Source of the DNA: Peribacillus simplex
Lineage (GTDB): Bacteria; Bacillota; Bacilli; Bacillales; DSM-1321
Assembly (NCBI RefSeq): GCF_900156045.1
Contig: NZ_FTMX01000002.1
Coordinates: forward strand, 868,001-932,000
Reading direction: 5' to 3'
DNA: 64,000 nucleotides
The stretch's first letter is position 1. Every line of letters starts with the position of its first letter. Made by a program: the position numbers and the translations under genes. A model generated the notes under the pieces. It saw only the letters and a list, made by a program, of their open reading frames with translations. It searched no databases and was not told the DNA's origin. Shown here in pieces: positions 1 to 64,000 of this stretch.

Positions 1-539
1 ATTTTAGCCTTAATTTCATCACCAGTGGTTTTTGCCCGTTTTTTGAAATCATCCACCCATGCTTGGGCTTCTTTTTCTTTATTCAAAAGTTTACCGATTT
101 CTACATGTTGTGTTAAATAGTCCACTTTTCCGTATGTATACGTTACAGTTGGAGCAATTTCCTTTAATTTATCAACATTTTTAATCGTTGATAAACCAAT
201 GATTAAATCCGGATTCAACTCGATGATTTTTTCCAGGTTTTCGTCCGTCACTTCTTCGACATCTTTTAGCTCTTTAAAGTTCGGGTTCATTTTAGACCAC
301 GAATCAACCCCTACAAGGTTAACATCCAATGCCATTACGTTACCTGCGAAAGAAGATAGTACTAAAACACGCTGAGGATCTGCAGGCACTTCAACAGGAC
401 CATTTTCAGATTGGTACGTGATTGTACCTGATTTTTCCTTTTTTGAAGCAGTGCTTTTTTCTTTTTCGGTTGACTCGTTACCGCAAGCACTAATAATTAA
501 CACTAACAGCAGAATAAACGGGATCATTATCTTTTTCAT
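1..539 (-). CDS. Iron-siderophore ABC transporter substrate-binding lipoprotein (partial)
   Basis: Only the first ~179 codons are present; the gene runs off the left edge. The ATG at 537-539 opens a signal peptide with a hydrophobic stretch and the lipobox LIISAC, so the protein should be lipid-anchored outside the membrane. The mature part begins with a Lys/Ser/Glu-rich linker, then a segment of the FhuD/FecB-like periplasmic-binding fold (ADPQRVLVL..., ELNPDLIIGLS). It should capture a ferric siderophore and deliver it to a permease. Its start lies 50 bases inside the upstream ATPase gene, in another frame, behind AAAGGAG. The ligand cannot be read from the sequence. Confidence 0.85.
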   Translation of the reverse strand, partial: MKKIMIPFILLLVLIISACGNESTEKEKSTASKKEKSGTITYQSENGPVEVPADPQRVLVLSSFAGNVMALDVNLVGVDSWSKMNPNFKELKDVEEVTDENLEKIIELNPDLIIGLSTIKNVDKLKEIAPTVTYTYGKVDYLTQHVEIGKLLNKEKEAQAWVDDFKKRAKTTGDEIKAK

Positions 540-1338
540 TTGTTGTCAAATCTCCTTTTAATAAATTGTATGTGCTGCACATTGGTTTGTTCGTCCGTTG
601 ATCTCGTCCGATTACCGCATCAATATGGAATACTTCCTTAAGCACTTCATGAGTGATGACTTCTTCACAATCTCCCGCTTTGACTATTTCCCCGTCCTTT
701 AAGGCAATGATATAGTCGGCAAAGCGAGCAGCTTGGTTTAAATCATGAAGAACCATGACGATTGTACGTTCCTGTTCCACATTCAGCCTCTGTAATAATT
801 CTAGAACCTCCAGTTGATGCGCCATGTCCAAATAGGTGGTCGGCTCATCAAGGAAGATTATTTCCGTTTCCTGGGCAAGGGCCATCGCAATCCAAACACG
901 CTGGCGCTGACCTCCTGAAAGAGCATCAACCGGACGGAACTTGAAGTCTTTCGTGCCGGTCACTTCAAGTGCCCAATCAATCACATCATAGTCTTTTTGG
1001 GTGAGACGCCCAAAACCTTTTTGATAGGGAAAGCGCCCATATGATACGAGCTCCCCAACCGTCAATCCGCTTGCACTCTCGGGAGTCTGAGGAAGTATGG
1101 CCATTTTTCTTGCAAGGATCTTAGTGCTTTCTTTTGAAATATTCACCCCATCCAAAACAACCGAACCTGATTGATTTGGAATGATCCTGGTGATCGCTTT
1201 CAAAAGTGTCGATTTCCCACAACCATTTGAACCGATGATCGTTGTGATTTTTTTATCCGGAATTTTCACACTGAGATCTTTTACAATTAAACGTTCACCA
1301 TAACCAATTTCTAAATTCTCTGTATATAGGCGAACCAT
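490..1338 (-). CDS. Iron-siderophore ABC transporter ATP-binding protein (FecE/FhuC family)
   Basis: A 282-residue cytoplasmic ATPase that would energise ferric-siderophore import. Walker A is GSNGCGKST at residues 36-44, the signature LSGGQ at 140-144, Walker B IIFLDE near 160-165, and an H-loop VLHDLN follows near 200. This set and the overall length fit the FhuC/FecE/YusV group of Bacillus. The start is an ATG behind ATGGAGG. The last ~17 codons overlap the downstream lipoprotein gene, so the two are translationally close; no permease gene lies between them in this window. A consensus-like promoter with a Fur box precedes the gene, indicating induction by iron starvation. Confidence 0.9.
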   Translation of the reverse strand: MVRLYTENLEIGYGERLIVKDLSVKIPDKKITTIIGSNGCGKSTLLKAITRIIPNQSGSVVLDGVNISKESTKILARKMAILPQTPESASGLTVGELVSYGRFPYQKGFGRLTQKDYDVIDWALEVTGTKDFKFRPVDALSGGQRQRVWIAMALAQETEIIFLDEPTTYLDMAHQLEVLELLQRLNVEQERTIVMVLHDLNQAARFADYIIALKDGEIVKAGDCEEVITHEVLKEVFHIDAVIGRDQRTNKPMCSTYNLLKGDLTTNEKDNDPVYSAVSVNY

Positions 1339-1384
1339 TTTTCAACCTCCATTTACTGAAAAATAGGTAAGTAAAAAGTCAAAT

Positions 1385-1444
1385 GAAAATGATTATCATT
1401 ATCCATTACTTAATTACTATAATTCTATCTATATATATTGTCAA
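1385..1444 (-). promoter_or_regulatory. Fur-regulated promoter of the siderophore transporter
   Basis: On the minus strand, a -35 TTGACA (1439-1444) and a -10 TATAGT (1416-1421) are separated by 17 bases. Just downstream, 1385-1403 matches the 19-bp Fur box GATAATGATTATCATTATC at 18 of 19 positions. Fur bound here would block the start region. Confidence 0.85.
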
Positions 1445-1523
1445 TGGTAATTTCATGGGTATATAAGAAGAACTTCTGACAGGATTTTTTGAGACGAACC
1501 GTATATACCTACTGACAAATGAA

Positions 1524-1565
1524 AGCAGTAAAGGTCCCGGAAACATTTCCGGGACCTCTACTGCT
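1524..1565 (-). terminator. Hairpin between nfrA and the ABC transporter
   Basis: Arms AGCAGTA and AGGTCCCGGAA pair with TTCCGGGACCT and TACTGCT, giving about 18 pairs with one mismatch and a 4-base loop. It lies about 60 bases after the nfrA stop and probably ends that transcript, although the T tract is poor. Confidence 0.6.
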
Positions 1566-1623
1566 TGGCTCATTGAAAGATGCCCCTTATGGGGAAGGCA
1601 AGAATATTCCTAATTTACAACAA

Positions 1624-2373
1624 TCAATGCTTCTTAAATCCTTGTTTCTCAACGTAATCTTTCATGTACAACCTGCTTTTCTTACCAAGCATTCCAGCCA
1701 TTTGCTCAGTCCAGGTGTCTTTTCGTTTACCATTAGTGCGAAGATCATAATAATTGGAAATCGTTTCATTATACGCTTCAAGTTGTCCGATGAACTCTTG
1801 CTTATCCTCCTGATATCCATTTTCATGATAGATATTGGCCAGCGGCAAACGCGGCTTTTTATCCGAACGGTTTTTCGGATATCCGACCACTAGACCGAAT
1901 AATGGTATAACGCGATGCGGTATATTCAAAATCGCTGACACTTCCGGGAGATTATTGCGGATCCCGCCTATATAGCAAATGCCAAGATCCATTGATTCTG
2001 CTGCCAATGCTGCATTTTGAGCCGCAAGAGCAGCATCGATACAGGCAACCATGAATTTCTCCGTACTTTCAATCGATTCGGACAGGTCCTTGTTTTCCAT
2101 TTCGGAAACCATATCCTGACGATATAAATCGGCGCAAAAGACGAATAGATGTCCATTCTTCTCTACATATGATTGTGGTCCGGCAAGTTCAGCAAGCTTG
2201 GCTTTCTTTTCGGGATCGGTTACCCCTATGATTGAATACGCTTGAATATAGCTTGAAGTCGATGCCGCTTGGGCACATTCCACAATCGTATTGATTTGCT
2301 CCTCAGACAATAACTTGTCCTCAAAAGAACGAATGGAACGGTGATCTAAAATCTTCTCAATAATGTTATTCAA
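1624..2373 (-). CDS. nfrA: NADPH-dependent flavin/nitro reductase NfrA
   Basis: A 249-residue FMN oxidoreductase of the nitroreductase superfamily that uses NAD(P)H to reduce flavins, nitro compounds and possibly disulfides. The start is placed at a TTG (2371-2373) behind GGGGTGGGAG. This gives the N-terminus MNNIIEKILDHRSIRSF, which parallels B. subtilis NfrA; a GTG three codons upstream is less likely. Family signatures visible are the HRSIRSF FMN-binding motif, QAASTSSYIQAYS and LGICYIGGIRNN. The tail TNGKRKDTWTEQ is also typical. It lies on the same strand as trmL, 85 bases downstream, past a hairpin. Confidence 0.92.
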   Translation of the reverse strand: MNNIIEKILDHRSIRSFEDKLLSEEQINTIVECAQAASTSSYIQAYSIIGVTDPEKKAKLAELAGPQSYVEKNGHLFVFCADLYRQDMVSEMENKDLSESIESTEKFMVACIDAALAAQNAALAAESMDLGICYIGGIRNNLPEVSAILNIPHRVIPLFGLVVGYPKNRSDKKPRLPLANIYHENGYQEDKQEFIGQLEAYNETISNYYDLRTNGKRKDTWTEQMAGMLGKKSRLYMKDYVEKQGFKKH

Positions 2374-2411
2374 TGCTCCCACCCCTTAAGAATATGTAAG
2401 TAAAGCATCCA

Positions 2412-2438
2412 TCATCGGGGCTCAAACGCCCCCGATGA
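2412..2438 (-). terminator. Hairpin after trmL
   Basis: A perfect 9-bp stem (TCATCGGGG / CCCCGATGA) with a short loop lies 20 bases after the trmL stop. No long T run follows, so termination may be partial and allow read-through into nfrA. Confidence 0.5.
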
Positions 2439-2458
2439 CAGTTAGATATTGATGAAAC

Positions 2459-2947
2459 TCAACCTTTTGTTTTCAAATCCAATTCACGGTAATTTTGCTG
2501 TCTCAGTGCTTCATAAATCAAGATGGCAGCCGTGTTCGACAGATTAAGGGAACGTACTTTATCCGTCATCGGAATCCGCAGGCACCGGTCCATATTTTCT
2601 TGGATCAGCTCTTTCGGAAGACCCGTCGTTTCACGGCCAAAAATGAAGTATATTTCACTGTCTTGATCACTGTAATCGAAGCTGGAATGCGGCTGTTCCC
2701 CGAATTTGGTCAAGTAATAAAATTCACCGCCGGCATTTCTTTCATAAAACTCTTCTAACGAATCATAATAATGGATCTTTACATTCTCCCAATAATCGAG
2801 TCCGGCCCGTTTAAGCTGTTTGTCATCCGTCGAGAAACCGAGCGGGCGGATGAGATGTAAAGACGTATCCGTCCCTGCACATGTTCTTGCGATATTTCCT
2901 GTATTTGCTGGAATCTGTGGTTGATATAAAACTACATGTATTGACAC
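2459..2947 (-). CDS. trmL: tRNA (cytidine/uridine-34 2'-O)-methyltransferase TrmL
   Basis: A 162-residue SPOUT-class methyltransferase (CspR in B. subtilis) that methylates the ribose at the wobble position of leucine tRNAs using S-adenosylmethionine. Visible landmarks are the N-terminal substrate loop PQIPANTGNIARTC and the trefoil-knot motifs FGRETTGLP and LNLSNTAAILIYEALRQ. The length matches the family. The start is a GTG preceded by GAGGTGA. It follows queG and the amidase gene on the same strand, as in the B. subtilis yhbA-yhbB-cspR cluster, so the neighbourhood is devoted partly to tRNA wobble modification. Confidence 0.93.
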   Translation of the reverse strand: MSIHVVLYQPQIPANTGNIARTCAGTDTSLHLIRPLGFSTDDKQLKRAGLDYWENVKIHYYDSLEEFYERNAGGEFYYLTKFGEQPHSSFDYSDQDSEIYFIFGRETTGLPKELIQENMDRCLRIPMTDKVRSLNLSNTAAILIYEALRQQNYRELDLKTKG

Positions 2948-3014
2948 TTCATTTTCACCTCTAGTTTGAACTTCACCTTAATTATAGCATTAAACAAAAA
3001 AGACTAAAAACCAA

Positions 3015-3878
3015 TCACCTTCCATCCAAAATCACAAAGAATTTATAAACGATGTTCGGTGTATATCTGGTTGAATCCTCATATGTCCAATACCGGTGAC
3101 GGCTGTTCATCGTATGTGCATTCACAAGCGGCATCCCGTCCTGGTCCTTTGCCGTTACGATCAAGTTATGATCAAACCGTCCGTCCCCTTCGAAATCTAT
3201 GCAGAGGATATCACCCAAATTCAATTCCCTGGCCGACTCCACCTGCTTTGTCCTGATGGCATTGCCGGCTTTAAGCAGATGATATAAAGAATGGGCCGTC
3301 GTCCATGTGTAACTCCAGCTTTCCCCCCTTATCCACCAGCCCTTATTTTTGTTTGGCGCCCCCCACATCGGTATTCCTCCCGCATGTAAACATTGTGAAA
3401 TGTAATTTGTACAATCATCAGTGAATTTATGATAAGCCGGATTGAATTCGTTCCACCAACGCTCGGCATATTGGACGGCCTTCATTCGATCATACTTATA
3501 TGCGAGACGATCTGCGCCTGGATCACATTTTTGCGGTGCCTCTTCGGTTTCAAAGCTGGGAAACAGCTCACGTTCATCCACTATATACCCATTTCGAAAC
3601 CGGGCCTCCCTTTCTTCCATTTCTTCTTCTATATAAAATGAATCCTCCTGTTTCAATAAATATTGCAGATGCACATGATATGTCAGGACTGTATCATTGT
3701 CTTCCTTTTTCTTCGAATGTACCTTTCCTGCAGCATTCACCCGAACAATTTCCGCAGCACGGTTCCTCATCATTTCCTTCTTCAAATGCAACTTCCTTTC
3801 ACTCCGTTCCAGATTATCGGAAGTATAAAACTCCACTCTTTCTTGTAACAGGCGTTGCAATTGTTCCCTCAAGTTCAT
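3015..3878 (-). CDS. Putative amidase-domain protein, YhbB-like
   Basis: The C-terminal half is an amidase_6-type domain of the NlpC/P60-like papain fold: NPAYHKFTDDCTNYISQCLHAGG contributes the Cys, and FDHNLIVT the His. The N-terminal half is a charged region rich in Glu, Lys and Arg without a signal peptide. The open frame extends to 3956, but the ATG at 3876-3878 (MNLREQLQRL) directly follows AAGGAGG; a TTG two codons further in would have better spacing, so the exact start is uncertain. It lies between queG and trmL, as yhbB does in B. subtilis. Substrate is unknown; a peptidoglycan or spore role is only a guess. Confidence 0.75.
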   Translation of the reverse strand: MNLREQLQRLLQERVEFYTSDNLERSERKLHLKKEMMRNRAAEIVRVNAAGKVHSKKKEDNDTVLTYHVHLQYLLKQEDSFYIEEEMEEREARFRNGYIVDERELFPSFETEEAPQKCDPGADRLAYKYDRMKAVQYAERWWNEFNPAYHKFTDDCTNYISQCLHAGGIPMWGAPNKNKGWWIRGESWSYTWTTAHSLYHLLKAGNAIRTKQVESARELNLGDILCIDFEGDGRFDHNLIVTAKDQDGMPLVNAHTMNSRHRYWTYEDSTRYTPNIVYKFFVILDGR

Positions 3879-4022
3879 ACCCTCCTTCTTACCATCTATG
3901 CTAATGTGTATGTATGAAGGCATGGACAAAAACACAACTTCATATAATGCGGGCATTTCAACCGTTTAAAATAATGAAATTTATTAAAAAGGTTTCCTTG
4001 ATGGCACCGGAATATTTCAAGC

Positions 4023-4057
4023 AAAAAAAGCCGCCCCGTTTATATTTACGGGACGAC
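4023..4057 (-). terminator. Terminator after queG
   Basis: On the minus strand, a 10-bp stem with two G-U pairs (4030-4039 with 4048-4057) is followed by a run of seven T. It lies 13 bases beyond the queG stop. Confidence 0.8.
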
Positions 4058-4070
4058 TGCATTTTAGATA

Positions 4071-5210
4071 TCATTTTGTTTCCAAGGTAAACTGCAGTCC
4101 TTTCTCAATTTCCGCAAGTACCTCTTCATCCGTTTCCTTCATTCGTGCTTCTTCCAGAATGGAAATGGCCTGCTCCCTTCCAATTTTCCCAACTGCCCAG
4201 GCCGCTGTCCCCCGGATTACGGGCCGCGGATCATCCTTCATGACCTGTATCAATTGGGGCAATGCGGTTTCATCTTTGAAGTGGGCCAATGCTAAAATGG
4301 CATTCCGTTGGATTGGTTTCTTACCACGCCAAGATCCAGAAACATGGCCGTATGTCTCTTTAAAGTCCCGATTTGGAATCGTAAGCAGTGGTTTCAACAG
4401 CGGTTTCGCCAGCTCGGGGTCAGGTTCCATCTCTTCATGAAAATGAAAATCCATTCCTTTGTTTTTCGGACAAACTGTCTGGCATGTATCACACCCATAC
4501 AAACGATTGCCTATTTTCGTCCTGAACTCATCCGGAAGGAAACCTTTTGTCTGCGTTAAGAATGCAATGCAACGCTTGGAATTTAGCTGCCCGCCCTGAA
4601 CGAGCGCACCAGTCGGGCAAACATCGACACATTTATTGCATGTCCCGCATTGATCTTCCATCGGCTGATCAGGTTCAAATGGCAGGTTGGTAATCATGTC
4701 CCCCAAATATACATAAGACCCGAATTCCGGAGTGATGATCATACTGTTTTTTCCACTCCAGCCAATTCCTGCACGCTCAGCCACTGCCCTATCTGATAAC
4801 TCGCCCGTATCAACCATGGATTTCGTCAATGCCCCTGGCACTTTATCTTTAATGAAATCCTCAAGTAACTGCAATCTATTACGAAGAACGGTATGATAAT
4901 CCGTTCCCCAAGAAGCACGGCAAAAGATCCCGCGCCGCTCACTTTTTGTACTTTGCGGAGCATCCTTCAATTTCGAAGGATAAGCAAGCGCAATCGAAAT
5001 GATGGATTGCGGTTTATCGAATATCAATTCGGGCCTTACCCTTTTTTCTATATCGGATTCTTCAAACCCTGACTGATAATCCAGTTCCTGTTGACGTATC
5101 AGCCGACCTTTCAATTCAGTAAAAGCCGTGGCCGATGTAAATCCGATTTTATCGATGCCGATTTCCTTACTATATAAAATCACTTCTTGCTTGAATGAGT
5201 TCATATCCAT
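4071..5210 (-). CDS. queG: Epoxyqueuosine reductase QueG
   Basis: Catalyses the last step of queuosine synthesis, reducing epoxyqueuosine in tRNA with cobalamin and two [4Fe-4S] clusters. The sequence shows the ferredoxin-type motifs CGTCNKCVDVCPTGA (about residue 185) and CDTCQTVCPKN (about 238), the active-site region DTGELSDRAVAERAGIG, and a C-terminal HEAT-like repeat (ARPVIRG-type helices) for tRNA binding. The chosen start is the ATG at 5208-5210, 5 bases after AGGTGA; a GTG three codons upstream is possible. It is divergent from the B3/4-domain gene and heads the run queG, amidase, trmL, nfrA, although a terminator follows it. Confidence 0.93.
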   Translation of the reverse strand: MDMNSFKQEVILYSKEIGIDKIGFTSATAFTELKGRLIRQQELDYQSGFEESDIEKRVRPELIFDKPQSIISIALAYPSKLKDAPQSTKSERRGIFCRASWGTDYHTVLRNRLQLLEDFIKDKVPGALTKSMVDTGELSDRAVAERAGIGWSGKNSMIITPEFGSYVYLGDMITNLPFEPDQPMEDQCGTCNKCVDVCPTGALVQGGQLNSKRCIAFLTQTKGFLPDEFRTKIGNRLYGCDTCQTVCPKNKGMDFHFHEEMEPDPELAKPLLKPLLTIPNRDFKETYGHVSGSWRGKKPIQRNAILALAHFKDETALPQLIQVMKDDPRPVIRGTAAWAVGKIGREQAISILEEARMKETDEEVLAEIEKGLQFTLETK

Positions 5211-5314
5211 ATAAATCACCTATTTCATTCAGTATTCCCATTGAAGCTTGAATCCATTTCAAACCATTGCTATCTATGATAAACTAATTGCAATCATTTT
5301 TGGAGGTGAAACGG

Positions 5315-5983
5315 TTGGAAATTACCGTATCGGCTAATCTTAGCAGTAAAATCCCTGAATTCAAAGTTGGGATCATTACATATGAAAACATCGAAGTGGG
5401 TCCCTCCCCGCAAATGGTGAAAGGAAGACTTCAGCTATTTCAGGAAGCTCTTTTCTTCGACCTTGAAGAAAAGGAATTGACCGACTTTTCCGGCATTAAA
5501 GCGTGGCGGGAGATTTTCAAGGCTACAGGAACAAACCCGTCACGGTATCGCCCCTCCGTGGAAGCCCTTTACCGCCGCGTAAAAAAACAGAATTACTTGA
5601 CACCCATCCATTCAGCCATCGATTTGAATAACTTCTTCTCGCTGTTATATGAAGTTCCGATCGGCATTTATGATGCGGAAAAATTATCAGGAGACATCTC
5701 GATAAAGATTGGCGAAGGGTCAGATGGTTATGACGGTTTGAACGGCCGCTTGAATTCCATGGAAAATATGATCACTTCAGCCGATCATGATGGTGCATTC
5801 GGAAGTCCTTACGTTGATTCAGAACGCACGAAAGTCACCGAAGGAACGAAAAAAGCCATCCAAATCGTATATTTACAACCCAATACTCCAATCATGGAAG
5901 CAGATCAGCTAACGAAATCCTTGATGGACATGTTCCTTGAAATCCATGGTGGTGAAGGGACTTACTCGATTGTAAAAGGATAA
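5315..5983 (+). CDS. B3/4 domain-containing protein
   Basis: About 222 residues with a B3/B4 domain, the fold used for editing in phenylalanyl-tRNA synthetase beta subunits and found alone in many bacteria. Recognisable segments are FSGIKAWREIFKATGTNPSR and YRPSVEALYRRVKK, followed by LTPIHSAIDLNNFFSLLYEVPIG. The likely start is the TTG at 5315-5317, 6 bases after GGAGGTG; an upstream TTG at 5288 has no ribosome binding site. It may hydrolyse misacylated aminoacyl-tRNA or bind an amino acid, but the function of stand-alone members is not settled. A terminator follows closely. Confidence 0.8.
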   Translation: MEITVSANLSSKIPEFKVGIITYENIEVGPSPQMVKGRLQLFQEALFFDLEEKELTDFSGIKAWREIFKATGTNPSRYRPSVEALYRRVKKQNYLTPIHSAIDLNNFFSLLYEVPIGIYDAEKLSGDISIKIGEGSDGYDGLNGRLNSMENMITSADHDGAFGSPYVDSERTKVTEGTKKAIQIVYLQPNTPIMEADQLTKSLMDMFLEIHGGEGTYSIVKG

Positions 5984-6004
5984 TTAACATTGAGCGGAAC
6001 TGAG

Positions 6005-6035
6005 CCCTTCCACAATCGGAAGGGGTCTTTTCTTG
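6005..6035 (+). terminator. Terminator of the B3/4-domain gene
   Basis: Stem CCCTTCC / GGAAGGG with a 6-base loop and a TCTTTTCTT tail, about 20 bases after the stop codon. Confidence 0.8.
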
Positions 6036-6390
6036 ATTTTTAGCCGTGCACTACAATTCTTTTATTCAACCGTTCGGCTTACCTAATTACACAACTTTTT
6101 CAGTTTGGACGATAAAAGCACAAACTTATTCAAACTGATTCTACTAAAGTAGTCAATCTCTTTGAACAAGTATGTGCTGCATCGAAATCCCCACTCTCCC
6201 TGATGAAGGATCATCCATAAATAGAAAACTCCGGTTTTCGTTACGGTATGACATCCGGTATTACCGCTTCCATAGAATGTTAATTTGGACAATAAAAAAA
6301 TCCCACTGTAAACAGTAGAATTCTTGTAATAATATTTAAACGCAAAGCTTCGTTCTCCAGGTAACGAAACCCTACGTTATGAGTATGTAT
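6036..6390. other. Intergenic stretch without a recognised gene
   Basis: AT-rich DNA between the B3/4 terminator and the tRNA. A short open frame at 6083-6292 on the minus strand has no convincing ribosome binding site or recognisable product. Nothing else was identified. Confidence 0.5.
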
Positions 6391-6464
6391 TGGAGCGGGT
6401 GAAGGGAATCGAACCCTCATCATCAGCTTGGAAGGCTGAGGTTTTACCACTAAACTACACCCGC
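6391..6464 (-). tRNA. tRNA-Gly (anticodon TCC)
   Basis: The minus strand folds into a full cloverleaf. The acceptor stem is GCGGGTG/CACCCGC, the anticodon stem TCAGC/GCTGA with loop CTTCCAA (anticodon TCC), and the T arm contains GGTTCGATTCC. The CCA end is encoded. It stands alone rather than in a tRNA cluster. Confidence 0.97.
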
Positions 6465-6646
6465 AAATCATTGTAGAAGTTTGTCGAATCACTAACAAAA
6501 TTAATTATATAGTTTAATGTGAAAAAATGCAACAGTTCTTTTAAAAAAAATTAATAATTAATGTATTGTAACGTTAATATATTCATTCACTCAAGTAAAG
6601 ATGTTAAAAGTCCCCTGATTCAGAGAACTTTTTCATCTTATTTGAT

Positions 6647-7060
6647 TTAAGACCAAATGACTTCCATTAACCGCGGATAAACCTGCTGTGCTGTTTCAAG
6701 CAGCATGATTAACTTCCTGAACGCCAGATCCGGTACGATGTCCCCCTCAATGGAGTATGAATGCCGAATGGAAATGGTCCCATTTTCTTCATACAGCTTG
6801 GAATACCTAAAATTAGCATTAAATTCATTCAACAGTGTATGTACATCCTGTTTCTTTTCAGGATTCTTCAACTCGGCGACATTAAAGCAAAATAAGTCCG
6901 CCACATTTTCATCTTGATTGAAAGCAAATACTAAGAGGACCTTCCACCCGTCCTTTAACTTTTGCTCAGCTCTAAAAAAGGTGGTCCCATCTTCTTTCAA
7001 CTCATTCATATAGATTTTCTCACTAGTTAAAAAATCACGAAATTTAGCAACGTTTGACAT
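6647..7060 (-). CDS. YbjN-domain-like protein of unknown role
   Basis: A 137-residue soluble protein without a signal peptide. The pattern of a short alpha/beta fold with DGTTFFRAEQKLKDGWKVLLVFAFN, a basic middle segment and the C-terminal helix FRKLIMLLETAQQVYPRLMEVIW resembles the YbjN family (putative sensory-transduction regulators or chaperone-like proteins). The ATG follows GAAAGGTGATG. It is separated by about 180 bases from the FUSC gene on the same strand. No catalytic residues are evident and the family assignment is tentative. Confidence 0.6.
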   Translation of the reverse strand: MSNVAKFRDFLTSEKIYMNELKEDGTTFFRAEQKLKDGWKVLLVFAFNQDENVADLFCFNVAELKNPEKKQDVHTLLNEFNANFRYSKLYEENGTISIRHSYSIEGDIVPDLAFRKLIMLLETAQQVYPRLMEVIWS

Positions 7061-7168
7061 GGTTCATCACCTTTCTGTTTGTAAGTACATTTTATAATGA
7101 AAACCGACGTTTTTACAGACTTTTCTATAATCCTGCCAATTTCATCCTATTAACAGAGGCGAAGAAAT

Positions 7169-7224
7169 CATTCATTCATTCATTCATTTTTTTGAATAGG
7201 GAGTCAAATATGAACTCCCTATTC
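7169..7224. repeat. CATT microsatellite next to a perfect hairpin
   Basis: Five tandem CATT units (7169-7188) and a T run are followed by an 11-bp perfect stem (7194-7204 with 7214-7224), which extends to 15 bp if flanking A/T pairs are counted. The hairpin sits 17 bases beyond the FUSC stop. It lacks a T tract on either strand, so it may protect the 3' end rather than terminate. Confidence 0.55.
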
Positions 7225-7240
7225 AAAATCAATAGACTGA

Positions 7241-9193
7241 TTAGCCAGTTGCTTCACCGCTAAACCGTAGTGCTTTTTGAAGATCCAAAATTTCGTGGCG
7301 GATTTTTGAGTACCCTTCAATTTCGGGAACCTCTTTATTAGTAAGTGGCCGCCCCTTATCTGCAGCGATTGCCATTGTTTCAAAAACATACAGTAATTGA
7401 GCAAGTTCACGCTCTGAAAGTACCGACCGATCAGAGAATTTCAAGCTTGCATTTAAATAATATCCCAACTGTTCTATCGAAAATATTACGGGCCAAAGAG
7501 ATTCCAGTCTAGCCTTGTTTTTGAATATCTCACCAAGAGCCGCATTGTAGACCGTTAATAGATTCACCATATTGGTTTGCATTTTGTTCCTTTCACTGCT
7601 TTCATCGATTGCAAGTTCATTATCATGTCCAGAGAACGCCACCAACAGAAATTGCCCCTGGCTACGAATCGTTTTGGCCATCAAATGGTTGAGAAGGCTT
7701 GAGGCCGATCGACTGCCGATTAACAGCGATCCAAGAAGACCTATCATGCTCCCAACGACGATATCGGTTATTCTTACGGTCGCAAAAAAACTGAAATCAT
7801 AGCTTTGAGTTGAATATTCCGCCATGATCAATGCTGAAGGGGTAAAAAACATCGCCGCCAATCCATAATTCCGTACGATGAAAAGCTCTGTAATGATTGT
7901 CAAACACAAAATGATCAGAACGATAATGAACTCGTTATGAACGGATGCAAGAATTAAGCTTGCTAGCAGGAGTCCAATGATTGTCCCGAAGGTCCTTTGT
8001 ACCGCACGATGAAATGTAGCAACAATGGTCGCACCTGACATAACGGCTGCACAGGATAAGGGAATCCAGTATGAACGGTTAAAATCGGCGGAATAGGCTA
8101 TGATTGCTGCAATGGTAAGGATTGCTCCATATCGGATGGAAGAGAGAAAGACAATCGAGTTCTTATCGAACGCCCCAAGAAAAATCGTTTTTAAAGAAGG
8201 CTTTGAGATTGATGCTTCTTGGTGGATTTTACTAACCGGTTCATTCATGATGGCATCTGCATTGTAAATTTCAACGAATAGCTTTTCCACCTCTAGTTGC
8301 ATTTGGTCCGGCTGAAGAATCTTTGATTCATTTTTAGTTTTAGATGCAATGGAGTCGGCCAAGGCACGTACCGATTGTCCTAATTCTGGCGGTAGCACAA
8401 CATTTTTGTGCAAGGATAGTTCCAATGCTTCCAAGAAAATGACATTCGCATGGTCATTCAATAGAAACAACCGCTTTAACATATCTGAGCTTCGCCTGTT
8501 TGAAAACCCTGCTAACAATGTATCTTCCGCTTGTTTCATCGCCAATACCGTTCTTTGTCTTGCTGCATTGAATCTCCCGGTGCCTAGCGAATCAAAGAAT
8601 GCCCCCAATTCTCTGTACACCTTTTCCACCGCAAGCTTTTCTGGTCCATGAGGATTGAAAAACCAACCTAACATACAGATTATCCAAGATAGTGCCCCAC
8701 CCAATAAAACAAGGCCTCCACGCAACGGCGCAAGCGTCTGATCAATGGGCATACCTGTCGCTAGCGCAAAACTCAAGACAAAGAAAACCGCCGAAGGACC
8801 GGTAATCTTTAATGCACCAAAAATAAAAAAAACACTTGCCCCGATGATCCCCATCATTATGGCTGTTCCCAATTGGTATGGAGCCACAAGCGTCCCTAAT
8901 ACAACAGATAAAGCAAGACCCACCATCACAAAGAAAATCTTTTTAGCTCTTTGATGATACGGTTGGTTAAATACGTATAAATAAGTGAACCCGCCTATTC
9001 CTGCCAGTAAACCGTACGCTAAATTGCCGAATAATAAGCCAATGAAAACAGGTAAGGCAGCCGCTATCCCTGCACTTAACGCTTTTATCCAAGGAAATGG
9101 ATTCTTTTTTAATTCAAAAGCCTGTTTAAATGTCGTATGTATTACATCCAACTTCAGAGTTTTTGAAGAGGGCCCCTGCTTATTTTTACTCAT
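7241..9193 (-). CDS. FUSC family membrane protein (putative aromatic acid/efflux transporter)
   Basis: A 650-residue integral membrane protein of the fusaric-acid-resistance superfamily (YccS/YhfK-like). It has the internal duplication of this family: an N-terminal bundle of about six membrane segments (from FPWIKALSAGIAAALPVFIG) and a soluble helical region at about residues 200-330. A second six-segment bundle follows (from SIRYGAILTIAAIIAYS, with SCAAVMSGATIVATFHRAVQRTFGTIIG), then a cytoplasmic C-terminal helical tail. FUSC proteins export aromatic carboxylic acids or similar toxic compounds; the substrate here is unknown. The gene appears monocistronic. Confidence 0.85.
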   Translation of the reverse strand: MSKNKQGPSSKTLKLDVIHTTFKQAFELKKNPFPWIKALSAGIAAALPVFIGLLFGNLAYGLLAGIGGFTYLYVFNQPYHQRAKKIFFVMVGLALSVVLGTLVAPYQLGTAIMMGIIGASVFFIFGALKITGPSAVFFVLSFALATGMPIDQTLAPLRGGLVLLGGALSWIICMLGWFFNPHGPEKLAVEKVYRELGAFFDSLGTGRFNAARQRTVLAMKQAEDTLLAGFSNRRSSDMLKRLFLLNDHANVIFLEALELSLHKNVVLPPELGQSVRALADSIASKTKNESKILQPDQMQLEVEKLFVEIYNADAIMNEPVSKIHQEASISKPSLKTIFLGAFDKNSIVFLSSIRYGAILTIAAIIAYSADFNRSYWIPLSCAAVMSGATIVATFHRAVQRTFGTIIGLLLASLILASVHNEFIIVLIILCLTIITELFIVRNYGLAAMFFTPSALIMAEYSTQSYDFSFFATVRITDIVVGSMIGLLGSLLIGSRSASSLLNHLMAKTIRSQGQFLLVAFSGHDNELAIDESSERNKMQTNMVNLLTVYNAALGEIFKNKARLESLWPVIFSIEQLGYYLNASLKFSDRSVLSERELAQLLYVFETMAIAADKGRPLTNKEVPEIEGYSKIRHEILDLQKALRFSGEATG

Positions 9194-9667
9194 TTCAATT
9201 TTTCCTTTCGCAAATGATTACCTAGGTAACTATTCTTTTTACTTTATCATAACATTATGCTGAGGGCTATGTTTATAGAGACCCTTTTTTAATATCCTTC
9301 ATATGGAACAAAAGATACGGTAAAGGGTAAGTAATTCTTGAATGCCTTTGTTTTTCACCTACTTTTCGTATGAATTTCCACACATATCGAAGTCCTTGAC
9401 TTTCAAGAAGGAACATCCCTGTCATGACTTCAACAAACACGGTCTTTCATATGTTAGTGACTAGTATCGAAATTATTGATGATATATATATAACTATCTT
9501 ATCTCGGATGTTATTCATCGCGACAAATTGTCCGAAAACGACATTGATCCCAACATATGAAAATCCAGAGAATCCTTTGCCTATTTTATTCCTAAGGTTG
9601 ATTATCTTTCATGAAGGACATGCTTTGTAAATGATCAGGAATGGACACCCCATATCCAAACAAAAAA
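9194..9667. other. Intergenic region without a recognised gene
   Basis: Contains the FUSC upstream region. An open frame at 9424-9630 (+) lacks a ribosome binding site and resembles no family I know; it is treated as noncoding. Confidence 0.5.
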
Positions 9668-9710
9668 GGTCGAAGCACATCAATTTTAGTTAAGAAGATG
9701 TGCTTCGACC
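9668..9710 (-). terminator. Terminator of the YfmJ-like gene
   Basis: A perfect 14-bp stem (GGTCGAAGCACATC and its complement) with a 15-base loop. It is followed on the minus strand by a run of T (complement of 9662-9667), about 105 bases after the stop. Confidence 0.85.
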
Positions 9711-9815
9711 TCTATTATTGGTTTGACGGGATTTTTTAGAAATAACAGCTCTTTTAGTACACCTTCATTTTCAGGAGGTCTAACAAGATCCCGCCTCCAC
9801 TGTGTTCCCATAATC

Positions 9816-10847
9816 TTATAGTTGAGCGAATTCAGGTTCCGCAACTTTTACAAGCTGTTTACCGAGGTTCGTTCCTTTAAACAAACCTAAAAATGCATCA
9901 GGTGTGTTTTCGAACCCTTCAACAATCGTTTCTTCATACTTCAGCTTTCCCTCTTGAAGCCACTTGCCTAAATCAGTAGCCCCCTCTTGGAATCTAGCGG
10001 CATAATTTCCAACTGTGAAACCTTTCATAAGGGCACTCGTTTTGATCATCGCCGATTGCAGACGCGGCCCTAGATCTTTCCCTTCTGCATTATACGAGGA
10101 AATCGCTCCACATAATGGAATTCGGGCATTCGCATTCAAAAGTGTGAAAACAGCATCGGACACCTCGCCGCCCACATTATCGAAATAAACATCGACTCCA
10201 TCGGGAACAGCATTAGCTAAATCTGTCTTGAAACTATCTCTTTTATAATTTACGGCTCCATCAAATCCGAGCTCTTTCGTTAAGTACTCAAGTTTTTCGT
10301 CTGAACCAGCGATGCCAACGACTTTAGCACCTTTTATCTTAGCAATTTGTCCGACTACTGAACCAACTGCTCCAGCCGCTCCTGAAACCACTACAGTTTC
10401 ACCTTCTTGAGGTTTACCAATATCAAGCAAGCCAAAGTAAGCAGTTAAACCGGTCATTCCAAGAATCCCTAAATGAGTTGTTACCGGAGCCACCTTGGGA
10501 TCGATCACGCGGATTTCCTTCTCGGTGACAACTGTGTATTCTGCCCAGTCGATATTCCCAACAACGACATCCCCTTGTTTGAAGGAATTCGAGTTGGACT
10601 CAACAACTTCTGCAACAACTCCACCCGTAATAACCTTATCCAATTCAAATGGAGCAATATATGACTTGGTATCTTGCATTCTGCCACGCATGTATGGATC
10701 GACAGATAAATATAGTGTACGTACTAAAATTTCATTATCCTTTGGTGTGGGAACTTCACTCTCAACAAAGTTAAAATCTCCTTTTGAAGGCATACCTTTT
10801 GGACGATTTGCCAGGGTGATCATTTGTTGTTTGGTCTGTGTCATCAT
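9816..10847 (-). CDS. yfmJ: NADP-dependent oxidoreductase, YfmJ/CurA-type zinc-independent MDR
   Basis: A medium-chain dehydrogenase/reductase of the leukotriene B4 dehydrogenase/curcumin reductase group, which reduces alpha,beta-unsaturated aldehydes and ketones with NADPH. Key segments: VDPYMRGRM near the N-terminus, the nucleotide-binding AAGAVGSVVGQIAKIKGAKVVG, and YFDNVGGEVSDAV. Catalytic zinc ligands are absent, as expected. The ATG at 10847 (MMTQTKQQMITL) lies 4 bases after AGGAGG; a 16-codon upstream extension has no support. The gene stands alone with its own terminator. A role in carbonyl detoxification is inferred from the family. Confidence 0.88.
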   Translation of the reverse strand: MMTQTKQQMITLANRPKGMPSKGDFNFVESEVPTPKDNEILVRTLYLSVDPYMRGRMQDTKSYIAPFELDKVITGGVVAEVVESNSNSFKQGDVVVGNIDWAEYTVVTEKEIRVIDPKVAPVTTHLGILGMTGLTAYFGLLDIGKPQEGETVVVSGAAGAVGSVVGQIAKIKGAKVVGIAGSDEKLEYLTKELGFDGAVNYKRDSFKTDLANAVPDGVDVYFDNVGGEVSDAVFTLLNANARIPLCGAISSYNAEGKDLGPRLQSAMIKTSALMKGFTVGNYAARFQEGATDLGKWLQEGKLKYEETIVEGFENTPDAFLGLFKGTNLGKQLVKVAEPEFAQL

Positions 10848-11121
10848 TGTTCCTCCTTGGTTTTGAATACGTAATTTCGAAAAGAAGCGTATCACTGATG
10901 AAGTTCATAGGTCAAAGAATATGATTGGCTATTGCTTCCATAACATTCTTTATGTAGCCTTTCCTGAAAATCCTAAACTTGCTACGACCTATTATGTCCC
11001 ATGTTTTTCATTCATATAAAGGCCATCAGGAAATGGCTTTATTACCTTCAATTTTCATTTTAAGAATAAATAATGTACGTGGACTTCCACCATATACGGT
11101 TCGCTTCCCAGGAAAATTTAA
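10848..11121. other. Intergenic region upstream of the YfmJ-like gene
   Basis: AT-rich DNA, with a weak imperfect hairpin around 11021-11040. No gene or clear regulatory motif was found; it must contain the promoter of the YfmJ-like gene. Confidence 0.4.
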
Positions 11122-11156
11122 CGGCCTTTCCCCGTTTGGATATCGAGGAAAGGCCG
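11122..11156 (-). terminator. Hairpin downstream of mgtE
   Basis: A 10-bp GC-rich stem, CGGCCTTTCC / GGAAAGGCCG, with a 15-base loop. On the minus strand TTAAATTTTCC follows, so it probably ends the mgtE transcript about 180 bases after the stop. Confidence 0.55.
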
Positions 11157-11338
11157 CAGCTTGAAACACCCTATTTTTTTGTCTGCTTGGCAAATGTTTA
11201 AGCTCAGCAGCTTTGTTTCTTCTTATCTATATTCCCGATTAGAACGTCAACCTGGACAGTTTGTACTGAAATCTTTGAGACTATGTTCGCCCTTGAAAAA
11301 TCTTTGCAAGCATATGTGAACTTGGTTTAATGGATATT

Positions 11339-12709
11339 CTACATCAATTTTGAAATAAACATCGTTGCAATTCCAAAGTAAATGAGTAACGAAAGTATAT
11401 CATTCAGTGTTGTAATTAGCGGACCAGAAGCAACGGCGGGATCAATGTTGAATTTATATAATATCAAAGGAATAATGGTCCCAGCTAATGTCCCGATAAT
11501 TAGGGTCATCACTAACGAACTTCCAACCACTAATCCCAGAACGGGATTTCCCTGCCAAACATAAGCAATGATTGAAATTAATATGCCACAGGTAAAACCT
11601 ATTATCAATCCAACTTTCAGTTCCCGTACTATAAGTCTGGTTACGACACCTTTATCCGTATCACTAGTGATTAGGCCTCTTACAACAACAGCTAAAGATT
11701 GAGTACCTGTATTTCCAGTCATCCCTGCGATCATCGGCATAAAGAAAGCAAGTGCCACAACTTTGGACAATGTTTCTTCAAAACCGCTTATTATAGTTCC
11801 GGACACTAATCCGATAAATAAAAGTAAAATGAGCCAGGGTAGCCGACGATATGCGGCCACATGCGCCTTCGTGTCAAAGTCTATAGCTTTACCGGATGCC
11901 GATAATTTTTCAATATCTTCATTCGCTTCCTTAATGACAACATCAATAATATCATCGACGGTCACAATTCCTAATAATTCATTATTTTTTTCAACTACGG
12001 GAATTGCTAAAAAATCATATCGCTCAATAACACGAGCTACCTCTTCCTGGTCTTCATAAGCAGATACGGAGATGACCCGGCTATACATAATATCTTGAAT
12101 TTTTTCAGATTCATCATTTATTATTAAATCCCGATATGATACAACACCTACTAATTTTTTATCGTTATCTATTACATAAAGATAATTGATCGTTTCCGAA
12201 AACTCCGCAAAGATCTTCAGCTTTTCAACTGATTCCCGAACCGTATAGTGTTGGGGTATCCATACAAAACGGTTTGTCATTATTCGCCCGGCCGTTTCAG
12301 GTGGATAATTCATGATATTTTGAACGATTTTTGATTCTTCTTGTTTCATACCTGAAAGAAGTTCTTCAATTTTTTCAGGGGATAGGTCCTCTAACAATGA
12401 AGCTAGGTCATCATTATCCATTAGATCCATTACATGGCCGGATTTCTCTATTCCTAATTTACTAAGGATTTTCAATTGATGTATTTTTTCAACTTCTTGA
12501 ATCAGTTCAGCGATTTGTTCTGAATCAAGTAATAACAAGAAGCGTGTATGGTGTTTTTCTGGCAGCCCCTCAAAAATTCGCGCGATGTCATATGGTTGGA
12601 GTTCTTCTAATATTGCTTGAAATTCTTTCTTTTTTCCTTCCTTTAAAACTTTTATGATTTGTAAAGTTAGCTGATCTTCCGTCAGGATTTTTATCATTTC
12701 GTCACTCAC
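11339..12709 (-). CDS. mgtE: Magnesium transporter MgtE
   Basis: A 456-residue Mg2+ channel of the MgtE/SLC41 family. The N-terminal superhelical domain (about 1-130, with LEELQPYDIARIFEGLPEKH) and two CBS domains (about 135-260, with VVSYRDLI and GIVTVDDIIDV) form the cytosolic Mg2+ sensor. Five membrane segments follow; they carry the pore motifs PMIAGMTGNTGTQSLAVVVRGL and the conserved Asp near the C-terminus (NIDPAVASGPLITTLNDI). The start is either the GTG at 12707-12709 or the ATG four codons later, which has better spacing from AAAGGAG. Expression is controlled by the M-box riboswitch and terminator upstream. Confidence 0.95.
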   Translation of the reverse strand: MSDEMIKILTEDQLTLQIIKVLKEGKKKEFQAILEELQPYDIARIFEGLPEKHHTRFLLLLDSEQIAELIQEVEKIHQLKILSKLGIEKSGHVMDLMDNDDLASLLEDLSPEKIEELLSGMKQEESKIVQNIMNYPPETAGRIMTNRFVWIPQHYTVRESVEKLKIFAEFSETINYLYVIDNDKKLVGVVSYRDLIINDESEKIQDIMYSRVISVSAYEDQEEVARVIERYDFLAIPVVEKNNELLGIVTVDDIIDVVIKEANEDIEKLSASGKAIDFDTKAHVAAYRRLPWLILLLFIGLVSGTIISGFEETLSKVVALAFFMPMIAGMTGNTGTQSLAVVVRGLITSDTDKGVVTRLIVRELKVGLIIGFTCGILISIIAYVWQGNPVLGLVVGSSLVMTLIIGTLAGTIIPLILYKFNIDPAVASGPLITTLNDILSLLIYFGIATMFISKLM

Positions 12710-12861
12710 TCCTTTTTAGGGGAGCCAAAAAATATTTCCCTTAAATATTAAGAGTAAAAAAAATATTATTATTCCCCATCCAAAATCTTTGTGTTCATTC
12801 AATTTTAATTAAGCTCCGAATATATCGGCGTGAATAGTTCCCCACTATCCTCACCTCCAGG

Positions 12862-12899
12862 AAAAAATAAAAACACCTCCATTACAAATGAAGGTGTTC
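12862..12899 (-). terminator. Riboswitch-controlled terminator before mgtE
   Basis: On the minus strand the arms AACACCTTCAT and ATGGAGGTGTT form a stem followed by TTTATTTTTT. The 3' arm contains AATGGAGG, which also occurs at the aptamer's 3' boundary (12988-12995). The two copies can compete for CCTTCATT (12887-12894), which gives a simple terminator/antiterminator switch. Confidence 0.85.
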
Positions 12900-12925
12900 A
12901 ATACGGTTTTATATGCGTACATTGT

Positions 12926-12973
12926 CTGAATGACAAATACAAACAGTCGTATATGACTGAATGACAAATACAA
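12926..12973 (-). repeat. Two 17-base direct repeats in the mgtE leader
   Basis: CTGAATGACAAATACAA (plus-strand reading) occurs exactly at 12926-12942 and 12957-12973, a 31-base period, between the riboswitch aptamer and its terminator. Confidence 0.9.
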
Positions 12974-12984
12974 GCATAAATCCA

Positions 12985-13145
12985 GTTCCTCCATTCGTAG
13001 AGCTTTAGCACTGTGTGGCATAGGACAATGCCAGCTACATTAAAAACCACCTTATGTCGATGGTTTCTGTTGACCCATTGGCGTCTTTCGACATTTTTGG
13101 GCAGTAGCGTATCTCCTACACAGGAGCCTCACCTAACGAGGATAT
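12985..13145 (-). ncRNA. M-box (ykoK leader) Mg2+ riboswitch
   Basis: The minus strand carries the conserved M-box elements in order: GTTAGGTGAGGCTCCT, GGAGATACGCTACTGCCC, AAAAATGTCGAAAGACGCC, AATGGGTCAACAGAAACCAT, GACATAAGGTGGTTTTTAAT, GCCACACAGTGCTAAAGC and CTCTACGAATGGAGG. These match the B. subtilis mgtE leader as I know it. Mg2+ binding compacts the aptamer and promotes the downstream terminator, lowering mgtE expression when magnesium is plentiful. Confidence 0.96.
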
Positions 13146-13160
13146 TTAATTTACAAATCC

Positions 13161-13189
13161 ACTCTAAAAGAGTTTCTTTTAGATGTCAA
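13161..13189 (-). promoter_or_regulatory. Probable promoter of the mgtE leader
   Basis: -35 TTGACA (13184-13189), a 17-base spacer and -10 TAGAGT (13161-13166) place the start near 13155, just ahead of the aptamer. Confidence 0.65.
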
Positions 13190-13477
13190 TGTTTGATTCA
13201 AATAATTCTAATTTTGCCCTAATATCCTATCTTTAATAGAGTACCATGAGAACGACACCGACTTAAGCGCTCTGGATTAAGACGGTCCGATTGAATGTCT
13301 CATCGATATTTTTTAAAAGTCCCCTCTTCACAGCCGCAATTGCCACCACATCTAAAGGGAAAATATTGGAATTATATACTAATACTTACTTATAATAAAG
13401 ACGGATATGAATGACTGAAACAAAGAAACACATTACCTAATGAAAAATATCTTTTTATCTCTAATTAAAGAAAGGAA

Positions 13478-14830
13478 ATGGCTCTAATGAAAAGACTTTT
13501 GGCGATTATATGTATTATCATGAGTGCTTTTGTATTAATGGTAGGCTGCAGAACCAAGGACGCGGTGCAGGTGGAAGAGGAATCGAAGGAAGTGAGATCG
13601 TTGAAAGCTATTGAAGGCAGGTGGGCGGGAGATATTAAGATTCCAAATCAACCGCTTCCAATCATTGTTCATTTTACGAAAAAAGATGGAACGATAAGCA
13701 TTCCTGTACAAGGGTTGAACGAATTCCCCTTAACAAGTGTAAAGTTAAGTAAATCAGACTTGTTTTTTGATATGGACATCCAAAATCAGAAAATAACATT
13801 TGATGGGAAAGTAGATCAGGAAAGGATTTCAGGAACATTTGTTCAAAATGGGCAAGCGTTCCCCTTTGAATTGCTTAAGAAATCCGATCAGGCAGTTGAA
13901 GAGAAAGAAACAGGTGAAATCGTGCAGGCCGACTTAAAGAACGGAACCATTAAAGGCCGTTTGGAAACACCAAAAAATGAAGGGCCTTTTCCTGTGATGA
14001 TTATAATTGCGGGCTCTGGTCCGACCGATAAAGATGGTAACACCATTGCAAATCCCGGAAAAAATAATAGTTTAAAAATGTTAGCCGAGAGTCTTGCAGA
14101 AAAAGGTATCGCAAGCATTAGATATGATAAGCGCGGAATTGGTGATAATATGCAATTGGCAGGAAAAGAAAAGGACCTAAGATTTGAACAATATATTGAT
14201 GATGCAGCTGCTTGGGCTCAATTTGCCAAAAAGGATGGCCGTTTTTCCAAAGTCGGCATCATCGGCCATAGTGAAGGCTCTTTAATTGGAATGGCAGCCG
14301 CAAAGAAAACGGAAACAGACATATTCATTTCATTAGCTGGTGCAGGCGAACCCATTGACCAAGTACTCATTAAACAGCTTGAAGAGCAACTGACACCGAC
14401 GTTATTAACGGAATCCAACGATATACTGGCAAAGCTAAAACAAGGAAAACAAGTCGGGACTGTCAGTGCTGATTTGCAAAGTGTATTCCGACCTTCTGTT
14501 CAACCTTACTTGATTTCTTGGATTCAATATAACCCGATAGAAACAGTAAAGGAACTGAATATCCCTGTTCTGATCGTAAACGGTAATAGAGATATTCAAG
14601 TGCCGGCAACTAACGCAAAAGCGTTACATAAGGAAAAAAGCGATTCTGAATTACTTATCCTCGAAAAGATGAATCATGTATTGAAAGAGGCCCCTGAAGA
14701 TCGAAAGGGAAATTTAGCAACCTATACAAATCCGGAACTACCATTATCCCCAGGATTGGTGAATGGAATCATTGAATTTTTAAACAAAAATGATATCACA
14801 AGTAATGAAGATCATAAAAATAACAATTGA
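13478..14830 (+). CDS. Alpha/beta hydrolase lipoprotein
   Basis: About 450 residues. The N-terminus MKRLLAIICIIMSAF ending in LMVGC is a lipoprotein signal, so the enzyme should sit on the outer face of the membrane. Residues ~45-135 form a beta-rich domain (GRWAGDIKIPNQPLPIIVHF) seen in DUF3887/YuaR-like hydrolases. The C-terminal alpha/beta-hydrolase domain has the oxyanion segment IIAGSGPTDKDG, the nucleophile motif GHSEGS (Ser ~265), the acid in VNGNRDIQVP, and the His in EKMNHVLK. Either ATG (13478 or 13487) is possible; the second has better spacing from GAAAGGAA. Substrate unknown, probably an ester or short peptide. Confidence 0.8.
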   Translation: MALMKRLLAIICIIMSAFVLMVGCRTKDAVQVEEESKEVRSLKAIEGRWAGDIKIPNQPLPIIVHFTKKDGTISIPVQGLNEFPLTSVKLSKSDLFFDMDIQNQKITFDGKVDQERISGTFVQNGQAFPFELLKKSDQAVEEKETGEIVQADLKNGTIKGRLETPKNEGPFPVMIIIAGSGPTDKDGNTIANPGKNNSLKMLAESLAEKGIASIRYDKRGIGDNMQLAGKEKDLRFEQYIDDAAAWAQFAKKDGRFSKVGIIGHSEGSLIGMAAAKKTETDIFISLAGAGEPIDQVLIKQLEEQLTPTLLTESNDILAKLKQGKQVGTVSADLQSVFRPSVQPYLISWIQYNPIETVKELNIPVLIVNGNRDIQVPATNAKALHKEKSDSELLILEKMNHVLKEAPEDRKGNLATYTNPELPLSPGLVNGIIEFLNKNDITSNEDHKNNN

Positions 14831-14937
14831 GAATTGCTTCTCTATAGGCTCAGGTTCTTTGGTTAAATCATGAATAGGAATAATCAATATAGTTTAGAAA
14901 GACCAACAGGGGAATTTTTGAAACTAAACTATTTAAG

Positions 14938-15063
14938 GTTGATTGTAGCGCAAGTGCGAGACTCCTGCGGGAGCAGCGGGACAGGTGAGACCCCACAGGC
15001 GTTTACGCCGAGGAGGCTCACCGCCCGCCCCGCGGAAAGCGAGCATCTGGAGGGGAAATCAAC
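14938..15063 (+). repeat. GC-rich intergenic repeat, copy 1
   Basis: Bounded by GTTGATT and AATCAAC terminal inverted repeats and much richer in G+C than its surroundings. Internal hairpins include CTCCTGCGGGAG and GGCGTTTACGCC, flanked by GGTGAG/CTCACC. It is nearly identical to copy 3 (38231-38355, opposite orientation), and similarity continues about 20 bases left and 45 bases right of the core. Copy 2 (28836-28946) is a shorter divergent form. Confidence 0.9.
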
Positions 15064-15506
15064 CACACCGCTTTACTTGGTAAATAGCAACAAAGTATGC
15101 GAAAAAGCCTTTTTGAAAGAGCATGAAAAATAAAATGGCACTAATTAAGAAAAAAACAGTAGCCAGAAAAGCACATTCATGTCGAATTAATGGTACAAGT
15201 GCCAGTAACTGTGGAGCAAATATTCGACTGGTCCTTCATTTAATACATACCAAAATCAGTTTTTCTCATTACAAAATAGTACGTAAAATATATTCTATCG
15301 AGGTAACGGTCGGAAAGATTGTCCACTTAAAATGTCCCTCCTTCATTTAGATGACGATATTCACCAGTTTCGAATTGGTGAATGACTCTTTTTCAACTAA
15401 ATTTTACTTTCAGAAAAACAATGGTAGGTAATCTAACAAGAAGGAAGATTTTGTATAACATCATTAGTATAATTGATGAAATTACAATAAGAAAGGAAAG
15501 ATCACT
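15064..15506. other. Intergenic stretch with a terminator-like hairpin
   Basis: At 15359-15383 an 8-bp stem (ATTCACCA / TGGTGAAT) is followed by GACTCTTTTTC, a plus-strand terminator shape. The open frame 15123-15350 before it lacks a good ribosome binding site and is not accepted as a gene. Confidence 0.5.
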
Positions 15507-15632
15507 ATGAAGATGTTTATACATGCTTTTAAAAAGAATACTATATGTATCCTTGAAATCATTTATCTGTATATCCTATTCTTTTTTTCAGAGCTACAAG
15601 CCACTACTGCAAGTATATTAAAAATAAAGTAG
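15507..15632 (+). CDS. Small hydrophobic peptide (41 aa)
   Basis: An ATG 8 bases after AGAAAGGAAAG opens a 41-codon frame: a basic start (KMFIHAFKKN), one long membrane-like segment (TICILEIIYLYILFFF) and a short tail ending in KIK. I do not recognise the family. The good ribosome binding site and the membrane-peptide layout support it; the lack of known relatives weakens it. Confidence 0.45.
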   Translation: MKMFIHAFKKNTICILEIIYLYILFFFSELQATTASILKIK

Positions 15633-16161
15633 CGATTTATGTAATTTAAACCTCTTGATTGAACTTATGATAAAAGATCCTCTATTTCCAAGATTCCCTA
15701 ACAATTATTTTGTTTTATCTCCATAATCAGAACTTTCAATAGTCAACACAGCCCTTTTGAACGCTTTGTCTGTATAAAATCCCTAAACGAAATGAAAATT
15801 CGCTTTGCTGGTTCCTGATCGATAAGCTTGGGGGTCTGACAGCGTTTTAAGAATTTGACTCAGCCCTCTGTGTCTCTATTCTAACCAACTTGACTTGAAA
15901 TGCAGCTTAGTCCCTTTTTTCAACAAGTAATGATAACTTTAATCATCCAAACTGATGCGCTATGGCTTACAGGCCTTGAGTTATTCTTTTTGTACGTCAA
16001 AAATACTTTTTCACATATCTATTTCAAGAAAGGCCATTTTCGGTTTTTATCTTTGAAATAATGGTTGAATATCACTTGAATTAGATGTTCTTTTCAAGTG
16101 AAAACATAAGTTCACCAAAAAGGGACAAACTGTATTTGAAAAAAGAAAGGAGATGTGAGAC
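15633..16161. other. Intergenic region, nothing recognised
   Basis: About 530 bases of AT-rich DNA without a convincing gene, RNA or repeat. It must hold the promoter for the small gene at 16162. Confidence 0.4.
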
Positions 16162-16290
16162 ATGACAAAAAAATTCAATAAAGGCAGCCGTAATCAAAAT
16201 TCACCGCAATTACACGGGCAAGCTCCTGTTAGTGGGGACAACAGTAAAGGAAATAAAAGAAATAAAGATCAAAGTTCCAAAACAGAGTAA
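16162..16290 (+). CDS. Small acid-soluble spore protein-like (SspP-like), 42 aa
   Basis: A very hydrophilic protein rich in Lys, Asn, Gln, Ser and Gly with no hydrophobic segment: MTKKFNKGSRNQNSPQ, then SGDNSKGNKRNKDQ. The ATG follows AAAGGAGATG. Composition, length and the spacing of N-x-P, H-G and SG-K-KRN elements recall the minor spore protein SspP/CotL of Bacillus, but similarity is judged by eye only. A strong hairpin terminator follows immediately, so it is probably a monocistronic sporulation gene. Confidence 0.5.
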   Translation: MTKKFNKGSRNQNSPQLHGQAPVSGDNSKGNKRNKDQSSKTE

Positions 16291-16292
16291 TT

Positions 16293-16335
16293 AAAAGAAA
16301 CAAACCGGCCATATTCAGACCGGTTTGTTTCTTTT
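16293..16335. terminator. Bidirectional terminator
   Basis: A perfect 16-bp stem, AAAAGAAACAAACCGG and its complement, with an 11-base loop. It lies 2 bases after the small spore-like gene and about 130 bases beyond the stop of the convergent symporter gene. Confidence 0.88.
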
Positions 16336-16466
16336 GTTGCCAAAAAGCCCAATTCATTATCGGCGTTATCCGAACTGTAAATAGCGTCCTGAAAAACGGC
16401 CTTCAGAAAAGAGGTCATTCGTTTTTTCATTATCATATCGGAAGTGAAATTATTAATCATGTTAAG

Positions 16467-17990
16467 TTATCTATTTGATTCTTTTGGTATTGGAACCTTG
16501 TGCCCTTCCGTTGTCGTCTCCAAATTATTGACACCTTGATGAGTATAATGAATGTTTTTTGTCAAAAGGCTTACCACCACCAAGACTACGATATTAACAA
16601 ATAGGGCAATAATCCCTACATTCAGGTCTTTAATTGCCTGAGGAAGATAAGGAAATAGTTGACTGATTTTTATGTTCCCCAGTTCCATAATAGAGACTAG
16701 AACTCCTCCTGTTATTATCCCGGCAAATGCTCCATGTTTGGTTACAAAATTCTTTCTCATCAAACTTGCGAAAAAGGCAGGAGCAAGTTGTGTAATGAAA
16801 TTATAAGCGATTAAGGCGAGACTAAAGAGGGAATTTCCACCTTTAAAGGTCAAGTAAATCCCTACGAGAGAAATTAGGGGAACCAAGTATTTTACCAATT
16901 TTGCAATCTGATTTTCCGTTGCTGATGGAGTGAATACGCTATATATATTTTTTGCAAGCAATGTTGATATTGACATCAACAGCATGGAACTTGGCACTAA
17001 AGCTGCTAACACGCCAGTTCCACCAATTAAGCCCACAAACCATGGATCAAAATCCTGTTTAGAAAGCTGCAGCAAGATTTGATCGGCTTCGCCGCCTTTT
17101 AATCCAGGCATCTGTAAGATCGCTGCAAATCCAACAAAAAAGGCAAACAATAAAATCAATTGGTATAGTGGCATTAGGATTGCGTTTTTCCGTAAAGCTT
17201 TTTCGCTAGAGGCAGCATATATGGGAGAAAAGCCGTGCGGCCACATATAAAATCCAATAGAGCTTAATATAACCGTGGATATATACCACGAAACGCTCAT
17301 TCCCTGATCTGGAAGTATGGTATAGTTCGGCTTTGCATTTTCAATTGCCTCATACATAGGTTGAAGACCGCCATAATAATGAAGAGGGAAATAAACTCCT
17401 AAAAATACGACAATGCCAAGAATCAGAATATCCTTCAAAATAGCTGTCCTGGCAGAGCCATGAATACCGGAAACCATTACAAAAATGGTCACACCAATTG
17501 CTCCGACCCAAATGGCAGCTGTAGAAGAAATAGCCCCATAGGATGTTGCTGAAACGATATATCCTAACCCCTTCAATTGCAGCACTAAGTAGCAAGTACA
17601 AGCTACAACACCAATAACCGCAACAAGCACACCAAGATAAGGACTTTGATATTTTTTTACAAAAAAGTCAGATTGGGAAACTAATTGGTGTTTCTTTGCA
17701 TACCTCCAGATAGCAGGAAATGTCCAATAGGAGATGACTGTAGCCAGGCAGCCATATGATACGATACTAAAGATGGAACCCCCTTCCCCATAAGCAGATC
17801 CACTTGCACCCAAAAAGGTAAAGGTAGTATACATTTCACCAGCGGACAAGAGGAAAATCAATAGGGCTCCCATCCCGCGTCCTCCAACCGACCATTGTTC
17901 CAAGTTCATTTCTTTCCCTTTTTTAGCCTGAATACCGATCAAAACAGAAATGACGAAAAAAAACAGGATAAAAAAAACGGCAATATTCAT
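16467..17990 (-). CDS. Sodium:solute symporter family transporter (SSS)
   Basis: A 507-residue membrane protein with about 13 predicted segments, of the SSS family (PanF/PutP-like). Landmarks: WSVGGRGMGALLIFLLSAGEMYTTFTFLGASG near the N-terminus, WRYAKKHQLVSQSDFFVKKY in the first loop, and GTGVLAALVPSSMLLMSISTLLAKNIY. It should import a carboxylate or amino-acid-like solute with Na+. It overlaps the DUF3311 gene by four bases (ATGA) and follows an M20 amidohydrolase. The substrate is therefore likely the amidohydrolase's substrate or product. A close paralogue is at 59767-61251. Confidence 0.9.
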   Translation of the reverse strand: MNIAVFFILFFFVISVLIGIQAKKGKEMNLEQWSVGGRGMGALLIFLLSAGEMYTTFTFLGASGSAYGEGGSIFSIVSYGCLATVISYWTFPAIWRYAKKHQLVSQSDFFVKKYQSPYLGVLVAVIGVVACTCYLVLQLKGLGYIVSATSYGAISSTAAIWVGAIGVTIFVMVSGIHGSARTAILKDILILGIVVFLGVYFPLHYYGGLQPMYEAIENAKPNYTILPDQGMSVSWYISTVILSSIGFYMWPHGFSPIYAASSEKALRKNAILMPLYQLILLFAFFVGFAAILQMPGLKGGEADQILLQLSKQDFDPWFVGLIGGTGVLAALVPSSMLLMSISTLLAKNIYSVFTPSATENQIAKLVKYLVPLISLVGIYLTFKGGNSLFSLALIAYNFITQLAPAFFASLMRKNFVTKHGAFAGIITGGVLVSIMELGNIKISQLFPYLPQAIKDLNVGIIALFVNIVVLVVVSLLTKNIHYTHQGVNNLETTTEGHKVPIPKESNR

Positions 17991-18187
17991 CTTGAATCTC
18001 CCTTCTGATTAGCAGGATCCAGTAGATAGATAATCCCCATAATACCTGTGGTCAGCAAAGACCAGAGTACAATCCAAAAGTGAAAAAATGGCATTCCCAG
18101 AACATAGGGAGTCACTTTATTTGTAAACAAAGCGCCTACTATAAAGCCAAGAAAAGGGATAACTCCGAGCCAATATATTTTTTTCAT
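17987..18187 (-). CDS. DUF3311 small membrane protein, symporter partner
   Basis: 66 residues with two membrane segments (IYWLGVIPFLGFIVGALF and FHFWIVLWSLLTTGIMGIIYLL) and a short polar tail. This is the DUF3311 family, usually encoded next to SSS transporters. Its stop overlaps the symporter start (ATGA), so translation is probably coupled. It may be an accessory subunit; the exact role is unknown. The second pair at 61248-61436/59767-61251 repeats the arrangement. Confidence 0.85.
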   Translation of the reverse strand: MKKIYWLGVIPFLGFIVGALFTNKVTPYVLGMPFFHFWIVLWSLLTTGIMGIIYLLDPANQKGDSR

Positions 18188-18199
18188 CCTCTTAACCCC

Positions 18200-19387
18200 C
18201 TAGTATGTTAGATTTAACATTTTCAAAGTCCCATGAACAAATAACTTCACCCCATTTTGTAAAGCCTGTTCATCGAAAGTGAATTTTGGATGATGGTGAG
18301 GATAAATAATCCCTTTTTCTTCATTACGGGCTCCTATCACTATATAAGATCCCGGAACCACTTTTTGAAAAGCAGAGAAGTCTTCACTTCCCATAATTGG
18401 TTTTAAAATCTCTCGACTTTCTTCACCAAATGCTTCACAGATCGATTCGTCCATCAATCTGGTAACTTCTTCATCATTAATGGTAGGAGCATAACCAAAC
18501 AGATAATCGAATTCATAAGTGGCTCCATGCGCTTCGGTAATTCCTTTTACTATGCGCTCGATAAAATTCGGGATCTCTTCACGTAGTTCTGGATTGAAGC
18601 TTCGAACCGATCCACCAATGCTTACACTACTTGGAATGACATTAATCGCACTTCCCGCATGGAATTGGGTCACTGAAATCACAAGGGCTTCCTGGGCATC
18701 CCGATACCTCGAAACAATATGCTGGAGATTCGATACAACCTGTGTTCCAATTGCTATGGGGTCGACGGTAAGTTCAGGCTGTGAGGCGTGCCCCCCTTTC
18801 CCCACAACGGTAATGTTAAAAGTATCAGCTCCAGCCATCACCGGACCGTAGCCCAAACCAATTTTCCCTAAAGGAAGAGTCGACAAGAGATGGGATCCAA
18901 TGATCATATCCACTCCATCTAGCACACCGGCTTTCACCATTTCTTGAGCTCCACCGGGCGGCAGTTCCTCAGCATGTTGAAATAAAAAGCGCACCTCCCC
19001 TTTAACTTGATCCTTTAACTGTGCAAGAATTTTTGCTGTGCCAAGCAGCATCGCCGTATGCCCATCATGTCCGCAAGCATGCATAACTCCTGAATTCTGT
19101 GACACAAAGTCAAAATCATTCTCTTCTTCAATTGGAAGCGCATCCATATCTGCCCGCAATGCAATAACCTTCCCAGGCTGCTGACCGATCAAACGAGCCA
19201 TAACACTCGTCTTTGTCGGACGTGAAATTTCCAATTCACCAAAAGTTTGCAGCTTTTCATAAACAAATTGTGCTGTTTTTTCCTCCTGAAAAGAAAGCTC
19301 CGGATACTTATGTAAATATCTTCTCCAAGCAACCACTTCATCTTTAACAGCCTCGATTAAATCATGAATCATTATCGTTTGAGACAT
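18200..19387 (-). CDS. M20 family metallo-amidohydrolase (N-acyl amino acid hydrolase type)
   Basis: A 395-residue cytosolic enzyme of the M20D group (hippurate/IAA-amino-acid hydrolase-like) that cleaves N-acyl amino acids. The metal-binding residues are visible: HACGHDGHT, the Glu pair in HAEELPPGG, and the distal His in YPHHHPKFTFDEQ, with MGSEDFSAF before it. The lid/dimerisation domain lies at about 185-300 (GKGGHASQPELTVDPI). It is first in a three-gene operon with DUF3311 and a symporter. The promoter is consensus-like with a palindrome at +1, probably a target of the regulator encoded just upstream. The acyl group hydrolysed is not known. Confidence 0.9.
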   Translation of the reverse strand: MSQTIMIHDLIEAVKDEVVAWRRYLHKYPELSFQEEKTAQFVYEKLQTFGELEISRPTKTSVMARLIGQQPGKVIALRADMDALPIEEENDFDFVSQNSGVMHACGHDGHTAMLLGTAKILAQLKDQVKGEVRFLFQHAEELPPGGAQEMVKAGVLDGVDMIIGSHLLSTLPLGKIGLGYGPVMAGADTFNITVVGKGGHASQPELTVDPIAIGTQVVSNLQHIVSRYRDAQEALVISVTQFHAGSAINVIPSSVSIGGSVRSFNPELREEIPNFIERIVKGITEAHGATYEFDYLFGYAPTINDEEVTRLMDESICEAFGEESREILKPIMGSEDFSAFQKVVPGSYIVIGARNEEKGIIYPHHHPKFTFDEQALQNGVKLFVHGTLKMLNLTY

Positions 19388-19441
19388 CCACTACAACCCC
19401 TTTTTCATTCAATTTACATAACAGCCCTTAATTTAGGATAG

Positions 19442-19495
19442 TTTAAGGAAAAAATTCCTTAAATAGAGTATAATCTGCCTCGGTTTTTATTTCAA
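19442..19495 (-). promoter_or_regulatory. Promoter and palindromic operator of the M20-DUF3311-symporter operon
   Basis: Minus strand: -35 TTGAAA (19490-19495), 17-base spacer, -10 TATACT (19467-19472). Immediately after it a perfect 9-bp inverted repeat TTTAAGGAA-N4-TTCCTTAAA (19442-19463) covers the predicted start. The same promoter/palindrome geometry occurs before abgT. Confidence 0.7.
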
Positions 19496-19583
19496 TATTT
19501 TTCGAAAATTCCAAACTATTTTCAAACTTTAACTATTTCCCATGTTTTACAATAAAATGAAACACAGCATTAAGCAGAAATAA

Positions 19584-19609
19584 AAAGGCACCCCAATTAT
19601 GGGTGCCTT
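19584..19609 (-). terminator. Terminator of the upstream regulator gene
   Basis: GGCACCC / GGGTGCC stem directly after the regulator stop, with TTTTTATTT following on the minus strand. Confidence 0.85.
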
Positions 19610-20911
19610 TTATAATAATCGATAAATTTTACTCGGCCTTCCACGAGTGGCGTTAGCCTCTTCCCCAATGCATTGTGCCAAATCAACTTCGCACATATCT
19701 GCAACAATTCGCCGTACATTGCGCTCTGTCATTTCAAGATGTGTCGCTAAATCCTTTGTAGTAAAATCAATCCAGCCCATTCTTTGAACGAGAGCCGATA
19801 TTTTCTTATACGTTTTAACACTGATATTTCCGTTTTTCAACTTTTCTATAAGGAGTTTATCGTGGGAACGGGTATCATATTGCAGTTCTTTCTTTTTGCC
19901 TGGTGATTCGATAATTTTTCCATCATCTTGAATAATCACAATTTCACGCTTTTTCATCTCCTTCGAATGTTGAATAGCACGAAAAGCATTGATTTCCGCT
20001 GAATAGGCAGTCTCGCCGAAGCCAATTCCGACGGTAACGGGTGTATCTGCTTCAAAGGCCAATTTTTGAATGGTATCTTCGAGAGTGATGATTTCTCGTT
20101 CAATTGCGCCGCGAGAACTAAAGATCATGTACCTTCCATTCCCTTTCTCTGAAAAGGAGCCATTTATTTTTTCTCCAAGTTGAATCAACATTTCTTTTAA
20201 CCGAAGCTCCAAGTACTGTAAATGATAAGGAGTTTTCATTTCCTCTGCCACTTTGTTAAAGTATTCGACTTCAATGATTTCAACTCCGATTTGTGTATCC
20301 TTAAAGTAGGATGTCTTTACTTTTTCAGAAAGAATTCGAAGCGTTTGCCGCACTTCCATCTTACTAATCGACATACGGTAGGCTGGAATTCCCTTTTCCC
20401 TTAAAGCTTCACACACTGATGGAAAACAAGAAAAAGCTCCTTCTGTCTTTCCCTTATTCCATAAGTTTAAGTGAAAATGCAACAATTCATCCGTATCAAC
20501 ATCCAATTCATCAAACACTTTCGTATAAATCTTTTGGGTTTTTATATTCAACTGGGACAAAGCTTCTTCGCTAATATTATTTGAGGACATAGTATCAATA
20601 CTTAGTTGCTCGATGATTTTCCCTTGATCGTAAATCATTTCTAATAAGGACTTATAAAAACCTGATTCCGTGGCTGGAACATGGACCATTATTTTATCTG
20701 TACCTAGTGTCTTTTTGGCGATTTCATAGGGAAGTGGACCAGAAAAAAGCCATGCATGCACGTTAGAATCATGTTCCTTTACAATATTCTCTACCTCTTC
20801 TGTCTTCGCATAGGGCAAAGAGATGAATTCCAACTCATGTTTATATTCTTCTGCCAAGAGTAAAATTTGTTCTATAGAAGTTTTTAGACCGACCAGTCCG
20901 ATTTTATACAT
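19610..20911 (-). CDS. Regulator with PrpR-N-like, degenerate GGDEF-like and winged-helix domains (paralogue 1)
   Basis: 433 residues, no membrane segment. The N-terminal ~200 residues look like an alpha/beta sensor domain (VHAWLFSGPLPYEIAKKTLG) loosely recalling PrpR_N. Residues ~225-345 end in PVTVGIGFGETAYSAEINAF, RAIQHSKE and IVIIQDDGKI. This resembles the last part of GGDEF/GTP-cyclohydrolase-III nucleotidyl cyclases, but there is no GGDEF loop, so it is probably ligand-binding only. The C-terminus is a helix-turn-helix (TTKDLATHLEMTERNVRRIV) with a basic RGRPSKIYRL tail. It shares order and many identical blocks with the protein at 22520-23824. It probably controls the adjacent M20 operon. 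Confidence 0.7.
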   Translation of the reverse strand: MYKIGLVGLKTSIEQILLLAEEYKHELEFISLPYAKTEEVENIVKEHDSNVHAWLFSGPLPYEIAKKTLGTDKIMVHVPATESGFYKSLLEMIYDQGKIIEQLSIDTMSSNNISEEALSQLNIKTQKIYTKVFDELDVDTDELLHFHLNLWNKGKTEGAFSCFPSVCEALREKGIPAYRMSISKMEVRQTLRILSEKVKTSYFKDTQIGVEIIEVEYFNKVAEEMKTPYHLQYLELRLKEMLIQLGEKINGSFSEKGNGRYMIFSSRGAIEREIITLEDTIQKLAFEADTPVTVGIGFGETAYSAEINAFRAIQHSKEMKKREIVIIQDDGKIIESPGKKKELQYDTRSHDKLLIEKLKNGNISVKTYKKISALVQRMGWIDFTTKDLATHLEMTERNVRRIVADMCEVDLAQCIGEEANATRGRPSKIYRLL

Positions 20912-21228
20912 CCAGTAATCGACTTCCTTTTATAATCTGTAATAGATTCATTGTTCTTTGTAGAATAATCTAGTTTAATCTAAGTCATGATATCGTAATC
21001 TTAATTCTTCTGCTGTCTAACTATTGCTTAATTTGCATTGAGTCATGATTATCAGTTGTTTAGTTACTCTTATCGTATCAGTTGCAAAAAGAAAAGAGTC
21101 ATAGCAATGGTATATATAGTTGTATTCATACCCACGCCAAACTTTTCTCTTTTGAATCATTTTATCATGTAACACTTTTATTCGTGAACATCTGCTCTTA
21201 GGAATTATTATACTATCCTGCCCATTAA
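20912..21228. other. Intergenic region between regulator 1 and the gamma-carbonic anhydrase gene
   Basis: AT-rich upstream region of the regulator. Several TAATC and ATGAT-type half repeats are present, but no clear promoter or gene could be fixed. Confidence 0.4.
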
Positions 21229-21252
21229 AAAAGCTGCCTCAATGACAGCTTC
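21229..21252 (-). terminator. Terminator of the gamma-carbonic anhydrase gene
   Basis: Minus-strand stem AAGCTGTC / GGCAGCTT with one G-U pair, followed by TTTTTTAAT, 50 bases beyond the stop. Confidence 0.8.
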
Positions 21253-21301
21253 GCATTTCTATAAAGAATCCTTACGAACAGGACCCGATCCAGCATACAT
21301 T

Positions 21302-21982
21302 TCACTGGTCATAGGCAAATCCGCAGGAGCAACGATTTTTCCCAAATAACAGGTGATAAGATGCGGGAAATTCCTGATTGACTCGTTGAACTTCATTCGC
21401 AAATTCCTTACTATCCTTTGGTACTCGTGAAAGTGCATCCGCTTTTTCCTGCGAATCAATATTAGCTCCAGGTGGTACAAACCTATCAGGTGGTATCCGA
21501 ACTCCATTTGTCACTACTGCATTATAAGAAATAAATGCTCCTCTTCCTACAATTGCTGTATAAACAATGGAATTAAAACCAACAAATACTTTGTCTGCAA
21601 TATAACAAGGACCATGGACAAGGGCACCATGAGCAATGGTCACTTCATTTCCAATGAATATCGAATACCTTTTTCCCCCAACTGAAATCCTTTTATTTAA
21701 TAAACCATGTAAAATCACTCCGTCCTGTATATTTGAATTGGAACTTATATAAAAGGGAGTTCCTTCATCCGCACGTATACTTACATTAGGAGCTACATAG
21801 ACATTGTTACTAATGGTTACATCACCTATGACACTGGAAAACTGACTTACAAATGCCGTTTTATCAATTTTAGGAAAACGTTGGACAGGATTAAATGAAG
21901 TAATGGGATTGGGACTTATAAATGGTTCAAAACAGTGAGAATGGTTATTAGAAGAGGAGTTTGTTCCTTTTTTTTCACCCAA
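21302..21982 (-). CDS. Gamma-class carbonic anhydrase (Cam-type)
   Basis: About 226 residues with a left-handed beta-helix of hexapeptide repeats (SSVIGDVTISNNVYVAPNVS onward) and a C-terminal helix. The active-site pattern matches the archaeal Cam enzyme rather than the commoner CamH/YrdA proteins. It shows RADEGTPFYI (the catalytic Glu loop), NIQDGVILHGL (first Zn His and second Glu) and TIAHGALVHGP (two Zn His). It should interconvert CO2 and bicarbonate in the cytosol, as no signal peptide is seen. The start is a TTG (21980-21982) behind AAGGAGGTGAT, better than the longer frame to 22078. The N-terminal ~30 residues are Ser/Asn/His-rich and unusual. Confidence 0.85.
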   Translation of the reverse strand: MGEKKGTNSSSNNHSHCFEPFISPNPITSFNPVQRFPKIDKTAFVSQFSSVIGDVTISNNVYVAPNVSIRADEGTPFYISSNSNIQDGVILHGLLNKRISVGGKRYSIFIGNEVTIAHGALVHGPCYIADKVFVGFNSIVYTAIVGRGAFISYNAVVTNGVRIPPDRFVPPGANIDSQEKADALSRVPKDSKEFANEVQRVNQEFPASYHLLFGKNRCSCGFAYDQ

Positions 21983-22015
21983 GTAATCACCTCCTTCACA
22001 ATCTATCGGGTTTAA

Positions 22016-22360
22016 GTATTTTATGCAGGAAGATTTGGTGAAGAATGGGCTATCATACAGGTATCTATCCCTTTCCATGAAGCAGAACTTGACCTCAGAG
22101 GAGGGAATTTTTCAGTTTTCCCCCTCAAATATAGAATTTGTGCAGTTTATGAATCAGCCGTGGAAGATCACGAAATTTCTTAGCCACCCGGGGATCTAAA
22201 ACGTGAAATCAAGAAATTTATGACATACTGCAAGCATACTGATATCAATGGAATTAAAAAGAATGACCCCTGTTCAAATCAGAGATCATCTCCTAAAAAC
22301 TGCCTCGACTTTTTTTACTCTGCCCGTTACAACAAGTCCCGCTTTTTATACCATAATTAG
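22016..22360 (+). pseudogene. Possible gene remnant with an in-frame stop
   Basis: One plus-strand frame stays open from 22016 to 22360 apart from a TAG at 22181. It reads like a real protein (FGEEWAIIQVSIPFHEAELD, then FSVFPLKYRICAVYE, and after the stop DLKREIKKFMTYCKH). It lacks a start with a ribosome binding site, since a TAA precedes it at 22013. It could be the decayed tail of a transferred or deleted gene. The family is not recognised and chance cannot be excluded. Confidence 0.3.
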
Positions 22361-22519
22361 CATAAAAATCCATTCCCTAGGACGGGTGCCGTGACCGCTT
22401 GAAATTAACGGTTTAACAGCATATTTATAGAAGCCTCATCCACATAGAGCAAGAATAACCTTCAAAATTTTCATCGCAACTTTAATTTCATTTATGTGTA
22501 TACCAAGAACGTCGGGGTG

Positions 22520-23824
22520 TTACTTCTTTAACATATAAATTTTACGAGGTCTTCCCCGTGGTGATTGAAGTTCTTCCCCTTTGTACTCCACTAAACCGCT
22601 ATCACTCAAACTACTCATAATTCTCTGGGCATTTCGAACGGTCATGGATAAATGAGAAGCTAAGTCTGAGGAAGTGAAGCCGTCCCAGCCCATACGATCA
22701 ACCAATGCTTCTATCTTTTTATACGTTTTTACACTAATGTTAGCCTGATTCAATTTATCTAGCAGTTCTTTATCATTAGAACGGAAGGTATATGCCAATT
22801 GTTCTTCTTGACCTACGGATTCAATCATTACACCATCTTCTTGGATAACGACAATTCCGGAACTGTCTTGCTTCTTCGAATGACGGATCGCCTTGCGGGC
22901 ATTGATTTCTGCAGATGCAGCCGTCTCACCAAAACCGATACCAACTGCAACTGGGACATCCATTTCAAGGGCCAGTTGTTGAACAGTACTTTGCAAGCTG
23001 CCAATTTCCCGTTCAATTGCCTTTCGTGAACTAAATATTTGATAGCGGCCGTTTCCATTTTCGATGAGGGATCCATCTAATTTTTCGCAAAATGCAAGTA
23101 ATGTTTGTTTAATCTTAAGCTCCACATGCTGCAGATGGTAACGAATATTAACCTCGTCAACAAATTGGTCGAACTGATCAATTTCAATGATTTCTACACC
23201 AATTTGGCTATCCTTGAAATAAGTACTTTTTGCTTTTTCAATCAAAATCTTGACCGCTTGCCGAATTTCCATCTTTGTCATATTTATTTTGTAGACAGCA
23301 ACATTTTCTTTCTTCAAGGCCTCATATACAGATTGTAAAACGGTTAGGACAGCATGTATCTCCCCTTCCCTCCACAATTGAAGATGAAATTGAACAATTT
23401 CTTGATAATCATATTGTTCATCAAATGTTTTTACATAAATATGTTCGGTGGAAATCCCCAGCTCTTGTAGCGACTCATGCAAAAAAAAGTCTTCCAGTCG
23501 AATCATATCGATGGATAACTTATCGAAAAAATGTTTTTGATCTGCAGACATTTGTAATAAACATCTATATAAACTAGATCCTACAGGAGGACAATATGTA
23601 AAATTGGCCTCTGAATCCAACATTCCTTTTGCTATTCTATAAGGAACTGGTCCAGAGAAAAACCAACCATTCACTGTACTTTCGTGATTTTTTATAATGT
23701 TCGTTACCTCACGTGCATCTTCATATGGAAAATCAATAAAATCTATTTCATGTTCAAATTCATTAGTAACATCCCGAATTTTCTTTATAGATGAAAGTGG
23801 ACCTACAACTCCAATTTTATACAA
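22520..23824 (-). CDS. Regulator with PrpR-N-like, degenerate GGDEF-like and winged-helix domains (paralogue 2)
   Basis: 434 residues with the same architecture as the protein at 19610-20911. The shared blocks are MYKIGxVG at the start, WFFSGPVPYRIAKGML, STYFKDSQIGVEIIEID, the cyclase-like VAVGIGFGETAASAEINARK with AIRHSKK, the spacer NISVKTYKKIEALVDRMGWD, and a C-terminal helix-turn-helix (FTSSDLASHLSMTVRNAQRI) ending in PRGRPRKIYML. The start is a TTG behind AGGGGTGA. It is divergent from abgTAB, whose promoter carries a perfect inverted repeat at +1, so it is the likely abg regulator; E. coli instead uses a LysR protein (AbgR). Confidence 0.7.
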   Translation of the reverse strand: MYKIGVVGPLSSIKKIRDVTNEFEHEIDFIDFPYEDAREVTNIIKNHESTVNGWFFSGPVPYRIAKGMLDSEANFTYCPPVGSSLYRCLLQMSADQKHFFDKLSIDMIRLEDFFLHESLQELGISTEHIYVKTFDEQYDYQEIVQFHLQLWREGEIHAVLTVLQSVYEALKKENVAVYKINMTKMEIRQAVKILIEKAKSTYFKDSQIGVEIIEIDQFDQFVDEVNIRYHLQHVELKIKQTLLAFCEKLDGSLIENGNGRYQIFSSRKAIEREIGSLQSTVQQLALEMDVPVAVGIGFGETAASAEINARKAIRHSKKQDSSGIVVIQEDGVMIESVGQEEQLAYTFRSNDKELLDKLNQANISVKTYKKIEALVDRMGWDGFTSSDLASHLSMTVRNAQRIMSSLSDSGLVEYKGEELQSPRGRPRKIYMLKK

Positions 23825-24080
23825 GTTTATTTCACCCCTACATCATACTAATAGTTTTATTATATCAAAATAACCAACCCTAACAGGGAATAAAAAAATA
23901 AGCTCCAACTATAAAAGCATGTAAAGCACCTTTTGATAAATAAATGGTGCTACTTAATATGGTTTCTTATCTATCGTGAGTTCAAGAGTGGCAGGAGTTA
24001 TTGAATCAAAGGTTTCGAATCCCATTGTTCATTTCACAAGAATTACCAGAAAATATTTTCCCTTTTTTCTGAAAATTTTA

Positions 24081-24134
24081 TTGAAATAGATTATTCTTAA
24101 TTATATAATACATTTAACGAAAATAGCGTTAAAT
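24081..24134 (+). promoter_or_regulatory. Promoter and palindromic operator of abgTAB
   Basis: -35 TTGAAA (24081-24086), 17-base spacer, -10 TATAAT (24104-24109). A perfect 8-bp inverted repeat ATTTAACG-N7-CGTTAAAT (24112-24134) overlaps the expected start, and another half site (ATTCGTTAAAT, 24135-24145) follows. Confidence 0.75.
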
Positions 24135-24293
24135 ATTCGTTAAATAAAAAGTATATTGAAAGGAACTAATGAAGTTCATAAAGGATGAAAGACGGTAATT
24201 TGAGTTTAAGGCATGTTTAGAGAAAAAGTTTATAAATGGAATGGTGCAAAACGCACAAACTACAAATGGAAGAAGGTTTAGGAGGAGAATGTA

Positions 24294-25838
24294 ATGGAAC
24301 AAAAAGTTATGAAAGATACAACTAATCTTCAAAATCATAAAACGGGTGGTTTTTTCAATCGAGTAGAGCGAATAGGAAACAAGATCCCCCACCCCTTTAT
24401 CTTATTTATTTATATGATTGCCTTTTTATTTGTTGTAACCGCTCTCTTATCAGTCTTCCATGTTTCGGCATCGGACCCCATAAGTGGAGAGAAAGTGGAA
24501 GTTCAAAACCTCTTAAGCCGTGAAGGCATCCAATGGATTTTGCCGAATATGATTAAAAACTTTTCCGGCTTTTTACCACTGGGATCGATTTTAGCTCTTA
24601 TGCTAGGAGTAGGATTAGCTGAAAAAGTTGGATTGTTGGAAGTTTTGATTCGGAAAATGTCGTTAAAAGTCTCAGGGAAATACGCTAGTTATTTAGTTGT
24701 ATTTGTTGCCTTCTTTAGTCATGTTTCTTCTGATGCTGCGCTTGTTATTATGCCTCCCCTTGGTGCTTTGATTTTCCTTGCTGTGGGACGTCACCCTGTT
24801 GCTGGGTTGCTCGCTGCCATCGCTGGGGTTGGTTCGGGTTTCACTGCCAACTTATTAATCGTCACAACAGATGTCTTGCTTTCAGGAATTAGTTCGGAAG
24901 TGGCGAAAGGCATGAATGCAAATTTGACGGTTAATGTTACGGATAACTGGTTCTTCATGGCGACCTCCGTTCTCGTACTCACGGTAGTCATCTCCTTGAT
25001 TACAGATAAATTTGTCGAGCCGCGCCTAGGTAAGTATGAAGGTGGCGGTCAGCATAAAAAACTGGAGCAATTAACGAAGCAACAAAACAAAGCACTCCTG
25101 GCTACAGGTATTTCAGCATTGATTTTTATAGCTGTTATGGCCGTTCTAGTCGTTCCAGAAGGAGCTCTATTGCGAAATCCAGAAACTGGAGCCATTCTCC
25201 CCTCTCCATTCATGTCTGGAATTGTCGCAATCATCTTACTCTTCTTTTTTACAGTTTCTATTACTTATGGAGTTAAGGTGGGAGCAATCAAGAAACAAAA
25301 TGACATTCCGGAATTATTGGTGGACCCAATTAAAGGAATGGCTGGATTCATCATTATGGTTTTCCCGCTTTCCCAGTTTGTCGCTTGCTTTAACTGGAGT
25401 AATATGGGTAAATTTTTGGCTTTATCCATCACAGATCTCTTGGAACAACTAAACATAGAAGGTGCACCTGTCCTAATTGGGCTAATGTTCTTATCTGGAC
25501 TTCTTTCCATGTTCATTGCTAGCGGATCTGCAATATGGTCTATATTGGCACCCGTTTTTGTCCCGATGTTCATGGTATTAGGCTATCATCCTGCCTTCGC
25601 CCAAATGTTGTTCAGGGTAGCAGATTCATCTGTACTGCCATTGGCACCTGTATCTCCATTTGTCCCACTATTCTTAAGTTTCTTACAAGAGTATCGAAAA
25701 GATGCAAAACTAGGAACCTATTATTCTCTTATTTTGCCGTATCCGATTATCATCTTCATCATTTGGACGCTATTGGTAGTCGTTTGGTATTTCCTTGGCC
25801 TCCCAATTGGTCCCGGAGTATATCCGAAATTACCATAA
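24294..25838 (+). CDS. abgT: p-Aminobenzoyl-glutamate transporter AbgT
   Basis: A 514-residue membrane protein with about 11-12 segments. It is very similar along its length to E. coli AbgT as I know it: VERIGNKIPHPFILFIYM, HVSSDAALVIMPPLGALIFL, the long conserved GRHPVAGLLAAIAGVGSGFT block, IASGSAIWSILAPVFVPM and RVADSSVLPLAPVSPFVPLF. It imports p-aminobenzoyl-glutamate, a folate breakdown product, probably driven by an ion gradient. The ATG follows GGAGGAG. It is first in the abgT-abgA-abgB operon, behind a strong promoter with an operator-like palindrome. Some AbgT-family members export sulfonamides, but the neighbouring hydrolases favour uptake. Confidence 0.93.
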   Translation: MEQKVMKDTTNLQNHKTGGFFNRVERIGNKIPHPFILFIYMIAFLFVVTALLSVFHVSASDPISGEKVEVQNLLSREGIQWILPNMIKNFSGFLPLGSILALMLGVGLAEKVGLLEVLIRKMSLKVSGKYASYLVVFVAFFSHVSSDAALVIMPPLGALIFLAVGRHPVAGLLAAIAGVGSGFTANLLIVTTDVLLSGISSEVAKGMNANLTVNVTDNWFFMATSVLVLTVVISLITDKFVEPRLGKYEGGGQHKKLEQLTKQQNKALLATGISALIFIAVMAVLVVPEGALLRNPETGAILPSPFMSGIVAIILLFFFTVSITYGVKVGAIKKQNDIPELLVDPIKGMAGFIIMVFPLSQFVACFNWSNMGKFLALSITDLLEQLNIEGAPVLIGLMFLSGLLSMFIASGSAIWSILAPVFVPMFMVLGYHPAFAQMLFRVADSSVLPLAPVSPFVPLFLSFLQEYRKDAKLGTYYSLILPYPIIIFIIWTLLVVVWYFLGLPIGPGVYPKLP

Positions 25839-25957
25839 TTTAAAAATTCTCAAGCGCCTCACATGCCCCTTATCCGACTTGAGGGGCTGGGCTGCTTGGT
25901 CTGAACACCAAATCGTATTATATGAATGATCATCAAATGAATTAGGAGTGAAACGAA

Positions 25958-27217
25958 TTGGATATTATTTCTTTAAGACGTGATCTTCATCAACATCCAG
26001 AAGTTGGCTTTACGGAATTTCGTACTGCTTCAAAGGTAGTAGAAGCACTAACTTCTCTGAAATATAACGTGATATTTGGAAAAGATGCTTTAGATGGTGA
26101 TTCTCGCCGTGGAGTCCCCCCTATAGAAGTATTGGAGGAAACATTTAATAGAGCATTACAAGATGGCGCCAACCCAAAGATCCTCCAAGAAATGGAAGGT
26201 GGATATACTGCTGTCATTGGTATTTTAAAAGGAAAAACTGATGGTCCAACCGTAGCTTTCCGCTTTGATATGGATGCATTGCCTGTTACGGAAAGTACTG
26301 ATTCCGACCACTTCCCGCAAATGAACGGTTTTCGTTCCAAATATGAAGGGAATATGCATGCCTGTGCACACGATGGCCATACAGCAATTGGCTTGGGACT
26401 TGCTGAAAAATTAGCAGATGGGAATTTTTCAGGAACGGTAAAGCTTATTTTTCAACCTGCTGAAGAGGGAGTACGCGGTGCCTATTCAATTGTTCAAAAA
26501 GGGATATTGGATGATGTGGATTATTTATATTGTCTGCACCTTGGCACAGATGTCCCCCTAGGAGAATTTCATGGTGGTTCTTCCGGCTTTTTAGCAAGTA
26601 CGAAAATGGCTGCCCATTTTCATGGGGTATCTTCTCATGCAGGTGCTTCTCCGGAAAAAGGGAAAAATGCTTTGTTAGGAGCAGCCACCGCATTATTAAA
26701 TATACATGCCATTCCAAGATTCAGTTCAGGTTCTACCCGCATAAATGTAGGTATTCTTAACGGAGGAACAGCCGCTAATATTATTCCAGCGCATGCAAAG
26801 ATGGTCATTGAAACCCGTTCTGTATCCGAAGAAACAAATGCTGAAGTGGAGCAACGTGTTCGAAATATCGTGGCTCATAGTGCAGGTATGCATGAGCTCG
26901 AACATGAAATTGAAATCATAGGTCAAGCCATTACGATTCGTTGTGATCAAGAACTTGTCGAACTGGCAATGAAAGAAGCCAGGAATGTAGATGGTTTTTC
27001 AACAATCAAAGCATACAGGGAATCCGGTTCTGCTGGTAGCGAAGATGCAAGTTTTATGATTCGAAGGGTACAGGATAATGGCGGGAAAGGGACATATATG
27101 ATTATTGGGACTGATATTCCTGCACCACATCACCACCCTAAATTTGATATTCAAGAAGAAGTTTTACCAAGGAGTGCAGAACTTTTGAATCTAATCGCAA
27201 GACGCCTATTAAAATAA
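25958..27217 (+). CDS. abgA: p-Aminobenzoyl-glutamate hydrolase subunit A (M20)
   Basis: 419 residues. With AbgB it forms the Mn2+-dependent hydrolase that splits p-aminobenzoyl-glutamate into p-aminobenzoate and glutamate. M20 metal ligands are visible: ACAHDGHTAIGLGL, QPAEEGVRGA and HHHPKFDIQEE; GSAGSEDASFM is the conserved late motif. The N-terminal insertion SRRGVPPIEVLEETFNRALQ matches the AbgA subgroup specifically. The start is a TTG (25958) behind AGGAGTG, 119 bases after abgT. Confidence 0.92.
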   Translation: MDIISLRRDLHQHPEVGFTEFRTASKVVEALTSLKYNVIFGKDALDGDSRRGVPPIEVLEETFNRALQDGANPKILQEMEGGYTAVIGILKGKTDGPTVAFRFDMDALPVTESTDSDHFPQMNGFRSKYEGNMHACAHDGHTAIGLGLAEKLADGNFSGTVKLIFQPAEEGVRGAYSIVQKGILDDVDYLYCLHLGTDVPLGEFHGGSSGFLASTKMAAHFHGVSSHAGASPEKGKNALLGAATALLNIHAIPRFSSGSTRINVGILNGGTAANIIPAHAKMVIETRSVSEETNAEVEQRVRNIVAHSAGMHELEHEIEIIGQAITIRCDQELVELAMKEARNVDGFSTIKAYRESGSAGSEDASFMIRRVQDNGGKGTYMIIGTDIPAPHHHPKFDIQEEVLPRSAELLNLIARRLLK

Positions 27218-27253
27218 TTCTTCAGAATATATATAGGAAGGAAAGAGTGTAAA

Positions 27254-28660
27254 ATGACACATGTAAATAGATTATCGGAAATCATTGAACAAAAAAAAGA
27301 AAAATTCATTGAAGTCAGTGACAGTATCTGGAATTTTGCAGAAACACGCTTTGAAGAATATCAATCTGCTGAATTGCTATGCAGCACGTTAGAAAACGAA
27401 GGATTTTCTGTTGAAAAAGGTGTTGGAAACATAGAAACGGCATTTATCGGTAGCTTTGGGAGCGGTAAACCAATTGTGGCAATCATGGGAGAATTTGATG
27501 CGCTGTCAGGTATGAGTCAAAAAAAAGCTACGGCTAAACAAGAGCCAATAGTACAAGGTGAAAATGGCCATGGATGTGGTCATAATTTACTTGGTACGGG
27601 ATCCTTAGCTGCAGCTGTTGCAGTGAAGGATTATATGGAAGAGAATCATATAAATGGGACAGTTCGTTATTATGGATGTCCAGGAGAAGAAGGCGGATCA
27701 GGCAAAACCTTCATGGTCAGAGAAGGTTTGTTCGATGACGTTGATTTTGCTTTTTGTTGGCACCCATTGGATGTTAACGGCGTTATGTCGATGGATTCGC
27801 TTTCCAATTTCCAAGTGTATTATAAGTTTAAAGGCAAAAGCTCTCATGCAGCAGCATCACCACATTTAGGACGGAGCGCTTTAGATGCCGTAGAACTTAT
27901 GAATGTTGGCGTGAACTATTTAAGAGAGCATATTATTCAAGAAGCAAGAGTCCATTATGCAATAACGAATTCAGGTGGATTATCGCCTAATGTTGTCCAG
28001 CAAGATGCAGAAGTTCTTTATTTATTACGAGCTCCGGAAGTTTCGCAAGTTCAAGATATTTACTTGAGAGTTTGTAATATTGCTAAAGGAGCTGCCCTTA
28101 TGACAGGAACTGAAGTGGAAATCGTTTTCGATAAGGCCTGTTCCAATGTTATCCAAAACAATGTACTGGAATCCGTCATGTACAAGAATTTTGAAGAATT
28201 AGGCATTCCACAACACGATGATAAGGAAAAACAGCTTGCCAAAGAAGTCCGCGCCACCTTAACCGAACAAGAAAGGAACAGTACAGTCAATCCTTTTAAA
28301 GATAATCAAGATGATGCTTTGGCAAATTGGTTAGAACCCATTGAGGGCTACCAAGCGCCATTAACAGGGTCCTCGGATGTGGGGGATGTTAGTTGGATCG
28401 TTCCTACTGCCCAATGCACGACAGCTTGTTTTGTTCTTGGGTCACCTTTGCATAGCTGGCAGTGGGTTACACTGGGATCAACATCCATTGCCCATAAAGG
28501 AATGCTTCATGCTGGAAAGGTTATTGCGGCAACTGCAGTTGAAGTACTTCAAAATCCTGAATTAATTGAAAAGGCAAAAACGGAGCTAAAAGAACGATTA
28601 AAAGGGAAAAGCTATATCTCCCCTATTCCGCAAGATGTAAAGCCTTTAGTTAAAAGATAG
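27254..28660 (+). CDS. abgB: p-Aminobenzoyl-glutamate hydrolase subunit B (M20)
   Basis: 468 residues, the partner of AbgA. AbgB signatures: ENGHGCGHNLLGTGSLAAAV (first metal ligands), GCPGEEGGSGKTFMVREGLF, SSHAAASPHLGRSALDAVEL, RVHYAITNSGGLSPNVVQ, SSDVGDVSWIVPTAQC and TSIAHKGMLHAGKVIAATAV. The ATG follows AGGAAGGAAAG, 36 bases after abgA, so they are co-transcribed. The operon would let the cell salvage p-aminobenzoate for folate and use glutamate. No clear terminator was seen just after the gene. Confidence 0.93.
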   Translation: MTHVNRLSEIIEQKKEKFIEVSDSIWNFAETRFEEYQSAELLCSTLENEGFSVEKGVGNIETAFIGSFGSGKPIVAIMGEFDALSGMSQKKATAKQEPIVQGENGHGCGHNLLGTGSLAAAVAVKDYMEENHINGTVRYYGCPGEEGGSGKTFMVREGLFDDVDFAFCWHPLDVNGVMSMDSLSNFQVYYKFKGKSSHAAASPHLGRSALDAVELMNVGVNYLREHIIQEARVHYAITNSGGLSPNVVQQDAEVLYLLRAPEVSQVQDIYLRVCNIAKGAALMTGTEVEIVFDKACSNVIQNNVLESVMYKNFEELGIPQHDDKEKQLAKEVRATLTEQERNSTVNPFKDNQDDALANWLEPIEGYQAPLTGSSDVGDVSWIVPTAQCTTACFVLGSPLHSWQWVTLGSTSIAHKGMLHAGKVIAATAVEVLQNPELIEKAKTELKERLKGKSYISPIPQDVKPLVKR

Positions 28661-28835
28661 ACTAGATTGGTGAGTTGCTGTAATCGTCAATTGTCCGTAG
28701 CTATATGGTAATTTAGTTCATGGAAACTTATGATGTATAAAAAGGGCTCGGGAAACTTATCTTTCAGCAAATGACGTTCCCAAACCAGCACCTTCAACTC
28801 CTCAGGCATTGGTTTCTATCTATATGTTAGAACAA

Positions 28836-28946
28836 AGTTGATTGGAGAGAAAGGTGCGAGCGCGTCTAGGGGAGACCCCGCAGGCACATGCCGAGGAGGC
28901 TCCCCGACCGCCCGCGGAAAGCGAGTTTCTTGAGCGGAAATCAACT
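28836..28946 (+). repeat. GC-rich intergenic repeat, copy 2 (short, divergent)
   Basis: Terminal repeats AGTTGATT and AATCAACT enclose a GC-rich core sharing GGAGACCCCGCAGGC, GCCGAGGAGGCTCC and GCGGAAAGCGAG with copies 1 and 3. It lacks the CTCCTGCGGGAG hairpin of the longer copies. It lies between abgB and the frameshifted kinase gene. Confidence 0.8.
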
Positions 28947-29103
28947 TCCAAATTGTACAAGCCATAAAAAACTGTGGCAAACTCGGCTTCTTCGAATTTG
29001 TCTACAATCTCAGGGATCTTCGATTGGAAGGTCCCTTTTCCATTATGGCTTTATATTAACTCTCGGAAATCTCTAAGTGTCATAAAAATTAATGGGAAAA
29101 AGC

Positions 29104-29624
29104 TTATCCCTTCATATTCAACAGATATCCTTCAATATCGTGCTTGCTTTTTAATATAACTATTAGCTTTTCAGGGTGGCTCTTTTGAAGATCTGCAAAT
29201 CTCATTTTCATTTCTTTCTTGCGAGGAAAGTAGGTGGTCATGATAAATTTAACAAACTGCCAGTCTAATTTTCATTGCAGCCTTTACCCATATCAGGTCT
29301 TGTTTTACCTAGATAAGATAACCAACGTTTTATAACTCGGTAAAGGCAAACTCGGAGAGGAAGTTCTAAATAAATGATCGTATCGGCTAGCTCCGAACGT
29401 AAATTAAAAGAATTACTATAATTGCCTTCCATTATCCACCTGTCATGACTCAATACTTCCTTCTGAGCAGAAATAAAATCCTCTAAAGGAGCTTCCACCC
29501 AGCCTGGCCTCCAGTAGAATAAATCCAAATGATGTACTTCGATATCCAAATTATCTCCAAGTCTTCTTGCAAAAGTAGATTTTCCGACACCCGCGGACAC
29601 TCCGATAACCATGATACGTTCCAT
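29104..29624 (-). pseudogene. Topology-modulation-type P-loop kinase, frameshifted
   Basis: The first frame (29265-29624) gives 119 residues of a FlaR/topology-modulation-like AAA/adenylate-kinase-fold protein: P-loop GVSAGVGKST, LDLFYWRPGW, WIMEGNY and GKTRPDMGKGCNE, then an early TAG. Moving by one base at the A run (plus strand 29269-29272) continues the family sequence, LDWQFVKFIMTTYFPRKKEM to KSKHDIEGYL, to a stop at 29104. That restores about 173 residues, the usual length. One missing A explains the break. It is a recent pseudogene, a phase-variable gene or a sequencing error. Confidence 0.8.
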
Positions 29625-29839
29625 TTATATACCAGCTTCCTCACTTTATTAATTGAAATAACCAGTAAGTCTACCAAATATATATAACCTTTTTAACTAC
29701 CTCCTTCCTTTGCACTTCCCTTTAGTTCCATAGAAAAGGCGACCCTTCTTGAATGAAGAATCGCATCAGTTATAGAAAAGGTAGTATGGTCACTTCAATG
29801 TCCTGTCAATGAACAAGCCTGACTTCTATTTTATCTCTA

Positions 29840-30898
29840 TTAAATTAGTTGCCCTAAATGTTGCCTCGCCTCGTAATCAACAAGTTTTTCATCCTGCTTA
29901 ATTCGTGCCAGATAATCCGGGTTGGCAATAAGCGGACGTCCAATCGCCGCAACGTCAATAATGCCTTTTTCCAGTGCTGCTTCTGCGGTTTCAGGATCAA
30001 GCCCACCTACACCAATTATGATTCCATCCCAGTGGCTGCGTACCAATTCATGCATCGTCAATCCTCTTGCAATCGGTTTGGTAAATTCCATCGTGGATGG
30101 GTGAATCATTTTGACTCCTGTTTCATTGAACGCTTCAATAAATGTTTGGATCGCTTTTTCAGGGTCTTCCCACATATAAGAAGGCTGGTCAATTTTCAAA
30201 GCCGAGAAACGAATGAGGGTGCGCTCCACTCCAACAGCTTCAATAACTGCTTTTAGCACTTCCTTCATAAAAGTCAGACGCTGTTTTAAATCACCACCGT
30301 ACCGATCGCTCCTTTTATTGGAGGTGTCAGAATTGAACTGGTCTATTAAGTAGCCGTGTGCACCATGGATTTCAACGCCGTCAAAGCCAGCATCCATTGC
30401 ATTCTTTGCAGCTTGTTTATATTGGTTCACAACTTCTGCAATATCCGTCTCTGTCATTTCTTCAGGAATGTCAAAAGGTTTACCGAATCGTGAAACCTTA
30501 CCTTCTGCAGCGATAGGTGACGGGGCCTGCGGAGGAAGTCCTCCTGCAATTTCATGGTGGCTTGCACGGCCCACATGCCAGATTTGCGCAATAATCGTTC
30601 CGCCTTCTGCGTGCACTGCTTCGGTTACTTTTTTCCACCCATTGATTTGCTCTTGAGTATATATTCCGGGAACACCAGGATTGCCCTTTGCTCTTGGTGA
30701 AATCACTACACCTTCAGTAATGATAAGCCCGATTCCATCTTGTGCCCGTTTTCGGTAATATTCTACGGTCAGGTCATTCACAACACCCGTTTCGTTATCG
30801 GCAAACGTCCGTGTCATAGGAGCCATTGCCGTTCTTGTTTTTAAATTCCATGCACCTATTGTTACGGGTTCAAACATTTTGGTTTTCTTTGCATTCAT
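29840..30898 (-). CDS. Old yellow enzyme-like NADH:flavin oxidoreductase (alkene reductase)
   Basis: 352 residues, an FMN TIM-barrel enzyme of the OYE family that reduces activated C=C bonds and some nitro compounds with NAD(P)H. Visible motifs: TRTAMAPMTRTFAD at the FMN site, AQIWHVGRASH, the substrate-binding FDGVEIHGAHGYLIDQF, SNKRSDRYGGDLKQR, and the phosphate-binding GVGGLDPETAEAAL with AAIGRPLIANPDYLARI. The start ATG follows CAGGAGGAATT. It lies downstream of an LmrB/LmrA-like efflux pair on the same strand, past a terminator, suggesting a shared detoxification theme. Confidence 0.9.
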   Translation of the reverse strand: MNAKKTKMFEPVTIGAWNLKTRTAMAPMTRTFADNETGVVNDLTVEYYRKRAQDGIGLIITEGVVISPRAKGNPGVPGIYTQEQINGWKKVTEAVHAEGGTIIAQIWHVGRASHHEIAGGLPPQAPSPIAAEGKVSRFGKPFDIPEEMTETDIAEVVNQYKQAAKNAMDAGFDGVEIHGAHGYLIDQFNSDTSNKRSDRYGGDLKQRLTFMKEVLKAVIEAVGVERTLIRFSALKIDQPSYMWEDPEKAIQTFIEAFNETGVKMIHPSTMEFTKPIARGLTMHELVRSHWDGIIIGVGGLDPETAEAALEKGIIDVAAIGRPLIANPDYLARIKQDEKLVDYEARQHLGQLI

Positions 30899-31040
30899 TT
30901 GAATTCCTCCTGTTAACCGCTTTACCTGAGCTAAATTTTAGTAACTATTACTGTGTAAGATTATCCGATAAGTGGTTGGTTTTCAAATAATCCACTCTGT
31001 TTTTATAGCTTTCGATAAAATATAGGAATAAAGTTCCAAA

Positions 31041-31077
31041 CAAAAAGCCAGACAGAGAACTCTTTCCCCTGCTGGCT
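31041..31077 (-). terminator. Terminator of the LmrB-like efflux gene
   Basis: Minus-strand stem AGCCAG / CTGGCT, extended by CAG/CTG, followed by TTTTTG, 27 bases past the stop. Confidence 0.7.
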
Positions 31078-31103
31078 ATTTAACTTTTTTCATTAATATC
31101 TTA

Positions 31104-32531
31104 TTAGTCTCGTGCTGTCTTGATAAAAAGTGACACGATCAAACCAATGATTGCAAGGACAAGACCGAATATAAAGGCATCTTGAACACCTGCAGTCAAT
31201 GAACCGCTGATGGCCGATGGATCGAACGGATCTTCTGCATTTGCCATATAATTTTTTTGGGATGCTGACATGATTGTAATGGCAACGGTTGTACCGATGG
31301 CCCCCGATACTTGCTGCAATGTATTCATTAAAGCCGTTCCATCCGGATAAAGATTTTTCGGCAGTTGATTCAGACCATTTGTCTGGGCCGGCATCATGAC
31401 CATCGAAACACCAATCATAAGGAGAGTATGCATGACGATTACCATAATGATCGTCGTTTCAGTCGTTACGTTCGTCAAAGTCCATAACATGGCAATCATG
31501 ATAATGAAGCCTGGGATCACTAACCCTTTTGGCCCGAACTTATCAAAAATGCGGCCAGTAACCGGAGACATGATACCATTAAGCACTCCACCCGGTAATA
31601 GTACAAGCCCAGCAGAAAACGCAGCTAATGCAAGACCGGTTTGCAGGTATAACGGTAAGAGAATCATGGATGACATGATGATCATGAATGTGATGAAGAC
31701 GGTTATTAACCCTAACGTGAACATCGGGTATTTAAAAACGCGTAAATCAATCATCGGTTTATCCATGTTGAATTGCCTCACAGCAAACAGGAATAGCGCT
31801 ATAAGTCCAACAATGATCGAAGATAGAACTATCGCATTGCTCCATCCTTGCTCCCCGACAATACTAAAGCCATAAACAATTCCCCCAAAACCGATGGTCG
31901 ATAAAAGAATGGATGGTACATCGATTTTAGGTTTGGTGATCGTTGAAACGTTTTGCATATACTTAAGACCGAATAGTAAAGCGATCACAAAGAACGGCAA
32001 AGACACCCAGAAAATGTAATTCCACTTTAGGTTTTCGATAATCAAACCTGAAGCAGTCGGTCCGATAGCTGGGGCAAACATGATCACCAGCCCCATCAAT
32101 CCCATCGTCGCTCCCCTTTTATGAATAGGGAAAATCAATAAAATGGTATTGAACATGAGAGGTAATAAGAGACCCGTTCCGATAGCCTGGATGACACGGG
32201 CTAGCATCAAGATGCCAAACCCAGGTGCAATTGCTGCAATGAGTGTCCCAATGATGGAGAACACCATTGAGGCAATGAATAATTGACGAGTATTGAACCA
32301 CTGAATCAAGAGTCCCGAAACGGGAACCAATATCCCCAATGTTAATAGGTAACCCGTTGTCAGCCATTGCACAGTGGCAGGACTGGCATTGAATTCTTGT
32401 ATTAAATCCCCCAGCGCCATGTTTAATGCCGTTTCGCTGAATAACCCAATGAACCCTGCAATTAAAAATGCAATTAATATAGGGGTCGTTCTAATGACTG
32501 GGTTTTGTTGCTGTGTTGCATTTGCAGACAT
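31104..32531 (-). CDS. MDR efflux MFS transporter, DHA2/LmrB-like
   Basis: 475 residues with about 14 membrane segments, the DHA2 drug:H+ antiporter layout. Motifs include TVQWLTTGYLLTLGILVPVS (motif near segment 2), LARVIQAIGTGLLLPLMFNT, the motif C-like FAPAIGPTASGLIIENLKWN, and PAQTNGLNQLPKNLYPDGTA with MNTLQQVSGAIGTT, which closely recalls B. subtilis LmrB (lincomycin resistance). It is preceded by an LmrA-like TetR gene 61 bases upstream on the same strand. This suggests substrate-induced export of a hydrophobic drug. Confidence 0.88.
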   Translation of the reverse strand: MSANATQQQNPVIRTTPILIAFLIAGFIGLFSETALNMALGDLIQEFNASPATVQWLTTGYLLTLGILVPVSGLLIQWFNTRQLFIASMVFSIIGTLIAAIAPGFGILMLARVIQAIGTGLLLPLMFNTILLIFPIHKRGATMGLMGLVIMFAPAIGPTASGLIIENLKWNYIFWVSLPFFVIALLFGLKYMQNVSTITKPKIDVPSILLSTIGFGGIVYGFSIVGEQGWSNAIVLSSIIVGLIALFLFAVRQFNMDKPMIDLRVFKYPMFTLGLITVFITFMIIMSSMILLPLYLQTGLALAAFSAGLVLLPGGVLNGIMSPVTGRIFDKFGPKGLVIPGFIIMIAMLWTLTNVTTETTIIMVIVMHTLLMIGVSMVMMPAQTNGLNQLPKNLYPDGTALMNTLQQVSGAIGTTVAITIMSASQKNYMANAEDPFDPSAISGSLTAGVQDAFIFGLVLAIIGLIVSLFIKTARD

Positions 32532-32592
32532 AAAATAATTCCTCCAATTACTAACTGTTCGACCTAAGCTTAAGATAATTTTTCCGCATGAC

Positions 32593-33165
32593 TTATTTAT
32601 TTATCAGCAATAATGGTATCTGTTCCGCAATGGCTTGGAGAGGTTCCCCGTTTTTCGCCGTTAAGGATAAAAGGATACCGCCTTCGATTAAAGCATTGAT
32701 TACGATACTCAATTCTTTTGCCCGTTTCTCACTGAATTCCGCCTCGAGTAATTTTTTCACATATATGGATTGCCAATCTTCTATCGCTTCTTGACAGGCC
32801 GTTCTTATCTGCTCACTCGTCGTATATGTTTCCGCTGCAATCGTCCCGATTGGCAGTCCTAATAGATTATCACTATCACCAAATACCTCGGATATATGAA
32901 AAATATGAGACTGAATGGCTTTTATAGGGTCTTCAATTTCATCAAATCCCCGTTTAATTTCATCTATCACGAATTCTTTTGTATGGATAATCGCCTCGAT
33001 CGCCAATTCTTCCTTGCCTTTCGGAAAATAATGATACAGCGAACCTTTTGGGATACCACTTTCCTCAATAATGTCCTTGAGCCCTACACCGTAATATCCA
33101 CGTATCCGAAAAAGTCGGGAAGCAGCTTCAATAAGAATGTCTTTCGAGTTTCGTTTTTCTGTCAT
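32593..33165 (-). CDS. TetR-family repressor, LmrA/YxaF-like
   Basis: 190 residues. An N-terminal helix-turn-helix (LFRIRGYYGVGLKDIIEESG, then PKGSLYHYFPKGKEEL) precedes a ligand-binding helical domain. The ending SIVINALIEGGILLSLTAKN closely resembles LmrA/YxaF of B. subtilis, the repressors of lmrAB and of flavonoid-responsive genes. It heads an operon with the LmrB-like pump. An imperfect palindrome around ACCGGT lies just after its own -10 box, so autoregulation is likely. The inducer may be an aromatic or antibiotic compound. Confidence 0.88.
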   Translation of the reverse strand: MTEKRNSKDILIEAASRLFRIRGYYGVGLKDIIEESGIPKGSLYHYFPKGKEELAIEAIIHTKEFVIDEIKRGFDEIEDPIKAIQSHIFHISEVFGDSDNLLGLPIGTIAAETYTTSEQIRTACQEAIEDWQSIYVKKLLEAEFSEKRAKELSIVINALIEGGILLSLTAKNGEPLQAIAEQIPLLLINK

Positions 33166-33190
33166 AGCTGGATCACTCCTTGAAATTATA

Positions 33191-33237
33191 TTAACCGGTC
33201 TATTAGAGACTATACTTGTATATCATTGTTTTGTCAA
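33191..33237 (-). promoter_or_regulatory. Promoter and candidate operator of the TetR-efflux operon
   Basis: Minus strand: -35 TTGACA (33232-33237), 17-base spacer, -10 TATAGT (33209-33214). An imperfect palindrome TAATAGACCGGTTAA (33191-33205) follows directly, resembling the AGACCGGTCT type sites of LmrA/YxaF. Confidence 0.7.
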
Positions 33238-33285
33238 AAATGACAAAGCCTTTGTATAAAATATTTTATTGAATTTGATTGTAAA

Positions 33286-33313
33286 CAAAAAGAACACCTC
33301 ATAATGGTGTTCT
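33286..33313 (-). terminator. Terminator of the holin-like toxin transcript
   Basis: Perfect 8-bp stem AGAACACC / GGTGTTCT with a 7-base loop and TTTTTGTTT on the minus strand, 100 bases beyond the small toxin ORF. Confidence 0.8.
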
Positions 33314-33412
33314 CTGCAAGTTTAAAAAATCAAGGAATCAATACTTCTAATCCGCAATTTTTTTAAAACGCTTCCATTAATGATCAAAATAATCGGCCGG
33401 CCATCATAATCT

Positions 33413-33505
33413 TCAAGGATTCTTGTCATGATTTTTGAAATCAAGAATAGCAATTACAAACATGCCAAAGCTTAGCATTAGGGAAATAACTTCGAAAGTA
33501 CCCAT
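33413..33505 (-). CDS. Putative holin-like toxin (30 aa)
   Basis: A 30-codon frame with ATG at 33503-33505, behind AAGGAGGCGATG. It encodes one membrane helix in EVISLMLSFGMFVIAILDF and a charged tail KNHDKNP. The pattern of a short polar start, LMLSFG(M), a hydrophobic stretch, then an Asp/Lys-rich end is typical of the putative holin-like toxin family related to TxpA/BsrG of type I toxin-antitoxin systems. It has its own terminator on the minus strand. Its strong upstream terminator (33589-33616) separates it from the dehydrogenase gene. An antisense antitoxin RNA is expected on the plus strand but was not identified. Confidence 0.65.
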   Translation of the reverse strand: MGTFEVISLMLSFGMFVIAILDFKNHDKNP

Positions 33506-33588
33506 TCATACATCGCCTCCTTATATCCAGCTTTTCCTGATCAGAGATTGTCCTATACAAGAAAAAGATGAAGCGGTGGCTTTAAAAC

Positions 33589-33616
33589 AAAAAAAGCAAA
33601 CCCAATCAGGGTCTGC
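33589..33616 (-). terminator. Terminator of the hydroxyacid dehydrogenase operon
   Basis: Minus-strand stem GCAGACCC / GGGTTTGC with one mismatch, followed by seven T, 60 bases after the dehydrogenase stop. Confidence 0.85.
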
Positions 33617-33674
33617 CCTCGTACTTCATTCTTATGATTGATCGTTGAACTTTCTTTCAAAAGACCGATTCCTG

Positions 33675-34664
33675 TTAATAACCAAGTTTTTTTTCCACAA
33701 CGTTCATTAGGGGTTTACCGTCAGAAAAAAGCTTTAAATTTTTCAGGAATAATTCCATCACACGATCTAGGTGTCTGGAAGAGTTATAAGCATTATGCGG
33801 GGAAATCATGACATTTTCCAGCTGCCAGAAAGGGTGATCCTTAGGTAAAGGTTCTACTTCAAACACATCTAGAGCCGCTCCTGCTATGTGCCCATTGCTT
33901 AAGTAATCGATTAAATCTTCATCCACAATCGTATTACCTCGGCCGACATTAATTACATAGCTGCCTTTTTTCATTTTATTTAAACGTTCCTTATTAAAAA
34001 AATATGAGGTATCTTTTGTATATGGAAGTGCCAAGACGACAAAATCAGACCTGGAAAGGACATCATCCACTTGATCCATACCCATTATCAAATCAGCAGG
34101 TTCATATTCTTTGTTCCTTTTTGAGGGATTCCGGCGGCACCCGATAACGGTCATACCTAGTGCTTTACATCTCTTTGCTATCTCATAGCCAATATCCCCA
34201 TACCCTATTATCCCCACTGTCGCATTTTCAAGGTCTTTCACAGGAATTTCAACCCAGGTTTTGTTCATTTGATTTCGGATCATTGTCGGTATGCCTCTTG
34301 CTAACGAAGATAGCATCGCAATTGTATGCTCGGCTATCGGGACAGATGTGCAGCCTTTGACATTCGTGATGATGACATCGCTGTTTTGTATATCTTCATT
34401 CAGCATGGCCTCCACTCCAGCACTGTCTGAATGGACCCATTTAATCCTTGGAGCTTTTTTTATAATGTTAAGATTATCATGAAGCCCCAGCGTATAAAGG
34501 ACATCAAACTTTGATAAATCAACTGTTGGCTGTGGTTCAGGTTCGCCGAGTTCCCATGGCTCGACAACAACTTCTGAACAAATCTCCTTAAACTCATTGA
34601 TATATTTTTCCGGTATATCGACCCTGATATAAAGTGAAGGTGCCATTTTCTTAGAACCAGACAT
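33675..34664 (-). CDS. D-2-hydroxyacid dehydrogenase
   Basis: 329 residues, NAD(P)-dependent, interconverting a 2-oxoacid and the D-2-hydroxyacid. The nucleotide-binding fold shows GIIGYGDIGYEIAKRCKALG. The catalytic set is Arg in VINVGRGNTIVDEDLI, Glu in DVFEVEPLPKDHPFW, and His in ISPHNAYNSSRH. The substrate is unknown; glyoxylate/hydroxypyruvate-type activity is possible. It is last in the run ureohydrolase, symporter, class II aldolase, dehydrogenase, and ends at a strong terminator. Confidence 0.88.
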   Translation of the reverse strand: MSGSKKMAPSLYIRVDIPEKYINEFKEICSEVVVEPWELGEPEPQPTVDLSKFDVLYTLGLHDNLNIIKKAPRIKWVHSDSAGVEAMLNEDIQNSDVIITNVKGCTSVPIAEHTIAMLSSLARGIPTMIRNQMNKTWVEIPVKDLENATVGIIGYGDIGYEIAKRCKALGMTVIGCRRNPSKRNKEYEPADLIMGMDQVDDVLSRSDFVVLALPYTKDTSYFFNKERLNKMKKGSYVINVGRGNTIVDEDLIDYLSNGHIAGAALDVFEVEPLPKDHPFWQLENVMISPHNAYNSSRHLDRVMELFLKNLKLFSDGKPLMNVVEKKLGY

Positions 34665-34753
34665 TATAAAACCTCCTCAAGAACCTCCGATTCCCTTTTC
34701 CCGCTTTTATGGGAAGGCAATCCGTTGCGATTATACCATGCCGCACTTTATGA

Positions 34754-35515
34754 TTACTTCAAGAAATCTGGTTGCTCTTTTCTGATTCTGTCCCAAAGAG
34801 GCTGAAAACTCAGCCATCCCTCATATTCCGTTCCCGTTTGTTCTGCCGTTAACTTTGCATACTCTTCTTCTATAAAAATCGGCTTACCTACAGATTCAGC
34901 CATTATCTGTGCTTGACATGAACGTTCCATCGTTATGAACCACCAAGCAGCTGAATCTACAGATTGGCCGACCGTTAACAATCCATGATTGCGGAGGATG
35001 ACAGCTTTGTTTTGACCTAAAGCCTTAGCAATGCGTTTTCCCTCTTCAGATGCATAAACCACACCAGTAAAATCATCAAATAATGCATGGTCATTGTAAA
35101 ATTGGCAGGCATCTTGCGTAATCGGATCTAACAGTCTCCCTAAGGAAGACCATGTCTTTCCATAGACCGAATGAGCATGTGCCGCTGCAATCGCATCCGG
35201 TCGCGCTTTATGAATTTCAGAATGAATGGCAAAGGCAGCACCATTCACGGAATGTTCCCCCTCTACAATTTCACCTTTATGATTAACCAATATAAGATCA
35301 GAAACGGAAATCTGACTAAAATGCATCCCAAACGGATTGACCCAGAAATGGTCTGTATATTTTGGATCACGGACCGTAATATGGCCAGCTATCCCTTCAT
35401 CGAAACCGAACTTTGAAAAAAGGCGGAATGAAGCTGCCAAACGTTCCTTCCGGTGATTGCGTTCCTCTTCCATTGTATTGAATGTTGCGGGTTGCAGGGA
35501 AATTGTCTTTGTCAT
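34754..35515 (-). CDS. Class II aldolase/adducin family protein
   Basis: 253 residues with the zinc-binding class II aldolase fold (fuculose-phosphate aldolase/adducin head). Visible landmarks are GFDEGIAGHITVRDP, the His pair in AAAHAHSVYGKTWSS, the acidic TGVVYASEEGKRIA and the third His in AVILRNHGLLTVG. Many members cleave sugar phosphates; others are decarboxylases or of unknown function. The start ATG follows GAGGAGGAAAG. It lies between a symporter and a 2-hydroxyacid dehydrogenase on one strand, so it probably acts on an intermediate of the same uncharacterised pathway. Confidence 0.85.
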   Translation of the reverse strand: MTKTISLQPATFNTMEEERNHRKERLAASFRLFSKFGFDEGIAGHITVRDPKYTDHFWVNPFGMHFSQISVSDLILVNHKGEIVEGEHSVNGAAFAIHSEIHKARPDAIAAAHAHSVYGKTWSSLGRLLDPITQDACQFYNDHALFDDFTGVVYASEEGKRIAKALGQNKAVILRNHGLLTVGQSVDSAAWWFITMERSCQAQIMAESVGKPIFIEEEYAKLTAEQTGTEYEGWLSFQPLWDRIRKEQPDFLK

Positions 35516-35556
35516 TTTTACTTTCCTCCTCTATTTTTCCGTTTTTTGCCGAGCCT

Positions 35557-36996
35557 TCAATTAACCATAGTGTCCATGTCAGCTTTACCATTTACATCTT
35601 GCTTTACTTTACTTTCGTTCTTGTGATCATTATTGGAACTTAGGAAAGTAATCGTAGTGATGACGACAAAACTAGTAGCGAGCCCGTACAGAATTGGTTG
35701 AGTGGAGGAAGGTCCATTAATCACCAATCCCACAATAATAACGATCATGCTGGCCAGAATGGAGTAAAATGCTGCAGTGGCCGTGACCCTTTTCCAAAAG
35801 AAACCAAGGATGATCGGAAAGAACACAGCACCGGATAAAATTGCGTAAGCTACATCCAATGCAACTAAAATATCTTGAATCCATATCGAAACGATTATGG
35901 TCAATACACCGATCGTTAAAGTTGTAATTCGGGATGTTTTTAAAAATTGTCGTTCACTCATTTCTGGACCAATATATTTTTTAATGATGTCATTAACAAC
36001 TAAAGTGGACGAAGCAAGCAAAGTTCCTGACGCTGTGGACATTAGCGCAGATACCACACTCGCAATGACAACCCCCAATAGACCGGCAGGTAAAGTTACC
36101 ATCGCTATGCTGGTAAATGCATTTTGTGGATCTCCTAAATCGGGAAGGATAATAAAAGCGCACATTCCAATGATACTGATTGCAATCGCATAAAAAACAC
36201 TATATAGTCCCGCTCCAACCGTTCCGCCACGAGAAACAGCTTTGGTTCGTGCGGTAAAAAGACGCTGCCAAATATCTTGGCCAACAACTACCCCGAGGGT
36301 AAATAGTAGGAAATATTGAAAAATTGTCTCTCCGCCAATGTTTCCTAGCTCGAAATGTGATGCAGGGAGATTTTCTTTAAGCGAGCCCCACCCTCCTGCC
36401 TTTGAGATGCTCATCGGAAGCATGATAAAGAAAATACCGATCGTCATGATGACGAATTGCACGACATCAGTCATGGTGACTGACCACATACCTCCTAATA
36501 TCGTATAAAATAAAACGATCCCGCCCCCGACTATCATGGAAACCGTTAAATTCCAGCCAGCCAAAACATGTAAAATCGTCCCCATCCCAATCACTTGCGT
36601 TACAGTCAGCATGAATGTATAGATAACAGAGACAAGGGCACTGATCAATCTTGTCTGAGAGTTGTAGCGCTTCTCAAGCATTTCACTGATCGTCAATACT
36701 TTTAAATTAAATATCTTATTTGTTAAAAACAACCCGATAGCGATAATGCCGAGTCCGATCATCACCACCAGCCAAATACCGGATATCCCAAACTGATAAC
36801 CTAACTTTGCTGTTCCTAGAGTAGAAGCACCCCCTAATATCACAGCAGCTAAACAGGATAAATACATAAAATGACCAAGATTACGTCCTGCCACAATGAA
36901 ATCATCTGCCGTTTTTGCCCGTTTGGATCCGATTACTCCCACAATGATTAAAACAGAAAAATATAGAATCATGATCGATACATCCAAAATATGCAT
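35557..36996 (-). CDS. Sodium:solute symporter
   Basis: 479 residues, about 13 membrane segments, SSS family. Motifs: KRAKTADDFIVAGRNLGHFM near the N-terminus, AAVILGGASTLGTAKLGYQF, and SVVSALMSTASGTLLASSTL with VVNDI, characteristic of proline/solute symporters. The C-terminus is polar and cytosolic. It should import the substrate of the neighbouring ureohydrolase or aldolase. A hairpin separates it from the upstream ureohydrolase gene, so its level may be tuned by partial read-through. Confidence 0.88.
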   Translation of the reverse strand: MHILDVSIMILYFSVLIIVGVIGSKRAKTADDFIVAGRNLGHFMYLSCLAAVILGGASTLGTAKLGYQFGISGIWLVVMIGLGIIAIGLFLTNKIFNLKVLTISEMLEKRYNSQTRLISALVSVIYTFMLTVTQVIGMGTILHVLAGWNLTVSMIVGGGIVLFYTILGGMWSVTMTDVVQFVIMTIGIFFIMLPMSISKAGGWGSLKENLPASHFELGNIGGETIFQYFLLFTLGVVVGQDIWQRLFTARTKAVSRGGTVGAGLYSVFYAIAISIIGMCAFIILPDLGDPQNAFTSIAMVTLPAGLLGVVIASVVSALMSTASGTLLASSTLVVNDIIKKYIGPEMSERQFLKTSRITTLTIGVLTIIVSIWIQDILVALDVAYAILSGAVFFPIILGFFWKRVTATAAFYSILASMIVIIVGLVINGPSSTQPILYGLATSFVVITTITFLSSNNDHKNESKVKQDVNGKADMDTMVN

Positions 36997-37043
36997 TTAT
37001 ACATCTCCTTTTGGGCTTGTTATGTTCTATCGCTTAGTAAAGA

Positions 37044-37080
37044 AGAAAGGAAGGGATTTCACCGATACCTTCCTTCTTTC
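37044..37080 (-). terminator. Attenuator-like hairpin between ureohydrolase and symporter genes
   Basis: Minus-strand AAGGAAGG pairs with CCTTCCTT around a 13-base loop, followed by TCTTCTTT. It sits 16 bases after the ureohydrolase stop and 48 bases before the symporter start. Confidence 0.6.
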
Positions 37081-37096
37081 CAGTAAAAATGAGGAA

Positions 37097-38095
37097 TTAA
37101 TTGTTAAGCTGTGTTTCCAAATCTCCGGCTCTCTCTTTTTTCTCCAGTTTCCCTTTTTTTGCGAGAGCGATGAGTGTGATGAATTCATAGACGATATTAG
37201 CGGCTGCGGCTGCGGTGATTTGTCCGTGATCATATGATGGTAAAACCTCAACAAGGTCGAATCCAACAAAATCTATATTCGTCAATCCTCTCACAAAGGC
37301 TAAAGCATCATCAATGCTGGCTCCGGAAACTTCAGGGGTACCTGTTCCTGGAGCATAGACCGGATCTAAAAAATCAATGTCAAAAGATAAAAACACCGGA
37401 CCATCCCCAACACGCTCATGAATGACCCTTAGCATCTTTTCGACCCCGATACGTTTATAATCGTTTGTCGTATAAACGCCCAAACCTAAATCCCGGGCAT
37501 CCTGAAGATCTTCCGGTCCATATAGACCACCCCTCATACCAATTTGAAGGGATCGGGATACATCAATGAGACCCTCTTCTATCGCGCGGCGAAAAACGGT
37601 TCCGTGATTATACTTTTGATCAAAATAACTATCCCAAGTATCAGAGTGAGCATCGAATTGAAGCAGGGCAACTGGACCATGTTTTTTTACGATTGCACGT
37701 AACTCCCCTAGCGTAATGGAATGATCGCCTCCCAATGAAATGGGAATGATCCCTTTTTCAATGACAGGGGTAAGCTCTTCTTCGATCTTGTTATATGTTT
37801 CAGAAATATACCCCGGAATGATCGGAATATCCCCATAATCAATTCCTGATATATAGTCAAAAATATTAATATCTTGTTCTGGATTATAAGGACGTAAAAG
37901 GATTGAAAAATCGCGAATGGCTTCTGGTCCGAATCTAGCACCCGTTCTAAATGATTGCCCGGAATCAAAAGGAATTCCCGTAATGACAAAATCCATATGT
38001 TCATCTACCTGTTCAACAAATGGGAGTCTCATAAACGTACGCACTCCACAAAAACGGGGTGATTTGAATGAGTCTTTCGGTTGATACTTCATCAT
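37097..38095 (-). CDS. Agmatinase/guanidino-acid ureohydrolase family protein
   Basis: 332 residues of the arginase/agmatinase superfamily, binuclear Mn2+ enzymes that release urea from guanidino compounds. The ligands are present: ISLGGDHSIT, LLQFDAHSDTWDSY and LSFDIDFLDPVYAPGTGTPE. The segments PRFCGVRTFMRLPF and FDSGQSFRTGARFGPEAIRD and the Asn-His-Gly loop (YNHGTVFRRA) are typical of agmatinases and of guanidinobutyrase/guanidinopropionase. The substrate cannot be fixed; the lack of arginine decarboxylase or polyamine genes nearby makes a guanidino acid plausible. It is divergent from a sigma-54-type activator. Confidence 0.85.
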   Translation of the reverse strand: MMKYQPKDSFKSPRFCGVRTFMRLPFVEQVDEHMDFVITGIPFDSGQSFRTGARFGPEAIRDFSILLRPYNPEQDINIFDYISGIDYGDIPIIPGYISETYNKIEEELTPVIEKGIIPISLGGDHSITLGELRAIVKKHGPVALLQFDAHSDTWDSYFDQKYNHGTVFRRAIEEGLIDVSRSLQIGMRGGLYGPEDLQDARDLGLGVYTTNDYKRIGVEKMLRVIHERVGDGPVFLSFDIDFLDPVYAPGTGTPEVSGASIDDALAFVRGLTNIDFVGFDLVEVLPSYDHGQITAAAAANIVYEFITLIALAKKGKLEKKERAGDLETQLNN

Positions 38096-38230
38096 GTAAC
38101 ATCCTCCTAAATTCTAATTCTACTATTATTGTTTTCACTCCACTGCAATGGCAGATGTCATACAAACTTCCATCTATTCAAATGGCTGTTTTCGAATACT
38201 TTGTTGCTATTCACCAAGTAATGCGGTGTG

Positions 38231-38355
38231 GTTGATTTCCCCTCCAATGCTCGCTTTCCGCGGGGCGGGCGGTGAGCCTCCTCGGCGTGAACGCCTGTGG
38301 GGTCTCACCTGTCCCGTTGCTCCCGCAGGAGTCTCGCACTTCCGCTCCAATCAAC
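38231..38355 (-). repeat. GC-rich intergenic repeat, copy 3
   Basis: Read on the minus strand this is nearly identical to copy 1 (14938-15063), with the same GTTGATT/AATCAAC ends and hairpins. The flanking 38188-38230 (TACTTGGTGAATAGCAACAA region) and 38356-38380 also match copy 1. It lies between the ureohydrolase gene and its probable activator. Confidence 0.92.
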
Positions 38356-38640
38356 CTTAAATAGTTTCATTTTAAAAAGAACAATCTTTACGAAAAGAGC
38401 CTTTCAAATAGAATGGACAACATATAACACCTTGTTTGGAAATTCACTTCTTACCTTTTACATAAGCAAGATTCAGGCCAACTATTTCGCTGCGGTATAT
38501 AAGGCTTTTCATTATTTTGTTTCATCAAATGATTAAAAACTTAATCATTTTCTTGTTTTTTAATTTAATTTTTGATTATTTAGACTTTTTGATTTATATT
38601 TTAATTAAACAGCATCCCAGAACCGAAAGGAGCGGAATGT

Positions 38641-40044
38641 ATGTACGACGATATGCTGGAGGAAGAACTAAATAAGATTATTGAAACATCGAATAATAAC
38701 ATTCTCATTACCGATCAAGATGGAATCATTTTATATTCCAACCCAAAGCTTTGGGAGATTTATGGTATGGAAAGTGACTCTTATATCGGTACCTCCGTCT
38801 ATCAATTAGAAAGCGAGGGCCTTCTCACACCTTCCATCAATGCAATTGTTTTAAAAGAAAAGAAAGCGAAGCGCATAATGCAGGAAACGAAAACGGGTCA
38901 TGTTGTCATGTCCACTGGCTATCCCATTTTTAATAAGGAAGGACTTCTCGTCAGGGTAATCAGCTATGGGCAGGATCAAACCGAGATCCTGCAATTGCAG
39001 GATCAATTTGAACAATTACAACGAAAAGTAAAAGGCTATCAAACGGAAGTCGAGGATTTAAGAGAAAAGGAACTGGATTACCATTATTTGATTGCTAGAA
39101 GTAATGAAACGAAGCATATTTTAAAAACGATCCATAATGTTGCAAAAACCGATGCCACGATTCTTTTATTAGGTCCTTCCGGGGTAGGGAAAAGCACTTT
39201 TGCCCGTGCTGTTCATGACCAAAGTAACCGAAAGAAAGAACCTTTTATCGAAGTGAATTGCAGTACGATACCTGATAGCTTGTTTGAATCGGAAATATTC
39301 GGCTATGAGCCGGGATCATTTACAGGAGCAAATAAACAAGGGAGGCAAGGCCTGATTGAGCAGGCTGACAGCGGAACCCTTTTCTTGGATGAAATCGGGG
39401 AACTCCCACTTGCCATGCAAGCTAAATTACTGAAAGTATTACAGGAAAAAAAGATAAAGCGCATAGGTGGAAAAAAGGAAAACCATATTAACTTCCGCCT
39501 GGTTGCAGCAACTAATCAAGATTTGAAGGAGATGGTAAGTGAAGGTAAGTTTAGATTGGACTTATTTTATCGTTTGAATGTGATTCCCATCCAAATTCCG
39601 GCATTACATGAACGTAAAGAAGATATCCCTCTCTTAATTCAGCATTACTTACAGAAAACCAGTGATAAATACCAGAAATTCAAAAAAATCCATCCATCAA
39701 CTTATGAAGTTTTGACCCATTATCATTGGCCAGGAAATATTCGGGAATTAGAAAACTTAATTGAACGGTTAATCCTGACCATCGAAGAACCAATTATATT
39801 TCCCGAACACCTTCCGCAATCCATCACAGGGCAAATTGAACAGCCTGAAGACTCCACCTTCCTTGCAATCGAACAGGATTGTGAAGAGAATTTCGATTTA
39901 AAGAAGACACTGGAAAAGGTTGAAAGGCAACTGATTGAAAAAGCATGGAAAAAATGTAAAACCACGTACGAAATGGCAGAACATTTGGGCATCAGCCAGC
40001 CAACAGTCATCTATAAATTAAAGAAATACAAAAAGTATTTGTAA
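38641..40044 (+). CDS. Sigma-54-dependent transcriptional activator (PAS-AAA+-Fis)
   Basis: 467 residues. A PAS domain (about 10-115: NNNILITDQDGIILYSNPKL) precedes a short coiled coil and the AAA+ domain: Walker A LGPSGVGKST, the sigma-54 contact loop as GSFTGA (consensus GAFTGA), Walker B TLFLDEIGELP, and the arginine-finger region GKFRLDLFYRLNVIPI. The C-terminal Fis-type helix-turn-helix is MAEHLGISQPTVIYKLKKY. The start follows AAAGGAGCGG. It belongs to the RocR-like group that activates amino-acid catabolism, so the divergent ureohydrolase-symporter-aldolase-dehydrogenase genes are its likely targets. Confidence 0.9.
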   Translation: MYDDMLEEELNKIIETSNNNILITDQDGIILYSNPKLWEIYGMESDSYIGTSVYQLESEGLLTPSINAIVLKEKKAKRIMQETKTGHVVMSTGYPIFNKEGLLVRVISYGQDQTEILQLQDQFEQLQRKVKGYQTEVEDLREKELDYHYLIARSNETKHILKTIHNVAKTDATILLLGPSGVGKSTFARAVHDQSNRKKEPFIEVNCSTIPDSLFESEIFGYEPGSFTGANKQGRQGLIEQADSGTLFLDEIGELPLAMQAKLLKVLQEKKIKRIGGKKENHINFRLVAATNQDLKEMVSEGKFRLDLFYRLNVIPIQIPALHERKEDIPLLIQHYLQKTSDKYQKFKKIHPSTYEVLTHYHWPGNIRELENLIERLILTIEEPIIFPEHLPQSITGQIEQPEDSTFLAIEQDCEENFDLKKTLEKVERQLIEKAWKKCKTTYEMAEHLGISQPTVIYKLKKYKKYL

Positions 40045-40151
40045 ATTCATCTGGCCTGGAATTCACTAAAAGTGAAATCTTTGAATCGAAAATAAGGGAA
40101 ATTAAAAAGCCCTAAACATTCAAGATGAATGGGATTCACAAATATCATTTA

Positions 40152-40180
40152 GCAAAAAGGCTCCCATTAATGGAAGCCTT
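40152..40180 (-). terminator. Terminator of the LacI-family gene
   Basis: Stem AAGGCT-CCAT / ATGG-AGCCTT with one mismatch and, on the minus strand, TTTTTGC, 35 bases after the stop. It may also serve the convergent activator gene. Confidence 0.75.
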
Positions 40181-40214
40181 CTATTACTAACATAGCAATT
40201 TTGCCAAACATTTT

Positions 40215-41228
40215 TTATGCATTCAAGCTTTTTTCCAATTTAGAACCGCAGGATTCGCGGATGATCAACTCATCTTCCAGAACGAATTTTTTCTGTTCAA
40301 TGGTTCCGCCTTTCATTAAGGTCAGCAATAAGTTCGTTGCCTTTTTCCCTATTTCGTACTTAGGCTGGTCAATGGTCGTTATATGAGGATTAAAAATCGA
40401 TGCTATTTTCAAATTATCAAAACCTACGACAGCAATATCCTCGGGAACGCTCAAGCCTTGATCCTGGATCGCCTTTACAGCTCCCAGCGCCATTTCATCA
40501 TTAAAAACAAAGACTGCTTCAGGCTTGTTTTCCAGCGATAATAATTTCACCATCTGGTCATAACCCGAGTCAATGCCATAATCCCCTTCCTGGATGAATT
40601 CCGGGTTGACCTTCAAGTGATGGCTATTCATCGCCTGCTGGAACCCCCCAAGGCGATCCCGGCTGAGAATGACATTCATAGGCCCTGTTATATGGGCAAT
40701 CCGTCTATGTCCAAGCTTGATTAAGTGTTCCGTAACTTTTCTGGCACTGCTTACATTGTCGATCGAAACAGTTGGAATATCCAGTCCGTCCACGTATTCA
40801 CATGCCAGTACAATCGGAAATTGATTTGATAGTTTTTCCAGGCTTTCCCTGTTCATTCTAGCGGTAAGGAGTAACGCTCCATCTGCCTGCTTTTTGTATA
40901 GCAAATCGATATATTCCTTTTCCCGTTCAATGTCGTTCTCTGTATCTCCCAATATAACCTGATAGCCATTTTCTACAGCTGTATGCTCAATGCCCCGAAG
41001 CACTTCGGAAAAAAAGGGCCTTGTTATATCCGGAACGACGACCAGAATGATCTTTGTCTCTTTCGTCCTGAACTGACTGGCAATCATGTGAGGCTTGTAA
41101 TTCATCTCTTCAATCACCTGCAGCACCTTTTGTTTAGTATCCTCGCTGACTAAATCCGGCTGTCTGAGCACTCTTGAAACGGTTGCAGGAGATACGTTTG
41201 CCAATTTCGCCACATCGCTCATTTTCAT
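40215..41228 (-). CDS. LacI-family transcriptional regulator
   Basis: About 337 residues. An N-terminal helix-turn-helix and hinge (MKMSDVAKLANVSPATVSRV, then NYKPHMIASQFRTK) precede a periplasmic-binding-protein-like effector domain (ITGPMNVILSRDRLGGFQQA; FVFNDEMALGAVKAI). The ATG at 41226-41228 has GGTGGAG at good spacing; a longer frame from 41300 overlaps the preceding gene by four bases but has no clear ribosome binding site. It closes a three-gene run with an MFS transporter and a TIM-barrel epimerase just downstream of iol. It is the best local candidate to bind the ATCGAT-centred palindromes before iolA. Confidence 0.88.
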   Translation of the reverse strand: MKMSDVAKLANVSPATVSRVLRQPDLVSEDTKQKVLQVIEEMNYKPHMIASQFRTKETKIILVVVPDITRPFFSEVLRGIEHTAVENGYQVILGDTENDIEREKEYIDLLYKKQADGALLLTARMNRESLEKLSNQFPIVLACEYVDGLDIPTVSIDNVSSARKVTEHLIKLGHRRIAHITGPMNVILSRDRLGGFQQAMNSHHLKVNPEFIQEGDYGIDSGYDQMVKLLSLENKPEAVFVFNDEMALGAVKAIQDQGLSVPEDIAVVGFDNLKIASIFNPHITTIDQPKYEIGKKATNLLLTLMKGGTIEQKKFVLEDELIIRESCGSKLEKSLNA

Positions 41229-41296
41229 ACTATTATCTCCACCTGCCAATTTCTTTTTTTCATTTTCATTAAGTCCATTATAAAGTAATTTAGACT

Positions 41297-42250
41297 TCAT
41301 GTTAAAACATCGAATTCTCTAGGCAACGTTTCTTTCAAAACATTCATGGATTTTTTCACGCCCGTTATTGGTTCCATTGTCAAATCTTCCATTTCGAGAA
41401 CGATGGGCCCTTCATAACCTATCATTTTAACGATAGTAAAAAACTCCTTCCACCAGCCACTGTCGTGTCCATAACCGAGTGCAACATAATTCCATGATCT
41501 ATCTGAATATTGGTTCATCGGTTTCACATCAATCAATCCCTGGACATCATATATCCCTCTTTCTAAGCGAACATCTTTTGCATGTATATGATAAACTGCG
41601 CTTCCTAAATTCCTTAAAGCTGCGATGGGGTCACCGCCCATCCAAAATAAATGACTCGGATCAAAATTCATGCCGACCGTATCACCGACTTCATCCCTCA
41701 ATTTAAAGAGTGTCTCGGAATTGTAAACTAAATTGCAGCCTAGATTTTCGATGGCAACCTTTCTAACTCCATTTTCTTTAGCCGTTGTCACAGCTTTTTC
41801 CCAATAAGGGAACGCCACCTCATTCCACTGCCAATCAAGCATCTCAAAATGTGAGGGCAAAATGGGATGTGTCAGCCAATTGGGCGTCCTGTCACTTGGT
41901 CCGCCGCCAGGACACCCCGACATCATGACAACCGTTTCGACTCCTAAAAGCCCAGCTAGCTGAAAGGTCTTATTAACAACAGCTTTATGCATGGTTCCTT
42001 CATCTGATGGATCAAGCTGATTGCCAGAACAATTCAACGCTGCAATGCTTATCCCCCTTACATTTAATTCATTTAAAAATTGCTTTCGTTTTGCGGTGCT
42101 GCCAAGAAGCCCATCGAGATCGAGATGTGGAGCATCCGACCAATTACCGCATCCAAGCTCCAGTGTCTCTATCCCCTGATCCACACACGTATCCAGCATC
42201 TCTTCAAATGGCATGTAACCTAAAATGTCCGTAACTAAACCAACCTTCAT
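41297..42250 (-). CDS. Sugar phosphate isomerase/epimerase (xylose isomerase-like TIM barrel)
   Basis: About 317 residues of the AP-endonuclease-2/xylose-isomerase-like TIM barrel family. Metal-site residues are suggested by ETLELGCGNW, KVAIENLGCN, MNFDPSHLFWMGGDP, YHIHAKDV and PIVLEMEDL. Relatives epimerise or dehydrate inositol-type and keto sugars, fitting its place beside the iol genes. The start ATG at 42248-42250 follows GAGGAGGAGAA. The exact reaction is unknown; it could widen the pathway to another inositol isomer. Confidence 0.82.
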   Translation of the reverse strand: MKVGLVTDILGYMPFEEMLDTCVDQGIETLELGCGNWSDAPHLDLDGLLGSTAKRKQFLNELNVRGISIAALNCSGNQLDPSDEGTMHKAVVNKTFQLAGLLGVETVVMMSGCPGGGPSDRTPNWLTHPILPSHFEMLDWQWNEVAFPYWEKAVTTAKENGVRKVAIENLGCNLVYNSETLFKLRDEVGDTVGMNFDPSHLFWMGGDPIAALRNLGSAVYHIHAKDVRLERGIYDVQGLIDVKPMNQYSDRSWNYVALGYGHDSGWWKEFFTIVKMIGYEGPIVLEMEDLTMEPITGVKKSMNVLKETLPREFDVLT

Positions 42251-42291
42251 AAGTTCTCCTCCTCTATTTAAACTAGCATCCATTTCATCGC

Positions 42292-43485
42292 TTAGTTCAA
42301 TTTCAAATTATGTTTTGTTGCTTTCATTTCAAGGCGACTCCATACAATCATAAAGAACACAGCGGTTGCACCTAATGATCCAGCGAAATAAAACCCTGCA
42401 GAAATACCTAAATGTGAATTCAATACTCCTGCAATGAAAGGTCCCGCAAACATACCAATCGCATAGATTGCTTGATATGCCCCCATTGCCGTTGCCCTTT
42501 TTTCTAGGGGAATCGACTCCACTGCCATTCCTAAAAACAAGGGAAAAAGAGTGCCTAATGAGAATCCATTAAATCCTTGGATCATAAAAAGCATCCCTTT
42601 TGTATCTATTAATGGCGTACATAGTGTAAAAATGGCCGTTAGTCCGAATGCTAGTTTCAATAACCTCCATTGTCCGAATAATGGTACGAATATTTTTCCG
42701 CTAAACATGGTGGCAATGGCATGAGGAATCATGAATGAAAAGATGACCATGCTGATCTCTTCAGTCTGGAGACCAAGCTTTAAAGCAAATGTCGGGGTGA
42801 AGCCGAACATTGTCGTGAAGATGATGCCATGTGCGAGAATGGATAGAAATGATACTTTTAAAAGTGCCGGTTCAAGCATGACTGATACGAGTTCTTTCAA
42901 TTGAATAGGCTCTTGCGGAAAATCTTCGTTCGATTCGTAAATAAAAAGTGAAAGGACGATACCAACGAAACCAATAAATCCTCCCATCCAAAAAGGTGCT
43001 TGCCATCCCCATTGATCGACAATGTATCCGCTGACCACCATTCCAAGCAGCTGTGCCAGAACCACAGCTAACGAGATACTGCCCATCGCTCGGTGAAGAT
43101 CACGTTCTGAAAAATAGCTGGAAAATAAAATGGTGAAGGCTACCCAAGTTGCAGCGGCAATTCCAGCTAACGAGCGGGCCAAAAGGATCCAGCCTAAACT
43201 ATCGGCCCATGCAAATGTCACGCAACTCAACGTACTCACGACCATTCCAAATATAATAAAAGGTTTTCTTGCTTTTATGAGGTCGGAAAAAATCCCGAAC
43301 GGAAGCCTGAAGAGAAATTGCATCAGCCCATAACTGCCTAGTACCATGCCGATAAATGCATAATCCCCTCCAATCGTCTCAAGGTAAGGAGACAAAATGG
43401 GAATATAAATGAAATTTGAAAACCAAAAAATAAATGAGAGCACTAAAAATAAAAATCTATTGCGTGCGTTATGTAACAAAGTCAT
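42292..43485 (-). CDS. MFS transporter
   Basis: 397 residues with 12 membrane segments, the major facilitator fold. The loop between segments 2 and 3 reads PFGIFSDLIKARKPFIIFGM (motif A-like), and FLGMAVESIPLEKRATAMGA recurs in the second half. It begins downstream of the iol terminator and is followed by the epimerase and LacI genes, so it probably imports the compound sensed by that regulator. The substrate is unknown. Confidence 0.82.
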   Translation of the reverse strand: MTLLHNARNRFLFLVLSFIFWFSNFIYIPILSPYLETIGGDYAFIGMVLGSYGLMQFLFRLPFGIFSDLIKARKPFIIFGMVVSTLSCVTFAWADSLGWILLARSLAGIAAATWVAFTILFSSYFSERDLHRAMGSISLAVVLAQLLGMVVSGYIVDQWGWQAPFWMGGFIGFVGIVLSLFIYESNEDFPQEPIQLKELVSVMLEPALLKVSFLSILAHGIIFTTMFGFTPTFALKLGLQTEEISMVIFSFMIPHAIATMFSGKIFVPLFGQWRLLKLAFGLTAIFTLCTPLIDTKGMLFMIQGFNGFSLGTLFPLFLGMAVESIPLEKRATAMGAYQAIYAIGMFAGPFIAGVLNSHLGISAGFYFAGSLGATAVFFMIVWSRLEMKATKHNLKLN

Positions 43486-43552
43486 TGCAACACTTCCCCT
43501 GACCAGCGAACTATTTTTCAGCTATGGCATCTCATGCAAAAATTGAATGTAC

Positions 43553-43589
43553 AAAAAGGTGCCCGCAGCGTAATCGGGAACACCTTTTC
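43553..43589 (-). terminator. Terminator of the iol operon
   Basis: Minus-strand stem of GAAAAGGTG with CACCTTTTT, extended by CCCG/CGGG, ending in a T run, directly after the iolJ stop. It separates iol from the MFS-epimerase-LacI genes. Confidence 0.85.
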
Positions 43590-43593
43590 ATTC

Positions 43594-44448
43594 TTAAGCC
43601 TTTCCACTCGTATTGAACTCTGCCATTTTTCTCTTCACGACGGAGATAATAGCTTCTTTCGCTGGTGTGATGATGGCGCGCGGCTCATATACTTTTCCTT
43701 CAACGGCGAATACTTCCCGAATCGTTTTTGCCCACACTTGTATGCTTTCGGTATTGACATTTATTTTAGCGTGTCCAAGTTCAATTGCTTTTTTAATTTG
43801 GTGCAGCGGAATACCTGAGCCTCCATGTAAGACGAGAGGTATATTCGTCATGTTCGAAATTGATTCCATCTCCTCAAAACCGAGTTTAGGTTCTCCTTGA
43901 TACGGGCCATGAACCGAACCCAAAGCAGCCGCTAGAGCATCAATTTCCGTTTCTTTTACAATCCTCCTGCATTCATAGGGATCTGCATATTGAATACCTC
44001 CAACGAGGCCATCTTCCGTCCCACCGACTGTCCCCACTTCCGCCTCAACGGAAACGCCGTTCTTTTGGGCATAGTCGACAACCATTTTGGTGATTTCAAT
44101 ATTTACATCTATTGGATGATGGGAGCCATCGATCATGACCGATGTAAAACCCGCATCGATCGCTTTCTTGCATCGTTCCACGTCCATTCCATGATCAAGA
44201 TGAAGGGCAACCGGAACCGTAATGTCCATTTCTTCCATAAGGCTTTTTACCATGGCCGCAATCGTTTTAAATCCGCCAAGATAATCAACAAGCCTGTCCG
44301 ATGCCGCAAGTATGATCGGCGCTTGTTCCTCATTGGCAGCTTGTAAAAACGACTGGGCGAATGCCAAACCATTAATATTATATTGACCCACAGCATACCT
44401 TTCTGCTTTTGCTTTTAAAAGCATCTCTCTCATTGATACTAAAGGCAT
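43594..44448 (-). CDS. iolJ: 6-Phospho-5-dehydro-2-deoxy-D-gluconate aldolase IolJ (class II)
   Basis: 284 residues, a zinc-dependent class II aldolase of the fructose-bisphosphate aldolase family. It would cleave the phosphorylated inositol product into dihydroxyacetone phosphate and malonate semialdehyde. Zinc and substrate motifs: [56 protein letters not shown] and VLHGGSGIP. It is last of the iol operon, next to the terminator. A glycolytic or tagatose aldolase is the alternative by sequence, but context favours IolJ. Confidence 0.9.
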
Positions 44449-44489
44449 TATTCCTTCACCCCCTTATTCCCGAGATTGTATGATCCACT

Positions 44490-45335
44490 TTATGAGTTCT
44501 GCAGTGCAAAATGTTTCGAAATAACTTGAATTGCCGTTTCTTTTGCTGTCATAATGGCTTCTTCAGCATCGAGTTCATAATATTCCGGACGGAACAATTC
44601 CACAGAGGCAACGCCAGAATAACCAATTCCCTTCAAGATGGATAATATGCTGTCTAAATCTATGGCACCATGCCCAGGCCATACCCGGTCTTCATCCGTC
44701 AAAAAGCCGATCGGAAAATCCTCTGTATCATCAATGTGTAAAATGAAGATTTTCGCCCCATCCGCTTTCTTCAAGTCTTCCAAACTGGAACCCATGGCAT
44801 GGAAGTGAAAACAGTCCAGCACCAACCCAACATTATCACGGTTGACCGTTTCAACGATATCGTATGCCTGACCGAATGTATTCACAGTACATTGCGGATG
44901 CCCGACAAATTCCACTGCAATTTTGACGCCAAACGGTTCAGCGATATCAGAAAGCTCAGTCAATACTTCCACACAGCTGTTTTTAATATCTTCTTTCAAT
45001 ATTTTCGCTTCCGTTACAAGCGGAACCGCCACCACATATTTCACACCCAATTTTTCCGCCATGATCATCATGTTTTTAAATTCGTCTATTATCGCCTTAT
45101 GGCCGTCTTCATCTCGGTTATTAAAGAATACGAGCGCGTTGAAGGCAAGCGGTTTAATATGATTTGCGTTAAAAAATTCAGCTAGGTCTTCAATAGAGTG
45201 CTCTTCCAAATACTCAGGCAATTTATCCATGGTACGGATTTCGATATAATCGTAACCATGTTTTTCACAGTGTTTGAGATCTTTGACCAAGTTGGAATTT
45301 TCAAGTGTTGTCGCTTGGTTGAAACAAAGTTTCAT
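44490..45335 (-). CDS. iolI: 2-Keto-myo-inositol isomerase IolI
   Basis: About 281 residues, a TIM-barrel isomerase converting 2-keto-myo-inositol (scyllo-inosose) to D-2,3-diketo or 1-keto-D-chiro-inositol. It closely follows B. subtilis IolI: MKLCFNQATTLENSNL, GYDYIEIRTMDKLPEYLEEH, FNNRDEDGHKAIIDEF, KIAVEFVGHPQCTVNTFGQA and HIDDTEDFPIGFLTDEDRVW. The ATG at 45333-45335 follows TTGGAGGATG, overlapping nothing and 4 bases from iolH. Confidence 0.93.
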   Translation of the reverse strand: MKLCFNQATTLENSNLVKDLKHCEKHGYDYIEIRTMDKLPEYLEEHSIEDLAEFFNANHIKPLAFNALVFFNNRDEDGHKAIIDEFKNMMIMAEKLGVKYVVAVPLVTEAKILKEDIKNSCVEVLTELSDIAEPFGVKIAVEFVGHPQCTVNTFGQAYDIVETVNRDNVGLVLDCFHFHAMGSSLEDLKKADGAKIFILHIDDTEDFPIGFLTDEDRVWPGHGAIDLDSILSILKGIGYSGVASVELFRPEYYELDAEEAIMTAKETAIQVISKHFALQNS

Positions 45336-45339
45336 TCTT

Positions 45340-46218
45340 TCATCCTCCAATTCTTTCTGCTAAACCCAATCCGTCTCTCATTTTTTCAAGCATAAGCTTA
45401 CTTGACCAGTCTGCTTTGTCGATCCAAGCAAATACTGCATTAGTCGCGATGCCGTCAAAATTCATTTCTTTCAGTTTTTTGAAGATCGTATCAAAGTCAA
45501 CTTCCGCTTCGCCGATGTTCAAATGCTGGTGGACGGTTGCCTCGACACCTGGAGGATTGACGATATAACGGAGTCCGTTGGATGCTTTATGATTGAATGT
45601 ATCAGCAAACAAGACATGTTGCAGGCGATCCCCGGCAGAATCGAACATAGGGGCGATATCGCCTTTGCCATCATCATAGAAAAATGTATGTGCGGTTGAA
45701 TACACAAGGTTGATCCACTGACGGTCCAGGGCACGGATCATATCCATCGCTCCCTCATGCGTTTCGATGAAATCGAATGGGTGTGCCTGCAAATTCAATT
45801 TAACGCCTTCCCTTTCAAAAACCGGGAGGAGCTCATCCATTGATTTAATGAATTTCTCTTCACAGATAACTTCATTGAATTTAGATCCGTTAAATTCACT
45901 ATTCATCAGGTCAACATCCAATTCCACTGCAACTTCAATGGCACGTTTCCAATTTCGGACTGCAGCCTGGCGTCGTTCCTCATCAGGACCGGCCCAGTAG
46001 TAAAGTGGAAGCAAGGATGATATCTTCACACCTGCGTCGCTACACCAGCGTTTCAAGTTCTTAATCTGTTCCTTATCCACTTTAGGATATTTATAGAATG
46101 GACAAAAATCTTCCCTCGGTGACAGTTCGATATATTCATAGCCTAGTTCGGCTGTTTTATCGACCATTTCTTTTAATGATAAATTGGCATACATCGTAGG
46201 ATCCAAAGCTAGTTTCAT
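45340..46218 (-). CDS. iolH: Inositol catabolism TIM-barrel protein IolH
   Basis: 292 residues, a xylose isomerase-like TIM barrel found in the iolH position of Bacillus iol operons. Recognisable segments are [56 protein letters not shown] and [20 protein letters not shown]. The reaction catalysed by IolH is not firmly established; it is likely an isomerase or epimerase of the pathway. The start ATG follows AGGGGGGAAAG. Confidence 0.9.
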
Positions 46219-46266
46219 TGGTCTTTCCCCCTATAAATTATTTTTCGTTTCAATGCATGGTTACGT

Positions 46267-47337
<1,071 letters not shown>

Positions 47338-47346
47338 CTAAAACTC

Positions 47347-48768
47347 TTAAATTATTTTTGTCATTTCCTTTGCAGGTTCTTTTCCATGATTGCGGAAGTT
47401 TTGTTCAAGCTGTTCAAGTGTGAGTCCTCTCGTTTCCGGTAAACATTTTTTCACGAAGGTGATAGCCATGATGCCTAAAGCGAAAAAGATATAGAATGTG
47501 GTAGACAATCCGACTTTATCTAGTAAAACCGGGAATGTTAAGCCGATTAGAAAGTTCACGACCCAAAGGAAAAATACGGTGACACCCATACCGAGCCCAC
47601 GTACTTGAAGCGGGAAAATCTCTGAAAGCATCAACCAGGTAACCGGTGAAATGGCCCCCTGCTGAAAGGCAAGGAAAGTGACAGTCAAGGACAAAATGAT
47701 ATAGGGAAGGACAGCCGTCCCTTCAAGAAGGGAAGATAAGACGCCAATCAATAGCAATGTGGTCGTAGTCCCGATCAAACCGGTTAAGAGCATTGGACGG
47801 CGCCCGATTTTACCAAGCAGCCAAATACCTAAAAACGTTGCCAAAACAGAAATGATACCGTTTGCAATATTCCCGATCAAAGCAGCTTTTGTCTCAAACC
47901 CTGCATCTTTTAAAATTTGGGTACCATAGTACATGATGGAATTTACACCCGTTATTTGCTGAACGATGGCAATCCCTATTCCAAGAAAGACAATTCTCCG
48001 TATCCATGGGACTGTCAAATCTTTATATGTTGCTTTTTTAACATGGTTCTCCTCATCGAATGTCGCTTTGATTCCCTGAAATTCCGATTCTGCCTCATCC
48101 ATTTTACGTATTCTTTTCAAAACTTTCAGGGCCTCTTCATTTTTGTTCTTGGACACAAGCCACCTTGGACTTTCAGGCAACCTGATCATGCCAAAGAAAA
48201 GAAGTATGGCTGGAAGTGATGCTATTGCCAGCATGTAACGCCAAACATGTGAACTGTCTCCCATCGTTGTCCCAAGAATGGCGTTGAAGATGAAAGCAAG
48301 CAGCTGTCCGCAAACAATCATTAATTCATTTTGGGTGACGATCCGGCCTCGTCGTTCAGCAGGAGACATTTCCGCCAAATAAGTAGGAACGGTTACTGAC
48401 GCCCCGCCTACCGCAAGGCCGAGTAGAAAACGGCAGACAATCATGACCGTAACATTCGGTGCAAACGTGCATCCAATGGTGGAAAGGAAAAAAAGTACCG
48501 AAAGAAAAAGAATGTTTTTTCGGCGGCCCGCATAATCCGAAAGCCTGCCTCCCAGAAACGCTCCAAGTGCCGCGCCTAAAAGAAGTGAACTGGCAACAAG
48601 TCCTTGCGTAAGTGAATTGAGATTAAGTTGATCCGCTTCGGACATGAACGGCAAGGCACCGTTAATGACACCTGTATCATATCCGAACAAAAGACCGCCT
48701 AACGTCGAGATAATAATAATCTTGCGTAAGAATGCCATTTGATTTCCATCATTACTCAAATTAATCAC
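47347..48768 (-). CDS. iolT: myo-Inositol transporter IolT (sugar porter MFS)
   Basis: About 473 residues with 12 membrane segments, a major facilitator of the sugar porter family importing inositol with H+. It tracks B. subtilis IolT closely: GGLLFGYDTGVINGALPF, GGRLSDYAGRRKNILFL, QQITGVNSIMYYGTQIL, LLGKIGRRPMLLTGLIGTTT, FQQGAISPVTWLMLSEIFPL and PETRGLTLEQLEQNF. It occupies the place of iolF in the B. subtilis operon. The start is uncertain among the GTG (48768), a TTG three codons later and an ATG at 48738. Confidence 0.93.
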   Translation of the reverse strand: MINLSNDGNQMAFLRKIIIISTLGGLLFGYDTGVINGALPFMSEADQLNLNSLTQGLVASSLLLGAALGAFLGGRLSDYAGRRKNILFLSVLFFLSTIGCTFAPNVTVMIVCRFLLGLAVGGASVTVPTYLAEMSPAERRGRIVTQNELMIVCGQLLAFIFNAILGTTMGDSSHVWRYMLAIASLPAILLFFGMIRLPESPRWLVSKNKNEEALKVLKRIRKMDEAESEFQGIKATFDEENHVKKATYKDLTVPWIRRIVFLGIGIAIVQQITGVNSIMYYGTQILKDAGFETKAALIGNIANGIISVLATFLGIWLLGKIGRRPMLLTGLIGTTTTLLLIGVLSSLLEGTAVLPYIILSLTVTFLAFQQGAISPVTWLMLSEIFPLQVRGLGMGVTVFFLWVVNFLIGLTFPVLLDKVGLSTTFYIFFALGIMAITFVKKCLPETRGLTLEQLEQNFRNHGKEPAKEMTKII

Positions 48769-48781
48769 TTCTTTCTAGTTT

Positions 48782-49669
48782 TTAATCTTGAACTAGGAGC
48801 AGCCTGTCATTTATATACTTGCGAGCGATTAATGCGTATTCCAATGGATGAGCAACGGACGGATCTTGTTCCGCCTCAACTACAATCCAGCCTTTATAAT
48901 GATTTTCCAGTAATATATGGTAAGCTTCCACAAAGTCAATGCAGCCGTCACCAGGCACCGTGAACATGCCATTTAAAAAAGATTCTTGAAATGATTTCCC
49001 CTCTTTCCGGCACTGCTCCAGCACGTTATTCCTCACATCCTTGAAATGAACGTGCCCAATGCGGTCAATATGCTTTTGCAGAAGGGACATGCAATCTCCA
49101 TCCGATACATAAATATGTCCAGTATCATATAACAGATGCACTGTCTTTTCGGTATTTTCCATAAGGCGGTCAATTTCACTCAGTGTCTGGACCCCTGTCC
49201 CCATGTGGTGGTGATACACCAGTGTTAAGTTGTAAAGTCCAGCAATAGCCCCGAGCCGATTCAGGCCCGTACACAACATTCCCCATTCTTCTTCAGTAAA
49301 GTGCGGCTTTTCCTTAAATACATTGTACCTTCCGCCTTGGATACTGTAGGTCTGTTCGGATACTACCGCTACATCTCCATCGACAGCCTGTAAATATTTG
49401 CAATGTTCATGGAAATCCCTTTCTGCTATTTCGATGCCATCACGGATGATGAAACTGCTGAACCACTGACCGGCTATTTTTAAGTTCCGAAGCTGCAGCT
49501 CTTTATTCAGGACCGCCGGTTCCGGAAAGAAACCTCCTACTTCGGTCCCCTGAAATCCTGCCACGACAATATCGCTTAAAAGGTGGGATAAAGTGTTTTC
49601 AGCTCCGATTTCCGGTATGTCATCATTACGCCAGCCAATTGGGGCAATCCCCCACGAAATCTCCTGCAT
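48782..49669 (-). CDS. iolE: 2-Keto-myo-inositol dehydratase IolE
   Basis: 295 residues, removes water from scyllo-inosose to give 3D-(3,5/4)-trihydroxycyclohexane-1,2-dione. The TIM-barrel enzyme shows the family blocks [83 protein letters not shown] and [12 protein letters not shown]. It lies 18 bases downstream of iolD. Confidence 0.94.
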
Positions 49670-49686
49670 TTTCTGACTTCCCCCTT

Positions 49687-51597
49687 TTAATATTGTTTGG
49701 CCATTTTTAATTTCTCTTGTCTCGCTTCATATGCCCTTTGTATACTTTCTCGTTCAGATACCTCTGCCACGCCAACGTTCCACCAGGAGTCATAACCATC
49801 CGTCATCGTTTTCGGCAGAACCTTCATTTCTATTAATGTAGATACCGACTGTTTCTTTGCATCCTCCAATGCAGCTTTCAGCTCATCGACTGTATTGGCC
49901 CGATAAGTTTTGGCTCCGTAACCTTCCGCCACTTTTGCGTAATCAATATTCATGATTTGATTATCATGTGTTCTGAACTCACAGCAATATGTTCCGCTCC
50001 CATTCTCCATTTGCAGATTGTTGATGCAGCCAAAGCCAGAATTATCAAACAATAAAATATTGATTTTATGATTATATTGGATGGCTGTGATCAATTCCGA
50101 ATGCAGCATCAGAAAACTCCCGTCCCCTACCATTGCATAGACTTCCCGGTCTGGATGGGCAAGCTTAGCTCCTAAAGTTCCTGCAATTTCGTAACCCATG
50201 CAGGAGAATCCATATTCAAGATGGTACGTGTTTGGCACGCTTGAATGCCAGAGGCGCTGCAAGTCACCCGGAAGTGATCCGGCTGAACCGACCACCACAC
50301 TTTCCTGATCGACCGTATCGTTTATTGCAATCATCGCAGTGGATTGGGCCAATTCAGTTTTTAATGCATCCGAGTATTCATTCAAGACTTGCTGTGAAAA
50401 CTGGCTTTTGATTTCAGGCTTGAAATTTTCACGGCTGAAAGTGACTTGACCTAAACGGGTCCGTTCGGAAAGCCACTCCTCCTTCCAATTTCCAACCATT
50501 TCCCCATATTCGGTTTCATAGCCTACTAGTAACGCTTCAAGGTTCTCGAGCGCCACTTTTGCATCAGCGACGACCTGAAATCCATCTAATTTATAGGTTT
50601 GAAGGCGGCTGACGTTAATGTTCAAAAACTTTGTCCTTTCAAAATCAAATGCAGTTTTGGAAGACGTCGTAAAGTCCGTATAGCGGGTCCCGACACCAAT
50701 TACGAGATCTGCCTGGCGTGCAGCCTTATTGGCAGCCATCGTACCGAGAATGCCGACACCGCCCAAATTCTTAGGAAAAGATGATTCCACCGTCGATTTA
50801 CCTGCCTGTGTTTCCACAAGTGGAATGTTATGCTTTTCTGCCAGCTTCATCAAAATATCCCGAGCTCCGGAATATCTTGCTCCGCCACCGACGATGATGA
50901 TCGGCTTCTTACTTGCTCTAATTCTCTCGGCAGCTCCTTGCAGTTCCCGTTCTACCGGAATTTTCCGATCTAAATAATGGACTCGTTTTTCAAAAAAATG
51001 TTCATCGAAATCGAATGCTTCCCCTTCTACGTCCTGTGAGATGCATATCGTCGCTGGCCCGGCTTTCCCGGGATCGGTCATCACCTCGAAGGCCCGGATC
51101 AGACTGGACATGAGCTGCTCAGGGCGAGTGACGCGATCCCAATATCTTGATACTGCCAGAAAAGCGTCATTAGTTGTGATGGCCGTACTATGCTCATGCT
51201 CAAGTTGCTGAAGAACCGGATCCGGCTGGCGTGTCGCAAATGTATCAGCAGGAAGTAAGAGGACAGGAATATTGTTGGCAAGTGCCGTCCCCGCCGCAGC
51301 TATCAAGTTTGCCGAGCCAGGCCCGGCAGATGTAGTGACGGCATAAATTTTCCTTCGTAGCATTTCCCGGCTGTAGGCGATTGCTGCGTGTGCCATCCCT
51401 TGCTCATTCTTTCCTTGAATCACTTTCAAGTGGCCAGCGTCCTGTTCGAGTGCCTGACCAATTCCAACGACATTCCCATGGCCGAATACATTAAATATCC
51501 CTTCTACAAACGGAGACTCTTCACCATCAACATGAATGTACTGCTGATTTAAAAACTTGATCAGAGCCTGGGCTGTAGTCAACCTCACTGTTCCCAT
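49687..51597 (-). CDS. iolD: 3D-trihydroxycyclohexane-1,2-dione acylhydrolase IolD
   Basis: 636 residues, a thiamine-diphosphate enzyme that opens the ring to 5-deoxy-glucuronate. Three-domain ThDP fold: the N-terminal PYR domain ([20 protein letters not shown]), a central domain ([21 protein letters not shown]), and a C-terminal PP domain. The latter carries the metal-binding [16 protein letters not shown] with [11 protein letters not shown]. Length and blocks match Bacillus IolD. The ATG follows GGGGTGAAC. Confidence 0.95.
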
Positions 51598-51629
51598 CTT
51601 CTGTTCACCCCTCTATGTAGATAAATTCC

Positions 51630-52607
51630 TTACACGCGTTCGGCAATTAAATCCTCGATTTCTTCTGCAACAGGCATCGCCTCAGATGAACTGTGCTTGC
51701 TTACAACTATGGAAGCGGAAGCACTGCCAAACTTCAAAGCGCTTTCAATCCCTTTGCCGCGCACTAACGCATATAAGAAAGCGGAAGCATATGAATCCCC
51801 TGCGCCGAATGTTTTCAATACTTTCGTTTTATAGGATTTCGCTTTAAATACCTCTCCTGATTTGGCATAGGCATATGAACCCTCTACGCCATGTTTGATG
51901 ACGACCAGGTCTGCGGAATGTTCAAACAAGTAACGGACGGTCCTTTCATTCGTACCTTTTTCGATATTTTCCATTACATCATATTCATCACGAGTGCCAA
52001 TCAAAATGTCTGATTGCTCTGCGACTAACGAATAGTAAACGGAGGTTTCTTCAATGGAATTCCATGTATATGGACGGTAATCCAATTCAAATATGACTTT
52101 TACATCATTTCTTTTTGCAAGGCTGACGGCTTTTAAAACCGCCTCACGTGATGGGCTTTTTGCTAAAGCAGTTCCTGAAACCAATAAAATCTTTGATTTT
52201 TTGATATATTCTTCATGCACTTCCGAAGGTGCTAAATGAAGGTCGGCTACATCATCCCGATACATCAGGATACTGCATTCTTCAGGACTTTTAATTTCCG
52301 TGAAGGCCAGTCCCGTTTTATGCCCTTCTTGATCGATTACCATATTCGATGTATCAACACCTGCCTCACGCATATAACTCTCGATGAAACGGCCGTGCTG
52401 ATCATCTGCAAGCTTACCGATGAATCCGACTTTCAAGCCTAATTTTGCACTTCCTATGGCAACATTGGCAGGTGAACCGCCCACGTATTTTGTGAATGTC
52501 ATGGTATCTTCCATCGGACGGTTATATTCATTGGCATTCAAGTCGATGCAGGCACGGCCTATGGCAATCAAGTCAATTTCCCTATCGATATTAAAAGTAT
52601 AGTTCAT
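51630..52607 (-). CDS. iolC: 5-Dehydro-2-deoxygluconokinase IolC
   Basis: 325 residues, a PfkB-family kinase phosphorylating 5-dehydro-2-deoxygluconate. Signatures: KYVGGSPANVAIGSAKLGL (substrate motif) and KTFGAGDSYASAFLYALVRG (anion hole and catalytic Asp). AIGRACIDLNANEYNRPMED at the N-terminus is typical of IolC. Its product is the intermediate that induces iol operons in Bacillus. The ATG is preceded by AAAGGAG. Confidence 0.95.
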   Translation of the reverse strand: MNYTFNIDREIDLIAIGRACIDLNANEYNRPMEDTMTFTKYVGGSPANVAIGSAKLGLKVGFIGKLADDQHGRFIESYMREAGVDTSNMVIDQEGHKTGLAFTEIKSPEECSILMYRDDVADLHLAPSEVHEEYIKKSKILLVSGTALAKSPSREAVLKAVSLAKRNDVKVIFELDYRPYTWNSIEETSVYYSLVAEQSDILIGTRDEYDVMENIEKGTNERTVRYLFEHSADLVVIKHGVEGSYAYAKSGEVFKAKSYKTKVLKTFGAGDSYASAFLYALVRGKGIESALKFGSASASIVVSKHSSSEAMPVAEEIEDLIAERV

Positions 52608-52629
52608 CCGGTTAACAGCTCCTTTTCCT

Positions 52630-53445
52630 TTAACGATTCAGGATCCACTCGTGATCGGGATCATTGAAAAATTTCCATGTCCTTGTCGGACCGGCCATAA
52701 CATTCAAATAATAGGATTCATAACCGTCAGGTACGCCTACCGGATGATAACCGGCGGGTACAAGTACGACATCGCCGTTTTCAACCGACATGGTCTCATC
52801 AATCGAACGGTCATCTGTATATACTCGCTGAAAAACGAATCCTTGAGGCGGGTTCATTTCATGATAATAGGACTCTTCCAATAACGACTCATTTGGTAAG
52901 TTATCCTGATCATGTTTATGCGGAGGATAGCTCGACCAGTTTCCGCTTTCTGTGTATACTTCAACCACCAGAAGGCTATTCGCATACGGAGCTGAATCCG
53001 GTAATATATTATGCACCATCCGCTTATTGCTCAAAATGCCCCTATGTTCCACGTCAACATCCCCCGCTTTAATCCATTTAGTCGGAAGTTGCTTATCAGA
53101 AGGCGAATAACACAGCGCCACTCTGGCCTTGGTTATCGCTTCCAATTTAAAGCCTCTATCATTTGACACGTAAATGCTATCAGTCGGCACTTTATCAAAG
53201 ACACTATCGCGTGTGCCTAAATCACGGTATACATTTTCGCCTACAGCCACATTGATTTTTCCCGTAAGAGCAACAATGCAGCATTCTGTTTTATTTAATG
53301 ATTCCGAATATTCAGCATCATGAACCAACTCCACTATTTTGAATTCAACAAATTCTAAAGGAGAATTTCCTTTCGTTACTGCTTGAACGACTGTAACACC
53401 TTCAGCGACCTCTTTTTTTACCGGTTTTTGAAGCAGTTTACTCAT
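52630..53445 (-). CDS. iolB: 5-Deoxy-glucuronate isomerase IolB
   Basis: About 271 residues, a bicupin metal enzyme isomerising 5-deoxy-glucuronate to 5-dehydro-2-deoxygluconate. Cupin residues appear in WSSYPPHKHDQDNLPNESLL and GDVVLVPAGYHPVGVPDGYE; YYLNVMAGPTRTWKFFNDPD is the conserved tail. The ATG at 53443-53445 (MSKLLQKP) follows CAAGGAGGT. Confidence 0.95.
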   Translation of the reverse strand: MSKLLQKPVKKEVAEGVTVVQAVTKGNSPLEFVEFKIVELVHDAEYSESLNKTECCIVALTGKINVAVGENVYRDLGTRDSVFDKVPTDSIYVSNDRGFKLEAITKARVALCYSPSDKQLPTKWIKAGDVDVEHRGILSNKRMVHNILPDSAPYANSLLVVEVYTESGNWSSYPPHKHDQDNLPNESLLEESYYHEMNPPQGFVFQRVYTDDRSIDETMSVENGDVVLVPAGYHPVGVPDGYESYYLNVMAGPTRTWKFFNDPDHEWILNR

Positions 53446-53519
53446 ATGTACCTCCTTGGTTTTCAAAAAATCCGGCCCGTATCCAAACGGGCCATCTTGC
53501 AAAGTCTTTTTCGTTTCAC

Positions 53520-54989
53520 TTATTTCACGTAGCGTGCAGTCACCATTTTTTTACGTGTATAGAACTCCACACCATCGGTTCCATTTGCATGAAGATCACC
53601 ATAGAATGAATCTTTATATCCAGAGAATGGGAAGAATGCCATAGGCGCAGGAACCCCCACGTTAATGCCCAACATCCCGGCATGTATCGTTTCACGGAAC
53701 TGGCGTACATCAGCAGCACTGTCCGTATAAAGGCAAGCCCCGTTAGCCAGTGGTGAAGCATTGGCAATCTCAACGGCTTCCGTTAAATCTTTGGCACGGA
53801 CAACGGAGAGCACTGGTGCAAAAATTTCATCTTGCCAGATTTTCATTTCCTGTGTAACATGATCAAAAATCGTAGCCCCTAGGTAATATCCATTGCCTCT
53901 TGCTGCCTCATCTATACGGCCATCACGTACAAGTGTCGCACCTTGAGCTATACCTGATTCGATGTAATCGATGGTCCTCTTTTTAGCTCCTTCCCGGATC
54001 ACCGGACCAAGAAAAACACCGTCATCCAGACCATTACCGATCGTAATGGCATCTGCTGCCTGTTTCAATTTTCCAATTAGCTCGTCCGCTACACTTTCTT
54101 CTACGACAACAACCGCAGCGGCCATGCAACGCTCACCGGCAGACCCAAAAGCCGCACTTGTTATTTCCTTGGCTGTCATATCAAGATTTGCATCTTTCAA
54201 GACAATCGAGTGATTCTTCGCTCCCGCAAGAGCCTGGACGCGCTTCAAGTTAGCCGTGCCTGTTTTATACACATATTCTGCAACTGGCTGTGAACCGACG
54301 AAAGAGATAGCTTTCACATCTTTATGGTCCAGAAGCCCATTAACCACATCATGTGCTCCATTAACAATGTTCAGTACTCCTTTAGGAAGACCTGCTTCCT
54401 CAAATAGTTCAACAATGCGTGCTGCAAGCAATGGTGTACGTTCAGATGGCTTTAACACGAATGTATTGCCACATGCGATCGCAAGCGGGAACATCCAGCA
54501 AGGGACCATCATTGGAAAGTTAAATGGGGTGATGCCGCCGATTACACCGATTGGGTAACGGTACATGCCCGATTCAATGTTTGTCGCGATATCCGGAAGC
54601 TGCTTGCCCATCATCAGTGTAGGTGCACCCGCCGCAAACTCGACACACTCGATGCCCCGCTGTACTTCACCAATAGATTCCGATAGGCTTTTACCATTTT
54701 CGATAGTGACCAGTTTAGCAAGTTCTTCCCAATTTTCCACAAGGAGCTGCTGATATTTGAACAATATTCGAGCCCGTTTCGGGACAGCAACCTGCGACCA
54801 CTTTTTAAAAGCCTCATCCGCCACTTGAACCGCACGATCCACATCTTCCCTAGTTGAAAGTGGCACCTCGGCAATCGCCTCACCAGTTGCAGGGTTGAAC
54901 ACAATTTCCGTTTCCTTTGAAGCGGACTCAATCCACTTACCATTTATATAGTTTTTTAATTTTTTCACCTCATGTGTTACTGAAGACAT
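53520..54989 (-). CDS. iolA: Methylmalonate/malonate-semialdehyde dehydrogenase IolA (MmsA)
   Basis: 489 residues, CoA-acylating aldehyde dehydrogenase that turns malonate semialdehyde into acetyl-CoA and CO2, the last pathway step. NAD-binding and catalytic motifs: [38 protein letters not shown], the nucleophile in [20 protein letters not shown], and the C-terminal [20 protein letters not shown]. It is first in the operon; three candidate operators lie upstream. The ATG follows AGGGAGG. Confidence 0.95.
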
Positions 54990-55047
54990 GTTTTTTCCTC
55001 CCTAAAATAAAGTGTTTTGTTGATCTCAAGCCAGTATAAGTATCGTC

Positions 55048-55073
55048 GTCAAATGAAATCGATTTCATTTGAC
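55048..55073. promoter_or_regulatory. Operator-like palindrome 1 before iolA
   Basis: A perfect 26-bp palindrome centred between 55060 and 55061, with core ATGAAATCGATTTCAT extended by GTCA/TGAC. It lies 60-85 bases upstream of the iolA start, in the promoter region. The central CG is typical of LacI-family operators; the core also fits the loose CcpA cre pattern. Confidence 0.8.
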
Positions 55074-55160
55074 TATAGAAAAAATCCATCCATGTTTCTT
55101 TCTAGGATCAATCAATTGGATTTCTAGCTCAATCCAAATATCAAAGCCTGTTAATCTGGT

Positions 55161-55178
55161 AATGAAATCGATTTCATT
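55161..55178. promoter_or_regulatory. Operator-like palindrome 2 before iolA
   Basis: An 18-bp perfect palindrome with the same core ATGAAATCGATTTCAT, centred 109 bases upstream of palindrome 1. Confidence 0.75.
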
Positions 55179-55317
55179 TCTTTAAAAAGTTCCCCCTGAA
55201 GAAAAATTTGAACACCTATCCCGGCGCAATAATATCTAATCATCCTTAAACTTGAAATAGTTCATGCCTATCCCACTTCCAGTTCTGATTAAAGCTTGTC
55301 CATAATCGCGACCATGG

Positions 55318-55333
55318 ATGAAATCGATTTCAT
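55318..55333. promoter_or_regulatory. Operator-like palindrome 3 before iolA
   Basis: The 16-bp core ATGAAATCGATTTCAT, centred 156 bases upstream of palindrome 2. The three sites span about 285 bases, which would allow DNA looping. Confidence 0.7.
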
Positions 55334-55945
55334 TTACTTTATAAGGAAATACTACAATGAAATTTTTTCCCTGTAAACACTTTTTTTGGATTTTTTTTAA
55401 TATTCTATCTTCTCCACATTTCAAAACATTGATGGATATGGAAATGTGCTTGAAAATTTAATTAAAAGCATTTCCAGGGAGTTTGCTTCTTCGTCGTAAT
55501 CGAAATCCCCTCTGGGACCGGTCTTGGTTTCAGATAAACTAACCACTACTTTAAAGACATCTTAATGGTATTTTTAAATATTAATATTTCTAAACTTAAT
55601 TGATTTTATCTTAGGAATCCTAGCCACCCTAAGAACTAAACCCCTTATTAGTTCATAAATATTAACATACTAAATGACCTCCTCTCTCCCACTCTTCACT
55701 TTTCTATCAAAGACACCAGACACCATTCTAAAAAAATATTTTACTATATCAACAGAATAGGAATATCATAAACCTATTTTGAGATGATCCCATCAACAAA
55801 AAGAGGCACCCATAATGGGAGCCTGAATTTTAGTGAAGGTAAGCTATTGTATGTGAACGGCCACCATTCCGCATCCCTATGCAACGCGATATTGAGAAAT
55901 GGGATATTCCACCCAGTAACTTAACTTTTCTAATGTACGGAATCT
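55334..55945. other. Intergenic region between iol operators and the heme monooxygenase gene
   Basis: AT-rich, no convincing gene. A hairpin at 55808-55825 (GGCACCCAT / ATGGGAGCC, one mismatch) is followed on the minus strand by TCTTTTTG and looks like a second terminator after the monooxygenase gene. Confidence 0.5.
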
Positions 55946-55980
55946 AAAAAAAGGCCAGTCCGTTATCTCACTGCCTTTTT
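55946..55980 (-). terminator. Terminator overlapping the end of the heme monooxygenase gene
   Basis: Minus strand AAAAAGGCAGT pairs with ACTGGCCTTTTT (one bulged base), ending in a T run. The 5' arm lies within the last codons of the gene. Confidence 0.75.
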
Positions 55981-56283
55981 AATAGCCTTCACTTCATATA
56001 ATGATCCTTCCGAACTGACGATATAATCAGGCTTTGGTTTCCCAAGGTTTGCTTTATGTCCTGCGATATGGGCTTCACTCTTTTCCCACTGCTTCCAATG
56101 CTCCTCCGACTCCCAATTGATCATAATGATGACCTCTTCATCGCCGCGTCGCACTTTTTTCACCATCACACTTAAATCGATGAACCCCTCCTGCTTTTCA
56201 ATGATCCCTTCCCCGCTGAACCGTTTTACTACTTGTTCTGCATTTCCTTCTTTTAAAACCATTTTTCTCATCTGAACGAACAA
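55963..56283 (-). CDS. hmoA: IsdG-like heme-degrading monooxygenase (HmoA type)
   Basis: About 106 residues of the antibiotic-biosynthesis-monooxygenase/IsdG fold. The blocks VVKRFSGEGIIEKQEGFIDL, VMVKKVRRGDEEVIIMINWE and HWKQWEKSEAHIAGHKA hold the Trp and His positions of the heme site, and resemble B. subtilis HmoA (YetG). It would open heme to release iron. The start is probably the TTG at 56281-56283 (giving MFVQMRKMVLKEG) behind GGAG; the longer frame to 56298 uses another TTG. A Fur box overlaps the promoter, consistent with heme-iron use during iron starvation. Confidence 0.8.
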   Translation of the reverse strand: MFVQMRKMVLKEGNAEQVVKRFSGEGIIEKQEGFIDLSVMVKKVRRGDEEVIIMINWESEEHWKQWEKSEAHIAGHKANLGKPKPDYIVSSEGSLYEVKAIKKAVR

Positions 56284-56319
56284 TATGAACAACTCCAATC
56301 GATATACTAATAATGAATC

Positions 56320-56349
56320 ATTTTAGTCGATAACGATTCTCATTGTCAA
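56320..56349 (-). promoter_or_regulatory. Fur-box promoter of the heme monooxygenase gene
   Basis: Minus strand -35 TTGACA (56344-56349), 18-base spacer and -10 TAAAAT (56320-56325). Between them 56329-56347 matches the 19-bp Fur box at 16 of 19 positions. Confidence 0.75.
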
Positions 56350-56412
56350 TTATTACACCCTTAACTTGAGTACCTCAGAACTCTAAATCCCAAAAACAAA
56401 ATAAAAAATGAA

Positions 56413-56438
56413 TCAGGAAGTCATGCAGATCTTCCTGA
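56413..56438. terminator. Bidirectional terminator after the 42-residue gene
   Basis: Perfect 8-bp stem TCAGGAAG / CTTCCTGA with a 10-base loop and T-rich tails on both sides (CATTTTTTAT in each direction). Confidence 0.8.
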
Positions 56439-56456
56439 CCCATTTTTTATTGTCAT

Positions 56457-56585
56457 TCACCTTTTATCTTTAAGACTTTTGGGAACATAGTCATTCAGTT
56501 TGTTAAATAAAGAAGTAATGTAGGAGCTCAGTTCAAATCGATCCTCCTGAACAAATTCAATTAACGACACTCCATCCTTTTTCAT
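56457..56585 (-). CDS. Small acidic/amphipathic protein (42 aa), unknown
   Basis: An ATG behind AAAAGGGGGAAAA opens 42 codons: MKKDGVSLIEFVQEDRFELS, then SYITSLFNKLNDYVPKSLKD and KR. No membrane segment or known motif. The strong ribosome binding site and the terminator 20 bases after the stop support a real gene. I do not recognise the family. A cre-like site lies about 120 bases upstream. Confidence 0.6.
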   Translation of the reverse strand: MKKDGVSLIEFVQEDRFELSSYITSLFNKLNDYVPKSLKDKR

Positions 56586-56704
56586 ATTCTTTTCCCCCTT
56601 TTAGTATTATCCCGGTGCATGAACATTTCAGTCACTAATACCTGTGTATCCCGCATTAGACCACTTACATCTACTCTCCATCGTTTTCTTTATTTGATTA
56701 TATA

Positions 56705-56718
56705 AGAAAGCGCTTACA
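56705..56718. promoter_or_regulatory. Candidate CcpA cre site
   Basis: AGAAAGCGCTTACA fits the cre consensus TGNAANCGNWNNCA at all but the first position. It lies upstream of the 42-residue gene. Confidence 0.4.
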
Positions 56719-56868
56719 AAGTAAAATATTATAATACTATAGATTGCTATTTAATTAGGATGTTCCAGTTATATAAAGCTTCATCTTATTTAAATTATCA
56801 AACCATGCTGGCTTTTAGGTGCACTTTCAATATCATTACTACTTGTCTTTTTCACAGTGTATGAAGTT

Positions 56869-57048
56869 TCATGAAATGCCCTTCAATATTTCAGTTAAAC
56901 GAAGGAACTCTTCCTTATCTCGATTTCTTAATGAGTCATCGATTTCTTTTTCGATTTGTGCTTTCCGATAATCACTAAGGGCCTTTTTTAAAACCATTTC
57001 AGCCATCTCTTCAGGTTCAAGCGATGTTCCTGGCAATTGCTTCTCCAT
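56869..57048 (-). CDS. IDEAL-domain small protein (59 aa)
   Basis: A short soluble protein starting MEKQLPGTSLEPEEMAEMVL and ending in IEKEIDDSLRNRDKEEFLRL plus TEILKGIS. The C-terminal part fits the IDEAL domain (I-D-x-x-L-x-x-x-D-x-x-x-F-x-x-L) of small Bacillus proteins such as the tail of YpiB and of competence regulator ComK's relatives. The function is not established. The ATG follows AAGGAG with a 10-base gap. It is not linked to an obvious operon. Confidence 0.6.
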   Translation of the reverse strand: MEKQLPGTSLEPEEMAEMVLKKALSDYRKAQIEKEIDDSLRNRDKEEFLRLTEILKGIS

Positions 57049-57498
57049 ACGAAACCAACTCCTTAACCTTTTTTCTATTATACTAAATAACTTGGAGATT
57101 ATTATTATTTCTTGAAATCTTATCCTTTCTTCTTTTTCATTTCCTTATCCACATGATTTCCACTTTGCCACTCTTCTATACACAAAAAATTCTAAATGTT
57201 TCGAGTTTACTTCTCCTCCTTAGTTAAAACTTTTTCATTTTACCCGGTAAGTTCAAATCCTTATTCCCATTACTTTAGAATGAATTATATGCCAATACAG
57301 GTGATGAGAGCTAAGTTATTCGCTTCATTTTTTCAGAAAAATCAGAAATATATTGACCGGTATGGATAAGCCCTCTAAAATAATCTAAATAATCCAGTTT
57401 TTTACTTATATTCCTAAAGCATCATTTTTGTTCATTTCAGCTTTATTTATTGCTGTAAACAATTTTGATGAAATACTACGCATTAAAGGAGCATTTCC
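57049..57498. other. Upstream region of the MHS transporter, no gene seen
   Basis: AT-rich DNA between the IDEAL-domain gene and the divergent transporter gene. It must carry both promoters; none could be fixed with confidence. Confidence 0.4.
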
Positions 57499-58797
57499 AT
57501 GAAAAAAAGTCGAGTTCTTTTCGCTAGTTTAGCTGGTTCCGTTATTGAGTGGTATGATTTCTATTTATACGGGACAGCAACAGGCCTAGTTTTTACAACT
57601 CTATTCTTTCCCAATCATGATCCTGCGATTTCACTTCTTCTCGCCTTTGTCACTTTCGGGGCTGGTTACGCTGCCCGTCCAATCGGAAGTATCCTATTCG
57701 GCCATATGGGTGATCGCATCGGACGGAAGGCAGCACTCATGTTCACCCTTATTGGGATGGGAGGGAGTTCAATGCTTATCGGTGTTCTGCCCACATATGC
57801 CCAGGTTGGATTGGCCGCCCCCGCCATCTTGGTGGTGCTGAGGTTGATTCAAGGAATTTCCTTGGGAGGTGAATGGGGTGGAGCCATCCTATTGGCAACG
57901 GAGTCTGCTCCAAAGGGTGTCCGTGGTTTATATGGATCCATTCCCCAACTAGGGGTACCCATTGGTTTGGTTGCCGGTTCGTTCAGCCTAACCCTTATCA
58001 GTTCCTTGACAACCGATGCCCAATTTTTAGCTTGGGGTTGGCGGATACCATTCCTTTTAAGCGGTGTACTGATCGCATTGGCAATCTGGGTAAGGAGTGG
58101 CATTGAAGAAACGCCGGAATTCAAGCAGCAGAAAGATAGCGGTGATCTTGCGAAAGTTCCCATTATCGAAACGTTAAAACACGATTGGAGAAGTGTGCTG
58201 CAAGTGATCGGACTAAAAATTGGGGACGGGTTCTTCAATGTATTCATCATGTCCTATGTTCTCGTCTTCACTACACTGTATTTTGGTTATTCCCAAGATT
58301 CAGCCCTTACCGGTTTAACGATTGGCTGCGCTACAATGCTAATTACCATTCCTGTCATTGGTTACATTTCAGATTTCATCGATCGAAAAATCATTTATTT
58401 TGGGGGCCTGATTCTCCTTTTCATCTTAGCCATCCCATATTTCACAATGATTGGGCGTGGGGTCGGCTGGTTCTACATTATGCAGGCAGTTGTACTCGGC
58501 GTCATCTGGGGTGCCATTTTTTCTACACAAGGGACATTATTCTCGGAGCTCTTTCCAGCCAAGGTCCGTTATACTGGATTATCTGTCGGTTATCAGGTCG
58601 CGGCAGCCATAGCAGGTTTCGGTCCGCTCATCTGGACTGGCATGGCGGAATCATATGGTCCATCCCCTTTGGTATTTGGCGGATTCATGATGGCAGGTCT
58701 TGCAATTTCCCTGGCGCTTTGTATATTATCACCGCATTTCAGCAGAAAGATTGAAAAGGATCAAACAATCAAGCCACATGAGCTGGATTTGAACTAA
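57499..58797 (+). CDS. MFS transporter, metabolite:H+ symporter (MHS) family
   Basis: 432 residues with 12 membrane segments. MHS signatures: SLAGSVIEWYDFYLYGTATG, FVTFGAGYAARPIGSILFGH, MGDRIGRKAALMFTLIGMGG, LRLIQGISLGGEWGGAILLA (the family-typical GGEWGGA), and SELFPAKVRYTGLSVGYQVA. Members import dicarboxylates, shikimate, proline/betaine or similar compounds; the substrate here is unknown. The ATG follows AAAGGAGC. It is monocistronic with a strong terminator. Confidence 0.88.
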   Translation: MKKSRVLFASLAGSVIEWYDFYLYGTATGLVFTTLFFPNHDPAISLLLAFVTFGAGYAARPIGSILFGHMGDRIGRKAALMFTLIGMGGSSMLIGVLPTYAQVGLAAPAILVVLRLIQGISLGGEWGGAILLATESAPKGVRGLYGSIPQLGVPIGLVAGSFSLTLISSLTTDAQFLAWGWRIPFLLSGVLIALAIWVRSGIEETPEFKQQKDSGDLAKVPIIETLKHDWRSVLQVIGLKIGDGFFNVFIMSYVLVFTTLYFGYSQDSALTGLTIGCATMLITIPVIGYISDFIDRKIIYFGGLILLFILAIPYFTMIGRGVGWFYIMQAVVLGVIWGAIFSTQGTLFSELFPAKVRYTGLSVGYQVAAAIAGFGPLIWTGMAESYGPSPLVFGGFMMAGLAISLALCILSPHFSRKIEKDQTIKPHELDLN

Positions 58798-58823
58798 ATT
58801 AAAATCTCTGGCATGAGTAATAA

Positions 58824-58871
58824 CAGAGGCTGCACGTCCTATCACTCGGACGAGCTGCTTCTGTTTTTTTA
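58824..58871. terminator. Terminator between the MHS transporter and HAD phosphatase genes
   Basis: Long imperfect stem CAGAGGCTGCACGTCC with CGGACGAGCTGCTTCTG, then TTTTTTT on the plus strand. It serves the transporter and possibly the convergent HAD gene. Confidence 0.85.
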
Positions 58872-58880
58872 TATACCTCA

Positions 58881-59576
58881 CTATACTTCCTTGCTTCCTA
58901 CAATCTCCAAAAGATCAGTGAGCGCCCGGATTTCATAGGTGGGCTTGATTCCCAGATTATTATCCTTTTGATGGGGATTGTACCAGCATGTATCCATTCC
59001 ATAATTCAAACCACCCTGTATATCTGATGTCAAGGAGTCACCCACCATTAATGCTATCGATTTATCCGTGATCTTTAACTGGGAACATGCATAATCAAAA
59101 ATCCCTTTATCAGGCTTCTGAAACCCAGCCTCTTGGGAAATTATCAAAGTCTCAAAGGTATTGCAAAGTGGTGATCCCCCGATTCTTGCTGTCTGCACTG
59201 TCGTGAAGCCATTTGTTATAATAGCCAGCCGGCATCCTCCAAGCTTCTCGCAAACCTCTAAAGCCCCGGGCAGAAGATGTATTTCCTTTCCCAAATGTCC
59301 AAGGTACGCACGGCTGAATGATTCCGCATCGATATCAAGCCCATGCTTCAGGAACAATCGCTTGAACCTTTCCACTCCCAAATTTGTTAAATCAATAAGT
59401 CCCTGTTCCAAATCCCTCCATAATACCTGACTGATTTCTTGGTAGCATTCCGCATAATCCTCCGCCCCTGTGGGCAAACCGAATTCCAAGAAGACTTCAT
59501 GCAGTGCTTTTTTTTCCGATATTCCAAAGTCTAGCAATGTATCATCAACATCAAATAAGATAATCTCGTATTTCAT
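58881..59576 (-). CDS. HAD-family nucleotidase, YjjG/YfnB-like
   Basis: About 231 residues, a haloacid-dehalogenase-type phosphatase. HAD motifs: I LFDVDDTLLDFG (nucleophile Asp), II LAIITNGFTT, III EAGFQKPDKGIF (Lys), IV MVGDSLTSDIQGG. The cap region and length match the YjjG group, which dephosphorylates non-canonical pyrimidine nucleotides (house cleaning). The ATG at 59574-59576 lies behind TTGGAGGCAG. A terminator separates it from the upstream symporter gene. Confidence 0.88.
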   Translation of the reverse strand: MKYEIILFDVDDTLLDFGISEKKALHEVFLEFGLPTGAEDYAECYQEISQVLWRDLEQGLIDLTNLGVERFKRLFLKHGLDIDAESFSRAYLGHLGKEIHLLPGALEVCEKLGGCRLAIITNGFTTVQTARIGGSPLCNTFETLIISQEAGFQKPDKGIFDYACSQLKITDKSIALMVGDSLTSDIQGGLNYGMDTCWYNPHQKDNNLGIKPTYEIRALTDLLEIVGSKEV

Positions 59577-59661
59577 CACTGCCTCCAAAATCATTTTAGT
59601 TCAACTTAACACATTTCTTTTAGTTACGTATCAATTATGCAAATTCATGGTTGAAAACTAC

Positions 59662-59693
59662 AAAAAGGATAGCTTTAAAGGCTATCCTTTTTT
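59662..59693. terminator. Bidirectional terminator after the second symporter
   Basis: Stem AAAAAGGATAGC / GCTATCCTTTTT with a 7-base loop, T-rich on both strands, about 75 bases after the symporter stop. Confidence 0.85.
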
Positions 59694-59766
59694 GAATGGT
59701 TCTTTATCGATAGTCATAGAAGATAAGGCGGATAGGACTGTTTCTAATAGACCGCTCTTCCTTTGA

Positions 59767-61251
59767 TCAAGAAGTGATGATTCGTTTAACCGGCTCTTCT
59801 TCCTGAATCACTTGTTGGTCTTTTCTTGTAAAAGCACTGACAGCCAGCATGACGATAAGGTTAAAGGTAATGGCGACGATTCCTATATCAAGATCCTGGA
59901 TGAAATGTGGTGCCTTCGGTAATATAGTGGCCATTGTTGCCTCTGCCAAAGTAAAGTAAGCGACCAACACCACCCCTAAAACCATACCTGCAGAGGCCCC
60001 CGCTTTACTTACCGGATTTCTCTTAAGCAAGCTGAATACTAAAGGAGGGAAAAGCTGCAGGACAAAACTGTAAGCCATGGTCAGTAATGCAATCATCGTA
60101 TTACCTCCATAGAATGTAAAGATTACGGAAACCAATGATACGATTGGAACAAATATACGGGTTAGTTTGGCAAGCTGTTCATTCGATGTGTCTGGCTTAA
60201 CGGCTTTAAAAATATTCTTTGATAAAATCGTGGCTGCCGTCAAAATTAACATCGAGCATGGTACAAGGGCTGCAAGCATGCCTGCTCCTCCGACAACGCC
60301 AACAATCCAGGGCGGGAAAGCATCTTTCGCGATTTTAAATAAGGCAAGGTCCGTATCTCCGCCTTGTAGATTCGGTATCTGCAAAACCGCCGTAAAACCG
60401 ATGAAAAGAATGAAAACCAAAATGATTTGATACAGAGGCAAAATGGCAGAGTTTTTCCTGAGAGCTGATTCATTTTGGGAAGATAAACTCGCTCCAAAAC
60501 AATGCGGCCACATATATTGGCCCAATGCGATGGTCAGGCAAAGGGAAATATACCAAGAGATGCTAAACCCTTCATCCGGAAGCAATAAGAATCCCGGTTT
60601 TGTTGCTTCAAGAGTTTCGAACATTGGTTGTATTCCGCCGAAGTAATGTATTGGCAAATAAATGCCCAAAAACACAATTACGACAAGAATGAGGATATCT
60701 TTCAATACTGCCGTCCAAGCCGAACCGTGAATACCTGACACATATACAAAAACAGTTACGCAGAGCATTCCGATCCAAACAGCAACTGTTGGGTGAATCA
60801 ATCCATATGATGCTTCGGAAACGATGATTTGAAAACCTTTTAATTGTAATACGATATAGGGAATCATTGACAGGACCCCAATAACAGCAACCAGAAGTCC
60901 CAATGGCTTACTATTATACTTTTTTGTGAAAAAGTCAGATTGCGTCAGCACATTATGTTTTTTCGCATAGCGCCAAATAGGGGGTAAAATCCAGAAAGGA
61001 ACGATGTAAGTAAGAGCGCAAAATATATAGATAGTGGGACCGCCCATACGGTATGCCGCTCCGCTGGCGCCAAGAAACACAAAAGTCGAAAACATCTCTC
61101 CTGCCATCAGAACGAACATGATTAAAGAACCGAAGTTCCTCCCCCCGACTGCCCACTGGTCAAGCTTCATTTCGCGCCCCTTTTTTGCGCGGATACCTAA
61201 GTAAAAAGCCAAAACAAGAGTCATGGTGATGATTAATATGGAACTGTTCAT
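59767..61251 (-). CDS. Sodium:solute symporter, paralogue of the 16.5 kb copy
   Basis: 494 residues, about 13 membrane segments, SSS family. It shares order and wording with the protein at 16467-17990. Examples are WAVGGRNFGSLIMFVLMAGE, FSTFVFLGASGAAYRMGGPT, WRYAKKHNVLTQSDFFTKKY, VSGIHGSAWTAVLKDILILV and GGAGMLAALVPCSMLILTAA. It overlaps its DUF3311 partner by four bases. No hydrolase is directly joined to it, but a CocE/NonD-type hydrolase gene lies upstream on the same strand. The substrate is unknown, probably a carboxylate. Confidence 0.9.
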   Translation of the reverse strand: MNSSILIITMTLVLAFYLGIRAKKGREMKLDQWAVGGRNFGSLIMFVLMAGEMFSTFVFLGASGAAYRMGGPTIYIFCALTYIVPFWILPPIWRYAKKHNVLTQSDFFTKKYNSKPLGLLVAVIGVLSMIPYIVLQLKGFQIIVSEASYGLIHPTVAVWIGMLCVTVFVYVSGIHGSAWTAVLKDILILVVIVFLGIYLPIHYFGGIQPMFETLEATKPGFLLLPDEGFSISWYISLCLTIALGQYMWPHCFGASLSSQNESALRKNSAILPLYQIILVFILFIGFTAVLQIPNLQGGDTDLALFKIAKDAFPPWIVGVVGGAGMLAALVPCSMLILTAATILSKNIFKAVKPDTSNEQLAKLTRIFVPIVSLVSVIFTFYGGNTMIALLTMAYSFVLQLFPPLVFSLLKRNPVSKAGASAGMVLGVVLVAYFTLAEATMATILPKAPHFIQDLDIGIVAITFNLIVMLAVSAFTRKDQQVIQEEEPVKRIITS

Positions 61252-61436
61252 TTATTCTCCTCCTGTCTATCACAGATCACACTGCTAATATAAAGGCAGA
61301 TGGATGTCAAAATAAGCCATGCTGTGGACCAAAAGATAATGAAAGGCAAACCGAATATATATGGCTCCACACGGTTAAACACAGATAATGAGCCAATCGC
61401 GGGTATGACGCTGAGCAGCACAATGATTTTCTTCAA
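61248..61436 (-). CDS. DUF3311 small membrane protein, second copy
   Basis: 62 residues with two membrane segments (IIVLLSVIPAIGSLSVF; FIIFWSTAWLILTSICLYIS), DUF3311 family, like the protein at 17987-18187. The start is a TTG behind AGGGGGACTT; its end overlaps the symporter start (ATGA). A candidate cre site lies about 45 bases upstream, suggesting catabolite repression of the pair. Confidence 0.82.
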   Translation of the reverse strand: MKKIIVLLSVIPAIGSLSVFNRVEPYIFGLPFIIFWSTAWLILTSICLYISSVICDRQEENK

Positions 61437-61478
61437 ATTGAAGTCCCCCTCTTAATAAAACTGTTAATGAAACGACCG

Positions 61479-61492
61479 TGAAAGCGCTTAAA
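61479..61492 (-). promoter_or_regulatory. Candidate CcpA cre site before the second DUF3311-symporter pair
   Basis: Minus strand TTTAAGCGCTTTCA fits TGNAANCGNWNNCA at 13 of 14 positions, with the symmetric AAGCGCTT centre typical of strong cre sites. Confidence 0.5.
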
Positions 61493-61990
61493 AAATGGGT
61501 CATGCACCTTGTCCCTTAACCGCCTTCACAATGGCATTAGCTTCACTACTAACCCTAAAAAAAGAATTAATATTACAAATTTTCAAACTACTATCATCAT
61601 TTTCTCTCTATTTAAGGTAGCAGGTCGGACTCCAGTTTAATCACCTTTTCCTTGACTTACATATAGCATAAGAGACAAAATTATGCATCATCTGTTATGT
61701 CATTTCCTTATGCCTGGAATCTATTATAATGGATGAACTTCCCCCTTCCTTTTAATTTATTTGCAAGAGTTATGCCAATAACTTTTATTCATAACCATTA
61801 ACCCTATAACCCTATTAATACTAGTGATCTAAGAATCCCATTGTCTTTTATTATCCTTATAATTTTGTTTTTTTAATATTGATCATTTGTTTCCTGAGTT
61901 TTAATCACCTCACCTGAACTGTTTTTAACTCATTAAACAGGTGAAATGTTGAAAACCAAACATAAGGAAGTCTCCTCCCTGAATTTATAA
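61493..61990. other. Intergenic region, no gene seen
   Basis: AT-rich DNA between the hydrolase gene and the DUF3311-symporter pair, both on the minus strand. No clear terminator or promoter could be fixed. Confidence 0.4.
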
Positions 61991-63751
61991 TCATTTTTCA
62001 CTCATGGGAATGATTGGCAATAGAATGTGAGAAGGAAATTCCCTGCTATGATAAATCGTTTGTCTGGCCGCTTTTGTTTCACTGCTTTCAATCATTGATT
62101 TCCCTGTATTCGGGTTGGGGGCATATTGTGGGAAACTGCTTGATGAAAGTTCAAGCAAGATTCGATGACCTGGAAGAAAGACATTGCTTGTAGCCCACAA
62201 GTTAATTTCGTATTCAACGATTTCCCCATTCAGTTCTTTTTCAGGTCGATGGCCGTTCCGATATTTTGCGTTGACGATTCCTTCGGTTAAATTAATCGCT
62301 GTGCCATCCGGTGATTCATCCACAAGCTTTGCAGTAAAATCAGTGTCCGATGCGTCAGTTGATGCAAACAACTTCACTTTTACCGGACCTGTTACTTCAA
62401 GTGCTTCTTTCAATGGCTCAGAAGTATAAACCAACACGTCGTTCCGCTTTTCGATTTCGCTCTGATCATATGGCCCCATTGTAAGTGGGCCGGAAAAAAG
62501 TGTAGCTCCACCCTTTGTCGGTACAGGGTTTTGGGGATCATATATATATGAATCCGTCTTTTCGCCCTCCTGCTCATTTCTGCTTAAGCGCCCATCACCT
62601 GTTTTCGTATTCGCTTTTCCATTACTGTGCAAATAATAACTCGTATATTCAGTCCTTTCAAGCGGCCATTCCATTTCATCACGCCATACATTTATCCCCA
62701 TTACAAATATTTTCACGGGCGGTTCCTTTTCAATACCATTATCGATGCCTTTAAGCCAGTGATTAAACCAACGAATATGAAGGGTGGTAATATCTTCTTC
62801 AAGGTTAATCCAATCCCCGGATGCGTGCACTCCAAAAGAGCGTTCACCCTGGACCGAGGAAAAAAGGCCATGGCTCCATGGACCAACAATTAGTTTTTGA
62901 GTATTGCTTAGTTGTCCATTCACTTTGTTCATTTCCACGTAATTTTCCAGAGTAGGGCCGATAAAACAATCATACCAACCGCCCAAATGAAAAGCAGGCA
63001 GCTGTAACCTATCAAATTTCCCAGTAATACCTGAATTCTGCCAATAAGTTTCGTCTTCGATTGGGTGATTCAAATGTTCAAGGAAAAAGTTATCTTCGTC
63101 CAGAACCTTTAATGGCGGCCAATCATTAATAGGTGCATATGCATACCATTCTTCAATATTGTTGAGGAAGTCAGCAAGCATTCGAATTGCTGAAGTCATT
63201 TCCTTATTTTTTTCATACTTCCGCTTCAGCAAATCAGGCACAATCGATTCCAATGTCCACGTTTCAAAAAGGCCGAGAGCAAAGGCCCCATTTCGATAAA
63301 CCGTTCCATTTCTTTGGTCATTCAGCGTCATTGCTGGAAAAATGGCAATTAAGTGTGGAGGTTTTTTTTCTGCTGCAAGCAGCTGCGTGTATCCATAATA
63401 GGATAGGCCAAACATGCCCACTTTCCCGGTGGAATACGAGAGTGAAGCCGCCCATTCCACTGTGTCGTATCCATCATCTGCTTCCTGGCTGAATGGCCGG
63501 AATTCTCCTTCTGACCGAAATCGTCCTCTCACATCCTGAATGATGACAATGAACCCATTTTCAACAAGACGATGGGTGTCCAAATAACGATGGGAATAAA
63601 GCGGTAAGTCTTTACTGTACGGAAGCCTGGTCAATAACACTGGAAAATTTCCAGTCAAATTAGGTCTGTATATATCAGCATAAAGTACGGTGCCGTCCCT
63701 CATCGTGCATGGCACATTTTTTTCGACAACTATTTCAACTTTTTTCATCAT
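61991..63751 (-). CDS. CocE/NonD family hydrolase (X-Pro dipeptidyl-peptidase S15-like)
   Basis: About 586 residues. An alpha/beta-hydrolase domain comes first (MRDGTVLYADIYRPNLTG; nucleophile in GMFGLSYYGYTQLLAAEK; acid in GGWYDCFIGPTLENYVEM; His in VGPWSHGLFSS). The C-terminal beta-sandwich domain follows (SEPLKEALEVTGPVKVKLFA to SSSFPQYAPNPNTG). Members are esterases, amino-ester hydrolases or prolyl dipeptidases such as cocaine esterase. No signal peptide is evident, so it is probably cytosolic. The ATG at 63749-63751 follows GAGGAGCGG; the frame to 63775 is less likely. Confidence 0.87.
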   Translation of the reverse strand: MMKKVEIVVEKNVPCTMRDGTVLYADIYRPNLTGNFPVLLTRLPYSKDLPLYSHRYLDTHRLVENGFIVIIQDVRGRFRSEGEFRPFSQEADDGYDTVEWAASLSYSTGKVGMFGLSYYGYTQLLAAEKKPPHLIAIFPAMTLNDQRNGTVYRNGAFALGLFETWTLESIVPDLLKRKYEKNKEMTSAIRMLADFLNNIEEWYAYAPINDWPPLKVLDEDNFFLEHLNHPIEDETYWQNSGITGKFDRLQLPAFHLGGWYDCFIGPTLENYVEMNKVNGQLSNTQKLIVGPWSHGLFSSVQGERSFGVHASGDWINLEEDITTLHIRWFNHWLKGIDNGIEKEPPVKIFVMGINVWRDEMEWPLERTEYTSYYLHSNGKANTKTGDGRLSRNEQEGEKTDSYIYDPQNPVPTKGGATLFSGPLTMGPYDQSEIEKRNDVLVYTSEPLKEALEVTGPVKVKLFASTDASDTDFTAKLVDESPDGTAINLTEGIVNAKYRNGHRPEKELNGEIVEYEINLWATSNVFLPGHRILLELSSSSFPQYAPNPNTGKSMIESSETKAARQTIYHSREFPSHILLPIIPMSEK

Positions 63752-63839
63752 GACCGCTCCTCTTAGCTCTACCATTGATTTGAGTTACTTTTGACTGTGA
63801 TTAATGATCCCCATTCCATGTTCCTTTCGTAAAAACAAA

Positions 63840-63882
63840 GAGACCAAGTGCTTTTCTTTCCAAGCCTTGGCCTCTTCCTTTT
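63840..63882. terminator. Terminator-like hairpin at the right edge
   Basis: Stem GAGACCAAGTGC / GCCTTGGCCTC with G-U pairs, T-rich on both sides (TTCCTTTTTT on plus; TTTGTTTTT on minus). It probably ends a minus-strand gene beyond the window. Confidence 0.65.
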
Positions 63883-64000
63883 TTATAAACGATTGGCTTA
63901 ACACTTGGATGCATCATTATATTCCGATGACCATTCAATCATATTGAACGATCCTTTATCAATTCACGTCAGACCTTGGATAAAATGATTGTCTCGATGA

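Follow-up and report, generated by a model that had tools for sequence, protein, structure and literature searches.

The window, that is, the whole 64-kb stretch of Peribacillus simplex DNA analysed here, carries two genes whose products an initial annotation had described as related proteins of 433/434 residues joining a sensor-like, a cyclase-like and a winged-helix part, the middle domain of which may bind a nucleotide or small ligand without cyclase activity. Both open reading frames are present on the minus strand: one specifies regulator A (22520..23824; 434 residues, TTG start) and the other its paralogue B (19610..20911; 433 residues, with the same three parts). The two share 50% identity across a 432-residue alignment and match each other with E 5.6e-137; hence, the sequence blocks common to both reflect homology and not chance. 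Identity amounts to 42% in the N-terminal part, 58% in the middle and 56% in the linker plus wing. Conserved positions inside the blocks quoted by the initial annotation recur throughout the family (68 members), but the whole strings do not; G297, A305, R401, G424 and R425 are invariant across these members, and G58, G295, G299 and P426 nearly so.

The family has seven copies in the Peribacillus genome and matches in 67 of 200 genomes of the class. Neither A nor B reaches the cut-off of any Pfam or NCBIfam model, and the three plasmid matches with an annotated gene are all labelled “hypothetical protein”. This architecture is not described in the papers found, including parts of PMC2904730 and PMC11617747, a coverage that leaves out most subscription papers. 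Thus, the earlier remark that no characterised member was known agrees with the searched libraries and papers, which yielded no described family.

A three-part architecture with a degenerate palm domain

Profile evidence for each part upholds the proposed three-part layout, which in A comprises an N-terminal domain (residues 1-201), a middle domain (202-347) and a winged helix (about 360-432). The N-terminal domain (23222..23824, minus strand, in A) is probably PrpR_N-like and hence a probable sensor: by hhalign, a profile-profile comparison only, it scores 78-86% against PrpR_N (PF06506) over 143-147 of 166 positions, with decoys at or below 5.5% and PrpR_N versus LacI, as a yardstick, at 20%. 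An hmmsearch of the PDB with this domain reached no PrpR structure, and PF06506 appears neither among the Pfam matches of A and B nor among the 25 listed of the 129 Pfam families matched. While it aligns in this profile-profile sense with the N-terminal domain of PrpR, a sigma-54 activator, A and B have no Pfam match to PAS, AAA+ or sigma-54 HTH families. The C-terminus is, by its profile matches, a winged-helix DNA-binding domain; at E up to 1, an Lrs14-type model matches 39 of 68 members and HTH_Crp_2 24 of 68. Scanned alone against Pfam and NCBIfam, A falls below every winged-helix cut-off.

The middle domain (22784..23221, minus strand, in A) had been compared to GGDEF and GTP cyclohydrolase III domains, and profile searches bear this out. 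A 45-row profile run against the PDB has GTP cyclohydrolase III (2qv6) as its top match with E 4.6e-10, the next chain being at 0.16. In hhalign, the strongest profile match is to the GdpP-type GGDEF domain (PF24898; 95-96%, 121 of 126 positions), with GGDEF_2 (PF17853) at 75-84% and unrelated families, as decoys, at 0.1-1.2%; where the GdpP-type domain reached 96%, the decoys were at or below 0.5%. The curated Pfam cut-off for GGDEF_GdpP and/or GCH_III is also passed by 5 of 10 chosen relatives, each scanned singly. The similarity extends over the whole palm domain, above the decoys, and the profile methods on which this fold assignment rests returned no unrelated fold. On this evidence, the middle part of A and B is a degenerate relative of enzymes producing or cleaving signalling nucleotides.

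The statement that no GGDEF loop is visible needs correction: A (23042..23056) and B (20129..20143), both on the minus strand, do have the loop position equivalent to GG[DE]EF, where each carries GNGRY. Relatives show GGDEF, GGDEY, GSDEF, EGDEF or SGDEY at this position. The two acidic loop positions are Gly and Arg in A and B, which thus lack the acidic third loop residue that, with a strand-1 Asp, marks an active diguanylate cyclase. Across the family, the metal-binding loop position is acidic in 13 of 68 members, and strand 1 carries an acid as well in 4 of 68; one of the relatives, L183, combines the loop GGDEY with DID in strand 1. Since the acidic loop residues have been lost, the palm of A and B is probably a structural or allosteric module and not a cyclase.

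Both palm repeats of GTP cyclohydrolase III (PF05165; 2qv6) align to the middle-domain profile; however, that stand-alone enzyme has two tandem palms, whereas the family has a single palm-matching region, fused to a sensor and a wing, its N- and C-terminal parts matching other families, and A and B have lost the acidic loop. GdpP is a c-di-AMP phosphodiesterase with a GGDEF domain plus DHH/DHHA1 phosphodiesterase domains; the family shares with it the GGDEF-type domain noted above, and no phosphodiesterase domain family occurs among the Pfam matches of A or B. The one-component plan of sensor, GGDEF-fold domain and DNA-binding domain is shared with PucR/CdaR-type regulators, as in the PucR-type MabR, which has a sensor, a GGDEF-fold domain without catalytic motifs and a DNA-binding domain (PMC11617747). 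Unlike these regulators, A and B have a middle domain nearer to GdpP-GGDEF and GTP cyclohydrolase III than to GGDEF_2, a C-terminal winged helix instead of the PucR HTH, and another sensor; neither PF17853 nor PF13556 is found on A or B in Pfam at E up to 1.

Neighboring operons and predicted operators

The predicted target operon of A lies on the plus strand and codes for an AbgT-family transporter (24294..25838; PF03806, E 2e-186) and two M20 amidohydrolases (25958..27217 and 27254..28660; TIGR01891, 310 and 293 bits, cut-off 154). That of B, on the minus strand, codes for a further M20 amidohydrolase (18200..19387; TIGR01891, 388 bits) and a sodium:solute symporter (SSS)-type transporter (16467..17990), whose best NCBIfam match, the monocarboxylate permease MctP (E 3e-60), is below cut-off and for which Pfam yields nothing at E values up to 1. 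The profile search for relatives and their gene neighbors, proposed earlier as a check, found that this association recurs: an M20-cluster gene lies no more than 5 kb away in 64 of 79 named loci (none in 15) and in 23 of 39 hand-picked diverse loci (none in 16). In the Peribacillus genome, 6 of the 7 paralogues have such a neighbor, with a binomial chance of about 2e-6, or 2e-5 if A and B are counted once. The recurrent neighbors scanned across loci are genes for amino-acid catabolism and transport.

Each operon is preceded by a promoter-like site with a palindrome just after its -10 box. For the AbgT-M20-M20 operon, the promoter-like site TTGAAA-17-TATAAT (24081..24109, plus strand; 11/12), whose hexamers are found at this place in five relatives, is followed by the predicted operator of A, TTTAACGAAAATAGCGTTAAA (24113..24133, plus strand), which a third half-site, TTCGTTAAA (24136..24144, plus strand), adjoins. 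For the M20-SSS operon, TTGAAA-17-TATACT (19467..19495, minus strand; consensus score 10/12) is followed by the predicted operator of B, TTTAAGGAAAAAATTCCTTAAA (19442..19463; TTTAAGGAATTTTTTCCTTAAA on the coding strand, here the minus strand). Promoter-like sites as such show no excess in the window region (17 found versus 18.4 expected from shuffles), but these two rank among its three best. Upstream of the M20 promoter lies a terminator-like hairpin (19583..19611, minus strand), located where gene B ends; the region has six such hairpins versus 3.0 expected, and GCACCC...GGGTGC palindromes as in this hairpin also occur in L067, L091, L094 and L118.

Across all 64 kb of the window, the A pattern is matched at 13/16 or better just once, beside regulator A; the B pattern has one perfect match, beside regulator B, the next best being 11/14. 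With pattern letters taken from the window only, and with 69 loci left after removal of 10 close kin, the B palindrome at 16/18 or better is found 10 times within 17,415 bases of post-regulator gap and not once in 1,379,404 bases elsewhere, counts to be read knowing that B sites had already been noticed in several loci and that loci of one genus are non-independent. At 15/18, there are 10 B sites in post-regulator gaps versus 3 elsewhere, and for the A palindrome at 12/14 or better 6 versus 11. Where a site lies within 1 kb of the regulator, a promoter scoring at least 9/12 precedes it by 0-12 nt in 43 of 52 cases (shifted controls, 2.2%), and in 33 of the 46 sites with such a promoter, the spacing to the palindrome core is exactly 5 nt. 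Sites placed in this way where a strong promoter starts are compatible with repression.

The site types also track a residue of the putative recognition helix. The residue at position 400 is Gln in A (RNAQR; codon 22625..22627, minus strand) and Arg at the same position in B (RNVRR; 19712..19714, minus strand); it is Gln in 29/29 regulators with A-type sites, and Arg in 17/17 with B-type sites and 4/4 with a third site type, a covariation that rests on about two evolutionary changes. One exception is L097, where Gln is paired with a G-type site. In many A-type sites of Brevibacillus, only one of the two arms is good. In 39 diverse loci with a family member, a promoter-anchored palindrome search found no shared site, the sole B-like site among them being that before AbgT in L176; hence, the operator prediction covers mainly the window's own clade.

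When 20 A-clade loci were searched for dyads with exact 5-base arms, the signals were only weak, one of them being the cre-like TGAAAGNNCTTTCA. This is perfect in seven Brevibacillus loci and L122, and precedes an AbgT or MFS gene in operator-bearing gaps of several loci. By its consensus, it is probably a CcpA-type site and not that of the A/B regulator; other regulators thus probably act in the same gaps.

Proposed repression and its alternatives

We propose, with a probability of about 0.68, that A and B act as one-component repressors, controlling operons that scavenge N-substituted amino acids or peptides, with the inducer bound by the N-terminal domain. The sequence features supporting this are the winged helix, the GGDEF/GTP cyclohydrolase III-type palm devoid of its signature and the predicted cognate palindrome directly following the -10 box. 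The regulator would dimerise through the palm, the N-terminal domain or both and occupy the palindrome, blocking a promoter that is close to consensus. Once imported by the operon's transporter, an N-substituted amino acid, acyl amino acid or peptide would bind to the PrpR_N-like domain, and the palm would relay the ligand-induced change to the winged helix, releasing the operator. The transporter and M20 hydrolases could then be made and the amino acid freed.

Alternatively, A and B could be activators on the same palindromes, needed for operon expression, as characterised PrpR and PucR/CdaR-type regulators are mostly or often activators. MabR, with its sensor, inactive GGDEF domain and HTH, has a comparable plan (PMC11617747). 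Against this, the promoters are already near consensus (11/12 for AbgT). Moreover, activators normally bind upstream of the -35 box, whereas here the -10 box comes first and the palindrome core follows it, most often at a spacing of 5 nt, making activation unlikely. The palindromes might instead belong to another, global regulator, with A and B binding elsewhere: they are short and A/T-rich, and the cre-like TGAAAGNNCTTTCA occurs in the same gaps of several loci. However, the site of a global regulator should also turn up at other operons, whereas the remaining 1.38 Mb of the same loci contain no B site at 16/18 (3 at 15/18), the site type follows the regulator clade and its recognition-helix residue, and each pattern's single top match in the window adjoins its own regulator; we regard this alternative as quite improbable.

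The palm could also act as a sensor of GTP, ATP or a cyclic dinucleotide, so that the proteins would respond jointly to nucleotide state and amino-acid supply, in the manner of CodY. Its nearest folds, GTP cyclohydrolase III and GdpP, are nucleotide-binding proteins, and the acidic residues kept in some members (loop, 13/68; with strand 1, 4/68) accord with such a role; nevertheless, the Gly and Arg of A and B at the two acidic positions speak against it, as does the MabR structure, whose authors identify neither an effector nor catalytic motifs in the available part of PMC11617747. We consider it conceivable but doubtful. A related reading, to which we give little credence, is a nucleotide-gated repressor lineage: members keeping GGDEF and the strand-1 Asp (e.g., L183) would bind or turn over a nucleotide, with operator release needing both an N-acyl amino acid at the N-terminal domain and a nucleotide state of the palm, while A and B, secondarily devoid of the metal site, would answer to the amino-acid ligand alone. 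A defence-related role was suggested by DS41_1_antiphage, which matches 29 of 68 members with E values no greater than 1 (the best being 1.2e-6), and by Csa3 and CARF models, which match up to 16 of 68. These weak matches were dropped: where coordinates are shown, those of DS41_1 cover the C-terminal wing only (B residues 368-432; L180 residues 319-395 of 399), at 17-19 bits versus a cut-off of 370, and the recurrent neighbors scanned are amino-acid catabolism and transport genes, leaving this role a negligible chance.

A and B thus represent a widespread Bacillota regulator family, present here in multiple copies, with no library model of its own reaching cut-off on either protein. In it, a GGDEF-superfamily domain appears to have been recruited into transcription factors outside PucR, with relatives that still carry GGDEF. 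What appears to be new is the probable PrpR_N-like sensor, the GGDEF signature kept in relatives and the predicted cognate operators, which make the family directly testable. Its function, once decided, would help to annotate many M20/AbgT operons.

Two paralogous regulators with a GGDEF-type middle domain

Regulator B (19610-20911, minus strand, 433 residues) and regulator A (22520-23824, minus strand, 434 residues, TTG start) are complete genes for predicted one-component regulators with an N-terminal domain, a middle domain and a C-terminal winged helix. Their products are 50% identical across 432 residues, which bears out the paralogy that the initial annotation had read from blocks shared by the 433/434-residue proteins; the middle domain is the best-conserved part (58% identity, against 42% in the N-terminal part). 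Between them lies a hexapeptide-repeat gene (21302-22078, minus strand), carbonic-anhydrase-like in Pfam/NCBIfam scans, which we take to be unrelated to the regulators; its top NCBIfam model, the carboxysome scaffold CcmM (E 2.4e-60), scores 204 bits, below the cut-off of 550. The closest named relatives of A (87-95% identity) include Peribacillus records, and this genome holds seven family copies. Searches for the family recovered members in 67 of 200 sampled genomes of the class (E 1e-5), and 28 of 398 sampled genomes of the phylum have it (26-row profile, E 1e-8, scoring limited to four candidates per genome). A plasmid collection yielded four matches, two of them in Actinomycetota; the three with an annotated gene are all labelled 'hypothetical protein'. 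Two plasmid-borne members have unusual neighbors: flavin hydroxylase, DUF1028 and RidA genes in Bacillus badius (L248, 8001-9275) and an L-serine ammonia-lyase gene in Prescottella equi (L249, 8001-9209).

Scans of A and B against Pfam and NCBIfam gave no model at or above its cut-off. The family as a whole supports the earlier guess that the middle domain is of the GGDEF/GTP cyclohydrolase III (GCH III) type. Alignment A3 comprises 68 members (69 rows below 70% identity, minus L155 and both L067 rows, plus A and B); scanned singly with an E threshold of 1, 24 of these match Pfam GCH_III (best 2.2e-7) and 20 match GGDEF_GdpP (best 1.6e-9). On closer scanning of ten chosen members, four pass the curated GGDEF_GdpP cut-off (one by 0.1 bit), three that of GCH_III and five at least one of the two. 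The top PDB match of the full profile is the GTP cyclohydrolase III 2qv6 (2.6e-6, both palm repeats touched), which ranked second with the earlier 26-row profile (0.011). A profile restricted to the middle domain (A6, 45 rows) recovers it at 4.6e-10, the following chain standing at 0.16, and the single sequence of the relative L183 does so at 3.4e-5, followed by a putative GGDEF/response-regulator protein at 0.02. In profile-profile comparisons, GdpP-GGDEF scores 95% against the middle domain (96% for A6), GGDEF_2 84% (75%) and a set of three GGDEF sequences from this genome 41% (30%). Profiles of unrelated families, namely PrpR_N, response regulators and 19 neighbor-gene clusters, stay at 0.1 to 1.2%, and the A6 decoys (PrpR_N, LacI-type and response-regulator) at 0.5% or less; GdpP and GGDEF_2, whose relationship is accepted, reach 86% between themselves.

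The initial annotation saw no GGDEF loop; hhalign alignments place the GG[DE]EF position at residues 257-261 (numbering as in A), where A and B both read GNGRY. The same columns read GGDEF in L147, GGDEY in L183, GSDEF in L153, EGDEF in L149 and SGDEY in one of two L176 members. Acidic residues occupy both 259 and 260 in 7/68 members, 259 in 13/68, and 214 (strand 1) together with 259 in 4/68. L183 combines DID on strand 1 with GGDEY in the loop; going by residue roles in diguanylate cyclases, it retains the whole metal site. Its regulator adjoins the same kind of operon as A's (regulator, two M20, AbgT); hence, loss of the loop has left the target type unaltered.

Compared with the PrpR N-domain (PrpR_N, PF06506), the N-terminal domain aligns over 143-147 positions at 78-86%, versus 5.5% or less for decoys, a same-fold LacI-type decoy reaching 5%; PrpR_N and LacI score 20% with each other. 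Since an ordinary profile search of the PDB with this domain did not find PrpR_N, we consider the assignment only probable. D106 and H147 are invariant (68/68 members) and are candidate ligand-site residues. The C-terminal part is a winged helix ending in the motif GRPxKxY.

The working plan of A and B resembles that of PucR-type regulators; the reported structure of one of these, MabR, has a GGDEF fold that lacks catalytic motifs (PMC11617747). Our membership tests rule out A and B as PucR, GCH III, GdpP or diguanylate cyclase. The literature searched gave no description of this regulator architecture; the initial annotation likewise knew of no characterized member.

Neighboring genes

The 79 named loci derive from the best 80 of 104 relatives retrieved by two peptide patterns and are thus biased toward the window's own clade; gene clusters were named after scanning one or a few members each. 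In 64 of them the regulator has a member of either M20 cluster no more than 5 kb away, and in 28 it has AbgT at that distance. The diverse set (39 of 40 hand-picked loci, the 40th, L160, having no recognized member) has M20 in 23, an enolase-superfamily racemase/epimerase in nine and AbgT in six at that distance, and M20 in 19/34 once the five own-genome loci are removed; among the 57 loci that carry the members non-redundant at 70%, 35 have M20 within 5 kb. In this genome, six of the seven paralogs have one of the 46 M20 hits no farther than 5 kb away, and positions this near to a hit cover 8.2% of the genome (binomial 2e-6, or 2e-5 counting A and B once); the seventh adjoins an ArgH-like gene. 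Recurrent modules are AbgT-M20-M20, M20-SSS (a sodium:solute symporter-type transporter), MFS-M20-glutaminase, ArgH-like lyase with amino-acid transporter, amidohydrolase with peptide-transporter genes, and racemase with M20 and YfcC-like or NhaC-like transporters. The divergent members L180 and L181, of one genus, sit between genes for an NhaC-type antiporter and an enolase-superfamily racemase. The regulator-MFS-M20-glutaminase order occurs in L095, L098, L101, L104, L105 and others, the glutaminase being named from L095 alone; this module suggests N-acyl-glutamine as one substrate of that branch. The common theme, we infer, is import of N-substituted amino acids or peptides followed by liberation of the amino acid, and such compounds are the likely ligand class of the regulators.

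Predicted operators and a proposed model of repression

The gap between A and its predicted target, the AbgT-M20-M20 operon (24294-28660, plus strand), carries the promoter-like TTGAAA-17-TATAAT followed by TTTAACGAAAATAGCGTTAAA and a third half-site, an order kept in five close relatives; 14/14 arm bases of the palindrome are kept in L067 and 12-13 in the other four, and the AbgT-proximal end of the gap is likewise conserved. The third half-site (24136-24144; matching places in L067-L070, L085 and L130) lies roughly one turn of the helix downstream from the palindrome, so more than one dimer of these presumably dimeric regulators may occupy the A-type operator. The gap before B's predicted target, the M20-SSS operon (16467-19387, minus strand), has the same layout with TTTAAGGAATTTTTTCCTTAAA; a hairpin resembling a terminator, where gene B ends, precedes its promoter-like site and palindrome. 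Promoter-like sites show no excess over the whole region (17 versus 18.4 in shuffles); those of AbgT and the B-side M20 are among its three best-scoring. Brevibacillus loci L075-L078, L080, L081 and L083 carry a perfect cre-like palindrome, TGAAAGGGCTTTCA, 103-127 nt before AbgT, suggesting that catabolite control may be added to the regulator in these seven.

The generalized A palindrome (up to two mismatches) adjoins the regulator in 17/79 loci versus 2/619 other gaps, and the exact B palindrome in 11/79 versus 1/619; five shuffles gave neither. Some matches in other gaps may be real: L087 has an A site ahead of AbgT, at 3.4 kb from its regulator, and in L085 a B site lies beside a second regulator. 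As both patterns were refined on the same data, the test was repeated on 69 loci (10 presumed close kin dropped) with letters taken only from the window. At 16/18 letters, B sites number 10 in 17,415 bases of post-regulator gap and 0 in 1,379,404 bases elsewhere (10 and 3 at 15/18); at 12/14, A sites number 6 and 11. One of these A matches, in L130, is in fact B-like, and one match in L088 is irregular. This retest was not blind, several B sites being previously known and thresholds analyst-chosen, and its p-values (1e-19 and 4e-8) are too strong, as loci from the same genus cannot count as independent. A third type of site, approximating TAAGGGTAATTACCCTTA, occurs in an ArgH-linked group (4/79 loci, up to two mismatches). 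Outside the window's clade, one B-like site precedes AbgT in L176, and a promoter-anchored search of the 39 diverse loci found no consistent shared site.

Residue 400, in the putative recognition helix, is the column of the whole protein that best separates regulators with A-type and B-type sites: Gln in 29/29 A-type, Arg in 17/17 B-type and 4/4 third-type rows, with 33 rows lacking an assigned site. Gln/Arg parallels C/G at the fourth half-site base, with one exception, L097, where Gln goes with a G-type site. Operator type changes only twice on a tree from which the recognition columns were left out, so the covariation is backed by one or two independent changes.

Fifty-two sites lie no more than 1 kb from a regulator; 43 of them come at most 12 nt after a promoter scoring at least 9/12 (2.2% at positions shifted by 40-200 nt), and in 33 of the 46 sites with such a promoter the palindrome core (TAAC... 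or TAAG...) starts exactly 5 nt past the -10 box. We infer from these sequence patterns that the palindromes are operators of A/B-type regulators; their placement directly behind the -10 box of promoters close to consensus favors repression by A and B. An inducer would enter the N-terminal domain, the palm-type middle domain would relay the change to the winged helix, and the winged helix would release the operator, whereupon transporter and hydrolase would be produced.
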